DNA of 64,000 nucleotides from Thermincola carboxydiphila (lineage in GTDB: Bacteria > Bacillota > Thermincolia > Thermincolales > UBA2595), in NCBI GenBank assembly GCA_016841045.1, contig JAENZX010000001.1, positions 329,541 to 393,540 of the forward strand. The letters run 5' to 3'. Below the pieces are notes generated by a model. The model saw only the letters and a program-made list of their open reading frames with translations. It ran no database searches and was not told the origin of the DNA. Made by a program: the position numbers and the translations under genes. Of this stretch, positions 1 through 64,000 are shown in pieces (positions within the stretch are counted from its first letter, which is position 1; every line of letters begins with the position of its first letter).

Positions 1-447
1 GATATACATGATAGTCGTCTGGAGCTGGCTAAAGAATTAGGCGCCACTCATACATTAAATGGCAGTAAAGTTGATGTAGTAAAAGAGATTAAAGACATTA
101 CCAACGGCGGTACCCATTTTGCCGTTGAAACAACCGGCGTTCCTGCTGTTGTCAAGCAATCCATTCATGCGTTACGCCCGCTTGGACAGTGTGCCATTGT
201 CGGAATAACACCGGAAATTAACTTTGATGTACATAACGATATCATGGCTGAAGGAAAAACTGTCATGGGTGTTATTGAAGGAGATACTGTCCCAAAAGTA
301 TTCATTCCTCAGTTGGTTGAATATTATAAAAAGGGGCAATTCCCATTGGATAAATTAGTTAAGTTCTACAATTTTGAAGAAATTAACGAGGCATTCGAAG
401 ATTCTAAGAATGGCATAACAGTTAAACCGATTCTTAAAATATCATAA
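1..447 (+). CDS. Zinc-type alcohol dehydrogenase, C-terminal part (aryl-alcohol type)
   Basis: Open from the window edge in frame 1 to TAA at 445-447, so 148 codons remain and the catalytic N-terminal domain lies outside. The visible part is the second half of a medium-chain dehydrogenase: the end of the Rossmann domain (ELGATHTLN, a GTHFAVETTG strand-turn, LRPLGQCAIVG) and the C-terminal return segment with FPLDKLVKFYNFEEINEAF and KPILK. These resemble benzyl/aryl-alcohol dehydrogenases, which oxidise aromatic alcohols with NAD+. The aromatic-acid operon further right makes an aromatic substrate plausible, but that is inference. A terminator follows at once. Confidence 0.8.
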   Translation, partial: DIHDSRLELAKELGATHTLNGSKVDVVKEIKDITNGGTHFAVETTGVPAVVKQSIHALRPLGQCAIVGITPEINFDVHNDIMAEGKTVMGVIEGDTVPKVFIPQLVEYYKKGQFPLDKLVKFYNFEEINEAFEDSKNGITVKPILKIS

Positions 448-465
448 TCGTTGAAAACCGTAGAC

Positions 466-494
466 AAACGCCGCTTGGCATAAGCGGCGTTTTG
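466..494 (+). terminator. Rho-independent terminator after the dehydrogenase
   Basis: An 11-bp stem, AAACGCCGCTT paired with AAGCGGCGTTT around a GGCAT loop, runs into a T-rich tail. It is nearly symmetric and could also end the convergent c-di-GMP gene. Confidence 0.85.
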
Positions 495-529
495 CTTTGC
501 ATATATTAGGCTGCTGGCACTGCACGTAA

Positions 530-2512
530 TCATAATATCTCTAAATCAGCCCATTTAGAGGCTTCTAATGACTTCTCCGTTAAATATCTTATAAACATTT
601 CTAACAACTCAGGATCAAATTGAAGCCCTGACCACCGTTTCAACTCTTTTATCGCGAGAGTACTACTCATCGCTTCTCTATAAGGCCGGTCACTAGTCAT
701 AGCGTCATACGCATCAACAATTGATAAAATACGACATTCCAACGGTATCTCTTTACCCCTAATACCAAGAGGATATCCACTACCATTCCACCATTCATGA
801 TGCTTTAATATCCAATCAGCTATTCGAGCTAAATCCGGCGAAGTACGTGCAATTCGGTATCCTATTTCACAGTGCCTGCGCATTTCATCCATTTCATGCT
901 TTGTTAAAGGTTGTTTTTTAAATAAAACGCGGTCTGATATACCTACCTTTCCAATGTCATGAAATTTGGCGAATAACCTTAAATCTGAAATTTCATATTC
1001 TCTAAAACCCACTAAACGTGCCAATTCTGCTACGTAATCTTGTAGTCGTTCGGCGTGCCCCCCCGTTATGAAGTCCCTGGCTTCGATAGCTTTTGAGAGA
1101 GTATTTAATACCTGCCCTTGTCTACTATGGCTGTTAAGGAGCTTTTCCCGATACATATTATCATCCGCCTCTTTGAACACCTCGTTTAAAGATTTGGATT
1201 CTTCCGTCTTAAAAGAAAAACCTAACGAGATATTTAAATCAAGGTTTGGCTTACTCCGATTTCTGCTTAGCAAATTGTTTTTAATTTTAGTGCTTACATC
1301 CCGAAGCATTACTGGGTTTGAATTTGGTATCAAAATAGCAAACTCGTCCCCACCAATTCTGGCTAAAATATGATCAGTACCTATAGATTTTTTAAGTATT
1401 TTTGAAGCAGCCACCAATAAAGCATCTCCGGCCATGTGACCTTCAGTATTATTAATCAGTTTCAGTCCGTCAAGATCACATAAAATAATTCCAACTCCGG
1501 TTCTTTTCTGCCGCTCTAACTTATTAAATTCTTCTTCAAAATAAGTTCGATTGTAAAGCCCTGTAAGAGCATCATGGTAGCTTAAATGTATTAACTTCTT
1601 GTCCGCATTTTTTTGAACAGTAATATCAGTAAATGATATTATGCTTTTCTTCATTCCGGGCAGCATAGCAACATGTACCAAAACATATTTTCTATTACCG
1701 AATTTATCAACAAGCTGCGCTTCGTAATTATTGGGTACAATCTTTTCAACACTTCTTCGCAGGTAATGATATTTAAGCATGGTTTCTAAAGTGTCTTCGC
1801 AAAAAAACTGAGTCCATTTTATCTTTCCTTCTAATTGTTCCCTGTCATCAAACCCAATCAATTTTACAAATTCGTCATTTGCAAGTACAATCAAAGTATT
1901 TTCATCAGTGATAATAGTTGCAGTTCCTGTATTAGCAAAAATTGCTTTGTAGCTTGCTTCCGATTCCCTCAATCTTTTCTCAAACAAGTGGCGGCTGAGA
2001 GCATTTGATATTATTTCAGCTGCCATTTTTAGCAAGGCCATTTCATCCTCACTAAACCCGGTTTCCTGAAGATTTGAAAAACCAAGAAAGCCTGATAGTA
2101 CTCCGTCAGCATAAAGGGGTAAGATCAACAAGTTTTTTATTTTCAGATACTCCAATAATTGCTTTTCCGCTTTTGCTTCTTCAGGCAGTGTCGCCAGTTT
2201 TTTAATAATAATCACATTGCCATTTATGATTCTTTCCTTCCACCAAGGATACTCATCTATAAAAATTTTCTGAGTTCTTTCATTTCGGGGAAAAGCACTG
2301 CTAATGTCAATTTCACTCTCACTCTCAAAAAAATAAAACAAATAAGATTCAACCGCTTTACATAAATTCTTAATATCAGTGAGCGATAAACTTATAGCTT
2401 TTTTTATATTATGAATACCTACAAAACGTGAAGATACCCTCTTTAAGGTTTCTTCAAATTCCAAACGTCTTCTAAGATCGCTTTCCAATCTTGATATCGT
2501 CATTCTTTCCAA
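530..2512 (-). CDS. GAF-PAS-GGDEF-HD-GYP c-di-GMP turnover protein
   Basis: A cytosolic sensor with both a diguanylate cyclase and an HD-GYP phosphodiesterase module. In order: GAF-like region (about residues 40-180), PAS (about 190-310, ending in a typical FTDITVQK), GGDEF domain with an intact GGDEF motif in ARIGGDEFAILIP, and HD-GYP with FHDIGKVGI and HHEWWNGSGYP. Both catalytic signatures are intact, so either activity is possible. The open frame extends up to a TTG at 2566, overlapping cheW by 95 bases. The TTG at 2512 has GAGGTG six bases upstream and is preferred; an ATG at 2503 is a third option. It is third in the operon after the MCP and CheW, all behind a c-di-GMP riboswitch, so its product can feed back on its own transcription. 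Confidence 0.9.
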   Translation of the reverse strand: MERMTISRLESDLRRRLEFEETLKRVSSRFVGIHNIKKAISLSLTDIKNLCKAVESYLFYFFESESEIDISSAFPRNERTQKIFIDEYPWWKERIINGNVIIIKKLATLPEEAKAEKQLLEYLKIKNLLILPLYADGVLSGFLGFSNLQETGFSEDEMALLKMAAEIISNALSRHLFEKRLRESEASYKAIFANTGTATIITDENTLIVLANDEFVKLIGFDDREQLEGKIKWTQFFCEDTLETMLKYHYLRRSVEKIVPNNYEAQLVDKFGNRKYVLVHVAMLPGMKKSIISFTDITVQKNADKKLIHLSYHDALTGLYNRTYFEEEFNKLERQKRTGVGIILCDLDGLKLINNTEGHMAGDALLVAASKILKKSIGTDHILARIGGDEFAILIPNSNPVMLRDVSTKIKNNLLSRNRSKPNLDLNISLGFSFKTEESKSLNEVFKEADDNMYREKLLNSHSRQGQVLNTLSKAIEARDFITGGHAERLQDYVAELARLVGFREYEISDLRLFAKFHDIGKVGISDRVLFKKQPLTKHEMDEMRRHCEIGYRIARTSPDLARIADWILKHHEWWNGSGYPLGIRGKEIPLECRILSIVDAYDAMTSDRPYREAMSSTLAIKELKRWSGLQFDPELLEMFIRYLTEKSLEASKWADLEIL

Positions 2513-3005
2513 AGCTAACACCTCTATTAGCAGCTGATTCGATCGTACTACCTTTTTGTTGAACAACTTGTTCTATATCCTGATCTATTACTCTTTCTAA
2601 ATCCAATATTATTACCAATCTGTCTTCCATGTTTGCAATTCCCTCTATGTAATTATCACAAACATTTGTTGTAATCATGGTGGAAGGCTTTTCAATAAGA
2701 TTCGCAGCAATCATTAATACTTCTGATACACTGTCCACCACAATTCCAACCGTAATCTGTGTCTCCACCACTACTATGCGAGTTCCGTTTGTTATTTTGT
2801 CTTCTTTGAAATTAAGCTTTTTTCGAAGATCAATTATCGGAATAACACGGCCTCTCAGATTAATTATCCCTTCAATAATTTCGGATGAACCAGGTATCTT
2901 GGTTGTATTCTGATAAACAATAATTTCTTTGACTTTACTTATATCCAGACCGAAAACTTCCTGGCCCAGTTTGAATATAACATACTGTTTTTCTGTTTCT
3001 GTCAC
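2472..3005 (-). CDS. cheW: CheW chemotaxis coupling protein
   Basis: 177 residues, CheW fold throughout (YVIFKLGQEVFGLDISKVKEI at the start, then INLRGRVIPIIDLR, typical of the scaffold that links receptors to CheA). GTG start with GGAGG upstream. It begins 11 bases after the MCP and its tail overlaps the start of the GGDEF/HD-GYP gene, so the three are probably co-translated. The last 30 residues are charged and unlike CheW; they lie in the overlap. No cheA is present, so this pair presumably joins an array encoded elsewhere. Confidence 0.95.
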   Translation of the reverse strand: MTETEKQYVIFKLGQEVFGLDISKVKEIIVYQNTTKIPGSSEIIEGIINLRGRVIPIIDLRKKLNFKEDKITNGTRIVVVETQITVGIVVDSVSEVLMIAANLIEKPSTMITTNVCDNYIEGIANMEDRLVIILDLERVIDQDIEQVVQQKGSTIESAANRGVSFGKNDDIKIGKRS

Positions 3006-3016
3006 GCCTCTACCTC

Positions 3017-4897
3017 CTAAACCCTAAACTGTGATACGATTTTCTGTAAATCCTGAGCCATACCAGCCAGTTGGTCACTTGAGGCAGAAATCTCTTCAAT
3101 GGATGCTGTCAGCTCTTCTGTAGATGCTGAAACCTCTTCTGCTGCTGACGCGTTCTCCTCCGATATTGCTGAAACATTTTGTATTGATGCATTTACTTCT
3201 TCTGCTGCAGCCGACATTTGTTCCGTAGCGGCCGAACTTTCTTCAGTTATGGCTGCAACGTTATTTATTGCCTTAGAGACTTCCTCACTTCCATCCAAAA
3301 TTTCGTTAAGTATCCCCATTATCTTACTCACATGCTCGCCCGCTGTTTGTACTCCTTCTACTATCTCACCCAAGGACTTACCTGCTTCCTGAGCAAGACC
3401 TACGCCTGATTCTACTTCTTTTGTTCCCACTTCCATAGATTCCACTGCTACCTTGGTTCCACGCTGAATATCTGTGATTAACTGAGCAATCTCTTTGGTA
3501 GCCTTACCTGACCTTTCTGCCAGTTTTCTTACTTCATCAGCCACTACTGCAAAACCCTTACCATGTTCCCCGGCCCTGGCTGCTTCTATAGCTGCGTTTA
3601 ACGCCAATAAGTTTGTTTGTTCTGCAATATCGTCTATTACTTCAATGATCTCACCAATTTTTTGTGACTGTTCTCCCAACTCATGTATTCTCTGAGCAGT
3701 CTCAAATACCGCTTCTTTTACCTGATGCATGCCGTGTACAGTTTCTTCAACGGATTTTCCGCCATTTATAGCGACAATACCGTTCTGTTCTGCTACCTGC
3801 TTAACTATTTCCATTCCCTCGGCCATCACATCTATCTTCTTGACCATTTCTTCCACCAGTTCAGAGGTCTGGACTACATTCTTATTTTGTTCTCCTGCAC
3901 CAGTAGCTATTTGCTGAATTGACTGGGAAACCTGGTCCATAACCTCAACCGTATCAGTAACACTTTGAGCCTGACTGGTTGAACCTTCGGCGACCTGACT
4001 AATAGTTTGGGCTACCTGTTGAGTTGCCTTGGTGGCTTCTTCTGCATTGGAGGATAACTCTTCACTGGCCGCAGCCACCGACTGGCTGGTTCCATTTATT
4101 TGATGCACCATATCTCTTAGATTAACAACCATCTTATTAAAGGCATCTGCCATATCCCTAATTTCATCCCGTGAGGTTACCTTTAACTCATCTACCGTAA
4201 GATCTCCCTCAGCAACACGAAGAGCAGTCTCAGCGACCAAGCTGGTCGGTCTGCTGATTCCCCTGGCAATATATACAGCCAGGCTTAAGCCTAAAACTAT
4301 AGCAGCAATCAGCACCGTTATATTGGTATTTCGGCCCACATTATAAGTTGTTTCACTATTAGCAGTAACTACGTCAGCCTGCTGTCTGTTATAATTCATA
4401 AAATCAACAATAGTCTTGTTTGACTCATCATACTTATCCCTCGACTCGTTCATAAGTAATGCAGTAGCTTCAGCATGCCTGTTGCTCTTAACCAACTGTA
4501 TTAATCTGTTATCTACTTCCTTCAAATTCTCCCATACTACTTTAAGGTTGTGGAATTTTGCCTTACCCTCATCGGTTTTGAGCAGAATTTCCACTTCAGA
4601 AAACTTTTCCTCAAATGTCTTTGCAGCTGCTTGGATTTTTTTCTCGTACTCTTTTGCTTCAGCCTGCTCTCCACGGGAGGCAGCAAATACATATTGAACG
4701 ATATAAATCCTGTAATCACCGCTGTCTCCATTCATCTCACCAATCAAACGTGTTTTGCGCATCCAGTTTTTACTGATTTCATCAGAATTAGTTTGAATCT
4801 GTGCAGCTTGGTTCAATCCGAAAATTCCAATAAAGGCCGTAATCATTAATACTATTACAAAACTGCTAACAAGCTTTGTTCCTACTTTCACTTTCAT
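3017..4897 (-). CDS. Methyl-accepting chemotaxis protein (membrane receptor)
   Basis: 626-residue transmembrane receptor. TM1 is at about residues 8-28, then a helical four-helix-bundle-type ligand domain to about 190, TM2 about 191-212, HAMP about 213-265, and a long signalling coiled coil. The conserved hairpin tip [20 protein letters not shown] lies near 423-442. Ala/Glu/Ser heptads dominate the C-terminal 100 residues. GGAGGAGATGACTTT precedes the ATG. First gene of the riboswitch-controlled operon. The ligand cannot be read from the sequence. The C-terminus ends in QFRV without a CheR/CheB tether pentapeptide. Confidence 0.96.
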
Positions 4898-4948
4898 AAA
4901 GTCATCTCCTCCGGAAAAATGCTGGATTCTTTAATCAAACATCGAAAC

Positions 4949-5013
4949 TCATCCTAAAAAGTTAGTTGCAACGGTTAGCATTTATAGCATTGTCTGACTA
5001 GTTACCTCCTTTC
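4949..5013 (-). other. Possible leader mini-ORFs with a strong Shine-Dalgarno
   Basis: Between the riboswitch terminator and the MCP, the minus strand has AAAGGAGGT (5004-5013), followed 13 bases later by ATG-CTA-TAA (4982-4990) and an overlapping ten-codon frame starting at ATG 4981 and ending TGA at 4949. The ribosome site is better than many real ones here, yet no long frame follows. It could be a translated leader or a ribosome standby site. Weakly supported. Confidence 0.25.
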
Positions 5014-5041
5014 AAGATACAAATCCATAACTATACCCCTA

Positions 5042-5080
5042 CAGAAAAAAACACACCTCTGCAGATGACGCAAAGGTGCA
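5042..5080 (-). terminator. Riboswitch expression-platform terminator
   Basis: On the minus strand CACCTTTGC pairs with GCAGAGGTG (9 bp, one G-U) around GTCATCT, then TGTTTTTTT. It sits directly 3' of the c-di-GMP aptamer and upstream of the MCP. Its left arm and loop (5067-5075) are exactly complementary to the aptamer core GACGCAAAG (5133-5141), so terminator and an alternative helix are mutually exclusive. Confidence 0.85.
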
Positions 5081-5082
5081 TA

Positions 5083-5166
5083 AATACTAAACGGCAGCCC
5101 GGCGATCATTGGATACATCCTTAGACCCGTAGCTTTGCGTCCCCACCTTTCGGTTGAGTTTGCCTT
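5083..5166 (-). promoter_or_regulatory. c-di-GMP-I (GEMM-I) riboswitch aptamer
   Basis: Minus-strand RNA contains the class hallmarks in order: CCGAAAGG capped hairpin, GGGACGCAAAGC core, the CUACGGGUCUAA segment, then AUGAUCGCCGGGCUGCC. These match the known c-di-GMP-I consensus (GACGCAAAGC, CGGGNCUAA, GCCGGGNUGCC). It precedes the operon encoding a chemoreceptor, CheW and a GGDEF/HD-GYP protein. Because the core pairs with the terminator arm, ligand binding should free the terminator, giving an OFF switch (inference). Region 4898-5318 holds otherwise only this RNA, the mini-ORFs and the next terminator. Confidence 0.93.
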
Positions 5167-5282
5167 TTTCTTCTCTACTTCAATTTTCTAACAGTGAAAT
5201 TACTATAATATTCCTATTGATTAACAGTATATTAAAAAAACATAAAATTTACATTACAACAAAATAACATTTTTATAACAAA

Positions 5283-5310
5283 AAACGAGCATTTTCGACA
5301 ATGCTCGTAA
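5283..5310 (-). terminator. Terminator of the two-component operon
   Basis: Minus-strand stem ACGAGCATT / AATGCTCGT with a short GTCGA-type loop, followed by TTTTTTG. It lies just after the response-regulator stop. Confidence 0.85.
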
Positions 5311-5318
5311 TTAATTTT

Positions 5319-6020
5319 CTATATTTCGACAACATCACTAAACTTGTAACCTACACCCCTAACGGTTTTTACGTATGTTGGGTTGCTGGGGTCTTCTTCA
5401 ACTTTTTCCCTTAGTCGTTTAACTAACATCGTAACAACGGTATTATCCCCGTAATAATCTGAGTTCCAGATATGATAGATTAACTGTTCCCTTGTAAAAA
5501 CTCTTTCGGGATTGCTTGCCAAAAACCACAAAAGGTCAAATTCTTTTGCAGTTAACTCAACCTCCTGTTGATTCCTGGTGACTGTTCTGCTGGCTAAGTT
5601 GATAACCAAACTGCTGAATTTAAGTATTTCACGTTGAATATTCATGTGCCCGCTTTCAGTTCTTTTTAATACTGCTTTTATTCTTAATACTAATTCATTA
5701 CTGTCAAACGGTTTAGTAATATAGTCGTCACTTCCACAGGTTAGCCCCAGAACCCTGTCCTCGGGTTCATTCTTTGCTGAAAGAAATATTATGGGCACAG
5801 AACTAAATTCCCTGATCTTAGTACAAGTCTTAAAACCATCCATAACTGGCATCATTACATCAAGCAAAACTAAATTTGGCTTGAATTGCCTGCATAATTC
5901 CAAAGCATCTTTACCATTAGATGCGATAATAACTTGAAAACCCTCAGAAACTAATTTTTCCAATATAAAGTTTAAAATTAGGGAATCATCATCCACTACC
6001 AATATTTTATTCTTGTCCAT
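5319..6020 (-). CDS. OmpR-family response regulator
   Basis: 233 residues: receiver domain 1-120 with acidic pocket (VVDDDS), phospho-acceptor Asp in LVLLDVMMPVMDG and the conserved Lys in YITKPF, then a winged-helix DNA-binding domain (about 130-228; TAKEFDLLWFLASNPERVFTR, TVVTMLVKRLREK, VRGVGYKF). It follows its histidine kinase by 13 bases and presumably receives its phosphate. GAGGGTGAAG lies upstream of the ATG. Target genes are unknown. Confidence 0.95.
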   Translation of the reverse strand: MDKNKILVVDDDSLILNFILEKLVSEGFQVIIASNGKDALELCRQFKPNLVLLDVMMPVMDGFKTCTKIREFSSVPIIFLSAKNEPEDRVLGLTCGSDDYITKPFDSNELVLRIKAVLKRTESGHMNIQREILKFSSLVINLASRTVTRNQQEVELTAKEFDLLWFLASNPERVFTREQLIYHIWNSDYYGDNTVVTMLVKRLREKVEEDPSNPTYVKTVRGVGYKFSDVVEI

Positions 6021-6033
6021 TATAGCTTCACCC

Positions 6034-8061
6034 TCAATCTAAATCTTCTTCAAAACAAGGATGCGTCGGCCAAAAAACTGTAAAAACAGCGCCATTCCCG
6101 GAAGGCAGATTTTCAACGGAAACCGTCCCAAGATGCAAATCCACAATCTTTTTAACCATCGCTAATCCCAAACCTGTCCCCTGATATTTTCTGTTAATGC
6201 CATGATCTACTTGGTAAAAGGGCTCAAAAATGAGCTCCTGCTCATCAGGAGGTACTCCCGGTCCAGAATCAGTTACTTTAAGCACTATTCCTTTCTCAGG
6301 AAAAGATCTATTAACCACCTCAATCATTATTTCACTTTTGGGAGGACTAAATTTTATTGCATTGCCTAACAAGTTCATAATAACCTGCCTCACCTTATTA
6401 GAATCAGCAATGATATTGACAGTGTCTTTTATATGAGAATTTATTTTAATAGATTTTTGGTTTGCTAGTGGTTTTAGTACTTGTATTACCTCTTCAGTAA
6501 TCAACCCAACACAAACCTCGCTAAAATTAAGAAAAATTCTTCCGGAATCAATCTTGGAGAGTTCCAGGAGTTCATCAATTAATGTTAATAATTTTTCTCC
6601 GCTATTTCGCACATTAGTCATATATTTTAGCTGCACATTATTTAAAGTCCCATTTCGCTGCGTCAACATTTCACCACTTAAAGCTAAAATAGCAGTTAAA
6701 GGAGTTCTTAACTCGTGACTCATGTTTGCTAAAAAATCAGACTTGTAATTATTAATTTTGATTAAATCCCTGTTAGTTCTTTTCAGTTCCTCAGTAGCTC
6801 GTAATAATTCTCTTTCAGCTTCTTTCCGTTCAGTTATGTCACGTACTTGGGCCACTAGGTACCGTGTCTCATTTTCTGTGTACGCCATCGAAACATGAGC
6901 TGAAACCCAAATAGTTTGACCAGTTTTGGATTTATAGCGTTTTTCTATCTGATAAGAGTTTATTTCGCCACTAAACAATTTTTTTGTCAATAGCACTTCT
7001 TCAGCTGAGTTATCCGGGTGGGTAATTTCATTGCATTTTTTCCCTTTTAATTCCTCAAAGGAATATCCGACCATATCACAAAAGGAATAATTGGCCTTTA
7101 TAAAATTTCCATCAAGGCTAATGATGATCATCCCAACGGCCGCGTACTCAAAGGCACTCCTGATCTGTTCATCTTTTTCCCGCAATGACTGCTCCATTAA
7201 TATACGTTCAGTTACATCTCGCAATATTGCAGTGAAATAAGCCTGATCTCTATTTCTCCATTTTGCAATCGATACTTCTAACGGAAAACAAGTTCCATCT
7301 TTTTTTAAGCCATTTACTGGGATAATTTTCCCAAAGTGTTTAAGCCTATCACCAGTTATAGCTTCCCTTAGTGCCTTTTCATGAGTGGCATGGATTGATT
7401 CCGGTATTATCAGGTTGATGGATCTACCTAAAACCTCATCTCCACTATACCCAAAGATTTTCAAAGCTGCATTATTCCAATACGCTATTCTACCTTGTGC
7501 ATCAAGACAGATAATAGCATTACTTGCAGTCTCTACCACAGAATGGAAAAGTTCCTCCTGGGTTCTGAGTTTTTGCATTATATTCATGTTATTGAAAGTA
7601 ACAGCAACTAATCTGCCAAATGAGGCAGCAACATTGGCATCAAAATCGGTAAATCCTCCTTCTTTATTGCCTAATCCTATAAGGCCTATTGTAGAATTAT
7701 TAATTATCAAAGGGGCAAAAAGTACATTTTTGATTAATATATGACCCTTGGGTATATTTTTCATCCATTGACTATCGGGAAAACAGTTCTGAAAGACCGG
7801 CTTTCCTTTTTTGTAAGCAATGTCGCGCAGCCCACGAATCGGCATTGGTAGTGTTGGGTCAACTCTATCTATCAGACTTCCGGGGTCTGCATATAATGCC
7901 TTATTTTCTTTACCATCCTCGGAAAGCAATGATATGTAGCCACAAGTAGCACCAAGTAGATCTTTACAAGAGGTGAAAATTTCTTTTGCAGTTATTTGGA
8001 CAACCTCATCATTTAGATGGTCTGTTAAATTTAAATCATTTATTAAATTTCTAAAAGTCAA
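6034..8061 (-). CDS. GAF-PAS-PAS sensor histidine kinase
   Basis: About 675 residues and no membrane segment, so a soluble sensor. Domains: GAF about 15-180, PAS about 190-300 (VVETASNAIICLDAQGRI, ITAILRDVTE), PAS/PAC about 310-425, HisKA with the phospho-acceptor in SHELRTPLTAI near residue 448, HATPase_c with N, G1 and G2 boxes (NLLGNAIKF, DSGPGVPP, GTGLGLAMVK). The frame is open to an ATG at 8088, but that has no spaced ribosome site. TTG 8061 has AGGTGG nine bases upstream and is preferred. Paired with the OmpR regulator downstream; signal unknown. Confidence 0.93.
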   Translation of the reverse strand: MTFRNLINDLNLTDHLNDEVVQITAKEIFTSCKDLLGATCGYISLLSEDGKENKALYADPGSLIDRVDPTLPMPIRGLRDIAYKKGKPVFQNCFPDSQWMKNIPKGHILIKNVLFAPLIINNSTIGLIGLGNKEGGFTDFDANVAASFGRLVAVTFNNMNIMQKLRTQEELFHSVVETASNAIICLDAQGRIAYWNNAALKIFGYSGDEVLGRSINLIIPESIHATHEKALREAITGDRLKHFGKIIPVNGLKKDGTCFPLEVSIAKWRNRDQAYFTAILRDVTERILMEQSLREKDEQIRSAFEYAAVGMIIISLDGNFIKANYSFCDMVGYSFEELKGKKCNEITHPDNSAEEVLLTKKLFSGEINSYQIEKRYKSKTGQTIWVSAHVSMAYTENETRYLVAQVRDITERKEAERELLRATEELKRTNRDLIKINNYKSDFLANMSHELRTPLTAILALSGEMLTQRNGTLNNVQLKYMTNVRNSGEKLLTLIDELLELSKIDSGRIFLNFSEVCVGLITEEVIQVLKPLANQKSIKINSHIKDTVNIIADSNKVRQVIMNLLGNAIKFSPPKSEIMIEVVNRSFPEKGIVLKVTDSGPGVPPDEQELIFEPFYQVDHGINRKYQGTGLGLAMVKKIVDLHLGTVSVENLPSGNGAVFTVFWPTHPCFEEDLD

Positions 8062-8222
8062 TATTTCACACCACCTATGATATTTCATCCTGCGTTTAAT
8101 TTTATATATTTCAAGTTATATATTTTAGGTGCTAAGTGAAACTTCCTGCTATTTTTGTCATTTTTTGTCGAATTCTCGCGAAGTTATTAAAATGTGATTT
8201 ATAAAAAATTGGCTAAGCTTAA

Positions 8223-8247
8223 GAAAAAAGGCGCCTAACCGGCGCGC
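8223..8247 (-). terminator. Terminator of the Fe-S protein gene
   Basis: Minus-strand stem GCGCC / GGCGC around GGTTA, followed by CTTTTTTC. It lies 64 bases past the stop of the ferredoxin-type protein. Confidence 0.8.
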
Positions 8248-8310
8248 TCTTAGTAAAGAAATCTTCTAATATATGTTTGTTAGCAATGGCAAAGGTCAAA
8301 GATACGAAAC

Positions 8311-9408
8311 CTACTTTAATCCTTTTTCCTGCAAAATCTTAGTATGTAGTTCTTCAAATGTAGGAAGTGGAGACTGCTCGACATCTGTTCTTAACCTCAT
8401 TTTTGCTGCCTCTGTTGGACATTTGGTGGCACAGACCCCACAACCGATGCACCATTCTTCATCTACCACCGGATAATCTCCCTCTATTTTAAGGGCATTA
8501 ACAGGACAGATCTCTAAACATTCCCCGCACCCGTTGCATTGAGCTTCATCAGTCTGGCGCATGAAATAAGTAGCCATAAGCACATCCCGGGGGATTTTTC
8601 TCCGCTTGATACTGCCTACATTCCAGCATGCACAACCACAGCAATTACATGCGTGTTTTACTCCTTCTGCAACATTATCAACAAAATGAACAAGTCCTGC
8701 CTCTTCACTAAGTTTTATTATATCAAGAGCCTCCTGCCTGGAAATCTGTCTGCCGTATCCCCGGTCAATAACATACTGGGCCATATCATCAAATTTTAGG
8801 CATACTTCTACAGGATGGTCACACTTACCGCCTTTCATCTTATACGGTACCCGGCAGGCGCAATGGGAAACCGCGAAAGTTTGAGCCTGATTAATCACCG
8901 TTTCCATAAGGTGATATGGGTAAACAGCATATTCGGGCGAAATAGACCCTGCCGCAGGAATGTACCTGTAAGCCTTAGTCTCTGAGTTTGCAAAGGCCTC
9001 ACGGGTTACCTGACGGTTAAAGTATTTTGCGGCCAGATCGGCCATTTTTCTAGCCTTTGGAGTGTCCTCTCCCCTCCAGAAAAAAGTCTGCGGAAATCCA
9101 AAACCAGCTTGCTGCAGTGCGTAACCTTTTTCACCCGTCTTAGTCTTCCCAGTAAATAGCAGACCTTTTTCACATAATGCCTCCAGGCCTTTCTCCAATT
9201 CCTCCAACGAACACAGGCTGTCTTCAGCGATTTCAGCTAAGGACGCAGCCTCCAGTGGCTTAACCTTTGTCGGTAATAACAAAGCAATTTCCGCTTCATC
9301 AGGAGAAAAGTTCTCCCTTAAAATTTCCAGCAAATCTTCCCGGTTTGGCAGGCCCATGCCCAATACAGAAAGGTGTACTGCTAACTTTTGATAAACATCT
9401 TGACACAT
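8311..9408 (-). CDS. Cysteine-rich 4Fe-4S protein with N-terminal helical domain
   Basis: 365 residues from the ATG at 9408, which has GAGGAGGG upstream; the frame extends to 9474 but without a ribosome site. The first 110 residues look like a winged-helix or helical adaptor (EIAEDSLCSLEELEKGLEAL). The middle holds HCACR...CDHPVEVC and CNCCGCACWNVG, and the C-terminus two classical [4Fe-4S] motifs (CNGCGECLEICPV and CIGCGVCATKCPT). The family is common in anaerobic Clostridia with no assigned reaction that I know; an electron-transfer role is inference. No signal peptide, so cytosolic. Confidence 0.85.
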   Translation of the reverse strand: MCQDVYQKLAVHLSVLGMGLPNREDLLEILRENFSPDEAEIALLLPTKVKPLEAASLAEIAEDSLCSLEELEKGLEALCEKGLLFTGKTKTGEKGYALQQAGFGFPQTFFWRGEDTPKARKMADLAAKYFNRQVTREAFANSETKAYRYIPAAGSISPEYAVYPYHLMETVINQAQTFAVSHCACRVPYKMKGGKCDHPVEVCLKFDDMAQYVIDRGYGRQISRQEALDIIKLSEEAGLVHFVDNVAEGVKHACNCCGCACWNVGSIKRRKIPRDVLMATYFMRQTDEAQCNGCGECLEICPVNALKIEGDYPVVDEEWCIGCGVCATKCPTEAAKMRLRTDVEQSPLPTFEELHTKILQEKGLK

Positions 9409-9523
9409 ATTTTGGCCCTCCTCTATGAGTATATAGTAAAAATATACTACGAATATGCTGGCTCGCCAATTCAATAAGGTTTAAAAGCCAAAAATAGAGG
9501 TTCAATAGTTTGAATGGGGACAA

Positions 9524-9561
9524 AAAACCGCCCAAAGTTTAATGAACCTTTGGACGGTTTA
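9524..9561 (-). terminator. Terminator of the tautomerase gene
   Basis: Minus-strand stem AACCGTCCAAAG / CTTTGGGCGGTT with one G-U pair and a short AT loop, ending in TTTTTTG. It lies immediately after the stop codon. Confidence 0.88.
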
Positions 9562-9565
9562 GGTT

Positions 9566-9754
9566 CTACTTTTTCATTTTTTCTGACAATAATTCTCCAC
9601 CTACTCCCACATTATCCGGGGAACTTTCTTTAATCAATACAGTAAAAGCTTCCTTTGGAAAATTCAAGATTTGTGAAGCGGTGTCTGTAAATTCCTTAAC
9701 TAGTTGTGACTTTTGGTCCTTTGTCATTTGTGGTCCTTCTAAAATAATGTATGG
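9566..9754 (-). CDS. 4-oxalocrotonate tautomerase family protein
   Basis: 62 residues. The ATG at 9754, with AAGGAGGG 11 bases upstream, gives Met-Pro-Tyr-Ile-Ile; Pro, exposed as residue 1, is the catalytic base of this family. Length and the pattern LEGPQMTKDQKSQLV and FTVLIKE match the small hexameric tautomerases that interconvert enol and keto acids, often in aromatic breakdown. The open frame reaches 9850, but that start would bury the catalytic proline. Single-gene unit with its own terminator. Confidence 0.9.
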   Translation of the reverse strand, partial: PYIILEGPQMTKDQKSQLVKEFTDTASQILNFPKEAFTVLIKESSPDNVGVGGELLSEKMKK

Positions 9755-10148
9755 CATCTTTAAAATATCCCTCCTTCCTCCATTGTTCCATAACGGACTT
9801 AATATAAAGACCGCATTTGGAACACTTATTTTAGGGACTCTAACAATCATTTCCCATTAATATAATTGAATTATACTCTTGTATAATATGCAAGTTAATT
9901 TTTCAACTAACGTAATTATTTTTTTAGAGGTTTTAGATTAGATTATTTTTTTCAATCTTTGAGTTGTAAAAAAGGTCTGTTTATGCATTAATTTGTCATA
10001 AACAGGCCTTTTCACAATAATCATTATCTAGAAGCATTTTTTGACACAAAACTCTCTGAATTCCCACATTCACTTATATGGGAGGAGGTGTCGTATCCAA
10101 ACAAGTTCAGGACAAACTATCAATTTGGAATGATTGAAGGTGATGCTG
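9755..10148. other. Intergenic region with an orphan hairpin
   Basis: Holds the tautomerase ribosome site, AT-rich sequence and a strong hairpin at 9966-10013 (AAAAGGTCTGTTTATG against CATAAACAGGCCTTTT). On the minus strand it ends in TTTTTTTAC, so it reads as a minus-strand terminator, yet no gene precedes it on that strand. A good AGGAGGTG at 10083-10090 also has no frame behind it. Nothing else recognised. Confidence 0.5.
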
Positions 10149-11642
10149 ATGTTTTTAATGTTTCATCATGACTTGCGAAAAATAATGATTGTCATGACTT
10201 TAAGTGTTGTGTTGGTACTCGGCTTTTCTCAAGCTGTATTAGCTGCTGATTATAACATCCTATCATGGGATAGTTTTACCCCGGCAAATGGAACTAAAGT
10301 CACATCTACTACAGTTAGCGTAACAGCAAAAACTACAGATTGGGACAGCATCGCTGCAGGATCAATGAAAATGTACATTGACAACAGCCTGGTTTCGGCT
10401 CAGTCTACTTTGACAGATGGCGAGGGCGGTGGAGGATGAGAACCCGCATACACAGTTCCCCGTGTTTATGGGAACATAAGTTATACCGCCACAAACCTTT
10501 CCGAAGGAACCCATACTGTTAAAGTTGAAGTAAAAGACGACCTCGGTAATTTATATTCCAGGACGAATACCTTTTCCGTAGACCTTTCGCCAATCGTAAC
10601 AGCAAACCCATCAAGCTGCGGGTTTAGTACTCCTATCTCTGTATCTCTAACCGCTAATAAAATTGCGACTATCTACTATACCACCAACGGAACAAGTCCT
10701 ACTACAAATAGCCCTGTATATAATGAGCCCATAACCTTAAACAGTACCACTACTTTAAAATACTTTGCTGTTGACTCGACTGGAAAAGCCTCTGCTGTCA
10801 ATTCAGAGACCTATACCTACGACCCCCTGACTCCTTCGATTACCGCAACACCTGATCAGGGCATCTTCTATGGAGAGTTAAAGGTAACTTTAACAGCTAA
10901 CAAAACCTGCACAATTTACTATACTATAGACGGCATCACTCCAACCACTACAAGTCCAATTTATAGCTCCCCTATTTATTTAAGCAAAACCAGTACATTA
11001 AAATTTTTTGGGAGGGACAGCATAGGTAATCAAACAGGTATTTATATCAAGGATTACTCAATTAAAAAAATAATTAATGAACAAATTGGCCCGGCATGCC
11101 AAACCTGCCATGATGCTGAAGCACATGATACTGACAATGTTAAAGCCAATCATCCAACAGTTGACTGCCAATCCTGCCACAGCACAACGCAACCGGACAA
11201 ACGAGCAGCAATGTCTTATTCCCTGGGCTGCTCAGGATGTCATACCCATGCACATGCCCAGAGTTTTTCCTACCAATTCCCGGCTCAGATCCCCAAATAT
11301 CCCGATTTCAACTGGGCCCCACCTGCACCTTATTCGATCTACAAAGGTGACGCATGGACTCTTCAAAACGGAGTGGTTTACGACTATGACATGGTTGTTT
11401 ATACTAACTGGAGAAAAGATGTCACTAAAGAACAGCTCCTAAACTGGTACAAAGAGAAACTCACCCAGTACGGCTGGCAATATGATATTTATAACACAGA
11501 AACATCTGATTATTTTAAACTAGTCTCACGCAGTACCAATCCCGGCCTTTACAGAAGGGCGACCATATGGGCTTACAGCGACAGTACCAAGGGTTGGGCC
11601 GTAAGAATAATATATGGTTCATCAGCAGGACCCCTTCCTTAA
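10149..11642 (+). CDS. Exported triheme c-type cytochrome with in-frame UGA (candidate selenoprotein)
   Basis: One frame runs from ATG 10149 (AAGGTG six bases upstream) to TAA at 11640-11642, interrupted only by TGA at 10437-10439; 497 residues if read through, with the UGA at codon 97. Signal peptide about residues 5-31 (VVLVLGFSQAVLA, cleavage after AVLA). Then an Ig-like domain with a glycine-rich loop (TDGEGGGG-UGA-EPAYTV), two chitobiase-type C-terminal repeats (ATIYYTTNGTSPTT and CTIYYTIDGITPTT), three heme motifs (CQTCH, CQSCH, CSGCH) and a C-terminal domain of about 140 residues. The protein reads equally well on both sides of the stop, and a hairpin fitting bacterial SECIS rules follows. 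It is either a selenoprotein or a gene with a recent nonsense mutation or sequencing error. Confidence 0.7.
10455..10475 (+). promoter_or_regulatory. SECIS-like hairpin after cytochrome UGA
   Basis: GTTCCC pairs with GGGAAC (6 bp) around CGTGTTTAT, with the loop starting 22 bases after the UGA and G in its second position. This satisfies the usual bacterial SECIS spacing and loop rule but is simple enough to occur by chance. Confidence 0.4.
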
Positions 11643-11649
11643 TAAATAA

Positions 11650-11694
11650 AGCAAAACAGTAGCCCTCTGACAGAGCGGCTACTGTTTTACTTTA
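11650..11694 (+). terminator. Terminator of the cytochrome gene
   Basis: AAAACAGTAGCC / GGCTACTGTTTT stem with a CTCTGACAGAG-type loop and a T-rich end, just after the stop codon. Confidence 0.9.
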
Positions 11695-11798
11695 TTATTA
11701 ATTTTATTAAAATAGATCAATTAAAAGCTTAAACACTATTACCTCTTAACTCCTGTATTAAGAATGAATCTTTGTGGATAGACTTATTATCTACGTAA

Positions 11799-11966
11799 TC
11801 ATTGATGCCTGCCTTCAGGGCTAAACTCATCCTCGTCGACTTTAAATGTAATTACAAGATAATCCCCGCATTCTGGGGATCCCATGGTTCCTTCACCATC
11901 AGGATTTTCTATTCTACGTAAATTACGAGGATTTTGAAAGTGGTCCAAAACTTTATCCGAGTACAA
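11799..11966 (-). pseudogene. Truncated NifU/IscU-type Fe-S scaffold remnant
   Basis: A 55-codon frame on the minus strand from TTG 11966 (GGAGG upstream) to TGA 11799. It reads YSDKVLDHFQNPRNL, then GEGTMGSPECGDYLVI. This is the N-terminal third of a NifU/IscU scaffold, including the first cluster Cys. Homology stops near residue 46, and the other two ligand cysteines of the family are missing; the last residues (FSPEGRHQ) do not match. A broken gene or a retained short domain. The rest of 11643-12125 holds the cytochrome terminator and a hairpin at about 12075-12102, nothing else recognised. Confidence 0.75.
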
Positions 11967-12125
11967 AACCGCTCCTCCCCTCCAGTATGGACAACTTATT
12001 TTAAATCGGCTCTATCCTTGTGCCAATATCCACGGGCTTGCCAAAATAGACTGATGATGTGACCAGCCCAACCCTCTAAAGCAATGTGCGCTCTAGAAGG
12101 TTATTAGTTATCTAAGTTATTCAAT

Positions 12126-12485
12126 TTAATGTCCACATTCCCCATGGTGCTGGTGCTCATGACAGACAGCACCGGTTGACTTCAGCGTACCCTTTAGATA
12201 TGCTACAGTAGCAGCCTTTGCTTCACCTGTCGCTCCTGTAATTACTTCTATACCCTTTTCATTAAAAATCTCGATAGCACCGCCACCCATACCTCCTGAA
12301 ATGACTACATTGACTCCCATGTCATTTAAGAAGTTAGGCAGAAAACCTGGTCTATGTCCTGGATTTGCTATTGATTCACTTTTAATTATCTGGTTGTTTT
12401 CAGCTTCGAATATATTGAAGTTAATACAGTGCCCAAAGTGCTCTGCAACCTTTACATTTTCACTTGCTACTGCAATTTTAATCAT
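12126..12485 (-). CDS. NifX/NifB-type cofactor-binding protein
   Basis: 119 residues of the dinitrogenase iron-molybdenum cofactor biosynthesis fold (IKIAVASENVKVAEHFGHC at the start, GGMGGGAIEIFNEKGIEVI in the middle). Small proteins of this family carry Mo/Fe-S clusters in trans. The C-terminus CHEHQHHGECGH is a metal-ligand-rich tail. Start ATG with GGAGGG upstream. Last intact gene of the ORP-like cluster, 66 bases after the second MinD-like ATPase. Confidence 0.9.
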   Translation of the reverse strand: MIKIAVASENVKVAEHFGHCINFNIFEAENNQIIKSESIANPGHRPGFLPNFLNDMGVNVVISGGMGGGAIEIFNEKGIEVITGATGEAKAATVAYLKGTLKSTGAVCHEHQHHGECGH

Positions 12486-12551
12486 TTCCTTTTCCCTCCA
12501 TGTTTTCTAAAATTATTGCAACTGGATTGAGCCAGCTACCATCAAAAAGCT

Positions 12552-13412
12552 CTATAAAAGTAGTCTCATCGTCTTATCGAATACTTTTCTCAAGGCATGT
12601 CCTGATGAACAGTCAATATCAACTATGGTCTGTCCGTTGTTGATTGCTTTGACTGCATCTGGATCAAAAGGTATCCTACCCGCAATAGGAATTCCTCTTG
12701 TTTGGCAGAACTTCTCTATCATTTTTGTATTTGCATGGTTGGTATCGAATTTATTGATACAAACAACTATATTTGTCTGAAAGGTCTCTGCAGTTTTTAT
12801 GATACGTTCCATGTCACTGATACCAGATATAGATGGCTCCGCTACAATCAGAACCATGTCAACACCGCTTAAGGACGCTATGACCGGGCAGCCTATTCCC
12901 GGAGACCCATCAATAATTGCCATATTTGCATCAATCGCTGTTGCTCTCATTTGTTTTTTCACTTCGGTAACCAGCTTCCCTGAAGTCCCACTTCCCATTT
13001 TAAGCTGGGCTGTTGAAAACACTTTTCCCCCGTCATGATACAGTATCAATTCTCCTGCCGCATCAGGTTTTAAATAAACGGCTTCCACAGGGCAAACAGC
13101 TTCACAGACTCCACACCCTTCACAGGAATAAGAATCCACCTTATAAACTTTATCCGCAGAGATTGCGTCAAAACGGCAGTTTTGTCTACACAGACCACAT
13201 GCTATGCATACTTCAGGATTAATTTCTGCCTTGGGAAGACCATAATAATTTGTGCGCTTCGGGTCCGATGACTGGTTAATAATAAGGTGAAGGTTAGGTG
13301 CATCCACATCACAATCCGCAAACGACTGTGCACCGGAAAGCTTAATAAATGCACTGGCTATTGTCGTTTTCCCTGTTCCGCCCTTGCCGCTAAGGACTAG
13401 TAGCTGTTTCAC
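12552..13412 (-). CDS. MinD/Mrp-type ATPase with inserted 2x[4Fe-4S] ferredoxin domain (B)
   Basis: 286 residues. A deviant Walker A (SGKGGTGKTT) at residues 8-17, then an inserted ferredoxin module with CIACGLCRQNC and CEGCGVCEAVC at about 68-112, then Walker-type DGSPGIGCPV and the ATPase remainder. GTG start with GGAGG, overlapping the end of ATPase A by 23 bases. Such ATPases occur as pairs in the orange-protein (ORP) gene clusters of Desulfovibrio and relatives, where they act with NifX-like proteins. Assembly or reduction of a metal-sulfur cofactor is the likely role. Confidence 0.93.
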   Translation of the reverse strand: MKQLLVLSGKGGTGKTTIASAFIKLSGAQSFADCDVDAPNLHLIINQSSDPKRTNYYGLPKAEINPEVCIACGLCRQNCRFDAISADKVYKVDSYSCEGCGVCEAVCPVEAVYLKPDAAGELILYHDGGKVFSTAQLKMGSGTSGKLVTEVKKQMRATAIDANMAIIDGSPGIGCPVIASLSGVDMVLIVAEPSISGISDMERIIKTAETFQTNIVVCINKFDTNHANTKMIEKFCQTRGIPIAGRIPFDPDAVKAINNGQTIVDIDCSSGHALRKVFDKTMRLLL

Positions 13413-14250
13413 ACCGCACCTCCTTAATCACCGTTTGAAGCAGGGAAGAGAACATAGTGTCATACTTGTTACTTTCTCTTGCTGCTATTTGTGCACTTGA
13501 ATTCAGCGACCCAAGTTCATTGTCAAAAGGGATTTTGCTTAAAATTTTAATACCCTTTTCCAAACAGAATTTTTCTGCCGGGTTCTCTTCATCCATACAT
13601 TTGTTAAGAACAATGCCATATGGTTTACCAAATAATCTGACCAATTCATAAACCATGTTAAGGTTATGAACACCAAATAGTGTCGGTTCCGCTACCAGAA
13701 TGCAATAATCAGCATCCTTGATACTTTCCATGACTATGCATGCACTGCCGGGAGGGCAATCAATAAAAGTCGGCCTGTCCTTCTCAAACCTGTTTTGTTT
13801 CAGCAGTTTCTTAATGATGGGGATGCCTGAGGCTTCCCCGGTGTTCATTATTCCTGTATTAACAGTTACTTGATCTGAAGTACCTTCTTGAATCTTCCCA
13901 ATAAACTTTTCTTTCTCTGATAATGCTTTTTCAGGGCAAACTAATATGCATCCTCCGCAGGAATGGCAGACCTCTTCAAAAACAATGGGTTTATCTTTAA
14001 TATAGGCCAACGCATTATATTTACAAAAATCAACGCATTTGCGGCATCCATTGCAAAGCTTATCATCAATCGTTGGAATCTTGACCTCAATCTCTTCCTC
14101 CTGGACATCCTCAGGTTTAAAAAACAAATACCCATTTGGCTCCTCTACATCGCAGTCTATATATGTAGAATTTTTAGCCACTGCAGCCAAATTCACCGAT
14201 ACTAATGTTTTTCCTGTGCCGCCCTTGCCGCTTAGCACAGCTACCTTCAT
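13390..14250 (-). CDS. MinD/Mrp-type ATPase with inserted 2x[4Fe-4S] ferredoxin domain (A)
   Basis: 286 residues from the ATG at 14250, which has GGGGGC upstream and lies two bases past the previous stop; the frame extends to 14283 only inside the neighbouring gene. P-loop SGKGGTGKTLVS at the start, ferredoxin insert with CNGCRKCVDFC and CHSCGGCILVC near residues 65-105, and switch-type DCPPGSACIV. Paralogous to ATPase B, and the two probably form a heterodimer. Confidence 0.93.
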   Translation of the reverse strand: MKVAVLSGKGGTGKTLVSVNLAAVAKNSTYIDCDVEEPNGYLFFKPEDVQEEEIEVKIPTIDDKLCNGCRKCVDFCKYNALAYIKDKPIVFEEVCHSCGGCILVCPEKALSEKEKFIGKIQEGTSDQVTVNTGIMNTGEASGIPIIKKLLKQNRFEKDRPTFIDCPPGSACIVMESIKDADYCILVAEPTLFGVHNLNMVYELVRLFGKPYGIVLNKCMDEENPAEKFCLEKGIKILSKIPFDNELGSLNSSAQIAARESNKYDTMFSSLLQTVIKEVRCETATSP

Positions 14251-14251
14251 A

Positions 14252-14620
14252 TTATTTGCCCCCGTGGTGATGGAATCCAGCATGAATTTCTTTTAGCAAA
14301 GATAGTTTCCCCTCGATAAAAGCATTAATATTGTCGTTGGCAAAGCCAGTAATTGACTTATATATTCTGATATCGGCGGCTTTAATCACCTCGGCTGCAT
14401 TTTCACCACATCTGGGGGTAAGTAAAGCCTCTACATGGTTGTCTACAACTGTCTGTGCCGCTTTGATTCCTGAACCACCCTGGCTGGCTGATGCGCTGTT
14501 ATCTAAAAATATACTTTCCTTTGTTTCAGTATCGTAAATAAGAAAATAGGGTGTACGTCCAAAAGATATACATACACTAGTTTCAATGGATTTGTCATCT
14601 ACCGGGATTGCAATTTTCAA
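14252..14620 (-). CDS. NifX/NifB-type cofactor-binding protein
   Basis: 122 residues: KIAIPVDDKSIETSVCISFGR at the start, LDNSASASQGGSGIKAAQ, LTPRCGENAAEV, His-rich end (HAGFHHHGGK). TTG start with GAGGAGG nine bases upstream. First gene of a four-gene unit with both ATPases and the last NifX-like protein, driven by the promoter at 14776-14812. Likely carries the cluster handled by the ATPases; chemistry is inferred from ORP-type systems. Confidence 0.9.
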   Translation of the reverse strand: MKIAIPVDDKSIETSVCISFGRTPYFLIYDTETKESIFLDNSASASQGGSGIKAAQTVVDNHVEALLTPRCGENAAEVIKAADIRIYKSITGFANDNINAFIEGKLSLLKEIHAGFHHHGGK

Positions 14621-14654
14621 TTAGGTATCCTCCTCTTTGTTCATTTACTAAATA

Positions 14655-14755
14655 CTGCGAGTTTTTTCCTTGCATTATTGCCCTAAACGTTTGTTCGTGG
14701 CAATACGCGTTGGGCCGGCACACTTTTCCTGATCGAAACCTTCGCCTCCTTACAG
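14655..14755 (-). pseudogene. Decayed DUF134 gene fragment
   Basis: This stretch aligns by eye with the intact DUF134 gene around 15595-15695: the shared runs TTTGTTCGTG / GGTTGTTCGTG and GGCACACTTTTCCTG occur in the same order and strand. It has no open frame. It is a remnant of a second copy of the regulator, and the promoter upstream of it (14752-14812) resembles the one upstream of the intact gene. The copy therefore brought its promoter along and now drives the NifX/ATPase unit. Confidence 0.75.
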
Positions 14756-14812
14756 TTTGTGACATATGTCATTTATAATTCTTATTATATACAGTTTGCG
14801 GCATATGTCAAT
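14752..14812 (-). promoter_or_regulatory. Promoter and twin palindromic boxes of the NifX/ATPase operon
   Basis: Minus strand: TTGACA, 16 bases, TATAAT. The -35 overlaps a TTGACATATGCCG box, and a second, perfect palindrome TGACATATGTCA lies downstream at 14759-14770. The same box overlaps the -35 of the DUF134 gene, suggesting a shared operator. The rest of 14813-14935 shows nothing recognisable. Confidence 0.75.
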
Positions 14813-14935
14813 AAAAGCTTGAAATATTTTTCTATAATGGTAACCCACTTACAGAAAAACACCGCCGATCAAGGGGTAGTGCCCTTAACAAGCGGTCAGA
14901 TCAAACCTGTATGCTGCTGTATAGTATCGATGGTT

Positions 14936-15355
14936 CTACGAAACCTTATTAATTGTTTTCAATTCTCCCTTGATAAATAAGCGAATTACATTTTCTACCG
15001 AACCTTTAGCCCCGGTAATCACACTAATGCCGTTGGAATTCAACATCTCAATTTCTTTTTTGCTAATCCCTCCGGTTACAACACAATCCACATTTTTTAT
15101 TTCCATGAAGTCAGGCATGAAATCGGAGATATGTACAGGATTATTAATGAACTGCCGGGATATAACCTGTTGTTCAGCTACATTGACTATACAGAATTTT
15201 TCGCAGCGCCCGAATTGCCGCGATACGTTGGTACCTTCCATAGAAATAGCTATTCTTTTTAGATCAGCCGGTGACCTTAATCCTGCTGCTTTTCTTCTGG
15301 GTAAATCCCCTTTCTCTTGAGTTTTCTTAACTACTAATTCCTTGTCTTTTAACAT
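14936..15355 (-). CDS. NifX/NifB-type protein with N-terminal extension
   Basis: 139 residues. Residues 1-32 are a Lys/Arg-rich extension (VVKKTQEKGDLPRRKAAG); from about 33 the NifX fold follows (RIAISMEGTNVSRQFGRCEKF, VVTGGISKKEIEML, ISVITGAKGSVENV). ATG with GGAGG eight bases upstream. It lies between the DUF134 regulator and its decayed copy, so a duplication has split the cluster. No His-rich tail, unlike its two paralogues. Confidence 0.88.
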   Translation of the reverse strand: MLKDKELVVKKTQEKGDLPRRKAAGLRSPADLKRIAISMEGTNVSRQFGRCEKFCIVNVAEQQVISRQFINNPVHISDFMPDFMEIKNVDCVVTGGISKKEIEMLNSNGISVITGAKGSVENVIRLFIKGELKTINKVS

Positions 15356-15382
15356 TTAACAAACCTCCATTCATAATTAAAT

Positions 15383-15408
15383 AAGGCCAGCATATACATG
15401 CTGGCCTC
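15383..15408 (-). terminator. Hairpin between DUF134 and NifX-like genes
   Basis: Perfect GGCCAGCAT / ATGCTGGCC stem with a GTAT loop, followed on the minus strand by TTATTTAATT. Probably a weak terminator that lowers read-through from the regulator gene. Confidence 0.7.
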
Positions 15409-15472
15409 TGGACTCTAAGTCTCCGGACTCCTTATAATTCTCTCTTCTTTTAGGGCAGGTGCCATCTTTTAA

Positions 15473-15826
15473 TTAGTCTTTACCACACCTGCGCCTGCGA
15501 CAACCTCCTCCTCCACAGCCTTTCCCAAAGCCATCGCACAGCCGGTATTCACCACCTTCAATCCACAACACTTTTCCATTTACTAAAGACTCGGCAAGTT
15601 TTTTTCTGGCCTCATTATATATCCCCTGAACGGTTGTTCGTGCAATATTCATCTGGCTGGCACACTTTTCCTGGGTGAAGCCTTCTAAGTCAATGAGTCT
15701 TATAGTCTCATATTCGTCAACTGTCATAATGACATAATTATCTGCATTGGCTGTTGAATCAAGAGGCCCAAATCGGCTGCTTTCAGGTAAACCGCAAACT
15801 TTTCTCCATTTTCTTGGTCTTGGCAA
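15473..15826 (-). CDS. DUF134-family DNA-binding regulator
   Basis: 117 residues. MPRPRKWRKVC at the N-terminus and a sigma-like helix-turn-helix (TQEKCASQMNIARTTVQGIY, about 69-88) are the DUF134 signature; the tail CGGGGCRRRRCGK is Cys/Arg-rich and may bind metal. TTG start with GAGGTG eight bases upstream. The promoter lies right behind the gene start and contains the box shared with the downstream operon. By position it should control the NifX/MinD cluster; this is inference. Confidence 0.9.
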   Translation of the reverse strand: MPRPRKWRKVCGLPESSRFGPLDSTANADNYVIMTVDEYETIRLIDLEGFTQEKCASQMNIARTTVQGIYNEARKKLAESLVNGKVLWIEGGEYRLCDGFGKGCGGGGCRRRRCGKD

Positions 15827-15844
15827 AAATCTGTCACCTCAATT

Positions 15845-15885
15845 CTTATTATATATTATAAACTGTTTTCGGCATATGTCAATAA
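15845..15885 (-). promoter_or_regulatory. DUF134 promoter with palindromic box
   Basis: Minus strand TTGACA, 16 bases, TATAAT. The -35 lies within TTGACATATGCCG, identical to the box at 14796-14808. A near-consensus SigA promoter with a likely operator over the -35. Confidence 0.78.
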
Positions 15886-16060
15886 ACATTTTCCATTCTT
15901 CTCAAAATAGGTAACTCATTTCGCAAGAAAGAACGTACTCAAAAGTTCAAATTTTGTTCACAATTTCCCCACATCCTGTAAACAACCATCTGCTACAATA
16001 TGTAGTAGAAGATTAAACATAGATTGATACTCTGAACATCAGTAGAAGGGAGGTGAGTAT

Positions 16061-16645
16061 ATGAAAATGGGTGCCAAAATAATTCTTGGTGCTGGACTAG
16101 TAGCTGCTGTTTCCCTTGCTTCTTTTTCGATAGCTACAGCCAGTTTCAAGGGACAGCCTACCGTACCCGCGGCTTCAGCCGAAACTGTTTCTTTCCAAGA
16201 TCAGGGCCAAAACCAGTTTGATAATAATATGTGTCAAAACCTAAAAGAATCTGATCCCACTGCATACAAGGAAATGCTGGATTTAATGAACAGTCCTGAA
16301 GTGAAAAAAGTTCTGGATAGCAGTGAAATCGGCCGCAAAATGTACCAAGCCATGCAGGATGAAGATTTTTCCTATATGCAGCAGCTGATGAAGGATCCCA
16401 AAGCCCGCCAGGAAATGTTCAAGCTTATGGAACAACCGGCTATTAAGGAAATTATGCAGTCCATGCATAACAGTGAAAGCATGCAAAGAATGCACAATAG
16501 TGAAGGCATGCAAAATATGCACGAAAATATGATGAAAGACCCGCAAATGCAAAAAGCCCACGAAGCCATGCATAGTGGTGGCGGGATGTCAGGTATGATG
16601 GGTGGCAGTACTACTACTCAGAATACCTTCGGACAATCAATCTAA
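16061..16645 (+). CDS. Exported Met/His-rich protein, likely copper-binding
   Basis: 194 residues. Signal peptide of about 30 residues (IILGAGLVAAVSLASFSIATA). The mature part is helical with repeats of LMNSPEVKKVLDSS and MKDPKARQEMFK type. The last 60 residues are Met/His-rich (SMQRMHNSEGMQNMHENM, HEAMHSGGGMSGMMGG), typical of extracytoplasmic Cu(I) ligands. GGGAGGTGAGTAT precedes the ATG. Convergent with the copA operon. No named family recognised; copper binding is inferred from composition and neighbourhood. Confidence 0.8.
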   Translation: MKMGAKIILGAGLVAAVSLASFSIATASFKGQPTVPAASAETVSFQDQGQNQFDNNMCQNLKESDPTAYKEMLDLMNSPEVKKVLDSSEIGRKMYQAMQDEDFSYMQQLMKDPKARQEMFKLMEQPAIKEIMQSMHNSESMQRMHNSEGMQNMHENMMKDPQMQKAHEAMHSGGGMSGMMGGSTTTQNTFGQSI

Positions 16646-16661
16646 ATCGAATAATAAAGAA

Positions 16662-16713
16662 ACAGGGGTGTCGCAAAACTACTTTTCAAGTAGTAAGCGA
16701 TACCCCCTTTTCT
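16662..16713. terminator. Bidirectional terminator between copper genes
   Basis: Long hairpin: GGGGTGTCGC pairs with GCGATACCCC, with an inner ACTACTT / AAGTAGT. T-rich on the plus side and moderately so on the minus side, so it can serve both convergent units. Confidence 0.88.
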
Positions 16714-16733
16714 TGACAGGAAACCTAACCTAG

Positions 16734-16976
16734 TTAATGGCAGCAGCCTCCTTTTGTATTTTGCTTTTTGTCCTGCCCTTCAGTATGATGACCGTTGGCT
16801 AGATGTTTTCCCTCATCATCGTGACTTTCATCGCTCATGTGTTTACTATGATCATTCTGTCCACTGTGACCGTTTTGTCTGCCATGACCACCACAGCATC
16901 CTCCTCTTCTCATCATAAAAAACATTACTACACCAAGCAATATCCAGGAACCATAAGTCTGTAGAACAGCCTCCAT
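16734..16976 (-). CDS. Small membrane protein with His/Cys-rich tail
   Basis: 80 residues. One membrane helix near the start (SWILLGVVMFFMM), then RRGGCCGGHGRQ and a polar tail with about ten His and a terminal GGCCH. AAAGGGGATC precedes the ATG. Third gene of the copA unit. Resembles the small DUF2933-like or His-rich proteins that accompany copper exporters; probably a metal-binding accessory. Confidence 0.8.
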   Translation of the reverse strand: MEAVLQTYGSWILLGVVMFFMMRRGGCCGGHGRQNGHSGQNDHSKHMSDESHDDEGKHLANGHHTEGQDKKQNTKGGCCH

Positions 16977-17005
16977 ACTAAGATCCCCTTTCGTTTTACT
17001 TCAGA

Positions 17006-17203
17006 TTAGTTATACTTTTTCTTAATCCAGGGAATGATTATAGGCATTGTAATGATCATACTTAGTATGAACACCCATACTGTACCCCCGAATCTGGCAA
17101 TCCGGTCATAACCACTGGTTACCAGAAAAAATGCCAGAGCCAGAGTCAGAGAAATACCGGTATACCAAAAAGCGCTAACTGCTGATATTTTGTGCTCATT
17201 CAT
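17006..17203 (-). CDS. Two-helix membrane protein of unknown function
   Basis: 65 residues with two hydrophobic segments (FWYTGISLTLALAFFLV and VWVFILSMIITMPIIIP) and basic ends. The ATG at 17203 has AAAGGAGGG seven bases upstream, and that site overlaps the copA stop region, so translation is coupled. Not recognised beyond its copper-operon location. Confidence 0.78.
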   Translation of the reverse strand: MNEHKISAVSAFWYTGISLTLALAFFLVTSGYDRIARFGGTVWVFILSMIITMPIIIPWIKKKYN

Positions 17204-17217
17204 AACCAAACCCTCCT

Positions 17218-26880: not shown

Positions 26881-27441
26881 TTATTGACGCCAATCATAGT
26901 TTCGTTCCGGAATGCCCTGCAGCTCTCTAAGGGTTAATTGGAGGTTGGACCCTTGTTTTAGAATCTTATTATTGACGGAAAAAACCAGAAAGCCCTTGGG
27001 ATGATGGGTAGTGTTACTTATGATATCCCACCTGGCAGGTTTAATGACCTTATCGTCCACTTTCAATTCAGCTTTATCTATAATCGGATATTTGGTCAAA
27101 TCCCCCATATGTGTGGTCATAGATATCTCAAATACATAGTTTTTATTAAAATCATACTTCGAGGCCAAATCTCCCCCTGAATCTTTAAGGTAATCAGGCG
27201 TAATCCATATTGCCTGAACCTGAACTCCACCTTCACCATTGTCAGACCGCACAAATGAGTTTTGTACATCTGTTATATCTCCAGCCGAAGACTGGTTTGT
27301 CCCCCCAGAATCCGATACCTGTCCCGTCTGACTTGGATTGCCTACTCTGTTACTGTTGGCATCTGACTTTTGATTGCACCCTGTTAGTAATACTGCTGAA
27401 GCAAATATTAATAATACTGCAAGACCTATTTTTCTTAGCAT
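26881..27441 (-). CDS. Lipoprotein of unknown function
   Basis: 186 residues from ATG 27441 (GGAGGC upstream; six codons of the longer frame are dropped). Lipobox LLTGC at about residues 17-21, then a Ser/Gln/Gly-rich linker and a beta-rich domain (AIWITPDYLKDSGGDL, FEISMTTHMGDL, THHPKGFLVFS). No family recognised. No extra cysteines in the mature part. Confidence 0.85.
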   Translation of the reverse strand: MLRKIGLAVLLIFASAVLLTGCNQKSDANSNRVGNPSQTGQVSDSGGTNQSSAGDITDVQNSFVRSDNGEGGVQVQAIWITPDYLKDSGGDLASKYDFNKNYVFEISMTTHMGDLTKYPIIDKAELKVDDKVIKPARWDIISNTTHHPKGFLVFSVNNKILKQGSNLQLTLRELQGIPERNYDWRQ

Positions 27442-27501
27442 AATCCTGCCTCCGATCATTTTTATCCCACACTTTATTCATCCCCGTTGTTATGTCAGGA
27501 T

Positions 27502-27975
27502 CTATTCCACAAAAACATACCGAGGCCATAGACCATATTTATTAATCATTCTAAGCATTAAAATAATTGTAACAATATTAACTCCAATTCCGACAGACAT
27601 TAATGGATACCTATATTGTTCAAAAAACAGAGTTGCACCGGAGATACCAATTAATGGCAGTACATCCCCTAAATGATGCAGGCAGCACGCCAACATAGAA
27701 ACTGAAGACGTGCCTGTACCAGATGTGGCGAGAATTGACAGCCTGCCGCTTGGCAGCATTTTTTTTATACTGCGGATATAACTATATAAACCCAGCTGAG
27801 TGCCAAATCCACCGGAAATTGCACCGACAAACAGATAGTCATTCTTCAGCAAATCTGCCGCATGTGACCATGATTGCACTAATCCCACTAAGGTAAAATA
27901 TATTAGCAGCAGTCCTGCTGAAGAAGCAGCACCTATAAAGACAGACCGTAAAATAGTTTTATTTCGTGCACTCAT
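27502..27975 (-). CDS. Membrane protein, first structural gene of the CsoR-linked operon
   Basis: 157 residues from ATG 27975 (AAGGTGG upstream). About four membrane helices. Motif SMLACCLHHLGDVLPLIGISGA with a Cys pair at a helix edge recalls MerT-like transporters but is a different family. Reads next after the leader terminator. Confidence 0.82.
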   Translation of the reverse strand: MSARNKTILRSVFIGAASSAGLLLIYFTLVGLVQSWSHAADLLKNDYLFVGAISGGFGTQLGLYSYIRSIKKMLPSGRLSILATSGTGTSSVSMLACCLHHLGDVLPLIGISGATLFFEQYRYPLMSVGIGVNIVTIILMLRMINKYGLWPRYVFVE

Positions 27976-28008
27976 TGGGTATCCCACCTTAAATATTATA
28001 TCGATCAA

Positions 28009-28038
28009 TAAAAAAAGGGCAGTTTAACGTCTTGCCCG
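28009..28038 (-). terminator. Leader terminator ahead of the operon
   Basis: Minus strand GGGCA / TGCCC stem (extended by flanking CCC) around AGACGTTAAAC, followed by TTTTTTTATT. It lies between the short leader ORF and the first structural gene, so it acts as an attenuator if transcription starts at 28130. Confidence 0.75.
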
Positions 28039-28047
28039 GGACTGGAT

Positions 28048-28104
28048 TCAGCAGCCCTCTTTGCAATGGGCTGTTTCCCTGAGCATCCAGTGTTTTGTAA
28101 ACAT
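28048..28104 (-). CDS. Short leader peptide ORF, 18 codons
   Basis: ATG 28104 with AAAGGGGGCGG upstream, ending TGA at 28048: MFTKHWMLRETAHCKEGC. Two His and two Cys in 18 residues, just downstream of the promoter and just upstream of an intrinsic terminator. A CAGCCC / GGGCTG hairpin lies inside it. Could be a metal-responsive or cysteine-responsive leader peptide, or a fortuitous frame. Confidence 0.5.
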   Translation of the reverse strand: MFTKHWMLRETAHCKEGC

Positions 28105-28136
28105 ATGTTCCGCCCCCTTTCTCATGCTATACTCTC

Positions 28137-28166
28137 AATATAGGGTACCCACCTACCCATTGTCAA
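28137..28166 (-). promoter_or_regulatory. Operon promoter with CsoR-box-like spacer
   Basis: Minus strand TTGACA (28161-28166), 18 bases, TATATT (28137-28142). The spacer is ATGGGTAGGTGGGTACCC, a G-tract with the GGGTACCC palindrome, which resembles CsoR operators. Likely target of the CsoR paralogue at 25187-25507. Confidence 0.7.
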
Positions 28167-28279
28167 TACCTTTTACTAATCCGTGTAGTAAGTTTCACAA
28201 TTTGTTCACAATTGGGACACACATATTAACATAACTGAGTATTATATAACATCAATACGATTAAAGGCAGGTGGTTCAA

Positions 28280-28918
28280 ATGAGTTACGTCCCAGCTCTC
28301 CAGATTATCACACAAAGGATAACCCTGCAGCGAAATAGCTATATAGACTACCCAGTGGTGGTTGGTATGGCAAATATAGCCGTACAGGCCAAAATTAATC
28401 GAGCTATCCTATTCATGGTAAATAAACTTTACAGCGACCAGGTCAGCCAACTGTTGAACCAAGGATACCCTCAAATCCCACCTATGGACATTGTTGGGTG
28501 GTATGAAATCAAAACTAACGAACGAGGTGTTCTGAGTTTATCAATAGGCAACTACACCATGGCATACCCCGCAGCTCACGGCTGGACTATTATAAAATCC
28601 TTAACCTTTGAGATCCAGACTGGAGAAATATATCAATTGTATGATCTCTTTAAGCCTGATAGCAACTATATGAATGTTCTTTCAGACCTCATTTCAGCAC
28701 AGATTAAAGCAAGAAACATATCGCTAATCAGCCCGTACCCAGGAATAAAACCCTACAATCAGGACTACTATATCGCAGACAAAGCCCTGGTCATTTATTA
28801 TCAGCTGGTAGAGTTCACACCTTATGTGTACGGATTCCCGATGTTTCCAATATCCGTATATGAGATTCAAGATTTAATTAAACCGGACACTCCACTTGAG
28901 AAAATGGTGGCAGATTAA
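28280..28918 (+). CDS. DUF3298/RsiV-like protein
   Basis: 212 residues from ATG 28280 (AGGTGG upstream). Pattern with ITLQRNSYIDYPVVVGM, ANIAVQAKINRAILFMV, and YQLYDLFKPDSNYMNVLSDLI matches the DUF4163-DUF3298 extracytoplasmic domain of RsiV/PdaC-like proteins of spore formers. No signal peptide is visible, which is odd for this family. Divergent from the eleven-gene operon. Confidence 0.82.
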   Translation: MSYVPALQIITQRITLQRNSYIDYPVVVGMANIAVQAKINRAILFMVNKLYSDQVSQLLNQGYPQIPPMDIVGWYEIKTNERGVLSLSIGNYTMAYPAAHGWTIIKSLTFEIQTGEIYQLYDLFKPDSNYMNVLSDLISAQIKARNISLISPYPGIKPYNQDYYIADKALVIYYQLVEFTPYVYGFPMFPISVYEIQDLIKPDTPLEKMVAD

Positions 28919-28949
28919 CTATTGAGCAGCTTATTATATCCTGTTAAAA

Positions 28950-28995
28950 GCAAGCCCCCCCTTTGAAGCATTTCACTTCGCAGGGGGGCTTACAA
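28950..28995. terminator. Bidirectional terminator
   Basis: AAGCCCCCC / GGGGGGCTT stem with a loop of about 25 bases, T-rich on the plus side. Lies between convergent genes. Confidence 0.88.
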
Positions 28996-29023
28996 TTTTA
29001 ACTTTATTATTTTGCGGCGAAAG

Positions 29024-30676
29024 TTAGTAACAAATGACAGGAGTACCAGGCGTAATATTATCGAATATCTTTTTTGCTACATTGTACGGTGAATTTACAC
29101 AGCCGTGAGAACCATTTGTCTTATATATATTTTTACCAAAAACACTTCTCCAGCTCGCATCATGAATCCCTATACCTCCATCAAAGGGCATCCAAAAGTC
29201 TACGTGAACAGCGTAATCTGGACCTCTTAGTATAGCATCTCTTGCTTTATATTTTAGACTGTAAATTCCTTTACGTGTTGAATGATTTTGGCGTACATTT
29301 CCTGTAACTACATCTCCATGTACTATCAGTGAGCCGTTTTTATAAAACCATAAATGCTGCTTTGCCAAAGATATTTCTACATAGGTATTTTCAATATCAT
29401 TATTACCATAGGAAAAGGTATTTTGACTGTATATAGGTTCTTTTGTTATGGTTTTCCCTTCCTTAATGGCAGAGATTAAGTATTGGGTTTCTTTTGCTTT
29501 ATTAATAGATCTACCGTAATCACCACCGCTGATTTTTATTATTTCTCCTGATGATGTAACAAAATTTCTTGTCTTACCAACTGTGTTAAAAATATTAGAA
29601 AGTTCATTTATATACTCTTTCACCTTTTCTTCACTAACTGTAACTTTTAAATTTTCATCAATATTAAGCCATTGATTTATTTGGGAGCCATCTAAAGTTT
29701 TTTTACTGTCTCCAGAGGTATAGGAGATTTTTGTGGCAACATATTTATTAAGAGTATCTCTAGCCTTCAGGACTTTTGGCGAATTCGAATCATATTTGGG
29801 TTTAATGTAACAACCCATCAATTCCAAATCTATTTCAGCTTCCATCTTGCTTATTGAATATGCTGCATGAGAATATAAAATTTGTTTATTCACCTTGTTT
29901 CCAATGACTTCGTTAACAATTACATAACTATTGTCCACATACTTAAAGCTGGGATTTTTAGGTTCAACTATGTTGCCTGGTTTAAAACAAGAAAGTTGGT
30001 TTATTCGTTCCTTCAACAGCTTCTCATCATATGTTAATACCGCTGTCTTTTTAGAGTTTTCTCCGGCAAAAAATGCAGATATCCACTTCAATCCCTTCTG
30101 AGAATCCTTAATTTTTTTAAATTCTTCTCCTGAAGTGAACTTTAAGCCCACCTCATGGGCTTTTATTTGTTCGATCTTACCCCCTCGTTCTTTTATGTTT
30201 AGCCTATAAGCCTTAAGTTCAGCTGCCATTACTTCTTTTACATCCTCTAAGGTTTTCCCTGAAACATTTATACCATTGATTTCAGTGCCAAAATAAAAAT
30301 GATTCTTGAAATATTGTGCCATTCCTAAATAAATAACAAGTAAAGTAAAAAGAAGAAGCATTGCGCATATAAGAAACTTTCTATACTTTGTTACCAGGTG
30401 TTTTATAGTGTTTTCTATTGGCTCTTCTGCTGGTTCTTCTGTTGGCTCTTCTGCTGGGTCTTCTATTAGTTCTTCTGTTGGCTCCTCCGTTGATTCTTCT
30501 ACTGGCTCTTCTGTTGATTCTTCTACTGGTTCCTCAAATGGTTCTTCTATTGGTTTTTTTATGAGCTCTTTCGCTGGTATTAATTCTGGACTTTCTATTT
30601 CCTTTTCCGTAAGCTCACCTCTTTTTTCAGCAAAACTTAACAGGTGCATTGTCCTTTCTTGAGGTTGATATGCCAT
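29024..30676 (-). CDS. Membrane-anchored L,D-transpeptidase (YkuD)
   Basis: 550 residues. N-terminal cytosolic part with about 14 EEP(V/T/A/I) repeats (about residues 40-88), one membrane helix about 97-118 (FLICAMLLLFTLLVIYL), two peptidoglycan-binding type-4 modules (about 130-420), and the YkuD catalytic domain with HGDVVTGN, GIHD and SHGCVN, Cys near 525. Cross-links peptidoglycan through 3-3 bonds in the wall of Gram-positives. The acidic tandem repeat is unusual ahead of a membrane helix. Confidence 0.94.
   Translation of the reverse strand: MAYQPQERTMHLLSFAEKRGELTEKEIESPELIPAKELIKKPIEEPFEEPVEESTEEPVEESTEEPTEELIEDPAEEPTEEPAEEPIENTIKHLVTKYRKFLICAMLLLFTLLVIYLGMAQYFKNHFYFGTEINGINVSGKTLEDVKEVMAAELKAYRLNIKERGGKIEQIKAHEVGLKFTSGEEFKKIKDSQKGLKWISAFFAGENSKKTAVLTYDEKLLKERINQLSCFKPGNIVEPKNPSFKYVDNSYVIVNEVIGNKVNKQILYSHAAYSISKMEAEIDLELMGCYIKPKYDSNSPKVLKARDTLNKYVATKISYTSGDSKKTLDGSQINQWLNIDENLKVTVSEEKVKEYINELSNIFNTVGKTRNFVTSSGEIIKISGGDYGRSINKAKETQYLISAIKEGKTITKEPIYSQNTFSYGNNDIENTYVEISLAKQHLWFYKNGSLIVHGDVVTGNVRQNHSTRKGIYSLKYKARDAILRGPDYAVHVDFWMPFDGGIGIHDASWRSVFGKNIYKTNGSHGCVNSPYNVAKKIFDNITPGTPVICY
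30425..30562. repeat. Tandem Glu-Glu-Pro coding repeat
   Basis: A roughly 12-base unit (plus strand GGCTCTTCTGYTG / GATTCTTCTACTG variants) repeated over about 140 bases inside the L,D-transpeptidase. It encodes EEPVEEST-type units on the minus strand. It may vary in copy number between strains. Confidence 0.8.
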
Positions 30677-30940
30677 TTAAATTACTCTTCATCGCATTTT
30701 ATGTTTCAGAATTTATACTTAAGACAATTATTTTTGTATTTTTCAAAGTTGTTTCACAAGCAAGAGTTAATACCATACTGAATCGATTCGTAGCCGGTGA
30801 ATCAAGTTTAAAGAAAGTTGGAGGAATTTTTTGTCACAATTTGAGAGGATAAGTAATAATTCTAGCGAAATAAGGCATGTAAATGTTTTGACAGTATAGG
30901 GTCTTATAGGGACAGCTATATCTTTAAGGAGGGAAAAATT

Positions 30941-31555
30941 CTGAATAAATTAATTGTAGTAACTCTAATCTTAATGATGGCGTTGGTTGGGTGCTCAAAG
31001 CAAACTGCAACTTCATCTCCAACTCAAAATGTGGAACAAATAAAAACTGATACTGGTAATGAGCAAGTTCAAGACAACACCAAAAAAGAATCGGCGCAAG
31101 AAAACATATCAGAAGTTGCTGTGCCTGAAAAGAATGAGAATGATTCATCTGAAAAAAGCAATGAAAAAAAGGAAGAAGAAAAATTAAATAAGGAAGCTTC
31201 CCCCAACAGTCAGGAAATAATCGGCAGCAATCCACCCATAACTTCTAGCCAAAAAGCAGAGAGTAAAAGCTCAAAATCTTCACAACAAGTAAAACAGCCT
31301 GTAGAATTAGCTAAATCAGTTGCTTCTATTGATGATTCCGGCGCTGATTATTTTATTCTTTTTGATTACAATCAAAACAATTATTTAGTAAGGGCTTATA
31401 TGAACCAACAGGGACCGGGACTGTATTCAGGATTGACAGAAGATTATTTGGTGAATAAAACTTCAGGTCAAGCTTCAAAAACAATAGCAAACCAAATCGA
31501 TTTTAATAAGCATATATTGGTATATGCGAAACAATCTGGGCGAGTTATAGAGTAG
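30941..31555 (+). CDS. Lipoprotein with Lys/Glu/Ser-rich linker, CTG start
   Basis: 204 residues if translation starts at CTG 30941, which has AAGGAGGG exactly seven bases upstream. That start gives a complete lipoprotein signal, MNKLIVVTLILMMALVGC. The first ATG in frame, at 30974, would leave only a six-residue stub before the lipobox Cys. The mature part is a charged low-complexity linker (about 20-115) and a small C-terminal domain (DYFILFDYNQNNYLVRAYM). Family not recognised. Confidence 0.82.
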   Translation: MNKLIVVTLILMMALVGCSKQTATSSPTQNVEQIKTDTGNEQVQDNTKKESAQENISEVAVPEKNENDSSEKSNEKKEEEKLNKEASPNSQEIIGSNPPITSSQKAESKSSKSSQQVKQPVELAKSVASIDDSGADYFILFDYNQNNYLVRAYMNQQGPGLYSGLTEDYLVNKTSGQASKTIANQIDFNKHILVYAKQSGRVIE

Positions 31556-31587
31556 CAACGAGATACTAAGAATGCTAAAAGCGTAAA

Positions 31588-31634
31588 ACACACATCAAAA
31601 CGACCTGCCAATTCTGCAGGTCGTTTTGATGTGC
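31588..31634 (+). terminator. Terminator of the lipoprotein gene
   Basis: Perfect 18-bp stem (CACATCAAAACGACCTGC and its complement) around CAATTCT, with TTTTGATGTG in the right arm. No long T-run, but very stable. Confidence 0.8.
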
Positions 31635-31725
31635 TTCAAATTAAATTTGTAGATAAATTACTACAAATAGCTTAGGAGGGGTAACCCCTCCCTATTGACT
31701 GTTTCTGTTAACTATGAGTTATTTT

Positions 31726-32256
31726 CTAACCGTTTTTTATATAGAGAGCGCCAATTGAATATCTTCCGAAGTAATGACCGACCCGTGAGAAACCATATGA
31801 TTTGACAAACTGGTCAAGCTCTTCCCTGGAGTAACTCTTGTCACAGTTCTTACATCTGGCAGCTGTTGCACAGCACCTTCCTTTTTCCCTACACTTTACT
31901 TCAATCAAAAGGTACCCCCCAGGGCGAAGATTTAATACAACATTATCCAGATACTTTTCTCTCTCCTTTTGGTTCGATATTATATTAAGAACAAAGGTTG
32001 ATATTACTAAATCTACATTGAGCTTGCTTTTATGCAGAATACCAGTTTCGAGCAAGCCGGCTATTTTACCGACCGCCTTGCTGTTCCTAATTTTCGTTAA
32101 CTGCTCAGGTAAGTCAGCGGCATATACCTTGAAACCTTCCTCCGACATAAATATAGAATTCCTAAGGTTGCCCGAACCATAGTCAAGGACGTTTAAGCTG
32201 CCGCTTCTTTTGAAAAATGGAAGGTATTCAACTACACTTCTGGCAACAGATGACAT
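31726..32256 (-). CDS. SAM-dependent methyltransferase
   Basis: 176 residues. Class I motif I in NVLDYGSGNLRNSIF and a D-loop (VYAADLP), then VISTFVLNII and LRPGGYLLIEV. An unusual Cys-rich stretch, CREKGRCCATAARCKNC (about 122-138), may bind a metal or cluster. Starts four bases after the hydrolase stop. Substrate unknown. Region 31640-31725 has two small hairpins (AGGGAGGGG/CCCCTCCT and TTTGTAG/CTACAAA) that may end the unit. Confidence 0.82.
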   Translation of the reverse strand: MSSVARSVVEYLPFFKRSGSLNVLDYGSGNLRNSIFMSEEGFKVYAADLPEQLTKIRNSKAVGKIAGLLETGILHKSKLNVDLVISTFVLNIISNQKEREKYLDNVVLNLRPGGYLLIEVKCREKGRCCATAARCKNCDKSYSREELDQFVKSYGFSRVGHYFGRYSIGALYIKNG

Positions 32257-32259
32257 GCT

Positions 32260-33135
32260 TCATTCCTCCGTAAACGGTACATAAATGCTTTCTACCAGGT
32301 CTTTTTTGTCATAACCAATTTTACCCGGTAAAGAACTCTGATTTTTGGAAACATTACCGCAGTTTTTCTTGCAGTTTTCAATCCAGTTTAAAGTTACTCT
32401 AAAGACCTCTTCCTCCCAGGAAGGATTGGAGAAAGTATGATCCGCACCCATAACCAGATGAAAATCGCTATTTAAAAGTACTCTTATTCTTGTTTCTTTG
32501 TAAAGACTTACATTTTTAAATGATATTTCTTCATCACCGGTACCATGAATTATTAAAACAGGGCCACTAAAGTTTTGAACCGCTTGAAGTGGGCGGTTCT
32601 GCTGCAGTGATTTTAAAAATCTAGCTCCCAGCTCAAAGCCCATATAATTTTCTGTCCCGGAATTCCAGACAGAATCGAATATCCTATGTCCTACAATGCC
32701 AAGAATGTCGTCATACATTTTAGCAACCGGCGCCCACATCACTAAGCCAGTTAAATCTTCTACCGTTTCAGCTGTTAGGGCTGCAACTGCTCCTCCCATA
32801 CTGTGTCCAATAAGAAATACTTTGTCAATTTGAGAGTTGCTCTGCCTTAGAAATTCGATAGCTGCAAGCGTTTCGTTTACCTGACCGTCTATAGTAATCT
32901 CACTGTGATCACCATCACTGTCCCCACAACCACTAAAATCAAATCGCAAAACTATGTAACCAGCATCACAAAAAGTACGGGCAGCCTTTACGAATATACG
33001 GTGCATACCTATCTTGTTTCCTATAAACCCGTGGCATATAACGACAGCAGAGGAACCGGAACAGGACTTATCAGGTGTATGAAGTACTCCTCTTAGTATT
33101 TTTGAGCCCACCTGAAAACTTACTAACTGTTCCAT
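32260..33135 (-). CDS. Alpha/beta hydrolase
   Basis: 291 residues. Nucleophile elbow GHSMGG with Ser near 115, oxyanion segment CHGFIGNK, acid in IIHGTGDEEI and catalytic His in GADHTF. Resembles the Bacillus YtmA/AXE-like serine hydrolases of broad esterase activity. GAGGTGG precedes the ATG. Coupled to the methyltransferase. Confidence 0.9.
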   Translation of the reverse strand: MEQLVSFQVGSKILRGVLHTPDKSCSGSSAVVICHGFIGNKIGMHRIFVKAARTFCDAGYIVLRFDFSGCGDSDGDHSEITIDGQVNETLAAIEFLRQSNSQIDKVFLIGHSMGGAVAALTAETVEDLTGLVMWAPVAKMYDDILGIVGHRIFDSVWNSGTENYMGFELGARFLKSLQQNRPLQAVQNFSGPVLIIHGTGDEEISFKNVSLYKETRIRVLLNSDFHLVMGADHTFSNPSWEEEVFRVTLNWIENCKKNCGNVSKNQSSLPGKIGYDKKDLVESIYVPFTEE

Positions 33136-33232
33136 AAAACCACCTCGTCAATCCCTAGTATTCTTATCTGTTTTGTGTGGATTAATGATATGATATACAT
33201 CGTTGCATCATTTGTCAACTAATTTTGTCAAA

Positions 33233-33270
33233 AAAATAGAACTTCTAAATAACTTCAGAAGCTCTAAATT
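33233..33270 (-). terminator. Terminator of the membrane selenoprotein unit
   Basis: Minus strand AGAGCTTCT / AGAAGTTCT stem (9 bp, one G-U) and ATTTTTTTG tail. It lies after the second, distal stop at 33275, not after the internal UGA, which supports read-through. Confidence 0.85.
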
Positions 33271-33274
33271 TAGT

Positions 33275-34447
33275 CTAAGCACGTTTCCCTATTGCGGCTA
33301 AGACATTATTATTATCATTAGGCACCTTATGAGCTAGATAAAATTTGTAAAATATAAAGAGATATACAAATGTTGCCCATATCGTACTTGCATAGTTTAC
33401 AATCAAGAGCAACATCGAGGGGAAATAATTACCGTATACATAAACCCCCAAAACTTGGGAGCCAACCAAAGCTCAGACCATGGCCCATTGAGGTGCGGCG
33501 AATTCACTTTTATAGAAATACTCCGTAAAGTAACTACTGAGAAGATATAACGAAAAGATGCCCCACCCAATGGTAATTACATAAGAAAAGTTAATTAATA
33601 GGAATGATATAACCTTTATGTCAAATTTAAAAACTGTATGTGAATAGATCGCGATTCTGTAAAAGCTTATTCCGAATAAACACGTAATGGGAATCACTAA
33701 AAAGAAACTGGGCTGAACAGGATTTTGGGGTAAACTGGCAGACTTTATCTGCAGGTAAAGCAAATAACCAAGTTTAGCAACCAGTAAGAAAATACCGACA
33801 CTTAATGCTGCCAATGACGCAAAGGCTGCTATAGCTGCTATCTTATTGTTAGTTGACATTGACGCTATTCCTGTCCCGGTTAAGTTAACCAAACCGAAGG
33901 CAAAAACATCAATCAGCCACACAAAATTTAATTTAGCTGAATCAAAGGGTTTGGTTAACCATATTTTAAGAAACTTAAATTCATAAGCAAACAGCATTAA
34001 CCAGAGAAGTAAATAGAATACCAGGCCGGGTAACATCAGTGCCTGAATATTAGATGATACTTCTGGAAAAAAGAATCCCAAAGGTGCTAAAATCACATTA
34101 GCCGTCATTGAAAGTGACGCAATGGGTACAAAAATACCTACAGTTGAGGTAGGCAGGCTATTTATGAAATTTCTATATTCGATTTTGTTAAAACGCCACT
34201 GTACGAGACTTTTTAAAAAAACCAAAGTAAAAACAAAGTTAATAATAGTGAATACTGCCATAATTAAAATCATAGGCAGATACAGAGCAGTTTGACCAGT
34301 TGTCAACTGGTCCCATGGGATATCTGACAATTTAATTAATCCTTTTCCATGTGGCACTTCAAACTGCAAATAATTGAAGGCCATCAATGTGATACCCCCC
34401 GCAGCTAGGGGCAGCTGAAATTTAAAAGGTGTAAACTTCATAATCAC
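33275..34447 (-). CDS. Polytopic membrane protein with in-frame UGA, candidate selenoprotein (TsoY-like)
   Basis: A 390-residue frame from ATG 34447 with TGA at 33473-33475 as codon 325. The first part has about nine membrane helices (TFKFQLPLAAGGITL-type start, FALVNLTGTGIA, FFLVIPITCLFGISF). Right after the UGA the frame continues with ALVGSQVLGVYVYGNYF and another helix (IWATFVYLFIFYKFYLA), as in one unbroken protein. There is no ribosome site for the downstream piece, whose first possible start is a TTG. A SECIS-like hairpin follows the UGA, and the terminator lies behind the distal stop. I recall a database name TsoY for such membrane (seleno)proteins, unverified. Confidence 0.85.
33443..33463 (-). 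promoter_or_regulatory. SECIS-like hairpin of the membrane selenoprotein
   Basis: Minus strand GGCTCCCA / TGGGGGTT (with G-U pairs) closing the loop AGTTT. The loop starts 18 bases after the UGA and has G at its second place followed by U, in line with bacterial SECIS rules. Confidence 0.7.
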
Positions 34448-34465
34448 TCTCCTAGTATCACCGTG

Positions 34466-34798
34466 TTAATGCGTGTAATCAATTATCCTGATCTCTGCTC
34501 CAACCTTTTTTGAAATTGCATCTTTTATCTTTTCTGCATTTGGACAAGCAAAACCAATAGGGTTGCCTCTTGTAATACAAGAAGCAAGAACAATAGTATC
34601 AGCACCTCGTCTAATCATTTCCGATGCTCTGGTAACCGCCTTCTTACCTGGGCATCCTCCGCAAGTGTTTATTCCTATAACTTCAATTTCTCCCGTAACG
34701 CCTTCAAAGGCACAAGCTTTATCCTTCATTACCTTAAAATCAGTCGTCGCAGGACAATAGTCCTCTGTTTGCAAACACCTTATCAAACCAACTTTCAT
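34466..34798 (-). CDS. CGGC-domain protein
   Basis: 110 residues. Conserved CGGCPGKKAVTRASEMI with a CxxC-type pair and ASCITRGNPIGFACPN; these are the marks of the CGGC family, proposed metal-binding or redox proteins. Ends 19 bases before the membrane selenoprotein gene and follows the ferredoxin gene by 19 bases, so the three form one unit. Possible electron or metal handover; inference. Confidence 0.88.
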   Translation of the reverse strand: MKVGLIRCLQTEDYCPATTDFKVMKDKACAFEGVTGEIEVIGINTCGGCPGKKAVTRASEMIRRGADTIVLASCITRGNPIGFACPNAEKIKDAISKKVGAEIRIIDYTH

Positions 34799-34816
34799 AG
34801 AAATTCTCTCCTTTCC

Positions 34817-35515
34817 TTATGCGCTAAATTTACCAACAGATTTTACATTAGTACCACCAGTACTTCCTGGCATATCTAATGAACTAGTTGGACAGGCGGG
34901 TACGCATAAGCCGCATTGAGTACAGTTTAATTCATCAACATTTGAGTTCAGAGGTGTTTTACTAATCTCAATACTCATAGGACATGCTTTTTCACAAACT
35001 CTACAGCTGGTACAGGTATTCTTTTTAATCCTAAACTTCTTAGTTAACCGATCCACAAATTTCATTAAAGTGCCTGTAGGACAAATTGCACACCATGCCT
35101 TGGGACTATACCAGCCAAATAATAAAGCACCGATAGTTGGGACAATACAGAGAAGAAAACCAGCAGCTAATGCTCCTTTAGTAAAACCGACATAAGTTAC
35201 TCTACCGATAAGAACAATAAACACAATCGCACTTATCCACCAAAGATTCATCCACTTCGGAGTTCTTTTTTTTAAACTGAAATATTTAAAGTATCGTTCC
35301 ATAAATGCTGCTCTGGGACAAACCCATCCACAAAATGCTCTTGACCAAACAAAAACCGAGAGAATCATAAAAGGAATGATTATTAGTGGTATATATGCGA
35401 TAGTTGGCCAGACAAAAAAGAGTATTACATTAAGAATAATAAACCCGAAACCCATCAGATACTGAACAAGTGCTCTTTTCTGTAACTTTGTTTCCACTTC
35501 TGCTTTTTGCTTCAA
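34817..35515 (-). CDS. NapH-like membrane ferredoxin
   Basis: 232 residues. About four membrane helices with FCGWVCPRAAFMERYF and CAICPTGTLM, then two [4Fe-4S] sites at the C-terminus (CTSCRVCEKACP, CTQCGLCVPACP). This is the NapH/CcoG-type layout of membrane quinol-linked electron transfer. First gene of the unit, divergent from LysR across 120 bases. Confidence 0.93.
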   Translation of the reverse strand: MKQKAEVETKLQKRALVQYLMGFGFIILNVILFFVWPTIAYIPLIIIPFMILSVFVWSRAFCGWVCPRAAFMERYFKYFSLKKRTPKWMNLWWISAIVFIVLIGRVTYVGFTKGALAAGFLLCIVPTIGALLFGWYSPKAWCAICPTGTLMKFVDRLTKKFRIKKNTCTSCRVCEKACPMSIEISKTPLNSNVDELNCTQCGLCVPACPTSSLDMPGSTGGTNVKSVGKFSA

Positions 35516-35635
35516 TATAACGCCCCCTTAAATACGAATGTTATTTACAGTATAGGTCATCGTCTTGTATAATTCAAATATATTGTTATAATAGAAACTA
35601 TTGATAAAAACTATGGTTGTTAAGGGGTGGGCCTT

Positions 35636-36550
35636 ATGAATTTTAATCATTTAAGAGTATTTATGGCGGTAGCTCAGACCCTGAGTTATTCGAAGGCGGC
35701 AGAAGAGCTTCATATCAGCCAGCCTACCGTTTCTGTCCAGGTCCAAAAATTAGAAGAACATTTAGGAATCGAGTTATTTGAACAGATTGGTAAGAAAATT
35801 TATTTGACTGAAGCAGGACAGGTTTTATATAGTTATACTAAAAAAATATTTGACTTGGCTGATATAGCGGAAGATACAATGTCTGATTTAAAAGGGCTAA
35901 AAAAAGGAAGCATATCAGTGGGTGCCAGTACAACGGCAGGAATCTACATTTTACCAAAAATAACGAAATCGTTTGAACAGCTAAATCAAGGCGTAGAAAT
36001 CAATCTTACTATTTTTAACTCTGGAATTATACAAAACTTGGTTCTATCAAATCAACTTGAATTTGGCATTGTAGGAGAAACTACCGACACTGTTCCCGAT
36101 GACCTCTGCATTCAACCATTAAATACTGACGAATTAGTTGCAATAGTTTCTCCGGAACATGAATTAGCAAAGATGAAGACAATTACAATTCAGCAGTTAT
36201 TAAAACAAAGGCTGGTAATTCGTCAAAAAGGTTCAAGTACCAGGGACATATTGGAAGCAAGAGCAAATCCCCTCGGCTTGCAGCTAAAAGCCTCTATGCA
36301 ATTTAATTGCGTTGAAGCAATAAAAAAAGCAGTTGAAGCAAAATTAGGAGTTTCCATTGTTTCCAAATATGCCATTTCTTCGGAGCTAAAATCAGGAACA
36401 TTAACCGTCATAGATGTAACCGGCATAAATCTAAAAAGGAAGTTAAACCTTATATATCACAAGGAAAAAAGGTTCTCTCCTTTAGGCAAGGCTTTTCTTG
36501 ATTTTGTTATAAAAACAACACAGGAACAAAGAAAAAAGCACCTTCTATAA
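35636..36550 (+). CDS. LysR-family regulator
   Basis: 304 residues from ATG 35636 (GGGGTGGG upstream; three codons of the longer frame dropped). N-terminal winged helix (SYSKAAEELHISQPTVSVQ) and the two-lobe effector domain (ISVGASTTAGIYILPKI). Divergent from the ferredoxin/CGGC/selenoprotein unit and so probably its regulator. I recall LysR proteins tied to selenium metabolism in such settings, unverified. Confidence 0.92.
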   Translation: MNFNHLRVFMAVAQTLSYSKAAEELHISQPTVSVQVQKLEEHLGIELFEQIGKKIYLTEAGQVLYSYTKKIFDLADIAEDTMSDLKGLKKGSISVGASTTAGIYILPKITKSFEQLNQGVEINLTIFNSGIIQNLVLSNQLEFGIVGETTDTVPDDLCIQPLNTDELVAIVSPEHELAKMKTITIQQLLKQRLVIRQKGSSTRDILEARANPLGLQLKASMQFNCVEAIKKAVEAKLGVSIVSKYAISSELKSGTLTVIDVTGINLKRKLNLIYHKEKRFSPLGKAFLDFVIKTTQEQRKKHLL

Positions 36551-36621
36551 AGAAGCTACTTTTTATTCGACTGATAAAGTTATTAATTACTTAACAAAAA
36601 GCGGGTTTACGTAAAGAAGCC

Positions 36622-36664
36622 GCATTTACCTCAAAATTCGGGCAAATGCGGCTGTTTTTTTAAA
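36622..36664 (+). terminator. LysR gene terminator
   Basis: AGCCGCATTT / AAATGCGGCT stem around CACCTCAAAATTCGGGC-like loop, then GTTTTTTT. Confidence 0.88.
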
Positions 36665-36751
36665 AGCACATCCGAGGCTGTATATCAAAGCACCCTCTCT
36701 AAACATGTAACATATGATATTATTACAAAGACTATGAAAGGAAAGAGTTCT

Positions 36752-37297
36752 ATGTATAATAAATCTTATCCTCACCCTTATTACGTTAACATGCCAATGT
36801 ACAACCGATACGGCTATGCCTACCCCTACTGGGCCCACACACCAATGTATTACCAAAACTATTGGAAACAATTTATTCATTTGAGGGATTACGGACCAGA
36901 ACCCTTTGTAGTTAATATTGAGGAGGCTACTAAGCAAAACAATACTTTTCGTACCGCTTTATGGACAGGAAACCATTTACAACTTACTTTGATGAGCATC
37001 AATGTTGGGGAGGACATAGGTTTAGAGATGCATCCCAATCTCGATCAATTCATACGCATCGAAGAAGGTCACGGACTCGTTATGATGGGAGATAGAAAAG
37101 ATAATTTATATTTCCAAAAAAGAGTTTGTGATGATTATGCAATAATTATACCTGCTGGTAAATGGCACAACTTAATCAATACAGGTTATACACCACTTAA
37201 ATTATACTCTATCTATGCACCGCCTCAGCACCCTTATGGTACGGTTCATGAAACTAAAGAAGATGCAGAAGCTGCTGAAGAAAAACATGGCTACTGA
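36752..37297 (+). CDS. Cupin-domain protein
   Basis: 181 residues from ATG 36752 (GGAAAG six bases upstream; the first ATG at 36734 has none). Tyr/Pro-rich N-terminus (YPHPYYVNMPMYNRYGYAYP), then one cupin fold with LEMHPNLDQFIRIEEG, GLVMMGD and IPAGKWHNLINTG, carrying the His/Glu metal ligands. Small cupins of this kind are found in spore formers; the reaction is unknown. Confidence 0.88.
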   Translation: MYNKSYPHPYYVNMPMYNRYGYAYPYWAHTPMYYQNYWKQFIHLRDYGPEPFVVNIEEATKQNNTFRTALWTGNHLQLTLMSINVGEDIGLEMHPNLDQFIRIEEGHGLVMMGDRKDNLYFQKRVCDDYAIIIPAGKWHNLINTGYTPLKLYSIYAPPQHPYGTVHETKEDAEAAEEKHGY

Positions 37298-37587
37298 TGA
37301 CTTCTCTGCTTGAGCACTTGTTTCATAATCTTTCCCGTTCCACTTTTAGGCAGGGCCAGTATATATTCAATCAGCCTGGTAACTTTAAAGCGGGTTATCC
37401 TTTCCCTGCAAAATGAAATAAGTTCTTCTGCCGGAAGTGGCTGTGCGACCGGTTTTAAAACTACAAAAGCTTTGACGATTTCACCCCATCGGTCGTCAGG
37501 GTAACCTACCACAGCTGCTTCCATCACAGAAGGATGGGCATGGATGGCGGTTTTCACTTCGATGTTTATCTTTTCAACTTGAAACAT
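37291..37587 (-). pseudogene. C-terminal fragment of an acyl-CoA synthetase
   Basis: 98 codons matching only the C-terminal domain of AMP-forming CoA ligases: HPSVMEAAVVGYPDDRWGE, then LPKSGTGKIMKQVL with the conserved catalytic Lys. The first 12 residues (MFQVEKINIEVK) differ from the usual GGENI(Y/S)P lead-in. AGGA lies ahead of the ATG, so it could still be translated. It sits at the 3' end of the aromatic operon, so it may be the remains of a second ligase. Confidence 0.8.
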
Positions 37588-37663
37588 TGTCTGTTTCCTA
37601 TTTCACTCCCCAGAGTATTAAATTCCTCCTTCTGTAATTAATGTAAGTTAATGAACTCTGCCA

Positions 37664-37699
37664 AAAAAAATTCAAGCACCTTATCAAGGTGCTTGAATA
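37664..37699 (-). terminator. Terminator of the TetR gene / aromatic operon
   Basis: Minus strand TTCAAGCACCTT / AAGGTGCTTGAA around GAT, then TTTTTTTT. It overlaps the TetR stop codon. Confidence 0.93.
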
Positions 37700-38262
37700 C
37701 TAAGAATACCTTTTAGAATCGTGTCAGCATATAACTCCGCTAGTTCTTCAGGCTTCAGCCGACCTTCGGGCTTATACCAGTGATACAGCCAGTTGCACAT
37801 ACCAATAATCCCGTAAACCGTTGGTAAGACATCAATCTCCTTGAGCACCCCGACCCTGATTCCTTCCCGAAAAACTTCAGCAACATTTTCCTCATATTGC
37901 CTCCGCCGTAAATTCATTTCCTCCTGGTGGGTAGGACTCAAATTCGCCTTTTCCGTAAAAAAAATGGAAATATGCGACATAGCATCAATATTAGCCATTA
38001 TCTGATTATAAATGATTTTGCGCAGCCGCTCCTCAATAGGCATTTTTAGGCTCATCAAATGGGCAAACCTGGTTTCTACGGCACTCATGCTCTGGCAGAA
38101 AATCTCATATAGAATTTCTTCTTTGCTGTCAAAATAGTAATATAGTGCAGCTTTAGTACAACCGAGCTCATCTGCAATATTATTAACGCTGGTTGTACCA
38201 TATCCTTTGCTCTTAAACAGTTTGACCGCCACTTCAATAATAGACTGTTTTGTTAATGCCAT
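37684..38262 (-). CDS. TetR-family regulator
   Basis: 192 residues. N-terminal helix-turn-helix (GTTSVNNIADELGCTKAALYYYF), then an all-helical ligand domain. This subgroup often responds to acyl-CoA or aryl-CoA. It follows livF by 86 bases at the end of the aromatic operon; the probable binding sites are the three palindromic repeats ahead of the operon's first gene. Confidence 0.92.
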   Translation of the reverse strand: MALTKQSIIEVAVKLFKSKGYGTTSVNNIADELGCTKAALYYYFDSKEEILYEIFCQSMSAVETRFAHLMSLKMPIEERLRKIIYNQIMANIDAMSHISIFFTEKANLSPTHQEEMNLRRRQYEENVAEVFREGIRVGVLKEIDVLPTVYGIIGMCNWLYHWYKPEGRLKPEELAELYADTILKGILSIQAP

Positions 38263-38348
38263 AGTACCCTCGCCAAAAGATATTTTTCAAACTAACTATA
38301 CCTAAATCTTATCTAAAAGTAAAGGCTTAACACAATTAAGAAATAGAA

Positions 38349-39068
38349 TTAAGAAATGGACTTGTTTTTTCCCAGATAAGCGTTGACAATCGCTTTGTTC
38401 TTCAAAAGTTCCCTGGCATCTTGGGCTAAAATAACCTTGCCTAAGTCAAGAACATAACCCTTATCTGCTATCGACAGCGCTTGGGTAGCGTTTTGTTCCA
38501 CCAATAAGATGGTTATCCCCTGCTCTTTGAGCTTGACAAAAATCTTGAATATTTCATTTACAAACATCGGCGCCAGACCCAAAGAGGGCTCATCCAGCAT
38601 TAACAATTTGGGCCGGGCCATTAAGGCCCTAGCAATAGCAAGCATCTGCTGCTCCCCACCGGAAAGTGTCCCCCCGGCCTGTTGTAACCTGTCTTTTAGC
38701 ACAGGAAAATAACTTAAAGCCATTTCAATATCCAGTTTGATGCCCTGTTTGTCTTTACGCCGGTGAGCACCAAGAATGAGATTTTCCCAAACGGTCATTT
38801 CCTTCAAAATGGCCCTGCCTTCCGGAACATGAATTAATCCTCTGTCCACGAGTTGGTACGGCTTACTTTTTATGATTGCTTGCCCACAAAAATCAATGGT
38901 CCCCGACTTAGGCTCTATCAACCGGGAAATGGTTTTGAGTAAGGTGGATTTGCCAGCGCCGTTGGAACCGATGACCGTTACAACCTCACCGGCCCCTATC
39001 TTTAGGCTGACTCCCTTTAGGGCTTTTATCGCTCCATAGCTGACCCAAAGGTCTTTAACCGACAACAT
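38349..39068 (-). CDS. livF: Branched-chain-type ABC transporter ATPase (LivF)
   Basis: 239 residues from ATG 39068 (AGGAGGAG upstream; the open frame extends 32 codons further into livG). Walker A GSNGAGKST, signature LSGGEQQMLAIARALM, Walker B LLMLDEPSLGLAP. LivF-type C-terminus. Overlaps livG by 14 bases. Powers uptake of the substrate bound by the LivK-like protein, probably an aromatic acid. Confidence 0.95.
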   Translation of the reverse strand: MLSVKDLWVSYGAIKALKGVSLKIGAGEVVTVIGSNGAGKSTLLKTISRLIEPKSGTIDFCGQAIIKSKPYQLVDRGLIHVPEGRAILKEMTVWENLILGAHRRKDKQGIKLDIEMALSYFPVLKDRLQQAGGTLSGGEQQMLAIARALMARPKLLMLDEPSLGLAPMFVNEIFKIFVKLKEQGITILLVEQNATQALSIADKGYVLDLGKVILAQDARELLKNKAIVNAYLGKNKSIS

Positions 39069-39816
39069 AATGGGTCTCCTCCTCCCCCTTACCAAGGTAG
39101 GCCTCAATAACGAAAGGATTCTTTTGGATTTTGTGGGGTACATCCTCCGCAATCTTTTTCCCAAACTGTAGAACCATTACACGGTTGGAAAGCCCCAACA
39201 CCAGAGAAATATCATGTTCGATTATTATAACTGTTATTCCTAATTCTTTGATTCGAGTAATTTTCTCCCCCAGGATTTCCGTCTCATGCTCATTCATCCC
39301 GGCTGCCGGCTCATCTAACAGCAAAAGCTTTGGGTGACCGGCTAAGGCGCGTCCGATTTCTAATAAGCGCTGGTGACCATAGGGAAGCTCACCCGCGAAG
39401 TGATCTCTTTTGTCACCTAGATTTAGAAGTTCCAACAATCCATCCAGTTCTTCTTTTAGTTTTTTCTCCTTCGCCCGGATGCCCAACAAATTAAGCCCGG
39501 TATGGTTTTTATATTGGCCAACACGTAGTGTTTCCTCCACTGTCATATTGGGGAAGAGCCGTATATTTTGAAATGTCCTGCCAATCCCCAGATTGCTGAA
39601 TTGGTAGGTTTTTAATGGTGTTATATCGACCCCATTAAATCCAATTCGTCCTGAAGTGACCCTGTCAATCCCGGATATCAGATTGAACAGAGTGGTTTTC
39701 CCAGCACCATTAGGACCAATAACCCCAAAAATTATGCCCTTCTCAACCCGGAATGACAAATCGCTAATGGCCAGCAGCCCACCAAATTTTTTAGTCAGGG
39801 CCTGAACTTCAAGCAT
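39055..39816 (-). CDS. livG: Branched-chain-type ABC transporter ATPase (LivG)
   Basis: 253 residues. Walker A GPNGAGKTT, the LivG-type insertion around IRAKEKKLKEELDGLLELL, Walker B LLLLDEPAAGMNEHE. The signature is GELPYGHQRLLEIGRAL, as usual for LivG. Second ATPase of the importer. Confidence 0.95.
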   Translation of the reverse strand: MLEVQALTKKFGGLLAISDLSFRVEKGIIFGVIGPNGAGKTTLFNLISGIDRVTSGRIGFNGVDITPLKTYQFSNLGIGRTFQNIRLFPNMTVEETLRVGQYKNHTGLNLLGIRAKEKKLKEELDGLLELLNLGDKRDHFAGELPYGHQRLLEIGRALAGHPKLLLLDEPAAGMNEHETEILGEKITRIKELGITVIIIEHDISLVLGLSNRVMVLQFGKKIAEDVPHKIQKNPFVIEAYLGKGEEETHYVVG

Positions 39817-39827
39817 AGTATCACCTC

Positions 39828-40727
39828 TTATTCTTGGTCAGTTTCTACCCCAACCTGTCTAGGTAAGCTCGGAGCTTTCTGTGTCCTTTTGAATAAATCT
39901 TTCAGTCTTTTGGCACTCCTCTTGCTGAATAACCCTTGGGAACGTACAGCCATCATCAACACCAGTATTGCTCCATAAATCAACATACGCCAATGGCCAA
40001 GACCACGCACCAATTCCGGCAAAGGTGTCAGGATAGCCGCACCCAAAATTGCTCCCCAGGGTGTCTCCATCCCGCCAAAAATCATAAACAGCAGGATTAA
40101 CACAGAGTAATTATAGTCAAACATAGGTGGATCAATAAAGAACATCAAATGAGCGTATAGGGCTCCCCCCACCCCGGCCAGAGCTGCTCCCAGCGCAAAA
40201 GCCGAGACCTTCAATCTTGTGGTGTTGATCCCAATTGATTCGGCAACAACCTCATCCTGACCAATAGCCTCAAAAGCCCGGCCTAACGGTGTACCCATCA
40301 ACCATTTAACAAAAACCGTGCAGATTACAAGGGTGGTCACCACAAGAAAAGGAGTAGTGCCGCGCATACCGTTCATCCCTGAAACACCACCGACATACTC
40401 AACGCTGCTGAAAAACACCCGGACTAATTCACCCAATCCAAGTGTAATAACAGCCAGATATGTACCACGGGTTCTTAGGGCCGGTAAACCAAAAATTATT
40501 CCCACCAAACTAGCTGCAGCTGCTGCAACAAAAAGCGCAGGGACAAGAGGCAGATTAAATTTCACAGTGAGTATACCCGAAGTATAGGCCCCAATTGCCA
40601 TGAATGCGGCGTGACCTAAAGAAAACTGTCCGGTGGAAACTGTTAGGTAAAGGCCAAGACCTGTAATGGCATTAATGCCCACTAGCATTATAACCGCTGG
40701 TGAAAAAATCACTTGCCCTATATCCAT
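39828..40727 (-). CDS. livM: Branched-chain-type ABC permease (LivM)
   Basis: 299 residues with about nine membrane helices; typical LivM marks are LGLYLTVSTGQFSLGHAAFM, ALRTRGTYLAVITLGLGELV and the EAA-like loop GRAFEAIGQDEVVAESIGI. Starts four bases after livH stops. Confidence 0.95.
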   Translation of the reverse strand: MDIGQVIFSPAVIMLVGINAITGLGLYLTVSTGQFSLGHAAFMAIGAYTSGILTVKFNLPLVPALFVAAAAASLVGIIFGLPALRTRGTYLAVITLGLGELVRVFFSSVEYVGGVSGMNGMRGTTPFLVVTTLVICTVFVKWLMGTPLGRAFEAIGQDEVVAESIGINTTRLKVSAFALGAALAGVGGALYAHLMFFIDPPMFDYNYSVLILLFMIFGGMETPWGAILGAAILTPLPELVRGLGHWRMLIYGAILVLMMAVRSQGLFSKRSAKRLKDLFKRTQKAPSLPRQVGVETDQE

Positions 40728-40730
40728 CGT

Positions 40731-41603
40731 CTACACCCTATCTACATTTATTTTAGAACCAAACAATCCCTGTGGTCTCATCACCAAGACAATGATTAAC
40801 AGGGTCCAGGCTATCACATCCGCATAAATTGCCCCAACATAAACACTGGTCAACAATTCCAGGATTCCGACCAGTATTCCGCTCACAAAGGCCCCCCGGA
40901 GATTTCCCAAGCCGCCGATAATCATTATCGCCAACCCCTTGATGCCAATGGTGGAACCGATAAAAGGGCTGATTTTCCCTAATCTTAAACCGATCAATAC
41001 CCCAGCGGCCCCTGCTAAAGCTGCTGATATCACAAACGTCAGAATCGTTACTCGGTTAACGTTTATACCCAAGATTTTAGCAGTGGTTTCACTCTCCGCA
41101 GTTGCACGCATGGAACGACCTAATTCGGTTTTGTTAATTAACCAGTCTAAACCGAGCATCAAGGCGAGAGCCAGGGCTAAAACCAGCAGTTGAATGGAAG
41201 AAACCAATACCGGGCCTATTTTAAAATCGCCCATCAAAAGAGCTGCCGGAAAGACCTGGGGTTCCGACCCGGCCAAATTTACAACGAGATCTTTCAATAC
41301 AATGCCGAAGCCCAGGGTACTTAAAGCCGGAGCTAAAAAATAGGTCTTTTTAACCGGCCTGTAACAAACCAAGTCTAATAATAGACCACCCAGGCCTGCA
41401 GCAATGGTTGCTCCCAGCAAAGCCAACGGCAAAGGAAGGTTCCAGAGTTTTACCATCAAAATCCCCAGAAAGCCTCCAATCATGAACATCTCGCCATGGG
41501 CCAGATTCATAATCTTCAATACGCCAAAGACCAGAGTGTAACCAATGGCAATCAGTGAATAAGTACTGCCTAATAATAAACCGTTTATCAGCTGCTGGAT
41601 CAT
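40731..41603 (-). CDS. livH: Branched-chain-type ABC permease (LivH)
   Basis: 290 residues with about eight membrane helices; GSTYSLIAIGYTLVFGVLKI at the N-terminus and ELGRSMRATAESETTAKILGI as the EAA-like loop. Partner of LivM. Follows the molybdenum subunit by 14 bases, so transport and catabolic genes share one transcript. Confidence 0.95.
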   Translation of the reverse strand: MIQQLINGLLLGSTYSLIAIGYTLVFGVLKIMNLAHGEMFMIGGFLGILMVKLWNLPLPLALLGATIAAGLGGLLLDLVCYRPVKKTYFLAPALSTLGFGIVLKDLVVNLAGSEPQVFPAALLMGDFKIGPVLVSSIQLLVLALALALMLGLDWLINKTELGRSMRATAESETTAKILGINVNRVTILTFVISAALAGAAGVLIGLRLGKISPFIGSTIGIKGLAIMIIGGLGNLRGAFVSGILVGILELLTSVYVGAIYADVIAWTLLIIVLVMRPQGLFGSKINVDRV

Positions 41604-41617
41604 CGTTAAGCCCTCCC

Positions 41618-43999
41618 TCAGCTTGAACTCTTAGCCAACTTCTCCAGGTCAGCCAGTATCTTTTCCGGCGTAACAGGTGTTTCCCTGACCCGCACTCCGG
41701 TGGCATCGTGGACGGCATTGGCTATCGCCGCCAGCATTCCGGCCAAAGCCCCTTCACCAACTTCTTTTGCCCCAAAGGGACCATTAGGTTCAATAGTAGA
41801 GACAAGACCATCAATTATCTCAGGTGTTTCTGTTGCCAAAGGAAGTTTGTAATCAAGGAAGTTGGAACTAAAGAGCTGACCGTTCTCTAAAACAATCTCT
41901 TCCAGCATTGCCTGGCCCTGACCCATGGAAGTACAACCCTCTACCTGACCTTCAACAATTGTTTTATTTAAGGGAAATCCACAGTCATGGAAGTTGGCTA
42001 CCCGGACGAGTCTAAACTCTCCCGTTTCCGTATCCACTTCCACTTCCGCGGCTTGCACGGAAAAACCATAGGCGGGTGTAAACAACCCCTTGGCCTTGGC
42101 CAAGCTGGGATAGCGGTCTGTTTCCGGATTGCCTTTATAAGAACCCGTCCCGATAACTGGATTGCCATTTCTACGGAAAACACTTAACTGCACTGCTTTT
42201 GCAAAGGGCATGGTTTTACTCTCATCATTCCGGACAAAAATTCGTTTATCCCTGGCTTCCAAGTCCTCAATTGGAACATTAAACGATTCAGCCGCTACCT
42301 CAAAAAGCTGTTTTTTAGCGTCAGCTGCAGCCAATTTTACCGCATTTCCGGTGACCAAAGCACCGCCGCTTAAAAAGCTGCCGATATCAATAGGTGTTAA
42401 CTCAGTGTCACCGGCAACCACCCGGACATCTTCCAGGCCAATTCCCAGTTCTTCTGCCAAGACCTGGGCTAAAGTCGTATAACACCCTTGCCCAATTTCC
42501 TGGGAACCGGTGTAAAGGGTAGCTGTCCCGTCATCATGCATTTTAACCATAGCTGCAGAAGCAAAAGGATAATACATGGCACCGCTAAACATGGCACTGG
42601 CAGAAATACCAACCCCGCGCTTTTTCCTTCCTGCGCCTGGATTGTTCCTATTTTGCTGCCAGTTGACAGCATTAGCTGCTCCGGTGATACATTCAGTTAG
42701 GCCACAGCTTTGCAGCACGTCTCCATTGGGTAAGCGATCCCCTTTGTGTCTGACATTCTTTAGCATTAATTCTACCGGGTCCAGGCCATTTTCACGGGCA
42801 ATCAAGTCAAGCTGAGAGTCAATGGCAAAGCGAACCTGAGGTGCACCATGACCGCGCTGAGGGCCCCGGATAGGATTATTAGTATATACGCCAAAACCTT
42901 CATACCGGTAATTAGGTATGTCATAAACCGGGAAACTAAAACCGTGGCATAAGAATACAACAATTGCTCCTGATCCCCGGTAGCCACCGCTGTCCGCGAT
43001 TACTTTAACATCTTGGGCGACAATCTTTCCGTCCTTGGTAATTCCGGTCTTAATATCAACGATAATTGGGTGCCTTTGACGGGTTGTCATGAAACATTCT
43101 TCCCTGGTAAGTTCAATCCGGACCGGCTTTCCCGTTTTCATGGAAAGATAGGCAGCACAGTATTCATAAGGAAAAGCATCTATCTTGCCGCCGAAGGCTC
43201 CACCGCAATAAGAGTGCCTGACCCGAACCTTGCTGATGGGTAACCTCAGGGCCTTGCTTAGGTTAAAGCGTTTTAGGAAAATTCCCATGGTGGAAAGCCA
43301 CATATCAAGTTTATCTTCTATTGGGTCGTAACTGGCCACTGCGGCGTGAGGCTCCATGGCGCAGTGCGCCGTCCCCTTTGTTGTAAATCGGTCTTCTCGA
43401 ATGTAATCTGCAGAAGCGAAGCCTTTTTCAATATTACCGATACTGTATGAGGTGTAGGCATTTAGATTATTATGCGGGGATTCCTTTTCGTAGCTTCTGG
43501 TTTTAGTAGCGGCGCCCCACTCCTCCCAGGCCGAGGTTCCCTCCATAGGTGCGTCGTGGATAACCGGCGCCTCCGGTTTCATGGCTTCTTCAGGGGTAAA
43601 TACCGCTGGGAGAATCTCATACTCTACCTTAATCAGCCGCAGAGCTTCTTCAGCAATTTCTTCACTAATCGCGGCCACCGCCGCTACCTCATCACCAATA
43701 TACCTCACTTTGTCAACCGCCAGGGGTGTCTCATCAGCAGGGTAACGAGGTGTATCAACAAAGGCATAACGAACACCGCTGGTATCCTTTCCTGTCATTA
43801 TGGCTTTAACGCCTGGCAGCTTTTCAGCTTCTGAAGTATCTATTGAAATAATTCGGGCGTGGGGGTAAGGGCTTCGTAATATTTTACCGTGCAGCATCCC
43901 CTTAAGTTCAACATCAACCGTAAAAACAGCTTTTCCAGTTGCCTTCTCGGGCCCGTCTATCCTGGGCAGGCCTTTTCCTACGACTCTATGATCGTTCAT
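41618..43999 (-). CDS. hcrA: 4-hydroxybenzoyl-CoA reductase-type molybdenum subunit
   Basis: 793 residues of the xanthine-dehydrogenase family large subunit: MoCo-binding segments (CGGAFGGK, GPQRGHGAPQ, GSQEIGQGCYTTLAQVL, GPFGAKEVGEGA with the catalytic-type Glu). On its own it could be any aldehyde or purine hydroxylase. The neighbouring FAD subunit carries the 4Fe-4S insertion specific to 4-hydroxybenzoyl-CoA reductase, which removes the phenolic OH from 4-hydroxybenzoyl-CoA using reduced ferredoxin. Cytosolic heterohexamer in known cases. Confidence 0.85.
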   Translation of the reverse strand: MNDHRVVGKGLPRIDGPEKATGKAVFTVDVELKGMLHGKILRSPYPHARIISIDTSEAEKLPGVKAIMTGKDTSGVRYAFVDTPRYPADETPLAVDKVRYIGDEVAAVAAISEEIAEEALRLIKVEYEILPAVFTPEEAMKPEAPVIHDAPMEGTSAWEEWGAATKTRSYEKESPHNNLNAYTSYSIGNIEKGFASADYIREDRFTTKGTAHCAMEPHAAVASYDPIEDKLDMWLSTMGIFLKRFNLSKALRLPISKVRVRHSYCGGAFGGKIDAFPYEYCAAYLSMKTGKPVRIELTREECFMTTRQRHPIIVDIKTGITKDGKIVAQDVKVIADSGGYRGSGAIVVFLCHGFSFPVYDIPNYRYEGFGVYTNNPIRGPQRGHGAPQVRFAIDSQLDLIARENGLDPVELMLKNVRHKGDRLPNGDVLQSCGLTECITGAANAVNWQQNRNNPGAGRKKRGVGISASAMFSGAMYYPFASAAMVKMHDDGTATLYTGSQEIGQGCYTTLAQVLAEELGIGLEDVRVVAGDTELTPIDIGSFLSGGALVTGNAVKLAAADAKKQLFEVAAESFNVPIEDLEARDKRIFVRNDESKTMPFAKAVQLSVFRRNGNPVIGTGSYKGNPETDRYPSLAKAKGLFTPAYGFSVQAAEVEVDTETGEFRLVRVANFHDCGFPLNKTIVEGQVEGCTSMGQGQAMLEEIVLENGQLFSSNFLDYKLPLATETPEIIDGLVSTIEPNGPFGAKEVGEGALAGMLAAIANAVHDATGVRVRETPVTPEKILADLEKLAKSSS

Positions 44000-44018
44000 G
44001 ATTAACCTCCTTCAGCCA

Positions 44019-44486
44019 TTAGGGCGTTTGTGCAGCAACTGCTTCAATGGCTTCTATTATTTTTACATAACCGGTGCAGCGGCAGATATTTCCGGCAATA
44101 GAAGCAGTGATTTTCTCGCGATCAGGATGGGGGTCCTCATCCAATAACGTCTTAGCAACCAGTAACATTCCGGGAGTGCAGAACCCACATTGAATCGCAC
44201 CATGGTTGATGAAGGCTTCCTGCAATGGGTGAAGTTTGTCTATACTGGCCAGACTCTCAATGGTCATTATATCTTTTCCCTGGCAAGTCACTGCCAGGGT
44301 CAGGCAGGAACTTGTCGGAATGCCGTTAACAAGCACTGTACAGGCACCGCACTCCCCATGGTCACAACCTTTTTTGGTGCCGGTAAGCCCCAAATCTTCA
44401 CGAAGAACTTCCAATAGGGTCTTATTTACAGAAATGGCTGCATCCCGGAGCTCACCATTTACTTTTAACGTAATTATTTGCTTCAT
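44019..44486 (-). CDS. hcrC: 4-hydroxybenzoyl-CoA reductase-type 2Fe-2S subunit
   Basis: 155 residues from ATG 44486 with GAGGAG upstream; an open frame runs 86 codons further but overlaps the FAD gene and has no likeness. Plant-type [2Fe-2S] at CDHGECGACTVLVNG and the second cluster in QCGFCTPGMLL and GNICRCTGY, both complete. Small subunit of the molybdenum hydroxylase, passing electrons between FAD and MoCo. Confidence 0.93.
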   Translation of the reverse strand: MKQIITLKVNGELRDAAISVNKTLLEVLREDLGLTGTKKGCDHGECGACTVLVNGIPTSSCLTLAVTCQGKDIMTIESLASIDKLHPLQEAFINHGAIQCGFCTPGMLLVAKTLLDEDPHPDREKITASIAGNICRCTGYVKIIEAIEAVAAQTP

Positions 44487-44506
44487 CAGATAATCTCCTC
44501 TCTGTC

Positions 44507-45493
44507 TTAATCTTCTAATTCTGCTAAATTGGTTAACCCATCGATAACCAGAGTTTTGAAGCGGGCCCTTTGATACCTCGGACCAATCCGCCCGGTACGC
44601 ACAGGATGAATTTCGGCCGCCGCTTTCTGCGCCACTGATTTTATTAGTTCGCCTGTTATTTCCTGACCCACCAGGTCCCCTGCCGCCTCTAATACTAACG
44701 GTCCGGGACCTACACCAGTGGCAACAATGGCAGCTCCACGGCATAACCTGCCGGACGGGTCAAGGTCAACTGCCAGACCTGCCCCAGCCAAAGGAAAATC
44801 AATAGACCCACGTAAACGAGCCTTTGTGTAAAGGCTGCTCCACTCCTTCTTTTCCAAGGGAATTCTGACTTCAGTAAGAATTCCTTTTGGATTGGCAGCA
44901 AGTTGATTCGGTATTTTACTGTTGTACGTGAAAAATTCCCGCAGGCTCATCTGTTTGGTCCCTTCTGGAGCTGCAATTGTAATATCTGCCTCCCAAGCCA
45001 GCAGTATAGGCGCCATATCACCTGAGAATGAGGCGGAACAATCTTGTTTATGAGTCACCAGGCACTTCTCTCCCCCGGCTTTATAACAGGTTTGCTGACT
45101 CTGACGCCAAAATTCCGATTGATTATAGTAACGACATCTCGTATTCAGGCAGAGGTTACCGCCGATGGTGGCCTGCCCCTGCAATATAGGTGAAGCAACC
45201 TCCCTGGCGGCTTGAGCCAGCGCAGGAAACAACCTGTTAACTGTTGGCGAGGTTTTGATTTTTTTTAGGGTTGTCATCGCCCCAATTTTCAAGTACCCTT
45301 CGTCCTGGACAATGTAGTCCAGTTCCTTAATTTTGTGCAGGCTTAATATTACCGCAGGTGTTTCCAACCGGCGTTTTAAGGCAACTATCAGGTCAGTGCC
45401 ACCGGCGATTATTCTGGCATTACCGCTGGTTAACAGCGGTAATGCCTCTTGCAAAGTAGGTGGTTCATAAAAATCAAATTCTGGTAAACGCAT
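44507..45493 (-). CDS. hcrB: 4-hydroxybenzoyl-CoA reductase-type FAD/4Fe-4S subunit
   Basis: 328 residues with FAD loops (ARIIAGGTDLIVALK and ATIGGNL). Between them and the second half is an insert with Cys at 120, 136, 144 and 152 (TRCRYYNQSEFW, QTCYKAGGEKC, QDCSASFSGD). Ordinary xanthine-dehydrogenase FAD subunits lack it; in 4-hydroxybenzoyl-CoA reductase the insert binds an extra [4Fe-4S] cluster that takes electrons from ferredoxin. This is the best indicator of the operon's substrate. Confidence 0.93.
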   Translation of the reverse strand: MRLPEFDFYEPPTLQEALPLLTSGNARIIAGGTDLIVALKRRLETPAVILSLHKIKELDYIVQDEGYLKIGAMTTLKKIKTSPTVNRLFPALAQAAREVASPILQGQATIGGNLCLNTRCRYYNQSEFWRQSQQTCYKAGGEKCLVTHKQDCSASFSGDMAPILLAWEADITIAAPEGTKQMSLREFFTYNSKIPNQLAANPKGILTEVRIPLEKKEWSSLYTKARLRGSIDFPLAGAGLAVDLDPSGRLCRGAAIVATGVGPGPLVLEAAGDLVGQEITGELIKSVAQKAAAEIHPVRTGRIGPRYQRARFKTLVIDGLTNLAELED

Positions 45494-45512
45494 GTTATCC
45501 CCTCCCAGGATG

Positions 45513-46733
45513 TTATTGCAGCCGCTCCCATTTGCCGTTCTTGACTATTAAAGAGTATACTTCTTTGATACCGTCACCAACATCATTAATTGTTGTCATG
45601 CCCATAACTCCCTGGTAGTCTTTTACTGAAGCCCAGCCGTTTTTAATTTTTTCCCGAGCTTCCTCTACCGGGGTCTGGCCGTTAATTTTTTCCCGCTTCA
45701 TGATATCAATTGTTATCATGGCAGTGTCATACATTGATGCTGCAAAAGAGTCAGGCATTGGATTCTCCAAACCGGCCTTACTGGCAGCATCCTTAAATCG
45801 TTTAATGAAATCCTGGGTTCGTGAGCTCGGACTATCAGGCCAGAAGTTGGACAGTGCCACCCATCCTTCTACTGCCGAGCTTCCTTGGGTAATTAAGGCC
45901 TCTGCATACATTCCGACATTACCAATAACCGGAATCTTAAGGCCCTGTCTCTGCATCTCTGTGGCCACACTGGCCCCCTCTTGATACAGGCCGCCTATCC
46001 CCACTGCATCTGGCTTCAGCTGCTTAATCCTGGTAACCTGGGATGAAAAATCAATATCTCCAGTGTTATAAGTAATCGGTTCTTTTTCGTTTAGAATCGT
46101 AACTCCCGATTGTTTTTTCAAAGACGCCGGCAGAACAGCAGTGCCAAAACTTTTCGAAATGGCATCCTTCATATCAACAACCAGGGCAAACCTTTTGGCA
46201 CTGGTGGCCTTTAAAAACAAGGGAAGTGCAGCATCAATCATCTTATCATCAGTCATTGAGTTTCTAAAGCTCCATGGCCTATTTGACTCTGAAATTCCGG
46301 GTTTACCCGAAGTAGCTGAAATAATAGGAACTTTCAGTTCATTGGCTTGCGGGAAGGCAACTTCACACTCCCCACTGAAGTAGGGCCCTAAGATAGCCAT
46401 AACATTTTCTTCGGTGGCTAACCTTCGTGTCAGGATTACAGATTGCTGATTATCTCCTGCGGTATCATTGATAAGAAATTCTACGGGACTGCCATTAATG
46501 CCGCCGGCCGCATTAATTTCTTCCTGGACCATTTCCAGGGCTACTTTTTGCTTCTTGCCCCAATCAGCACCTTTACCGGTCAGACCGGTCAGAACTCCGA
46601 TTTTTACCGGTTCAGCATTCTTACTACTGGTGCCCTTGTTACCATCCTGCTTTTCGGGTGCTGAACTGCATCCTGCCAGACTAAGCATTAAAATCACCAT
46701 TAACCCCGCAAATATATAAGATACCTTTTTCAT
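45513..46733 (-). CDS. livK: Branched-chain-type ABC substrate-binding lipoprotein (LivK-like)
   Basis: 406 residues. Lipobox SLAGCS with Cys at 22, then a periplasmic-binding fold type I (PVKIGVLTGLTGKGADWGKKQ, FLINDTAGDNQQS, ILGPYFSGECEVA). Related proteins bind aromatic acids in aromatic-degraders. Its place directly before the reductase and the permeases suggests uptake of hydroxybenzoate or a similar compound. Confidence 0.94.
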   Translation of the reverse strand: MKKVSYIFAGLMVILMLSLAGCSSAPEKQDGNKGTSSKNAEPVKIGVLTGLTGKGADWGKKQKVALEMVQEEINAAGGINGSPVEFLINDTAGDNQQSVILTRRLATEENVMAILGPYFSGECEVAFPQANELKVPIISATSGKPGISESNRPWSFRNSMTDDKMIDAALPLFLKATSAKRFALVVDMKDAISKSFGTAVLPASLKKQSGVTILNEKEPITYNTGDIDFSSQVTRIKQLKPDAVGIGGLYQEGASVATEMQRQGLKIPVIGNVGMYAEALITQGSSAVEGWVALSNFWPDSPSSRTQDFIKRFKDAASKAGLENPMPDSFAASMYDTAMITIDIMKREKINGQTPVEEAREKIKNGWASVKDYQGVMGMTTINDVGDGIKEVYSLIVKNGKWERLQ

Positions 46734-46756
46734 TAATTCAGACCCCCTAAATTTTT

Positions 46757-46936
46757 TTATTCGTATTCATAGATTTGTTCAAACTCTAATCCCAGGTTGT
46801 TTACTATTTGCCAAACGGAAGCCAAAGCCCGCCGGGCATTGCTGCTTACCGAGGGATTTTCTTTAACCAAACATAACTCTTTTAAGATTTCATAAACATC
46901 AAGCACTTTTTGTTCCATAGTTTTACTACCTTCCAT
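46757..46936 (-). CDS. Small helical protein, 59 residues
   Basis: ATG 46936, with GGGGGCGAG upstream, to TAA 46757. Reads MEGSKTMEQKVLDVYEILK, then ENPSVSSNARRALASVW and LEFEQIYEYE. It fills an otherwise empty gap between the CoA ligase and livK. Helical, with a faint likeness to the archaeal UPF0147 pattern (VxxNxRRA). Function unknown; probably real because of ribosome site, operon fit and codon pattern. Confidence 0.7.
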   Translation of the reverse strand: MEGSKTMEQKVLDVYEILKELCLVKENPSVSSNARRALASVWQIVNNLGLEFEQIYEYE

Positions 46937-46955
46937 CTGCTCGCCCCCTGGTAAG

Positions 46956-48296
46956 TTATTGATCCCTAAGGTCTTTAAGTCTTTTTGCTTTTAGCTCAAA
47001 TTTGGGCAAAGTCCCAGCAGGAGTTTGTTCGACTATAAATTTCAGACGGTTCGCATCATAGAGTTCCTGGCTAAGGTTTCGGATAATTTTCTGTTGACTC
47101 TGTAAATCCATATTGTCTTTAAGCTCAACCTGAACTTTAACCTGGTCGATCCCGTTTAATTTAAATAGCACAATTTGGAACTCGACAATCCCATCGAATT
47201 TCCGGACGATATTTTCGACAGCAGAGGGAAAAATATTAACCCCTCTGATAATTTTCATATCGTCCGCCCGTCCGAGAACTCCACCACGATAAAGATCAAA
47301 AGTACGTCCACAACTGCAGGTGTTATAAGGCACTCTTTCCACCAAATCTCCAGTACGGTATCTTATTATGGGAATGGTAGCCCGGCCAAAGGAAGTCAGG
47401 ACAAGTTCCCCTTTCTCTTCGTAACCCAGAGCACGGCCCTCGGAATCAATTACTTCTTGTATGTAATGGTCTTCAATAATATGGATACCGCCGCATTGTG
47501 CATCACACTCGTAACTGGTTGAACCTCCGGTTTCGGACATACCCGGAAAATCACCAACTTTAGCCCCCCAAATCTCGGTAAGCATTCTCTTGGTGGATGG
47601 AACATTTGCACCTGGCTCACCAGCATGGATTAGCAGCCGTATTTTACTCTGGCTCTTAAGATCAATTCCCATCTCAGCCGCCACCTGACCTAACCTGATA
47701 GCGTAAGTCGGAGTGCAAACCAGTACAGTTGCCCCTATATCAATTATTTTCTTAATCCGGTCTTCACTGGTCAAACCACCACTGGGTATAGTTAATGCTC
47801 CTATCTTTTCAGCCGCATAATGGGCACCCCAAAAGCCAATGAAGTTACCGTAACCGTAAGCAATATATACGATATCATGAGGTCTGACTCCAAAAGCATA
47901 CATCCCGTAGCACCACATTTCAGAGACCCATTCCCAATCTTTCCAGCCATCCAAAATCTTTAGAGGCATCTTTCCGGAGGAACCGGAAGTTTGGTGATAA
48001 CGAACAGCTTTTTGTGGTGGAACGCTAAGTATTTTCCCGAAGGGTGGATTGACATTTTGGGTCTGAGTAAGTTCATCCCGTGTCAGAAAGGGGATTAACC
48101 TAAGATCATCCAGAGTTCTAATGTCTTCGGGTTTGATACCGGCCCCTTCAAATTTCTCCTGCCACAGCGGGCTGTTACCATAAGCCCATTTAACCAATCC
48201 CTTCAATTTTCTAAGCTGCAATTCCCTGATTTCTTCTCTCCCAGCCGTCTCAAATCTTGGGTTCCAATACTTAGAAGCCTTTGCTTCCGTACTCAC
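46956..48296 (-). CDS. Phenylacetate-CoA ligase family (PaaK-like) aryl-CoA ligase
   Basis: 446 residues, AMP-forming. SSGSSGKMP-type P-loop in YHQTSGSSGKMPLK, GMSETGGS, and the C-terminal hinge YRTGDLV plus CSCGRTFDLYRG. GTG start with GGAGGTG. First gene of the operon; activates an aromatic acid to its CoA thioester, most likely 4-hydroxybenzoate given the downstream reductase. The family also accepts phenylacetate and related acids. Confidence 0.9.
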   Translation of the reverse strand: MSTEAKASKYWNPRFETAGREEIRELQLRKLKGLVKWAYGNSPLWQEKFEGAGIKPEDIRTLDDLRLIPFLTRDELTQTQNVNPPFGKILSVPPQKAVRYHQTSGSSGKMPLKILDGWKDWEWVSEMWCYGMYAFGVRPHDIVYIAYGYGNFIGFWGAHYAAEKIGALTIPSGGLTSEDRIKKIIDIGATVLVCTPTYAIRLGQVAAEMGIDLKSQSKIRLLIHAGEPGANVPSTKRMLTEIWGAKVGDFPGMSETGGSTSYECDAQCGGIHIIEDHYIQEVIDSEGRALGYEEKGELVLTSFGRATIPIIRYRTGDLVERVPYNTCSCGRTFDLYRGGVLGRADDMKIIRGVNIFPSAVENIVRKFDGIVEFQIVLFKLNGIDQVKVQVELKDNMDLQSQQKIIRNLSQELYDANRLKFIVEQTPAGTLPKFELKAKRLKDLRDQ

Positions 48297-48317
48297 ATTA
48301 GCACCTCCGCTCTTTTT

Positions 48318-48408
48318 ACCGACCGGTCAGTAGACTTTACATAATAAAAATTACCGTTCAGTACCCCCTCTCTTTTTACCGTCCGGTTAGTAAGTTAAGA
48401 TAATTATA
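48318..48408 (-). promoter_or_regulatory. Operon promoter region with three TetR-type operator repeats
   Basis: Palindromes ACCGACCGGTCAGT (48318-48331) and ACCGTCCGGTTAGT (48378-48391), each preceded by TCTTTTT, plus a shorter ACCGTTCAGT (48353-48362). A TATAAT lies at 48403-48408 on the minus strand; the -35 is weak. Likely operators for the TetR protein. The remaining gap 48432-48572 holds nothing recognisable. Confidence 0.8.
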
Positions 48409-48572
48409 TTAATTAATTTTGAGGGTTGATATCACTATTCCCCAAGACGTAAAAAAGGGCACTTTAATGGTAATTTTTAATGGTCAATCGAAACACTACT
48501 GCTAATCATCCTTATTATTTTATCGTACCAATTACTTTTAGCCACTCAGACACATCATCCTTCATATGAGTG

Positions 48573-48606
48573 TAAAAAAAAGGCACTTCCCCATGAGGAA
48601 GTGCTC
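48573..48606 (-). terminator. Terminator of the RND operon
   Basis: Minus strand AGCACTTCC / GGAAGTGCC stem around TCATGG-type loop, then TTTTTTT. It lies 48 bases past the pump stop. Confidence 0.92.
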
Positions 48607-48653
48607 TATATTGGATTTAGGTTTTGATGCACTTTGTGGGTTAGTTCAGCGAA

Positions 48654-51600
48654 TTAACCCTGGACAGATTCACTTACAGTTATTTTTGAATTACCTCGCT
48701 TTCTTTTCACCCACTCGCCGGCGTCATCCATTATTGTATAAATGACCGGCACAAAGACCAGAGTGAAGAGTGTAGACATCGTAAGTCCGCTGACAACTAC
48801 CGTCGCCATAGGTGCTTGGCTTTCGGCACCCTCTCCCAGTCCCAGCGTAAGGGGAATTAAACCCAAGACCGTCGTAAGGGTAGTCATTAGTATAGGTCTC
48901 AAACGGGTCGGCCCTGCCTTAACTATGGCATCCTCTCTGGCTAAACCCTCACGTCTTAAGGTATTAATGTAATCTACCAGTACTATAGCATTGTTAACTA
49001 CTATACCGGCCAACATTATGACCCCGATAAAAGCCGGAACGCTTAGCGATCTTCCGGTTACGGCCAATCCGGCTACAATGCCGATAAATGTCGTTGGCAG
49101 AGAAAACATTATAACGAAAGGATGCATTAGTGACTCAAACTGGGAAGCCATAACCATATAAACTAACACAATGGATAGTAACAGAGCCAAACCAAGACTG
49201 GCGAAAGATTCCATCATTTCTTTGTTTTGGCCTCCATATTCAATCATATATCCATTAGGAAGGTTAACCTTCTTTAGAACCTGCTGTATTTCGGTAGTAA
49301 CAGTCCCCAGATCTCTCCCTGTCACATCTGCAGTAACATTAACCACCCGGGCCTGGTTTTCCCGTTTAATTGCCGTCGGCCCATTGACCTTGGACAGCTG
49401 GGCAACTTCTCTCAGTGGCACACGGCTGCCGTTTGGTGCAGCAATCGTGAGCCGTTCTAATTCCATCAAATTAGGATTACCATCACCCATTTTCACCCGG
49501 ATGTCATATTCTTTACCGGCTAATCGATAGGTAGATGTTGTGGTACCACTAATAGCTGTTCTAACACTCATAGCTACCTGGCTGGCCGTCAGTCCCAACT
49601 GCCCGGCTCTTTGCCGGTCAACCACTAATTGAATTTCTGGTCGAGATTCTTCAAGGCTGCTCTTAACTTCTCTGGTTCCCTGAACACCTTCAACTTCATC
49701 AGCTACCTGGTCAGCCAAGAGTTTCAACGTTTCCAAATCGTTACCCTTAATAGCAATATCAATTGGGCTGCCTCCACCCATCTGAGCTTCATTCTGGGAT
49801 AGGGAAATTTTTGCGCCGGTTATAGGTTTTAACTTTGTCCTCATCTCTTCTATGATCAAATCTGTTGAACGTTTCCTTTCTTTCTTTCCACCGACCTTCA
49901 CTATCATCTGTGATAACTCGTTGCCCTGTGAACCGCCTAAGTTTTGACCAGTACTTCCAATACTGGTAAAGACGGTCTGAACCTCCGGAACTTCTTTAAT
50001 AATATTCTCTACCTCAGTGGTAATCCGGGCTGTATCGCTTAAAACTGAACCTTTAGGCAGTTCCACCTGAATCGATATCTCCCCTGTGTCAACCTTTGGG
50101 ATAAATTCTGTTCCCACAAAAGGCACTAGGGCAAAGCTCCCAACAAGAGCCAAAGTTACAGTAAACACGACCGTCTTCCTATGTTTCAGAGACCAGGCTA
50201 ATAATACACGATACTTTTCGTCCAGGGCATTTAATGCTCTCTGTACAAAGCCTGCTCTTTGAACTGTCTCTCCCTCAGCTGAAAATTGATCCTGATTTTC
50301 AACCTTTAGGATTTTTGAAGAAAGCATTGGTATTAAGGTTAAGGCTACAAATAAAGAAGCCAATAAGGAAAAAGAAACTGTCAGGGCTAATTGTTTGAAT
50401 AGCTCCGAAGCCAGCCCTTCAACAAAGACAATTGGTAAAAATACAGCTACAGTGGTAAGTGTAGATGCCATTACGGCGCTTCCCACTTCGCTGCTGCCCT
50501 GAATAGCTGCTTCGATATATCCGTACCCCTTTTGGCGATAACGGTAGATGTTCTCCAGAATAACGATAGCACTATCAACCATCATACCGACTCCTAAAGC
50601 CAATCCGCCAAGGGACATGACATTTAGAGTTATTCCGGCGAAATAGACCAGAATAAAAGTAGATATCACCGAAAAAGGTATTGCCAAACCAATTATCAAG
50701 GTACTGCGTATGTTTCTCAGAAACAGGAGAAGTACAAATACTGCAAGGACACCGCCCACAATAGTGTTTCTGGCCACCCCATTGATGGACTGCTTAATAA
50801 ATTGGGACTGATCTACAATAGTATCAATTTTCACTCCTCTGGGAAGAGTTTTCTGTAATGCTTCAATTTCCTTGTTTACCAGGTCAGCAACCTGTACTAT
50901 ATTACTGCCTGTTTGTTTCAGAATATTGATACTTAGACTTGGTCTCTCATTTACCCTGGTATATTGAGTCGGTGTCTGGTGAGTGAATTTTATGTCAGCA
51001 ATGTCCTTCAATTTAACTTGACTTCCGCCAACACCATTTATAATTATCTGCTCAAAATCTTCTATCCTTTTAAACTCGCCAACGGTCCGCACCAATAGTT
51101 TTTCCTTACCGTCTTCTATTTCACCCGAGGACAGGTTCATGTTTTCACCCTGCAGGGTCTGAGTTACCTGACTTACGGATAGGCCATAAGCGTCCAGTTT
51201 GACCGGATCCACCTTGACTTCGACCTCATTTACCAACCCGCCTGTTACTGATACAGACGCCACACCTTCAATTCTTTCCAGTCGATTCTTAATAACATCC
51301 TCAGTTAACTGCTGCAAGGTGGCTAAATCTTTGTCACCACTGACTGCCGCCTGTAGAATGGGCATCATTGTAGGATCCATTTTTAGAACCGTAGGAGTTC
51401 CTACATCATCAGGCAATCTGGATTTAATAAGATCAACCTTTTCACGCATTTGAAGTGTAGCAAACTCTATGTCCGTACCCCAATTAAACATTATCAACAC
51501 TAAGGAACTTCCCGAAGAGGAGGTAGAACTTATCGTCTCAACATTATTCACTGTCCCCAAAACATCTTCTAATGGCCTGGTGACCTGGTTCTCCACTTCC

Positions 51601-51770
51601 TCAGGACCCGCTCCCGGATAATTAGCCATTACTGCAGCTATGGGGAAATTCATCTCCGGATATAAATCAATGGCTAATTTACCGAGAGAAACTGATCCCA
51701 AAAGAAGAATACCCAAGACTATCATCGTAATGGTAACCGGTCTTCTAACGGCAAATTCAGATATCTTCAT
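48654..51770 (-). CDS. RND-family efflux transporter (AcrB/HAE1-like)
   Basis: 1038 residues from ATG 51770, which has GGAGGCGAG upstream and lies one base past the adaptor stop. Twelve membrane helices, two large outside loops; MKISEFAVRRPVTITMIVLG start, GLALGVGMMVDSAIVILENI and the second half GIVVNNAIVLVDYIN. With a proton-relay helix 4 Asp (MMVDSAI). Exports drugs or aromatic compounds. No outer-membrane partner, as usual in Gram-positives. Confidence 0.95.
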   Translation of the reverse strand: MKISEFAVRRPVTITMIVLGILLLGSVSLGKLAIDLYPEMNFPIAAVMANYPGAGPEEVENQVTRPLEDVLGTVNNVETISSTSSSGSSLVLIMFNWGTDIEFATLQMREKVDLIKSRLPDDVGTPTVLKMDPTMMPILQAAVSGDKDLATLQQLTEDVIKNRLERIEGVASVSVTGGLVNEVEVKVDPVKLDAYGLSVSQVTQTLQGENMNLSSGEIEDGKEKLLVRTVGEFKRIEDFEQIIINGVGGSQVKLKDIADIKFTHQTPTQYTRVNERPSLSINILKQTGSNIVQVADLVNKEIEALQKTLPRGVKIDTIVDQSQFIKQSINGVARNTIVGGVLAVFVLLLFLRNIRSTLIIGLAIPFSVISTFILVYFAGITLNVMSLGGLALGVGMMVDSAIVILENIYRYRQKGYGYIEAAIQGSSEVGSAVMASTLTTVAVFLPIVFVEGLASELFKQLALTVSFSLLASLFVALTLIPMLSSKILKVENQDQFSAEGETVQRAGFVQRALNALDEKYRVLLAWSLKHRKTVVFTVTLALVGSFALVPFVGTEFIPKVDTGEISIQVELPKGSVLSDTARITTEVENIIKEVPEVQTVFTSIGSTGQNLGGSQGNELSQMIVKVGGKKERKRSTDLIIEEMRTKLKPITGAKISLSQNEAQMGGGSPIDIAIKGNDLETLKLLADQVADEVEGVQGTREVKSSLEESRPEIQLVVDRQRAGQLGLTASQVAMSVRTAISGTTTSTYRLAGKEYDIRVKMGDGNPNLMELERLTIAAPNGSRVPLREVAQLSKVNGPTAIKRENQARVVNVTADVTGRDLGTVTTEIQQVLKKVNLPNGYMIEYGGQNKEMMESFASLGLALLLSIVLVYMVMASQFESLMHPFVIMFSLPTTFIGIVAGLAVTGRSLSVPAFIGVIMLAGIVVNNAIVLVDYINTLRREGLAREDAIVKAGPTRLRPILMTTLTTVLGLIPLTLGLGEGAESQAPMATVVVSGLTMSTLFTLVFVPVIYTIMDDAGEWVKRKRGNSKITVSESVQG

Positions 51771-51771
51771 A

Positions 51772-52941
51772 TTACTCGCCTCCGGTTTCCAGTTTGACCT
51801 TAGCTCCATCGCTCAAATACTGCTGACCGGAGACTACAACCTGTTCTCCGACTTCCAAACCTTTGGTTATTTCCGCCTTGGCGTCTGTTGTAAGACCAAT
51901 TTCAACAACACGTTCCTGTGCTTTATTATTTTGAACCACATATACAACAAATTTTTCTCCCTTATCTAGCACCGCTTCTTTCGGAACAACTATGACATCC
52001 TTTTTGGCTTCGGCCACCATGGTTATTTGAGCAGTCATACCTCCTTTAATCAGCTGGCTGCTATTCTCAATCCTAACTTCGATAGGATAGGCCTTAACAT
52101 TAGAACTGGCAATGGGACTAACATTTTCCACAATGCCATCAAAGGGTTTTGTACTGGCCGATAATACTTCAACCTGTACTTTATCACCAAGCTTGGCAAA
52201 GTTTATTTCACTTTCTGCCAGATTACCTTCAACTATCATCTGATCGGTGTTTACAATAGTTAACAGCGGTGCAGACGGATTAGCCATTTCGCCTGCCTCG
52301 ATATTTACGGAGGCTACTATACCGTCAATTGGCGCAGTTATTCGTGTATTGGCAAGATTGATCCTGGCAGCATCCAATTGAGCTTGCGCCTGTCTTAACT
52401 GAGCTGCAGTCTGAGTACTCACTGAATTGGGGTCATAAGATGCAGCCGCCTTGGCAAAAGCATTCTCTGCATTTTCCAGGTCTTTTTCAGGGATAGCACC
52501 TTGAGCGTATAAGGCCTTCATGCGTGCCAGATTTTTTTCAGCTTCCTGATAAGCAATAATAGCCTGCTGTTGTCCTGCCTTAGAAACCCCAATAGATGCT
52601 TCGTGTAAATTAATTTGAGCCTGAATATCATTGTCATCCAATAGAACAAGCAGGTCTCCTTGTCTAACCTTTTGCCCAACCTGCACCTTTAACTGGGTCA
52701 CTTTTCCACTCATTTTAGACACTAAGGTTACTTCTTTTGAAGGCTTAATCTTTCCACTAACCTTGATATTAGAAGATATATCCCCTATTCCAACTTTTTC
52801 TGCCTTAACAAAGGTTACCTGCTCTTCGACCGGAGTTGAAACCTTCTGATTCTTCCCCTTTATGGCCCATCCAGCAGCTGCTGCCAAAGTTAATCCAACG
52901 AAAGCTATAAGCAGCTTTTTCCAGTTATTTTTAAGGAACAA
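51772..52941 (-). CDS. RND membrane-fusion protein (HlyD/AcrA-like)
   Basis: 389 residues. N-terminal membrane helix (LLIAFVGLTLAAAAGWAI), lipoyl halves (VTLVSKMSGKVTQLKVQVGQKVRQGDLLV and ANTRITAPIDGIVAS) around a helical hairpin, then beta-barrel domains. Works with the RND pump encoded next. No lipobox. Confidence 0.94.
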   Translation of the reverse strand: MFLKNNWKKLLIAFVGLTLAAAAGWAIKGKNQKVSTPVEEQVTFVKAEKVGIGDISSNIKVSGKIKPSKEVTLVSKMSGKVTQLKVQVGQKVRQGDLLVLLDDNDIQAQINLHEASIGVSKAGQQQAIIAYQEAEKNLARMKALYAQGAIPEKDLENAENAFAKAAASYDPNSVSTQTAAQLRQAQAQLDAARINLANTRITAPIDGIVASVNIEAGEMANPSAPLLTIVNTDQMIVEGNLAESEINFAKLGDKVQVEVLSASTKPFDGIVENVSPIASSNVKAYPIEVRIENSSQLIKGGMTAQITMVAEAKKDVIVVPKEAVLDKGEKFVVYVVQNNKAQERVVEIGLTTDAKAEITKGLEVGEQVVVSGQQYLSDGAKVKLETGGE

Positions 52942-52995
52942 ATCGAGCCTCTCCCCTCTTATTTAAAATGCAATATGCTCAGATACCGCTGACTG

Positions 52996-53454
52996 CTAAT
53001 CCCCACCTGACTTTTCTTTAAAATAAGTAAGTGTCCGTGATAAAATCCTGATAAAATCTTTGCTGTCCTCCTCTCCTAAGAAGCCGACCAGACCTCTTAA
53101 GTCATCCAGGAACTCTGCTTCCATATCAGCAACAACCTTTTTCCCCTTATCAGTAAGCTTTATCAATACTATTCGTCTATCCTTGGCAGCTTGTAAACGT
53201 TCTACATATCCACCTTCTTCCAGAGAATTAATCATATGTGTTACCGCGCCAGGGGTTATTTGCATTCTCGTACTTAAATCAGATATCTTAGTGCCCTCAG
53301 TGGTTAAATCATTACAATACGATAAATTAGCTAATAAAAAGTATTCACTTGGCCTTATTTCTCTTTGCGTATTTCCATGACCACTGAGGCGTTTAAACTG
53401 CCCAATCGTACGCGCCAATTCCTGAGCAAGAAACGTTTTCTCAGATGTATCCAT
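52996..53454 (-). CDS. MarR-family regulator
   Basis: 152 residues from ATG 53454 (GGAGGT seven bases upstream; three earlier codons dropped). Winged helix LSTRMQITPGAVTHMINSLEEGGYVERL with RRIVLIKLTDKGK. First gene of the pump operon and its probable repressor, lifted by the pumped compounds. Confidence 0.93.
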   Translation of the reverse strand: MDTSEKTFLAQELARTIGQFKRLSGHGNTQREIRPSEYFLLANLSYCNDLTTEGTKISDLSTRMQITPGAVTHMINSLEEGGYVERLQAAKDRRIVLIKLTDKGKKVVADMEAEFLDDLRGLVGFLGEEDSKDFIRILSRTLTYFKEKSGGD

Positions 53455-53585
53455 TTTATGCACCTCCCATTGTTTATCTGCTCAATATTTTACTAACTCA
53501 ACTATTTACATGTACAATTATTTATCATAGAAACCACATTGTCAATCACAATTCTCGTTTAAGTAAAACTTTTTATAACGTATTA

Positions 53586-53624
53586 GTGAAAAAAAATGAA
53601 ACAGCCTGTTTTAAAGCTGCTTCC
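53586..53624 (-). terminator. Aminotransferase terminator
   Basis: Minus strand GAAGCAGC / GCTGTTTC stem (one G-U), loop TTTAAAACAG, then ATTTTTTTTC. Confidence 0.82.
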
Positions 53625-53666
53625 TAACGAAAATTGTCATCGTTCCTTTTGAAACATGTCTGCTTT

Positions 53667-54833
53667 TTAAGCCCTGCCCACTTTAACCCGCAGGGTTTTT
53701 AACCTTTCGATAGCTGCTGCGAGAGTTTCATTTTTTTTGGCAAAATTCAAACGAATCATGTGATTAACATCTTCTTTAAAGAAGCTTGAGCCAGGTACTG
53801 CGGCGATTCCTACTTCCTTGGCCAGCCATTCACAGAATTCCAGATCACTGCCCTTTGTAAACTCTGAAATGTCAACCATTACGTAATACGCCCCCTGTGG
53901 GGTCATATATTTAAGACCGGCTTCTTCCAGGCCTTTTAGAAAAATATCTCTTTTCTCTGTATACAGCTCTCTGAGCTGGTTATAGTATTGATCAGGCAGA
54001 GTCAAACCAGCCAAAGCCGCTTTCTGTAAAGGCGCTGCCGCACCAACCGTTAGAAAATCATGGACCTTGCGGGCGTTGTCAATGATGTATGGTGAAGAAA
54101 TGACATACCCAAGTCTCCATCCGGTAATGGAATAGGTCTTGGATAAAGAACTGCAGCAAAGGGTTCGCTCCGCCATGCCCGGCAGTGAAGCAAAATAAAC
54201 ATGCCGGTAGGGTTCAAATACAATATGTTCGTATACTTCATCAGTAATAACAAAGGTATCGTATTCTTCAGACAACCCGGCAATAAACTTAAGCTCCTCC
54301 AAGGTAAATACTTTACCGGAAGGATTAGAGGGATTGCACAGGACCAGGGCCTTGGCACCCTGCCGGAAAGCACTTCTTAGCTCTTCTTCATCAAATTTAA
54401 ACTCCGGTGGATGTAGGGGGACATAAATAGGCTGTGCCCCGCAAAGTATGGTATCAGCACCGTAGTTCTCATAAAAAGGTGAAAATATAATTACTTTGTC
54501 GCCCGGGTTACATACTGTCATCATTGCCACCATCATGGCTTCAGTGCTTCCACATGTGACAACTATCTGGGTTTCCGGGTCAATCGGCATTCCCATAAAC
54601 TTTGACTGTTTACTGGCCAGGGCTTTCCGGAATTTCCTGGAACCCCAGGTAATTTCGTACTGATGAGGCCCTTCTCTGGCGACCTTTTCCAGCGCATTTA
54701 TCAATTCAGAAGGCGGGCCAAAGTCCGGAAACCCTTGTGCTAAGTTAATGGCGTCACATGACTGGGCAATCCGGGTCATCCGACGTATCATCGAATCTGT
54801 AAAACTTCCCAAACGCCTGCTTATTTGTGGCAT
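53667..54833 (-). CDS. PLP-dependent class I/II aminotransferase
   Basis: 388 residues. INLAQGFPDFGPP near the start, CNPSNPSGKVF, VITDEVYEHIVF with the PLP Asp, SLSKTYSITGWRLGY with the Schiff-base Lys, and the C-terminal Arg in MIRLNFAKK. Typical of aspartate/aromatic or methionine aminotransferases (MtnE/PatA-like). Precise substrate not readable; amino-acid importer genes lie just upstream but have a separate terminator. Confidence 0.93.
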   Translation of the reverse strand: MPQISRRLGSFTDSMIRRMTRIAQSCDAINLAQGFPDFGPPSELINALEKVAREGPHQYEITWGSRKFRKALASKQSKFMGMPIDPETQIVVTCGSTEAMMVAMMTVCNPGDKVIIFSPFYENYGADTILCGAQPIYVPLHPPEFKFDEEELRSAFRQGAKALVLCNPSNPSGKVFTLEELKFIAGLSEEYDTFVITDEVYEHIVFEPYRHVYFASLPGMAERTLCCSSLSKTYSITGWRLGYVISSPYIIDNARKVHDFLTVGAAAPLQKAALAGLTLPDQYYNQLRELYTEKRDIFLKGLEEAGLKYMTPQGAYYVMVDISEFTKGSDLEFCEWLAKEVGIAAVPGSSFFKEDVNHMIRLNFAKKNETLAAAIERLKTLRVKVGRA

Positions 54834-54927
54834 ACATTATCTCCTTATATTTATTTGATTTGTAGAATATTATAAGTCAAAATTTCATGATTTGTCTACA
54901 TTGACAGCTCAAGCGTTACCAAAATGG

Positions 54928-54973
54928 GATAAAAAAACAGCCATGTGGCTGCAAACCAACATGGCTGTTAAGT
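54928..54973 (-). terminator. Terminator of the amino-acid importer operon
   Basis: Minus strand AACAGCCATGT / ACATGGCTGTT stem around TGGTTTGCAGCC, then TTTTTTATCC. Confidence 0.92.
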
Positions 54974-54976
54974 TTT

Positions 54977-55723
54977 TTAAAATATTTTACTTAAAAAAGC
55001 CTGAGTACGCTCATTTTGTGGGTTATTAAATAATTCTTCAGGGGTTCCTTCTTCAATTATTTTTGTGTCATCCATAAAAACAACCCTGTCTGCTACCTCA
55101 CGGGCAAAACCCATCTCATGCGTGACTACTAACATTGTCATCCCTTCCCGAGCAAGTTCTTTCATTACTCCCAGAACCTCACCAACAAGTTCTGGATCCA
55201 GTGCTGATGTAGGTTCATCAAACAGCATTACCTGAGGCTGCATCGCCAGAGCCCTGGCTATAGCCACCCTTTGCTTCTGGCCTCCTGAAAGCATAGCCGG
55301 GTATTCATCCCGTTTATCCTGAAGGCCCACTTTTGCCAGAAGACTCTCCGCCAGTTGGACAGCCTCCCCTTTACTCATGCCTTTTACCTGGGTTGGCCCT
55401 TCAATTACGTTTTGCAGCACTGTCATATGCGGAAACAGGTTAAAGTGCTGAAAAACCATTCCCACATCCTGGCGCATTGTATTGATAGTCTTTTCTTTAC
55501 GTTCAACTAACCGCCCATCTATATATATTTCTCCCAATCTACTTTTCTCCAGAAAGTTAATACAACGCAGCAGGGTACTCTTACCAGAGCCGCTAGGCCC
55601 GATGATAACCACCACTTCCCCTTCCGCAACAGATAAATTAATATCCCTTAGAACTTCCAAAGAGCCAAAACTCATATTTAGCCCTTTTACCTCTACCATT
55701 TTACGTTCACTTCTCTTATTCAC
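54977..55723 (-). CDS. Polar amino-acid ABC transporter ATPase (GlnQ-like)
   Basis: 248 residues from GTG 55723 (GGGGTGAG upstream), overlapping no neighbour; an internal ATG at 55699 is the alternative. Walker [26 protein letters not shown], Walker [15 protein letters not shown], His in VVTHEMGFA. Drives the importer with the permease and binding protein upstream. Confidence 0.95.
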
Positions 55724-55730
55724 AGCATAC

Positions 55731-56393
55731 TCACCCCGCCCTGTCACTAATGGCGAGCCTCCGCTCCAACCTGTGAACGAAATAGCCCAGCACAGTAGTC
55801 ATAATAAGATAATAGATTCCGGCAATTATCAGGTACTCCATTGTGTTAAAGGTAGAAGAACCTAACTGCTGAGATTTTAGAAGAAGTTCTCTAACAGCTA
55901 TGGTACTGGCCAGGGAGGAATCTTTGGTGGCGATTATAAACTGATTGCCGAGAGGCGGTACAGCACGTTTTAAGGCCTGAGGCAAAATAATGCGCCGCAT
56001 GGCTTGAAACCTTGTCATTCCCAGTGATCTGGCGGCTTCCGTCTGACCAATATCTATAGATTTAATTGCACCCCTGAATATTTCGGCAATATATGCCCCA
56101 TTGTGGGTTCCAAAAGCTATTACAGCAGATGGGAATGGATCAAGTCTAATGATATTGGCCAAGCCATAATAAACAATAAATAACTGTAATAGAATGGGCG
56201 TACCCCTAATTACTGTTACATAAAAAGTAGAGGGATAGTAAAACAGTTTAAATTTGGAAATCCTGCCTAAAGCAGCTATTAAACCAACTATAATTCCAAA
56301 TACTAATGAAGCCCCTGTTATCTTTAAAGTTTCGATTGCTGCGGGTAAAAATATAGGAAATTTATCTACTACGATACTGAAATCATATGGCAC
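55731..56393 (-). CDS. Polar amino-acid ABC permease (HisM/GlnP-like)
   Basis: 220 residues from GTG 56393, which has AAGGGGGGA eight bases upstream; the longer frame to 56456 runs through the intergenic hairpin. About five membrane helices; EAA loop [23 protein letters not shown]. Usual length for this family. Confidence 0.92.
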
Positions 56394-56435
56394 TTTTAAT
56401 CCCCCCTTGAAAAAAGCTGAACCATCGGCAAAACC

Positions 56436-56461
56436 GGTGCATGGCATCACTGCCATGCACC
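56436..56461 (-). terminator. Intercistronic hairpin between binding protein and permease
   Basis: Perfect 11-bp stem GGTGCATGGCA / TGCCATGCACC with a four-base loop, followed on the minus strand only by GGTTTTGCC. More likely an mRNA-stabilising or partial terminator that keeps the binding protein in excess. Confidence 0.7.
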
Positions 56462-56471
56462 TTTGGTCAAT

Positions 56472-57344
56472 TTACTTTAAGTCCTGGGGACCGCTAATTT
56501 CAGAATCATTCCTGACAATCAACTGGGCTCCGGAGTAATAATAAGGATCTGTAAAATCCACAACCTTCAGTCTATCGTCAGTAACAGCCATGCTGCCAAA
56601 AATACCATCATACCGGCCGCTTCTTAAACCTTCAAGAATCCCGCTCCAATCAGTTGTAACAGGTTCATATTTTACTCCCAGCCTTTTGGCCACCTCTGTT
56701 CCGATTTCTACATCAAATCCGGTCAGTTCGTCATTGTCAGTAAAGTAATTAAACGGAGGATAGCCGCCGCTCATAGCAAAACTGATTTTGCCGGCTTTTT
56801 TTACTCTTTCAAGACTGCCATCACTAGCTGGTTTATCTTGGGGGAAAGTCTTCTGATAATCTATTCCTTCAAGAATATCGCGTCCAAAATACTTTTTGCT
56901 GATTTTGGCATAGGTACCGTCTTTAATTATATCAGAAAGGGCTTTATCAATGGCCTGTCTTAATGAATCATCTTCCTGTCTGACAGCAACAGCAATAGTC
57001 TCTTTATAAATGAGATCTCCGGCAAGCTTCAGGTTTTTAAATCCCCCTTCTTTAATACCGATGAGCCCTACCAACCTATCGGTCATAACTCCGTCAAGTC
57101 TGCCGGTAGAGAGTTCCTGAAGGGTTAGGTTGTCATCCTTATATGTCTTTACCTCTTTTACCTTTGAATACTTGTTGGCCTCTTCTTCAAATGTCGTTCC
57201 AAGAGTTACGCCAATTACATATTTCTTGTCCGAGTCTGTGTTTTTACCAGTGTCTGCGGTGTTACTTCCGCAGCCAATAAGTAAGACCCCTGTCATTAGC
57301 AATACCAAAGCAAATGATACGTATTTTAAAGTTTTCTTTAACAT
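56472..57344 (-). CDS. Amino-acid-binding lipoprotein with circularly permuted domains
   Basis: 290 residues from ATG 57344 (AAAAGGAGG nine bases upstream). Lipobox LLIGC. After the linker the sequence begins with what is normally the second half of a type-II binding protein (VIGVTLGTTFEEEANKYS to KISKKYFGRDI), then a linker (EGIDYQKTFPQDKPASDGS), then the normal first half (GKISFAMSGGYPPFNYF to GAQLIVRNDSEISGPQDLK) and stop. The usual order is the reverse, joined exactly at QDLK-(G)-VIGV. So the gene is a circular permutant, probably from a tandem duplication that lost its outer halves. Both halves are intact in length. Confidence 0.9.
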   Translation of the reverse strand: MLKKTLKYVSFALVLLMTGVLLIGCGSNTADTGKNTDSDKKYVIGVTLGTTFEEEANKYSKVKEVKTYKDDNLTLQELSTGRLDGVMTDRLVGLIGIKEGGFKNLKLAGDLIYKETIAVAVRQEDDSLRQAIDKALSDIIKDGTYAKISKKYFGRDILEGIDYQKTFPQDKPASDGSLERVKKAGKISFAMSGGYPPFNYFTDNDELTGFDVEIGTEVAKRLGVKYEPVTTDWSGILEGLRSGRYDGIFGSMAVTDDRLKVVDFTDPYYYSGAQLIVRNDSEISGPQDLK

Positions 57345-57435
57345 CCTTTTCATCCTCCTTTTAATTCTTAACAGCAAAAAACCGGCTATTTTTTAAAACC
57401 ACCCCCAACTTCGGTTTAGGCGCCCAAAAATTCTC

Positions 57436-57493
57436 AATAAAAAAGGGCACTCTAACTCTCTTCTAATTTCTTAGAAGAGAGTTAGAGTGCCCA
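57436..57493 (-). terminator. Leader terminator of the importer operon
   Basis: Minus strand 20-bp perfect stem beginning GGGCACTCTAACTCTCTTCT, loop around AAGAAATT, mirrored arm ending GAGTGCCC, then TTTTTTATT. It lies about 100 bases ahead of the binding-protein gene, so it attenuates the operon. Confidence 0.9.
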
Positions 57494-57640
57494 GGCTTCG
57501 CTTTTACACTCACCCCAGACCATTCTTATGATCCATCCTCAGCCCTGCCCACCAGAACTAAGAAAAGCCCCAGCTCTCTTATACGATAATAGGTTTTTCA
57601 ACTCCGGGTTCGGTGGACTGGTAACGGGTTTATTATAAAC
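57444..57640 (-). promoter_or_regulatory. Structured leader of the amino-acid importer (unassigned cis-RNA)
   Basis: A TATAAT at about 57630-57636 (minus) would start a leader of about 170 bases before a strong terminator. Leader segment AAGAGAG (57571-57580 area) can pair with CTCTCTT in the terminator's left arm, giving an antiterminator. No T-box (no GGGTGGNACCGCG), SAM, lysine or glycine riboswitch signature seen. Could be an undescribed amino-acid-sensing RNA. Confidence 0.5.
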
Positions 57641-58171
57641 TGCAACTGATAATTTATTTAAATGCTTACGCATATCCGCTCAAGAGTCAAGCATATATCC
57701 GCTCACATTTACACCTACTGCCCGGGTCTACTTCACCATCTCCTTAAGAAGGTATGGAATTTAAGCGCCTATTTACTCACAATATTATTTTACCAGGAAA
57801 TTGGCAAAAGAGCAAAATTTCTGAGACGGGAGATTTACTACTATAGAAGGCTAATACCCAATATGCCCAGGTTATCCATAGAATTATATAATTTATTCCT
57901 TATTCCTCCAAATTGAGACAGACACCTCAGTTATTTCAATTGTTCCATCTTACTGTTTCCTTCATTCAATATCTCCCATCCTTTTCATCGTTCTTAATTG
58001 ACTTTTTTATTTAAACACATTTAACTATAAATGTTTAGGTTTTGTAGTGTTAATATAATATAATTATAATCAGTTATAATTGGTTAGGTCAACAGATGCT
58101 GTATTATTTCACATGATACTTAAAATATGATATACTTTCAAAGAAGACCCTAAAAGAAAGGATAAACAGCA

Positions 58172-59767
58172 ATGGATAACTACAACAACCTGGCAGAGAA
58201 AGTCGTTAAAAGGCGCACCTTCGCCATAATATCACATCCTGATGCAGGTAAAACAACACTCACTGAAAAACTGCTCCTTTTTGGAGGTGCTATTCGCCTT
58301 GCGGGAACGGTCAAAGGAAGAAAATCAAAAAAACATGCAACATCTGACTGGATGGAAATCGAGCAACAGCGTGGAATTTCGGTTACTTCCAGCGTTATGC
58401 AGTTTTCCTATAAAGACTATAAAGTCAATATTCTGGATACTCCGGGGCACCAAGACTTTAGTGAAGATACCTATCGTACCCTTACCGCTGCAGACAGTGC
58501 AGTCATGTTGATAGATGCAGCCAAAGGTGTTGAAGCCCAGACAATAAAGTTATTTGAAGTATGCCGAATGAAATCAATACCGATTTTCACTTTTATCAAT
58601 AAGATGGATAGGCATGGTAAAGACCCCTTGGAATTATTAGAAGAGATTGAGAGAGTATTAGGGATACGGTCCTGCCCGATGAACTGGCCTATTGGCATGG
58701 GCCGAGACTTCCGCGGTATATACGACCGGGAGAAAAACAGGTTAGAACTTTTCAACACACAGGAGAAAAGAGAATTCGTTCCTTGTGAAGAAGGAATTGA
58801 AGACCCCGCAGTTAAAACAGTACTGGATGAAGCACTGCACCAAAAACTATGCGAAGATATTTCTCTTTTGGACATTGCAGGAGACCCTTTTGATTTAGAA
58901 CAGATTCGCACAGGGAAACTGACACCGGTGTTTTTCGGTAGTGCCATATCCAACTTTGGAGTTCAAACCTTTTTGGATGATTTCCTCATCCTGGCGCCAC
59001 CCCCAAATGCAAGAAGGAGCAGCATTGGTCCGGTAGACCCGGTAAAAATTCCCTTTTCAGGCTTTGTATTTAAAATCCAGGCAAATATGAACCCCGCGCA
59101 TCGGGATCGCATTGCCTTTCTTAGAATTTGTTCAGGTAAATTTGAGCGCGGTTTGATGGTGAACCACGTAAGACTTGGCAAAAAAATAAGGCTGTCACAG
59201 CCACAACAGTTTCTCGCCCAGGGACGGGACATCATTGAAGAAGCTTATCCCGGAGACATAATCGGTTTGTTCGATCCTGGAATTTTCCTTATCGGGGATA
59301 CCCTTTGCGAAGAAGGTTTGTTTCAGTACGAAAGGCTCCCCCAGTTTTCACCCGAGTTTTTTGCCAGGGTAACTGCACGCGATGCTATGAAACATAAACA
59401 GTTTCAGAAGGGAATACATCAATTGGCAGAAGAAGGAGCCATCCAGATATTTCGGACAACTGACAGAACAGAGGATCTTATTATAGGTGTTATCGGACAG
59501 TTGCAATTTGAGGTATTTGAATATCGACTGAAGGCAGAATATGGAGTTGACATTGTACTTTATCATCTTCCTTACAGCATTGCCAGGTGGATAAAAAGTG
59601 AAAACCCAGTAGAGGTTCGTGACCTGCATAGCAGCTCAAGTTACTGTGTAAAGGATCAAAATGGCCGTATTGTGGTGCTTTTTGGAAATGACTTTAACCT
59701 CCGCTGGGCAGAAGATAAAAATCCTACTATCAGCTTCTGCCACTCATATGAATTCTCTGACGATTAA
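58172..59767 (+). CDS. prfC: Peptide chain release factor 3
   Basis: 531 residues, translational GTPase: G1 HPDAGKTTLTEK, G2 RGISVTSS, G3 DTPGHQDF, G4 NKMDR, then RF3-specific domains (TPVFFGSAISNFGV, RTTDRTEDLIIGVIGQLQFEVF). It releases RF1/RF2 after termination. ATG with AAAGGAT upstream. Full length. Confidence 0.97.
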   Translation: MDNYNNLAEKVVKRRTFAIISHPDAGKTTLTEKLLLFGGAIRLAGTVKGRKSKKHATSDWMEIEQQRGISVTSSVMQFSYKDYKVNILDTPGHQDFSEDTYRTLTAADSAVMLIDAAKGVEAQTIKLFEVCRMKSIPIFTFINKMDRHGKDPLELLEEIERVLGIRSCPMNWPIGMGRDFRGIYDREKNRLELFNTQEKREFVPCEEGIEDPAVKTVLDEALHQKLCEDISLLDIAGDPFDLEQIRTGKLTPVFFGSAISNFGVQTFLDDFLILAPPPNARRSSIGPVDPVKIPFSGFVFKIQANMNPAHRDRIAFLRICSGKFERGLMVNHVRLGKKIRLSQPQQFLAQGRDIIEEAYPGDIIGLFDPGIFLIGDTLCEEGLFQYERLPQFSPEFFARVTARDAMKHKQFQKGIHQLAEEGAIQIFRTTDRTEDLIIGVIGQLQFEVFEYRLKAEYGVDIVLYHLPYSIARWIKSENPVEVRDLHSSSSYCVKDQNGRIVVLFGNDFNLRWAEDKNPTISFCHSYEFSDD

Positions 59768-59796
59768 CTGACTATATGTTAGTCAGTTTTTTTGCA
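59763..59796 (+). terminator. prfC terminator
   Basis: CTGACTA / TTAGTCAG stem with a short TATG loop, then TTTTTTTG, directly after the stop. It overlaps the 3' end of the convergent small gene. Confidence 0.92.
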
Positions 59797-59999
59797 TCGT
59801 ATTTCAATTGAGATAATTCCTTATTAAGATCTTCTATTTCCCTATTCTTTTCCATTAGTTCCCTGACAAGTAATTCTATTTCTACACGATAAGTCCGAGC
59901 CAGCCGCATGTCCACTTCACTGTTTAACTTACTTTGCCAGAAATCTTTAATCTCTTTTGTTATTAACTCAGCAAATTTATTTACATCTATATTTTTCAA
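59772..59999 (-). CDS. Small coiled-coil protein
   Basis: 75 residues, almost all helical with heptads at the end (IELLVRELMEKNREIEDLNKELSQLK). Last gene of the RNase J operon, seven bases after the methyltransferase; GAAGGGG precedes the ATG. Not recognised. May be a partner or oligomerisation module. Confidence 0.75.
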   Translation of the reverse strand: MKNIDVNKFAELITKEIKDFWQSKLNSEVDMRLARTYRVEIELLVRELMEKNREIEDLNKELSQLKYDAKKLTNI

Positions 60000-60005
60000 C
60001 CCCTT

Positions 60006-60629
60006 CTATAGCAAATGACAAACTGCCACCATCAAGTAATACTTTTTACCGGGAAAAGGCTCTTCAATACATTCATCTATCTGGTGATAAATTCGCACCT
60101 GTCTGAAGGGAGAAAGAAGGTATCTAAATTCTGGCTCAGTATATTGATGTACATGATAAGGATTGCTGCACTTAATACCTCGTCCCCGTCCAAACGGTGT
60201 TGAAATAACTGCAACACCCCCGGGTTTAAGCATCGTTATAATGTTTTTTATAAAATTATAGTCTTCTTCTAAATGCTCTATGGTTTCAAAGCTTACAATG
60301 CAATCGAACAATCCTAATTCCTGGTAAAGTTTTGGATTACAGGCATCTTCAACCACAAACCTGGCCTTGGGATGACGATAATGATCGCTGGCATATTCAA
60401 TACTGTCCTTATCAATATCCACTCCCACATATTCTTTTACAACTGAATCCTTGTCCCCTTCCAACAGAATAGGAACCGCATAGCCCACCCCACAAGCAAG
60501 ATCAAGGACCCTTCCTTTAACAAAATCTTTGGCAAACCTGTATCTTGCAATATGCTCCTTCAATAATCCACTTTTAGGGTTCATCAACTTTGGGATCACC
60601 CGTTCATCTGTCAACATCAGGTTTTTCAT
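60006..60629 (-). CDS. Class I SAM-dependent methyltransferase
   Basis: 207 residues. Motif I VLDLACGVGYAVPILL, acidic GVDIDKDSI, motif II-type FDCIVSFETIEHL and LKPGGVAVISTPFG. UbiE/Coq-type fold; substrate unknown. ATG overlaps the stop of the 59-residue ORF upstream (ATGA). Confidence 0.9.
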   Translation of the reverse strand: MKNLMLTDERVIPKLMNPKSGLLKEHIARYRFAKDFVKGRVLDLACGVGYAVPILLEGDKDSVVKEYVGVDIDKDSIEYASDHYRHPKARFVVEDACNPKLYQELGLFDCIVSFETIEHLEEDYNFIKNIITMLKPGGVAVISTPFGRGRGIKCSNPYHVHQYTEPEFRYLLSPFRQVRIYHQIDECIEEPFPGKKYYLMVAVCHLL

Positions 60630-60805
60630 CGTTTCCGACCTCCCTTGGTTTTGTAGACGGATACGAAGTCGTTATAAGTTTCGATACTTGGCTTCTCCCC
60701 ATGCCTGATTGCCGGTTTAGTTATATAGCTTTGACTGCTATCCAGATAATCCAGGTCAGTAAAGGCCTGCCTGATATCTTCGATATCAGGATGATTACAG
60801 CTCAT
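60626..60805 (-). CDS. Small protein of 59 residues, translationally coupled
   Basis: ATG 60805 lies 9 bases after the RNase J stop, with GGAGGTC formed by the end of that gene; it ends in TGA overlapping the methyltransferase ATG. Starts MSCNHPDIEDIRQAFTDLDY and ends VYKTKGGRKR. Occupies all of the gap, and coupling at both ends argues that it is real. No family recognised. Confidence 0.75.
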   Translation of the reverse strand: MSCNHPDIEDIRQAFTDLDYLDSSQSYITKPAIRHGEKPSIETYNDFVSVYKTKGGRKR

Positions 60806-60813
60806 TTTGTATA

Positions 60814-62475
60814 TTAGACCTCCATAATTACTGGTATAACTACCGGCTTACGTCTGGTTTCTGAGTACATAACGTTATCCATAGCCCGGCGAATACGGTT
60901 CTTGATTGTATTCCAATCCCTAATATGCTCTTTTTCACACCGCCGCACAACTAACTCCATTTGATGTTTCATTTTGGTCATGAGTTCCTCTGACTCCCTA
61001 ATATAAATAAAACCTCTTGATACAACGTCAGGTCCGGCTACAACCGCTCCACTTGCCTTGTCGATAGTCAGAACAACAATTACTATTCCGTCTTCCGACA
61101 AATGCTTTCTATCACGTAATACGATATTGCCTACATCGCCAACACCAAGGCCGTCAATTAACACACTACCGGACTGTACTCTCCCCTGCCTGCTCGCCTT
61201 TTTTCGGTGAAAAACCATTCTCTCCCCGATGGAACTAATCAGGACATTAGCTTCAGGAATCCCCAACTCAGAAGCGGTTTTTCTGAATTTAACCAGGTGC
61301 CGGTATTCCCCATGAAAAGGTATAGCATATTTGGGTTTAACCATGTTTATAAGGGTTTTGATTTCCTCCTGAGCAGCATGTCCAGATACATGGACTGAAG
61401 CAACATCACTGTATATAACCCGTGCCCCGCCTTTAAAGAGGTTATTTATTGTCCGGTAGACATGTTTACTGTTGCCCGGAATAGGTGTTGCCGAAATTAT
61501 TATTGTGTCCCCCGGTTCCAGGGAAATCTGTCTGTGACTGCTGTTAGATATCCTGGTAAGAGCAGCCATAGGTTCCCCCTGACTCCCGGTGGTTATGATT
61601 ACAATCTGATGCGGAGCGTAACGGCTTATTTCATCCAGCTCAATCAGTGTTGATTCGGGACATGACAAATATCCCAGTTCCCTTGCCGCTTCCACAACAT
61701 TAATCATGCTCCTGCCAACAACCGCAATCCTGCGATCATGTTCTAAGGCGGCATTTACCACCTGCTGAATCCTGTGAACATTTGAGGCAAAGGTGGCAAC
61801 AATTATTCTGCCCTTGGCCATCTCGAATTCTCTGTTAAATGATTCTCCCACGACTTTCTCGGATGGAGTGTAGCCTTCCTTTTCCACACCTGTACTATCA
61901 CATATGAGTGCAAGAACACCCCGTCGGCTGTAGTCAATCAACTTGTATAATTCCGTTACTCTGTTATCAATTGGTGTCTGATCCAATTTAAAGTCCCCGG
62001 AATGCACCACCACCCCCTCAGGGGTATCAATAGCCAACCCTACTCCATCAGGAATGCTATGGTTTATTCTAAAAAATTCAATTTTAAAAACCCCTGCGTT
62101 TACAATTTCATCAGTACTAATTTCTATTAAATTCGCATTGAATCCTGATTCAGTAATTTTCTTTTTTATTAATCCAATAGTAAGCCTGGTACCGTATACA
62201 GGTACATCAAAATCTTTAAGAATATAGGGTAAAGCTCCTATATGGTCTTCATGCCCGTGAGTAATAAAAAAGCCCCTTATCTTTTGTTTGTTTTCTATCA
62301 GGTAACTTGTATCGGGAATAACCAGGTCGATTCCCAATAAATCTTCACCCGGAAAAGCAACGCCCGCATCTACAACTATTATGTCGTCACCGTATTCGAA
62401 AACCATCATATTCTTGCCGATTTCGCCAATTCCACCGAGAGGTATAATGCTTAAACCCTTGCTTGACTTACTCAA
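60814..62475 (-). CDS. rnj: Ribonuclease J
   Basis: 553 residues, metallo-beta-lactamase/beta-CASP nuclease: FFITHGHEDHIGALP (Zn ligands, near residue 75), HSIPDGVG, GDFKLDQTP, beta-CASP HVSGHAAQEE and KPKYAIPFHGEYRHL, and the C-terminal DGLGVGDVG domain. Endo/5'-exonuclease of mRNA turnover in Firmicutes. Full length. Confidence 0.97.
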   Translation of the reverse strand: MSKSSKGLSIIPLGGIGEIGKNMMVFEYGDDIIVVDAGVAFPGEDLLGIDLVIPDTSYLIENKQKIRGFFITHGHEDHIGALPYILKDFDVPVYGTRLTIGLIKKKITESGFNANLIEISTDEIVNAGVFKIEFFRINHSIPDGVGLAIDTPEGVVVHSGDFKLDQTPIDNRVTELYKLIDYSRRGVLALICDSTGVEKEGYTPSEKVVGESFNREFEMAKGRIIVATFASNVHRIQQVVNAALEHDRRIAVVGRSMINVVEAARELGYLSCPESTLIELDEISRYAPHQIVIITTGSQGEPMAALTRISNSSHRQISLEPGDTIIISATPIPGNSKHVYRTINNLFKGGARVIYSDVASVHVSGHAAQEEIKTLINMVKPKYAIPFHGEYRHLVKFRKTASELGIPEANVLISSIGERMVFHRKKASRQGRVQSGSVLIDGLGVGDVGNIVLRDRKHLSEDGIVIVVLTIDKASGAVVAGPDVVSRGFIYIRESEELMTKMKHQMELVVRRCEKEHIRDWNTIKNRIRRAMDNVMYSETRRKPVVIPVIMEV

Positions 62476-62513
62476 TATAAATTCACTCCTGTAAGATTCA
62501 CTAATGTGCGTCC

Positions 62514-62744
62514 TTAAATTTTTTCACCACGTTTTAGTTTCTCAATAAATTCGTCCAGGTCATCCCTTTTCACACGCCAGTGCCTTCCTATCTTGAAGGC
62601 AGGTATAGTGCCCTCCTGGACCAATTTATAGGTGGTCATTTCACTAATTTGAAAATACTCTGCAACTTGGCTAACTGTCATGATTTCAGGGTAGTCTTCT
62701 TTCTTTCTGTAAACTTTTTGATCTTGCTTACCGGACATTTTCAT
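62514..62744 (-). CDS. Excisionase/BldC-like winged-helix DNA-binding protein
   Basis: 76 residues. MTVSQVAEYFQISEMTTYKLV and IPAFKIGRHWRVKRDDLDEFI are the MerR/excisionase (helix_turn_helix_17) signature, commonly annotated as excisionase without any phage present. BldC-type proteins bind AT-rich direct repeats; two copies of CTAAATAAATTATA lie upstream. Ends 38 bases before RNase J. Confidence 0.9.
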   Translation of the reverse strand: MKMSGKQDQKVYRKKEDYPEIMTVSQVAEYFQISEMTTYKLVQEGTIPAFKIGRHWRVKRDDLDEFIEKLKRGEKI

Positions 62745-62754
62745 CCCACTCTCT

Positions 62755-62818
62755 CTAAATAAATTATAATGTTTTATATTTATTTATATTCATTTATCTT
62801 TTACCTAAATAAATTATA
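62755..62818. repeat. AT-rich direct repeat upstream of the BldC-like gene
   Basis: CTAAATAAATTATA occurs at 62755-62768 and 62805-62818, 50 bases apart, about five helical turns. Possible operator for the DNA-binding protein. Confidence 0.5.
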
Positions 62819-62912
62819 CTAGAATTTTAATTCTAACACAAATATTATTAACTCTTTAATAAAAACAAGTTAAAAGGGGAAGCAATTGCTTGCTCCCCTA
62901 ACCTCAGTCACA

Positions 62913-64000: not shown

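Follow-up and report, generated by a model that had tools for sequence, protein, structure and literature searches.

Naturally permuted binding proteins of ABC transporters

A natural case of a permuted, lipid-tethered ABC binding protein is TpMglB-2 (Tp0684), classified as 'Type Ic / Cluster Bc', whose homologues are found mostly in treponemes and Gram-positives and in which ligand binding and shape change are retained (PMC4990184). Its authors pointed out that most permuted receptors are tethered and raised the question of rotation as an adaptation to anchoring (PMC4990184). Among the type II binding proteins a natural permutation was found by CPSARST in the glycine-betaine-binding proteins OpuAC/ProX (PMC2395249). 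In the SBP_bac_3 family the permuted form described is an engineered one, the cpLAO-BP biosensor, which still binds lysine, although about 36-fold weaker in the sensor (PMC5087393); that paper also cites Okada 2009.

We analyzed a stretch of 64,000 nucleotides from Thermincola carboxydiphila (hereafter the window) that encodes an SBP_bac_3 protein with its two halves in reversed order. The protein is very probably, to judge from its sequence and operon, a working, naturally circularly permuted type II SBP lipoprotein of a polar-amino-acid ABC importer, and it most likely originated from a tandem duplication. With TpMglB-2 it shares the natural circular permutation and the lipid tether, but TpMglB-2 has a sugar-binding fold of type I (cluster B) with an additional crossing of the hinge, whereas the window protein is probably of type II and belongs to SBP_bac_3. 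With OpuAC/ProX it probably has in common that a type II binding protein is naturally permuted; these proteins, however, are from another family and show low identity between the permuted forms, whereas in SBP_bac_3 a canonical counterpart is close (L071, 69% identical to the window protein in lobe 1a and 49% in the second half) and the permutation recurs within one family. The biosensor cpLAO-BP is of the same family, is likewise rotated at the lobe crossover and also has a flexible linker bridging the old termini, but it is a laboratory construct, cut in the hinge and untethered. Finally, GlnPQ SBD1-SBD2 (6h30) is a tandem of SBP_bac_3 units whose middle part is collinear with the permuted protein, but both units have the canonical order and are fused to the permease. 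In the open-licence literature on permuted binding proteins we found no report of a natural permutation in SBP_bac_3, which as far as we found has not been reported previously.

The permuted gene and its operon

The SBP gene (56472-57344, minus strand) begins with ATG at 57344, ends with a stop codon at 56472-56474 and encodes a product of 290 amino acids. The SBP_bac_3 profile (PF00497) aligns with this product in two segments, which stand in inverted order (E 1.3e-40). In the best segment, residues 188-282 align with profile positions 2-95 of 132, and the C-terminal part of the protein therefore corresponds to the N-terminal part of the profile. At 138.7 bits, relative to a Pfam gathering cut-off of 26.4, the protein is a member of the family; it departs from the linear order with the profile N-terminus first, which is usual for SBP_bac_3 and not part of the family definition. 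The reversal of the two halves of a type II binding protein, which the initial annotation had read from the letters of the DNA, was also found with NCBIfam and with 3vv5, the closest solved relative in a PDB sequence search (E 1e-51), where residues 177-279 align with chain positions 28-130 and residues 41-157 with chain positions 141-257.

The breakpoint is located between ..GPQDLK and (G)KKxxIGV, immediately after the lobe 1-lobe 2 crossover. In canonical relatives the motif equivalent to GPQDLK is followed without interruption by the first lobe 2 strand (PEDLNGKIIG in L071; ADEMADKKIAV in L022). The linker joining the old termini, estimated at 20 residues when first noticed, is about 19 residues long. 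No leftover outer halves were found in the window, where tblastn with each half returned the gene itself and chance matches only. The specific SBP equivalog models stay below their NCBIfam cut-offs, with scores that are lowered by the rotation itself: the cystine model PRK11260 gives 178 bits (cut-off 312), the LAO model TIGR01096 163 bits (256) and the GlnH model PRK09495 108 bits (303).

The two genes behind the SBP gene had been called normal, and their Pfam and NCBIfam matches agree with this: the permease (BPD_transp_1, 96 bits; TIGR01726, 88.2 bits versus a cut-off of 42.2) and the ATPase are by these matches ordinary PAAT-type subunits. An SBP lipoprotein, a permease with the HEQRo signature and an ABC_tran ATPase, which characterize a PAAT-type importer, are thus encoded in a single operon. 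The perfect hairpin between the SBP gene and the permease gene possibly results in an excess of SBP mRNA over permease mRNA.

Upstream of the SBP gene, the 22-bp stem with its U-run has the features of an intrinsic terminator of the operon leader. The leader is probably structured and a candidate regulatory RNA or riboswitch of no Rfam family. A search of 57430-57742 against Rfam gave no family, the c-di-AMP riboswitch being absent even at E 10. Only 3 of the 95 predicted pairs have two-sided changes. In other operons of the same clade (P1, see below) the position of the leader is occupied by a c-di-AMP riboswitch. The features of the window and of the related loci discussed below are listed in Table 1.

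Table 1. Features of the permuted SBP operon in the window and of related SBP_bac_3 loci (C and N, second and first canonical half).
Feature	Location	Strand	Basis or remarks
ABC transporter ATPase (GlnQ/TcyN-like)	54977..55747	-	PF00005, PRK09493, PRK11264
PAAT-type ABC permease	55731..56393	-	PF00528, TIGR01726; probable GTG start 56393 behind AAGGGGGG, longer ORF from 56456; start inferred from sequence
Perfect 11-bp hairpin, SBP stop to permease start	56436..56461	-	Direct reading
N-terminal part of lobe 1 to crossover, residues 177-290, end ..SGPQDLK	56475..56816	-	Canonical first half, here last
Linker, residues 158-176, old C-terminus to old N-terminus	56817..56873	-	Alignment, profile-match gap
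Lobe 2 and C-terminal part of lobe 1, residues 41-157	56874..57224	-	Canonical second half, here first
Variable spacer, lipid-anchor Cys to lobe 2	57225..57269	-	Length 15 aa, in several relatives 3-5 aa
Signal peptide and lipobox (LLIGC, Cys25)	57270..57344	-	Direct reading; invariant Cys25 in A1; clade members with lipobox pattern
Conserved operon leader, about 310 nt, 22-bp terminator stem at end	57430..57742	-	75-79% identity in four same-family genomes
Perfect 22-bp stem, then U-run, about 100 nt upstream of SBP start	57444..57493	-	Sequence, fold; conserved in relatives
P3, rotated C-N	L174		Permease follows, no ATPase before contig end
P4, rotated C-N	L175; L179		L179 permease-fused
P5, rotated C-N	L176, L177, L178		Breakpoint unlike all others
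P6, rotated C-N	L181, L182
Diverged orphans, rotated homologues	L070, L082
Rotated SBP (C-N) and permease in one chain	L179 4663-6246
SBP halves C-N-C-N, then permease, one protein	L180 4029-6293
Lipoprotein, two fused canonical SBP units	L183 5088-6638		80.5% mutually identical; without permease fusion
Open frame with SBP first half only	L079 1414-1899		161 aa

The P1 clade

The rotated genes of the window's clade, here called P1, are found in at least 11 species, the window included. Four further genomes of the window's family contain the full-length, collinear rotated gene, which is also present in the Clostridia MAG SKW158, in the named RefSeq strains Anaerobacterium chartisolvens DSM 27016, Clostridium lacusfryxellense DSM 14205 and Herbivorax sp. 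ANBcel31, as well as in a further two genomes from the order of Anaerobacterium. Identity of the window protein to the eight relatives aligned in A1, which are from several genera, is in the range of 61-77%, and in every P1 member measured 16-18 amino acids separate the two profile matches. The rotated order has been kept across species along with the permease and the ATPase, and the gene is under purifying selection (dN/dS 0.05-0.06 in three close relatives). Support for the monophyly of P1 is moderate (SH-aLRT 85-91).

The initial annotation had named an assembly join of two gene copies as the finding that would refute the permutation. The window genome is in 75 contigs and tandem SBP genes are known in the SBP_bac_3 family (L183, L187), which would both suit a misjoining of two normal copies by assembly error or frameshift. 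Chance and assembly error are ruled out, however, by the collinear full-length relatives in independent assemblies, those of named strains among them, because order, breakpoint and linker length agree in 11 genomes from independent projects. The purifying selection on the rotated gene and the lack of adjacent leftover halves also speak against an artefact, the probability of which is practically nil.

Predicted fold and amino acid pocket

AF2, run with an input of eight sequences, gave a pLDDT of 77 and a pTM of 0.70 for the precursor and of 80 and 0.76, respectively, for the mature part, the pLDDT of residues 253-267 being below 50. In the model the secondary structure elements follow the expected rotated canonical order, and the halves can be superposed on chains of SBP_bac_3 with deviations of about 1.7-2.3 A. 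For structural matches over the whole length (MetQ-type, OpuAC) the deviation is in most cases 4-6 A, a result that we read as the pseudo-symmetry of the two lobes. Folding of the rotated chain into the usual clamp of two lobes is likely from this model but no more than likely, because neither structural aligner tests for rotation. Among the best 60 profile matches to solved structures there was no rotated SBP_bac_3 protein, only the tandem 6h30 spanning the order.

The usual clamp is expected because the old termini are both on lobe 1, where a bridge of about 19 residues is enough, and because the new termini are on lobe 2, past the first crossover. The pocket would then be reassembled from opposite ends of the chain. 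In LAO-BP the residues Arg77, Thr121 and Asp161 clamp the backbone of the amino acid. In our alignment Arg77 is equivalent to Arg258, which comes from the now C-terminal half, and Ser120/Thr121 and Asp161 are equivalent to Thr50/Thr51 and Asp89, which come from the now N-terminal half. The residues T50, T51, D89, W233 and R258 are invariant in P1 (alignment A1). The clamp would close on its amino acid ligand, for which lysine or another basic amino acid is the most likely candidate, and the closed clamp would dock to the permease dimer in the usual way; the mechanical difference would be that the lipid anchor is on lobe 2 rather than on lobe 1.

The rotated protein could instead have taken on a sensing or other role and no longer serve as the receptor of a transporter, as might be thought of the diverged rotated homologues L070 and L082, which are orphans without lipobox, permease, ATPase and an equivalent of Arg258. 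The window protein, however, has retained both the lipobox and the pocket residues, and its gene directly precedes those of the permease and the ATPase, as do the genes of the other P1 members; we consider a role outside transport very improbable.

The importer is likely to take up basic amino acids, and its substrate is perhaps lysine, with a chance somewhat better than even. This assignment is based by analogy on the operon context of relatives and on the similarity to 3vv5, which together with its series we take to be a basic-amino-acid binder. The P1 operons of L018, L019 and L116 each have a c-di-AMP riboswitch before them (Rfam, 73-98 bits), and behind them lie ablA (lysine 2,3-aminomutase) in all three and also ablB (beta-lysine acetyltransferase) in L019 and L116, each scoring above its cut-off; in L018 dapB is located in front. 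By gene content these appear to be osmolyte operons with a dedicated importer of their own. In osmolyte synthesis, ablA and dapB are reported to be under the control of tandem Na+ and c-di-AMP riboswitches (PMC9337991). Above its cut-off ablA is present in 11 of 11 P1 genomes versus 143 of 398 in the Bacillota sample (uncorrected for kinship), which is only suggestive because ablA is common in Bacillota. The operon in the window is without ablAB and without a recognizable c-di-AMP riboswitch.

For another polar amino acid (glutamine, arginine or cystine) as substrate speaks that the top NCBIfam score of the protein is with a cystine-binding model and that the permease and the ATPase resemble cystine/glutamine systems, all below the equivalog cut-offs, and that the position of Asp11 in LAO-BP is occupied by Ser192 in our alignment. 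Set against the similarity to 3vv5 and the ablA, ablB and dapB neighbors in relatives, such a substrate has a real chance, albeit one below even.

Recurrence in Bacillota

For the survey a profile (A3) made from rotated canonical and natural rotated sequences was searched against 398 Bacillota genomes, and all open frames were then sorted with two half-profiles, N for the first half and C for the second. Rotated genes can be hidden in annotation because profiles score the halves separately. At least 16 of the 398 genomes contain a rotated SBP_bac_3 unit (five are of the window's own family, two have orphans and one has the C-N-C-N form), the counts being lower bounds, with at most seven candidates scored per genome. 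Together with the at least 11 species of P1, and with the distribution over separate clades, this does not bear out the initial view that a natural permutation of this family is rare. In 398 Pseudomonadota genomes the same Bacillota-weighted profile, again with at most seven candidates per genome, found no rotated gene at E 1e-45 and only one tandem pair; on plasmids there was no match at E 1e-30.

An order-level search yielded another rotated gene of low score, L115, and with L115 a rotated homologue was found that is 69% identical (L121; group P2). The canonical genes closest to L115 are up to 77% identical in the first half and 62% in the second. At the P2 locus five genomes (G398, G420, G421, G425 and G454) have a canonical gene whose upstream neighbor and whose following permease and ATPase genes are the same as in P2. 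By this synteny P2 is a permutation in place, five relatives keeping the normal order at the locus.

Further groups, P3 to P6, are given in Table 1. Pfam confirmed SBP_bac_3 in the rotated genes and BPD_transp_1 in the fusion proteins L179 and L180, the latter of which could be composed of two rotated domains or of one canonical domain between two halves. The breakpoints are of three kinds: near the hinge strand before DLKG in P2, P3, P4 and P6, after it in P1, and about 20 residues inside lobe 2 in P5. Transporter genes adjoin, or are fused to, every rotated gene except the orphans.

Two orphan rotated SBP homologues, at L091 8756-9607 and L092 1400-2317, are without lipobox or transporter genes and have lost the pocket Arg; a new function is possible.

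In a tree of 146 rows the rotated state requires by parsimony at least six changes. AU tests on four pairs of groups rejected a joint origin for three of them: P1 with P2 (p 3.7e-5), each of which the tree puts in a different canonical clade, P4 with P3 (p 7e-4) and P4 with P5 (p 1e-4). P3 and P5 as one clade were not rejected (p 0.51) despite their differing breakpoints. A single origin of all rotated forms is thus rejected. On the starred branches P1, P2, P4 and P3/P5 fall into four separate canonical sets, from which we conclude that several independent origins are well supported by the phylogeny. Six origins is a parsimony figure, P6 being unplaced; for P6 and the orphans, which have long branches, the placement in the tree is uncertain.

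Route of origin

Circular permutations can arise by duplication with loss of the outer halves or by fission and re-fusion (PMC3320104). The initial annotation considered tandem duplication the likely origin and proposed a search for relatives with the same order or with the tandem form. Both exist, the former as the 11-species clade P1 and the latter in the relative L183, which by its two fused units corresponds to the tandem stage foreseen; the C-N-C-N form and the C-N permease fusions would be further stages or side products. Within P1 itself the tandem form was not found, and for this clade the route is therefore only inferred.

Fission and re-fusion in the other order is a recognized alternative (PMC3320104), to which recombination between paralogues may be added, and one open frame with the first half only, of 161 amino acids (L079), would be in keeping with it; L079 is perhaps a frameshifted or split gene. 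Open frames with only the second half, by contrast, were found in none of the loci, nor were adjacent split halves, whereas tandem-fused lipoproteins and C-N-C-N forms are extant. Moreover, the linker of P2 looks like the canonical C-terminal tail (DLTTNV) continued by a variable spacer resembling that before the canonical first strand. An origin by fission or recombination is accordingly unlikely. Duplication with loss of the outer halves fits best and is most likely the route: an in-frame tandem duplication would have been followed by loss of the outer halves, and this would have been repeated within SBP_bac_3 in Bacillota.

Tethering and the meaning of the permutation

Nineteen of the 22 rotated sequences examined have the lipobox pattern, the exceptions being the two orphans and L179, for which the permease fused to it serves as anchor. 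The Bacillota cases thus fit the tethering pattern seen with TpMglB-2. This alone is no proof of adaptation because canonical Bacillota receptors are also tethered. It is conceivable, though we regard it as rather doubtful, that the permutation is a recurrent, selected route in tethered Bacillota receptors, in which moving the anchor from lobe 1 to lobe 2 alters the closing of the clamp or its docking; of this, the recurrence has good support and the adaptive role is hypothetical.

If it were true, then, considered together with TpMglB-2 of a different fold class, rotation would be a general adaptation to tethering. Nature provides pairs of rotated and normal receptors, in the case of P2 even at the same locus and with the same transporter genes, and the effect of the moved termini and of the moved anchor on closure, docking and transport is therefore directly measurable. 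Whether rotation is an adaptation to anchoring, as was suggested for TpMglB-2, thereby becomes testable by comparative genomics and at the bench.
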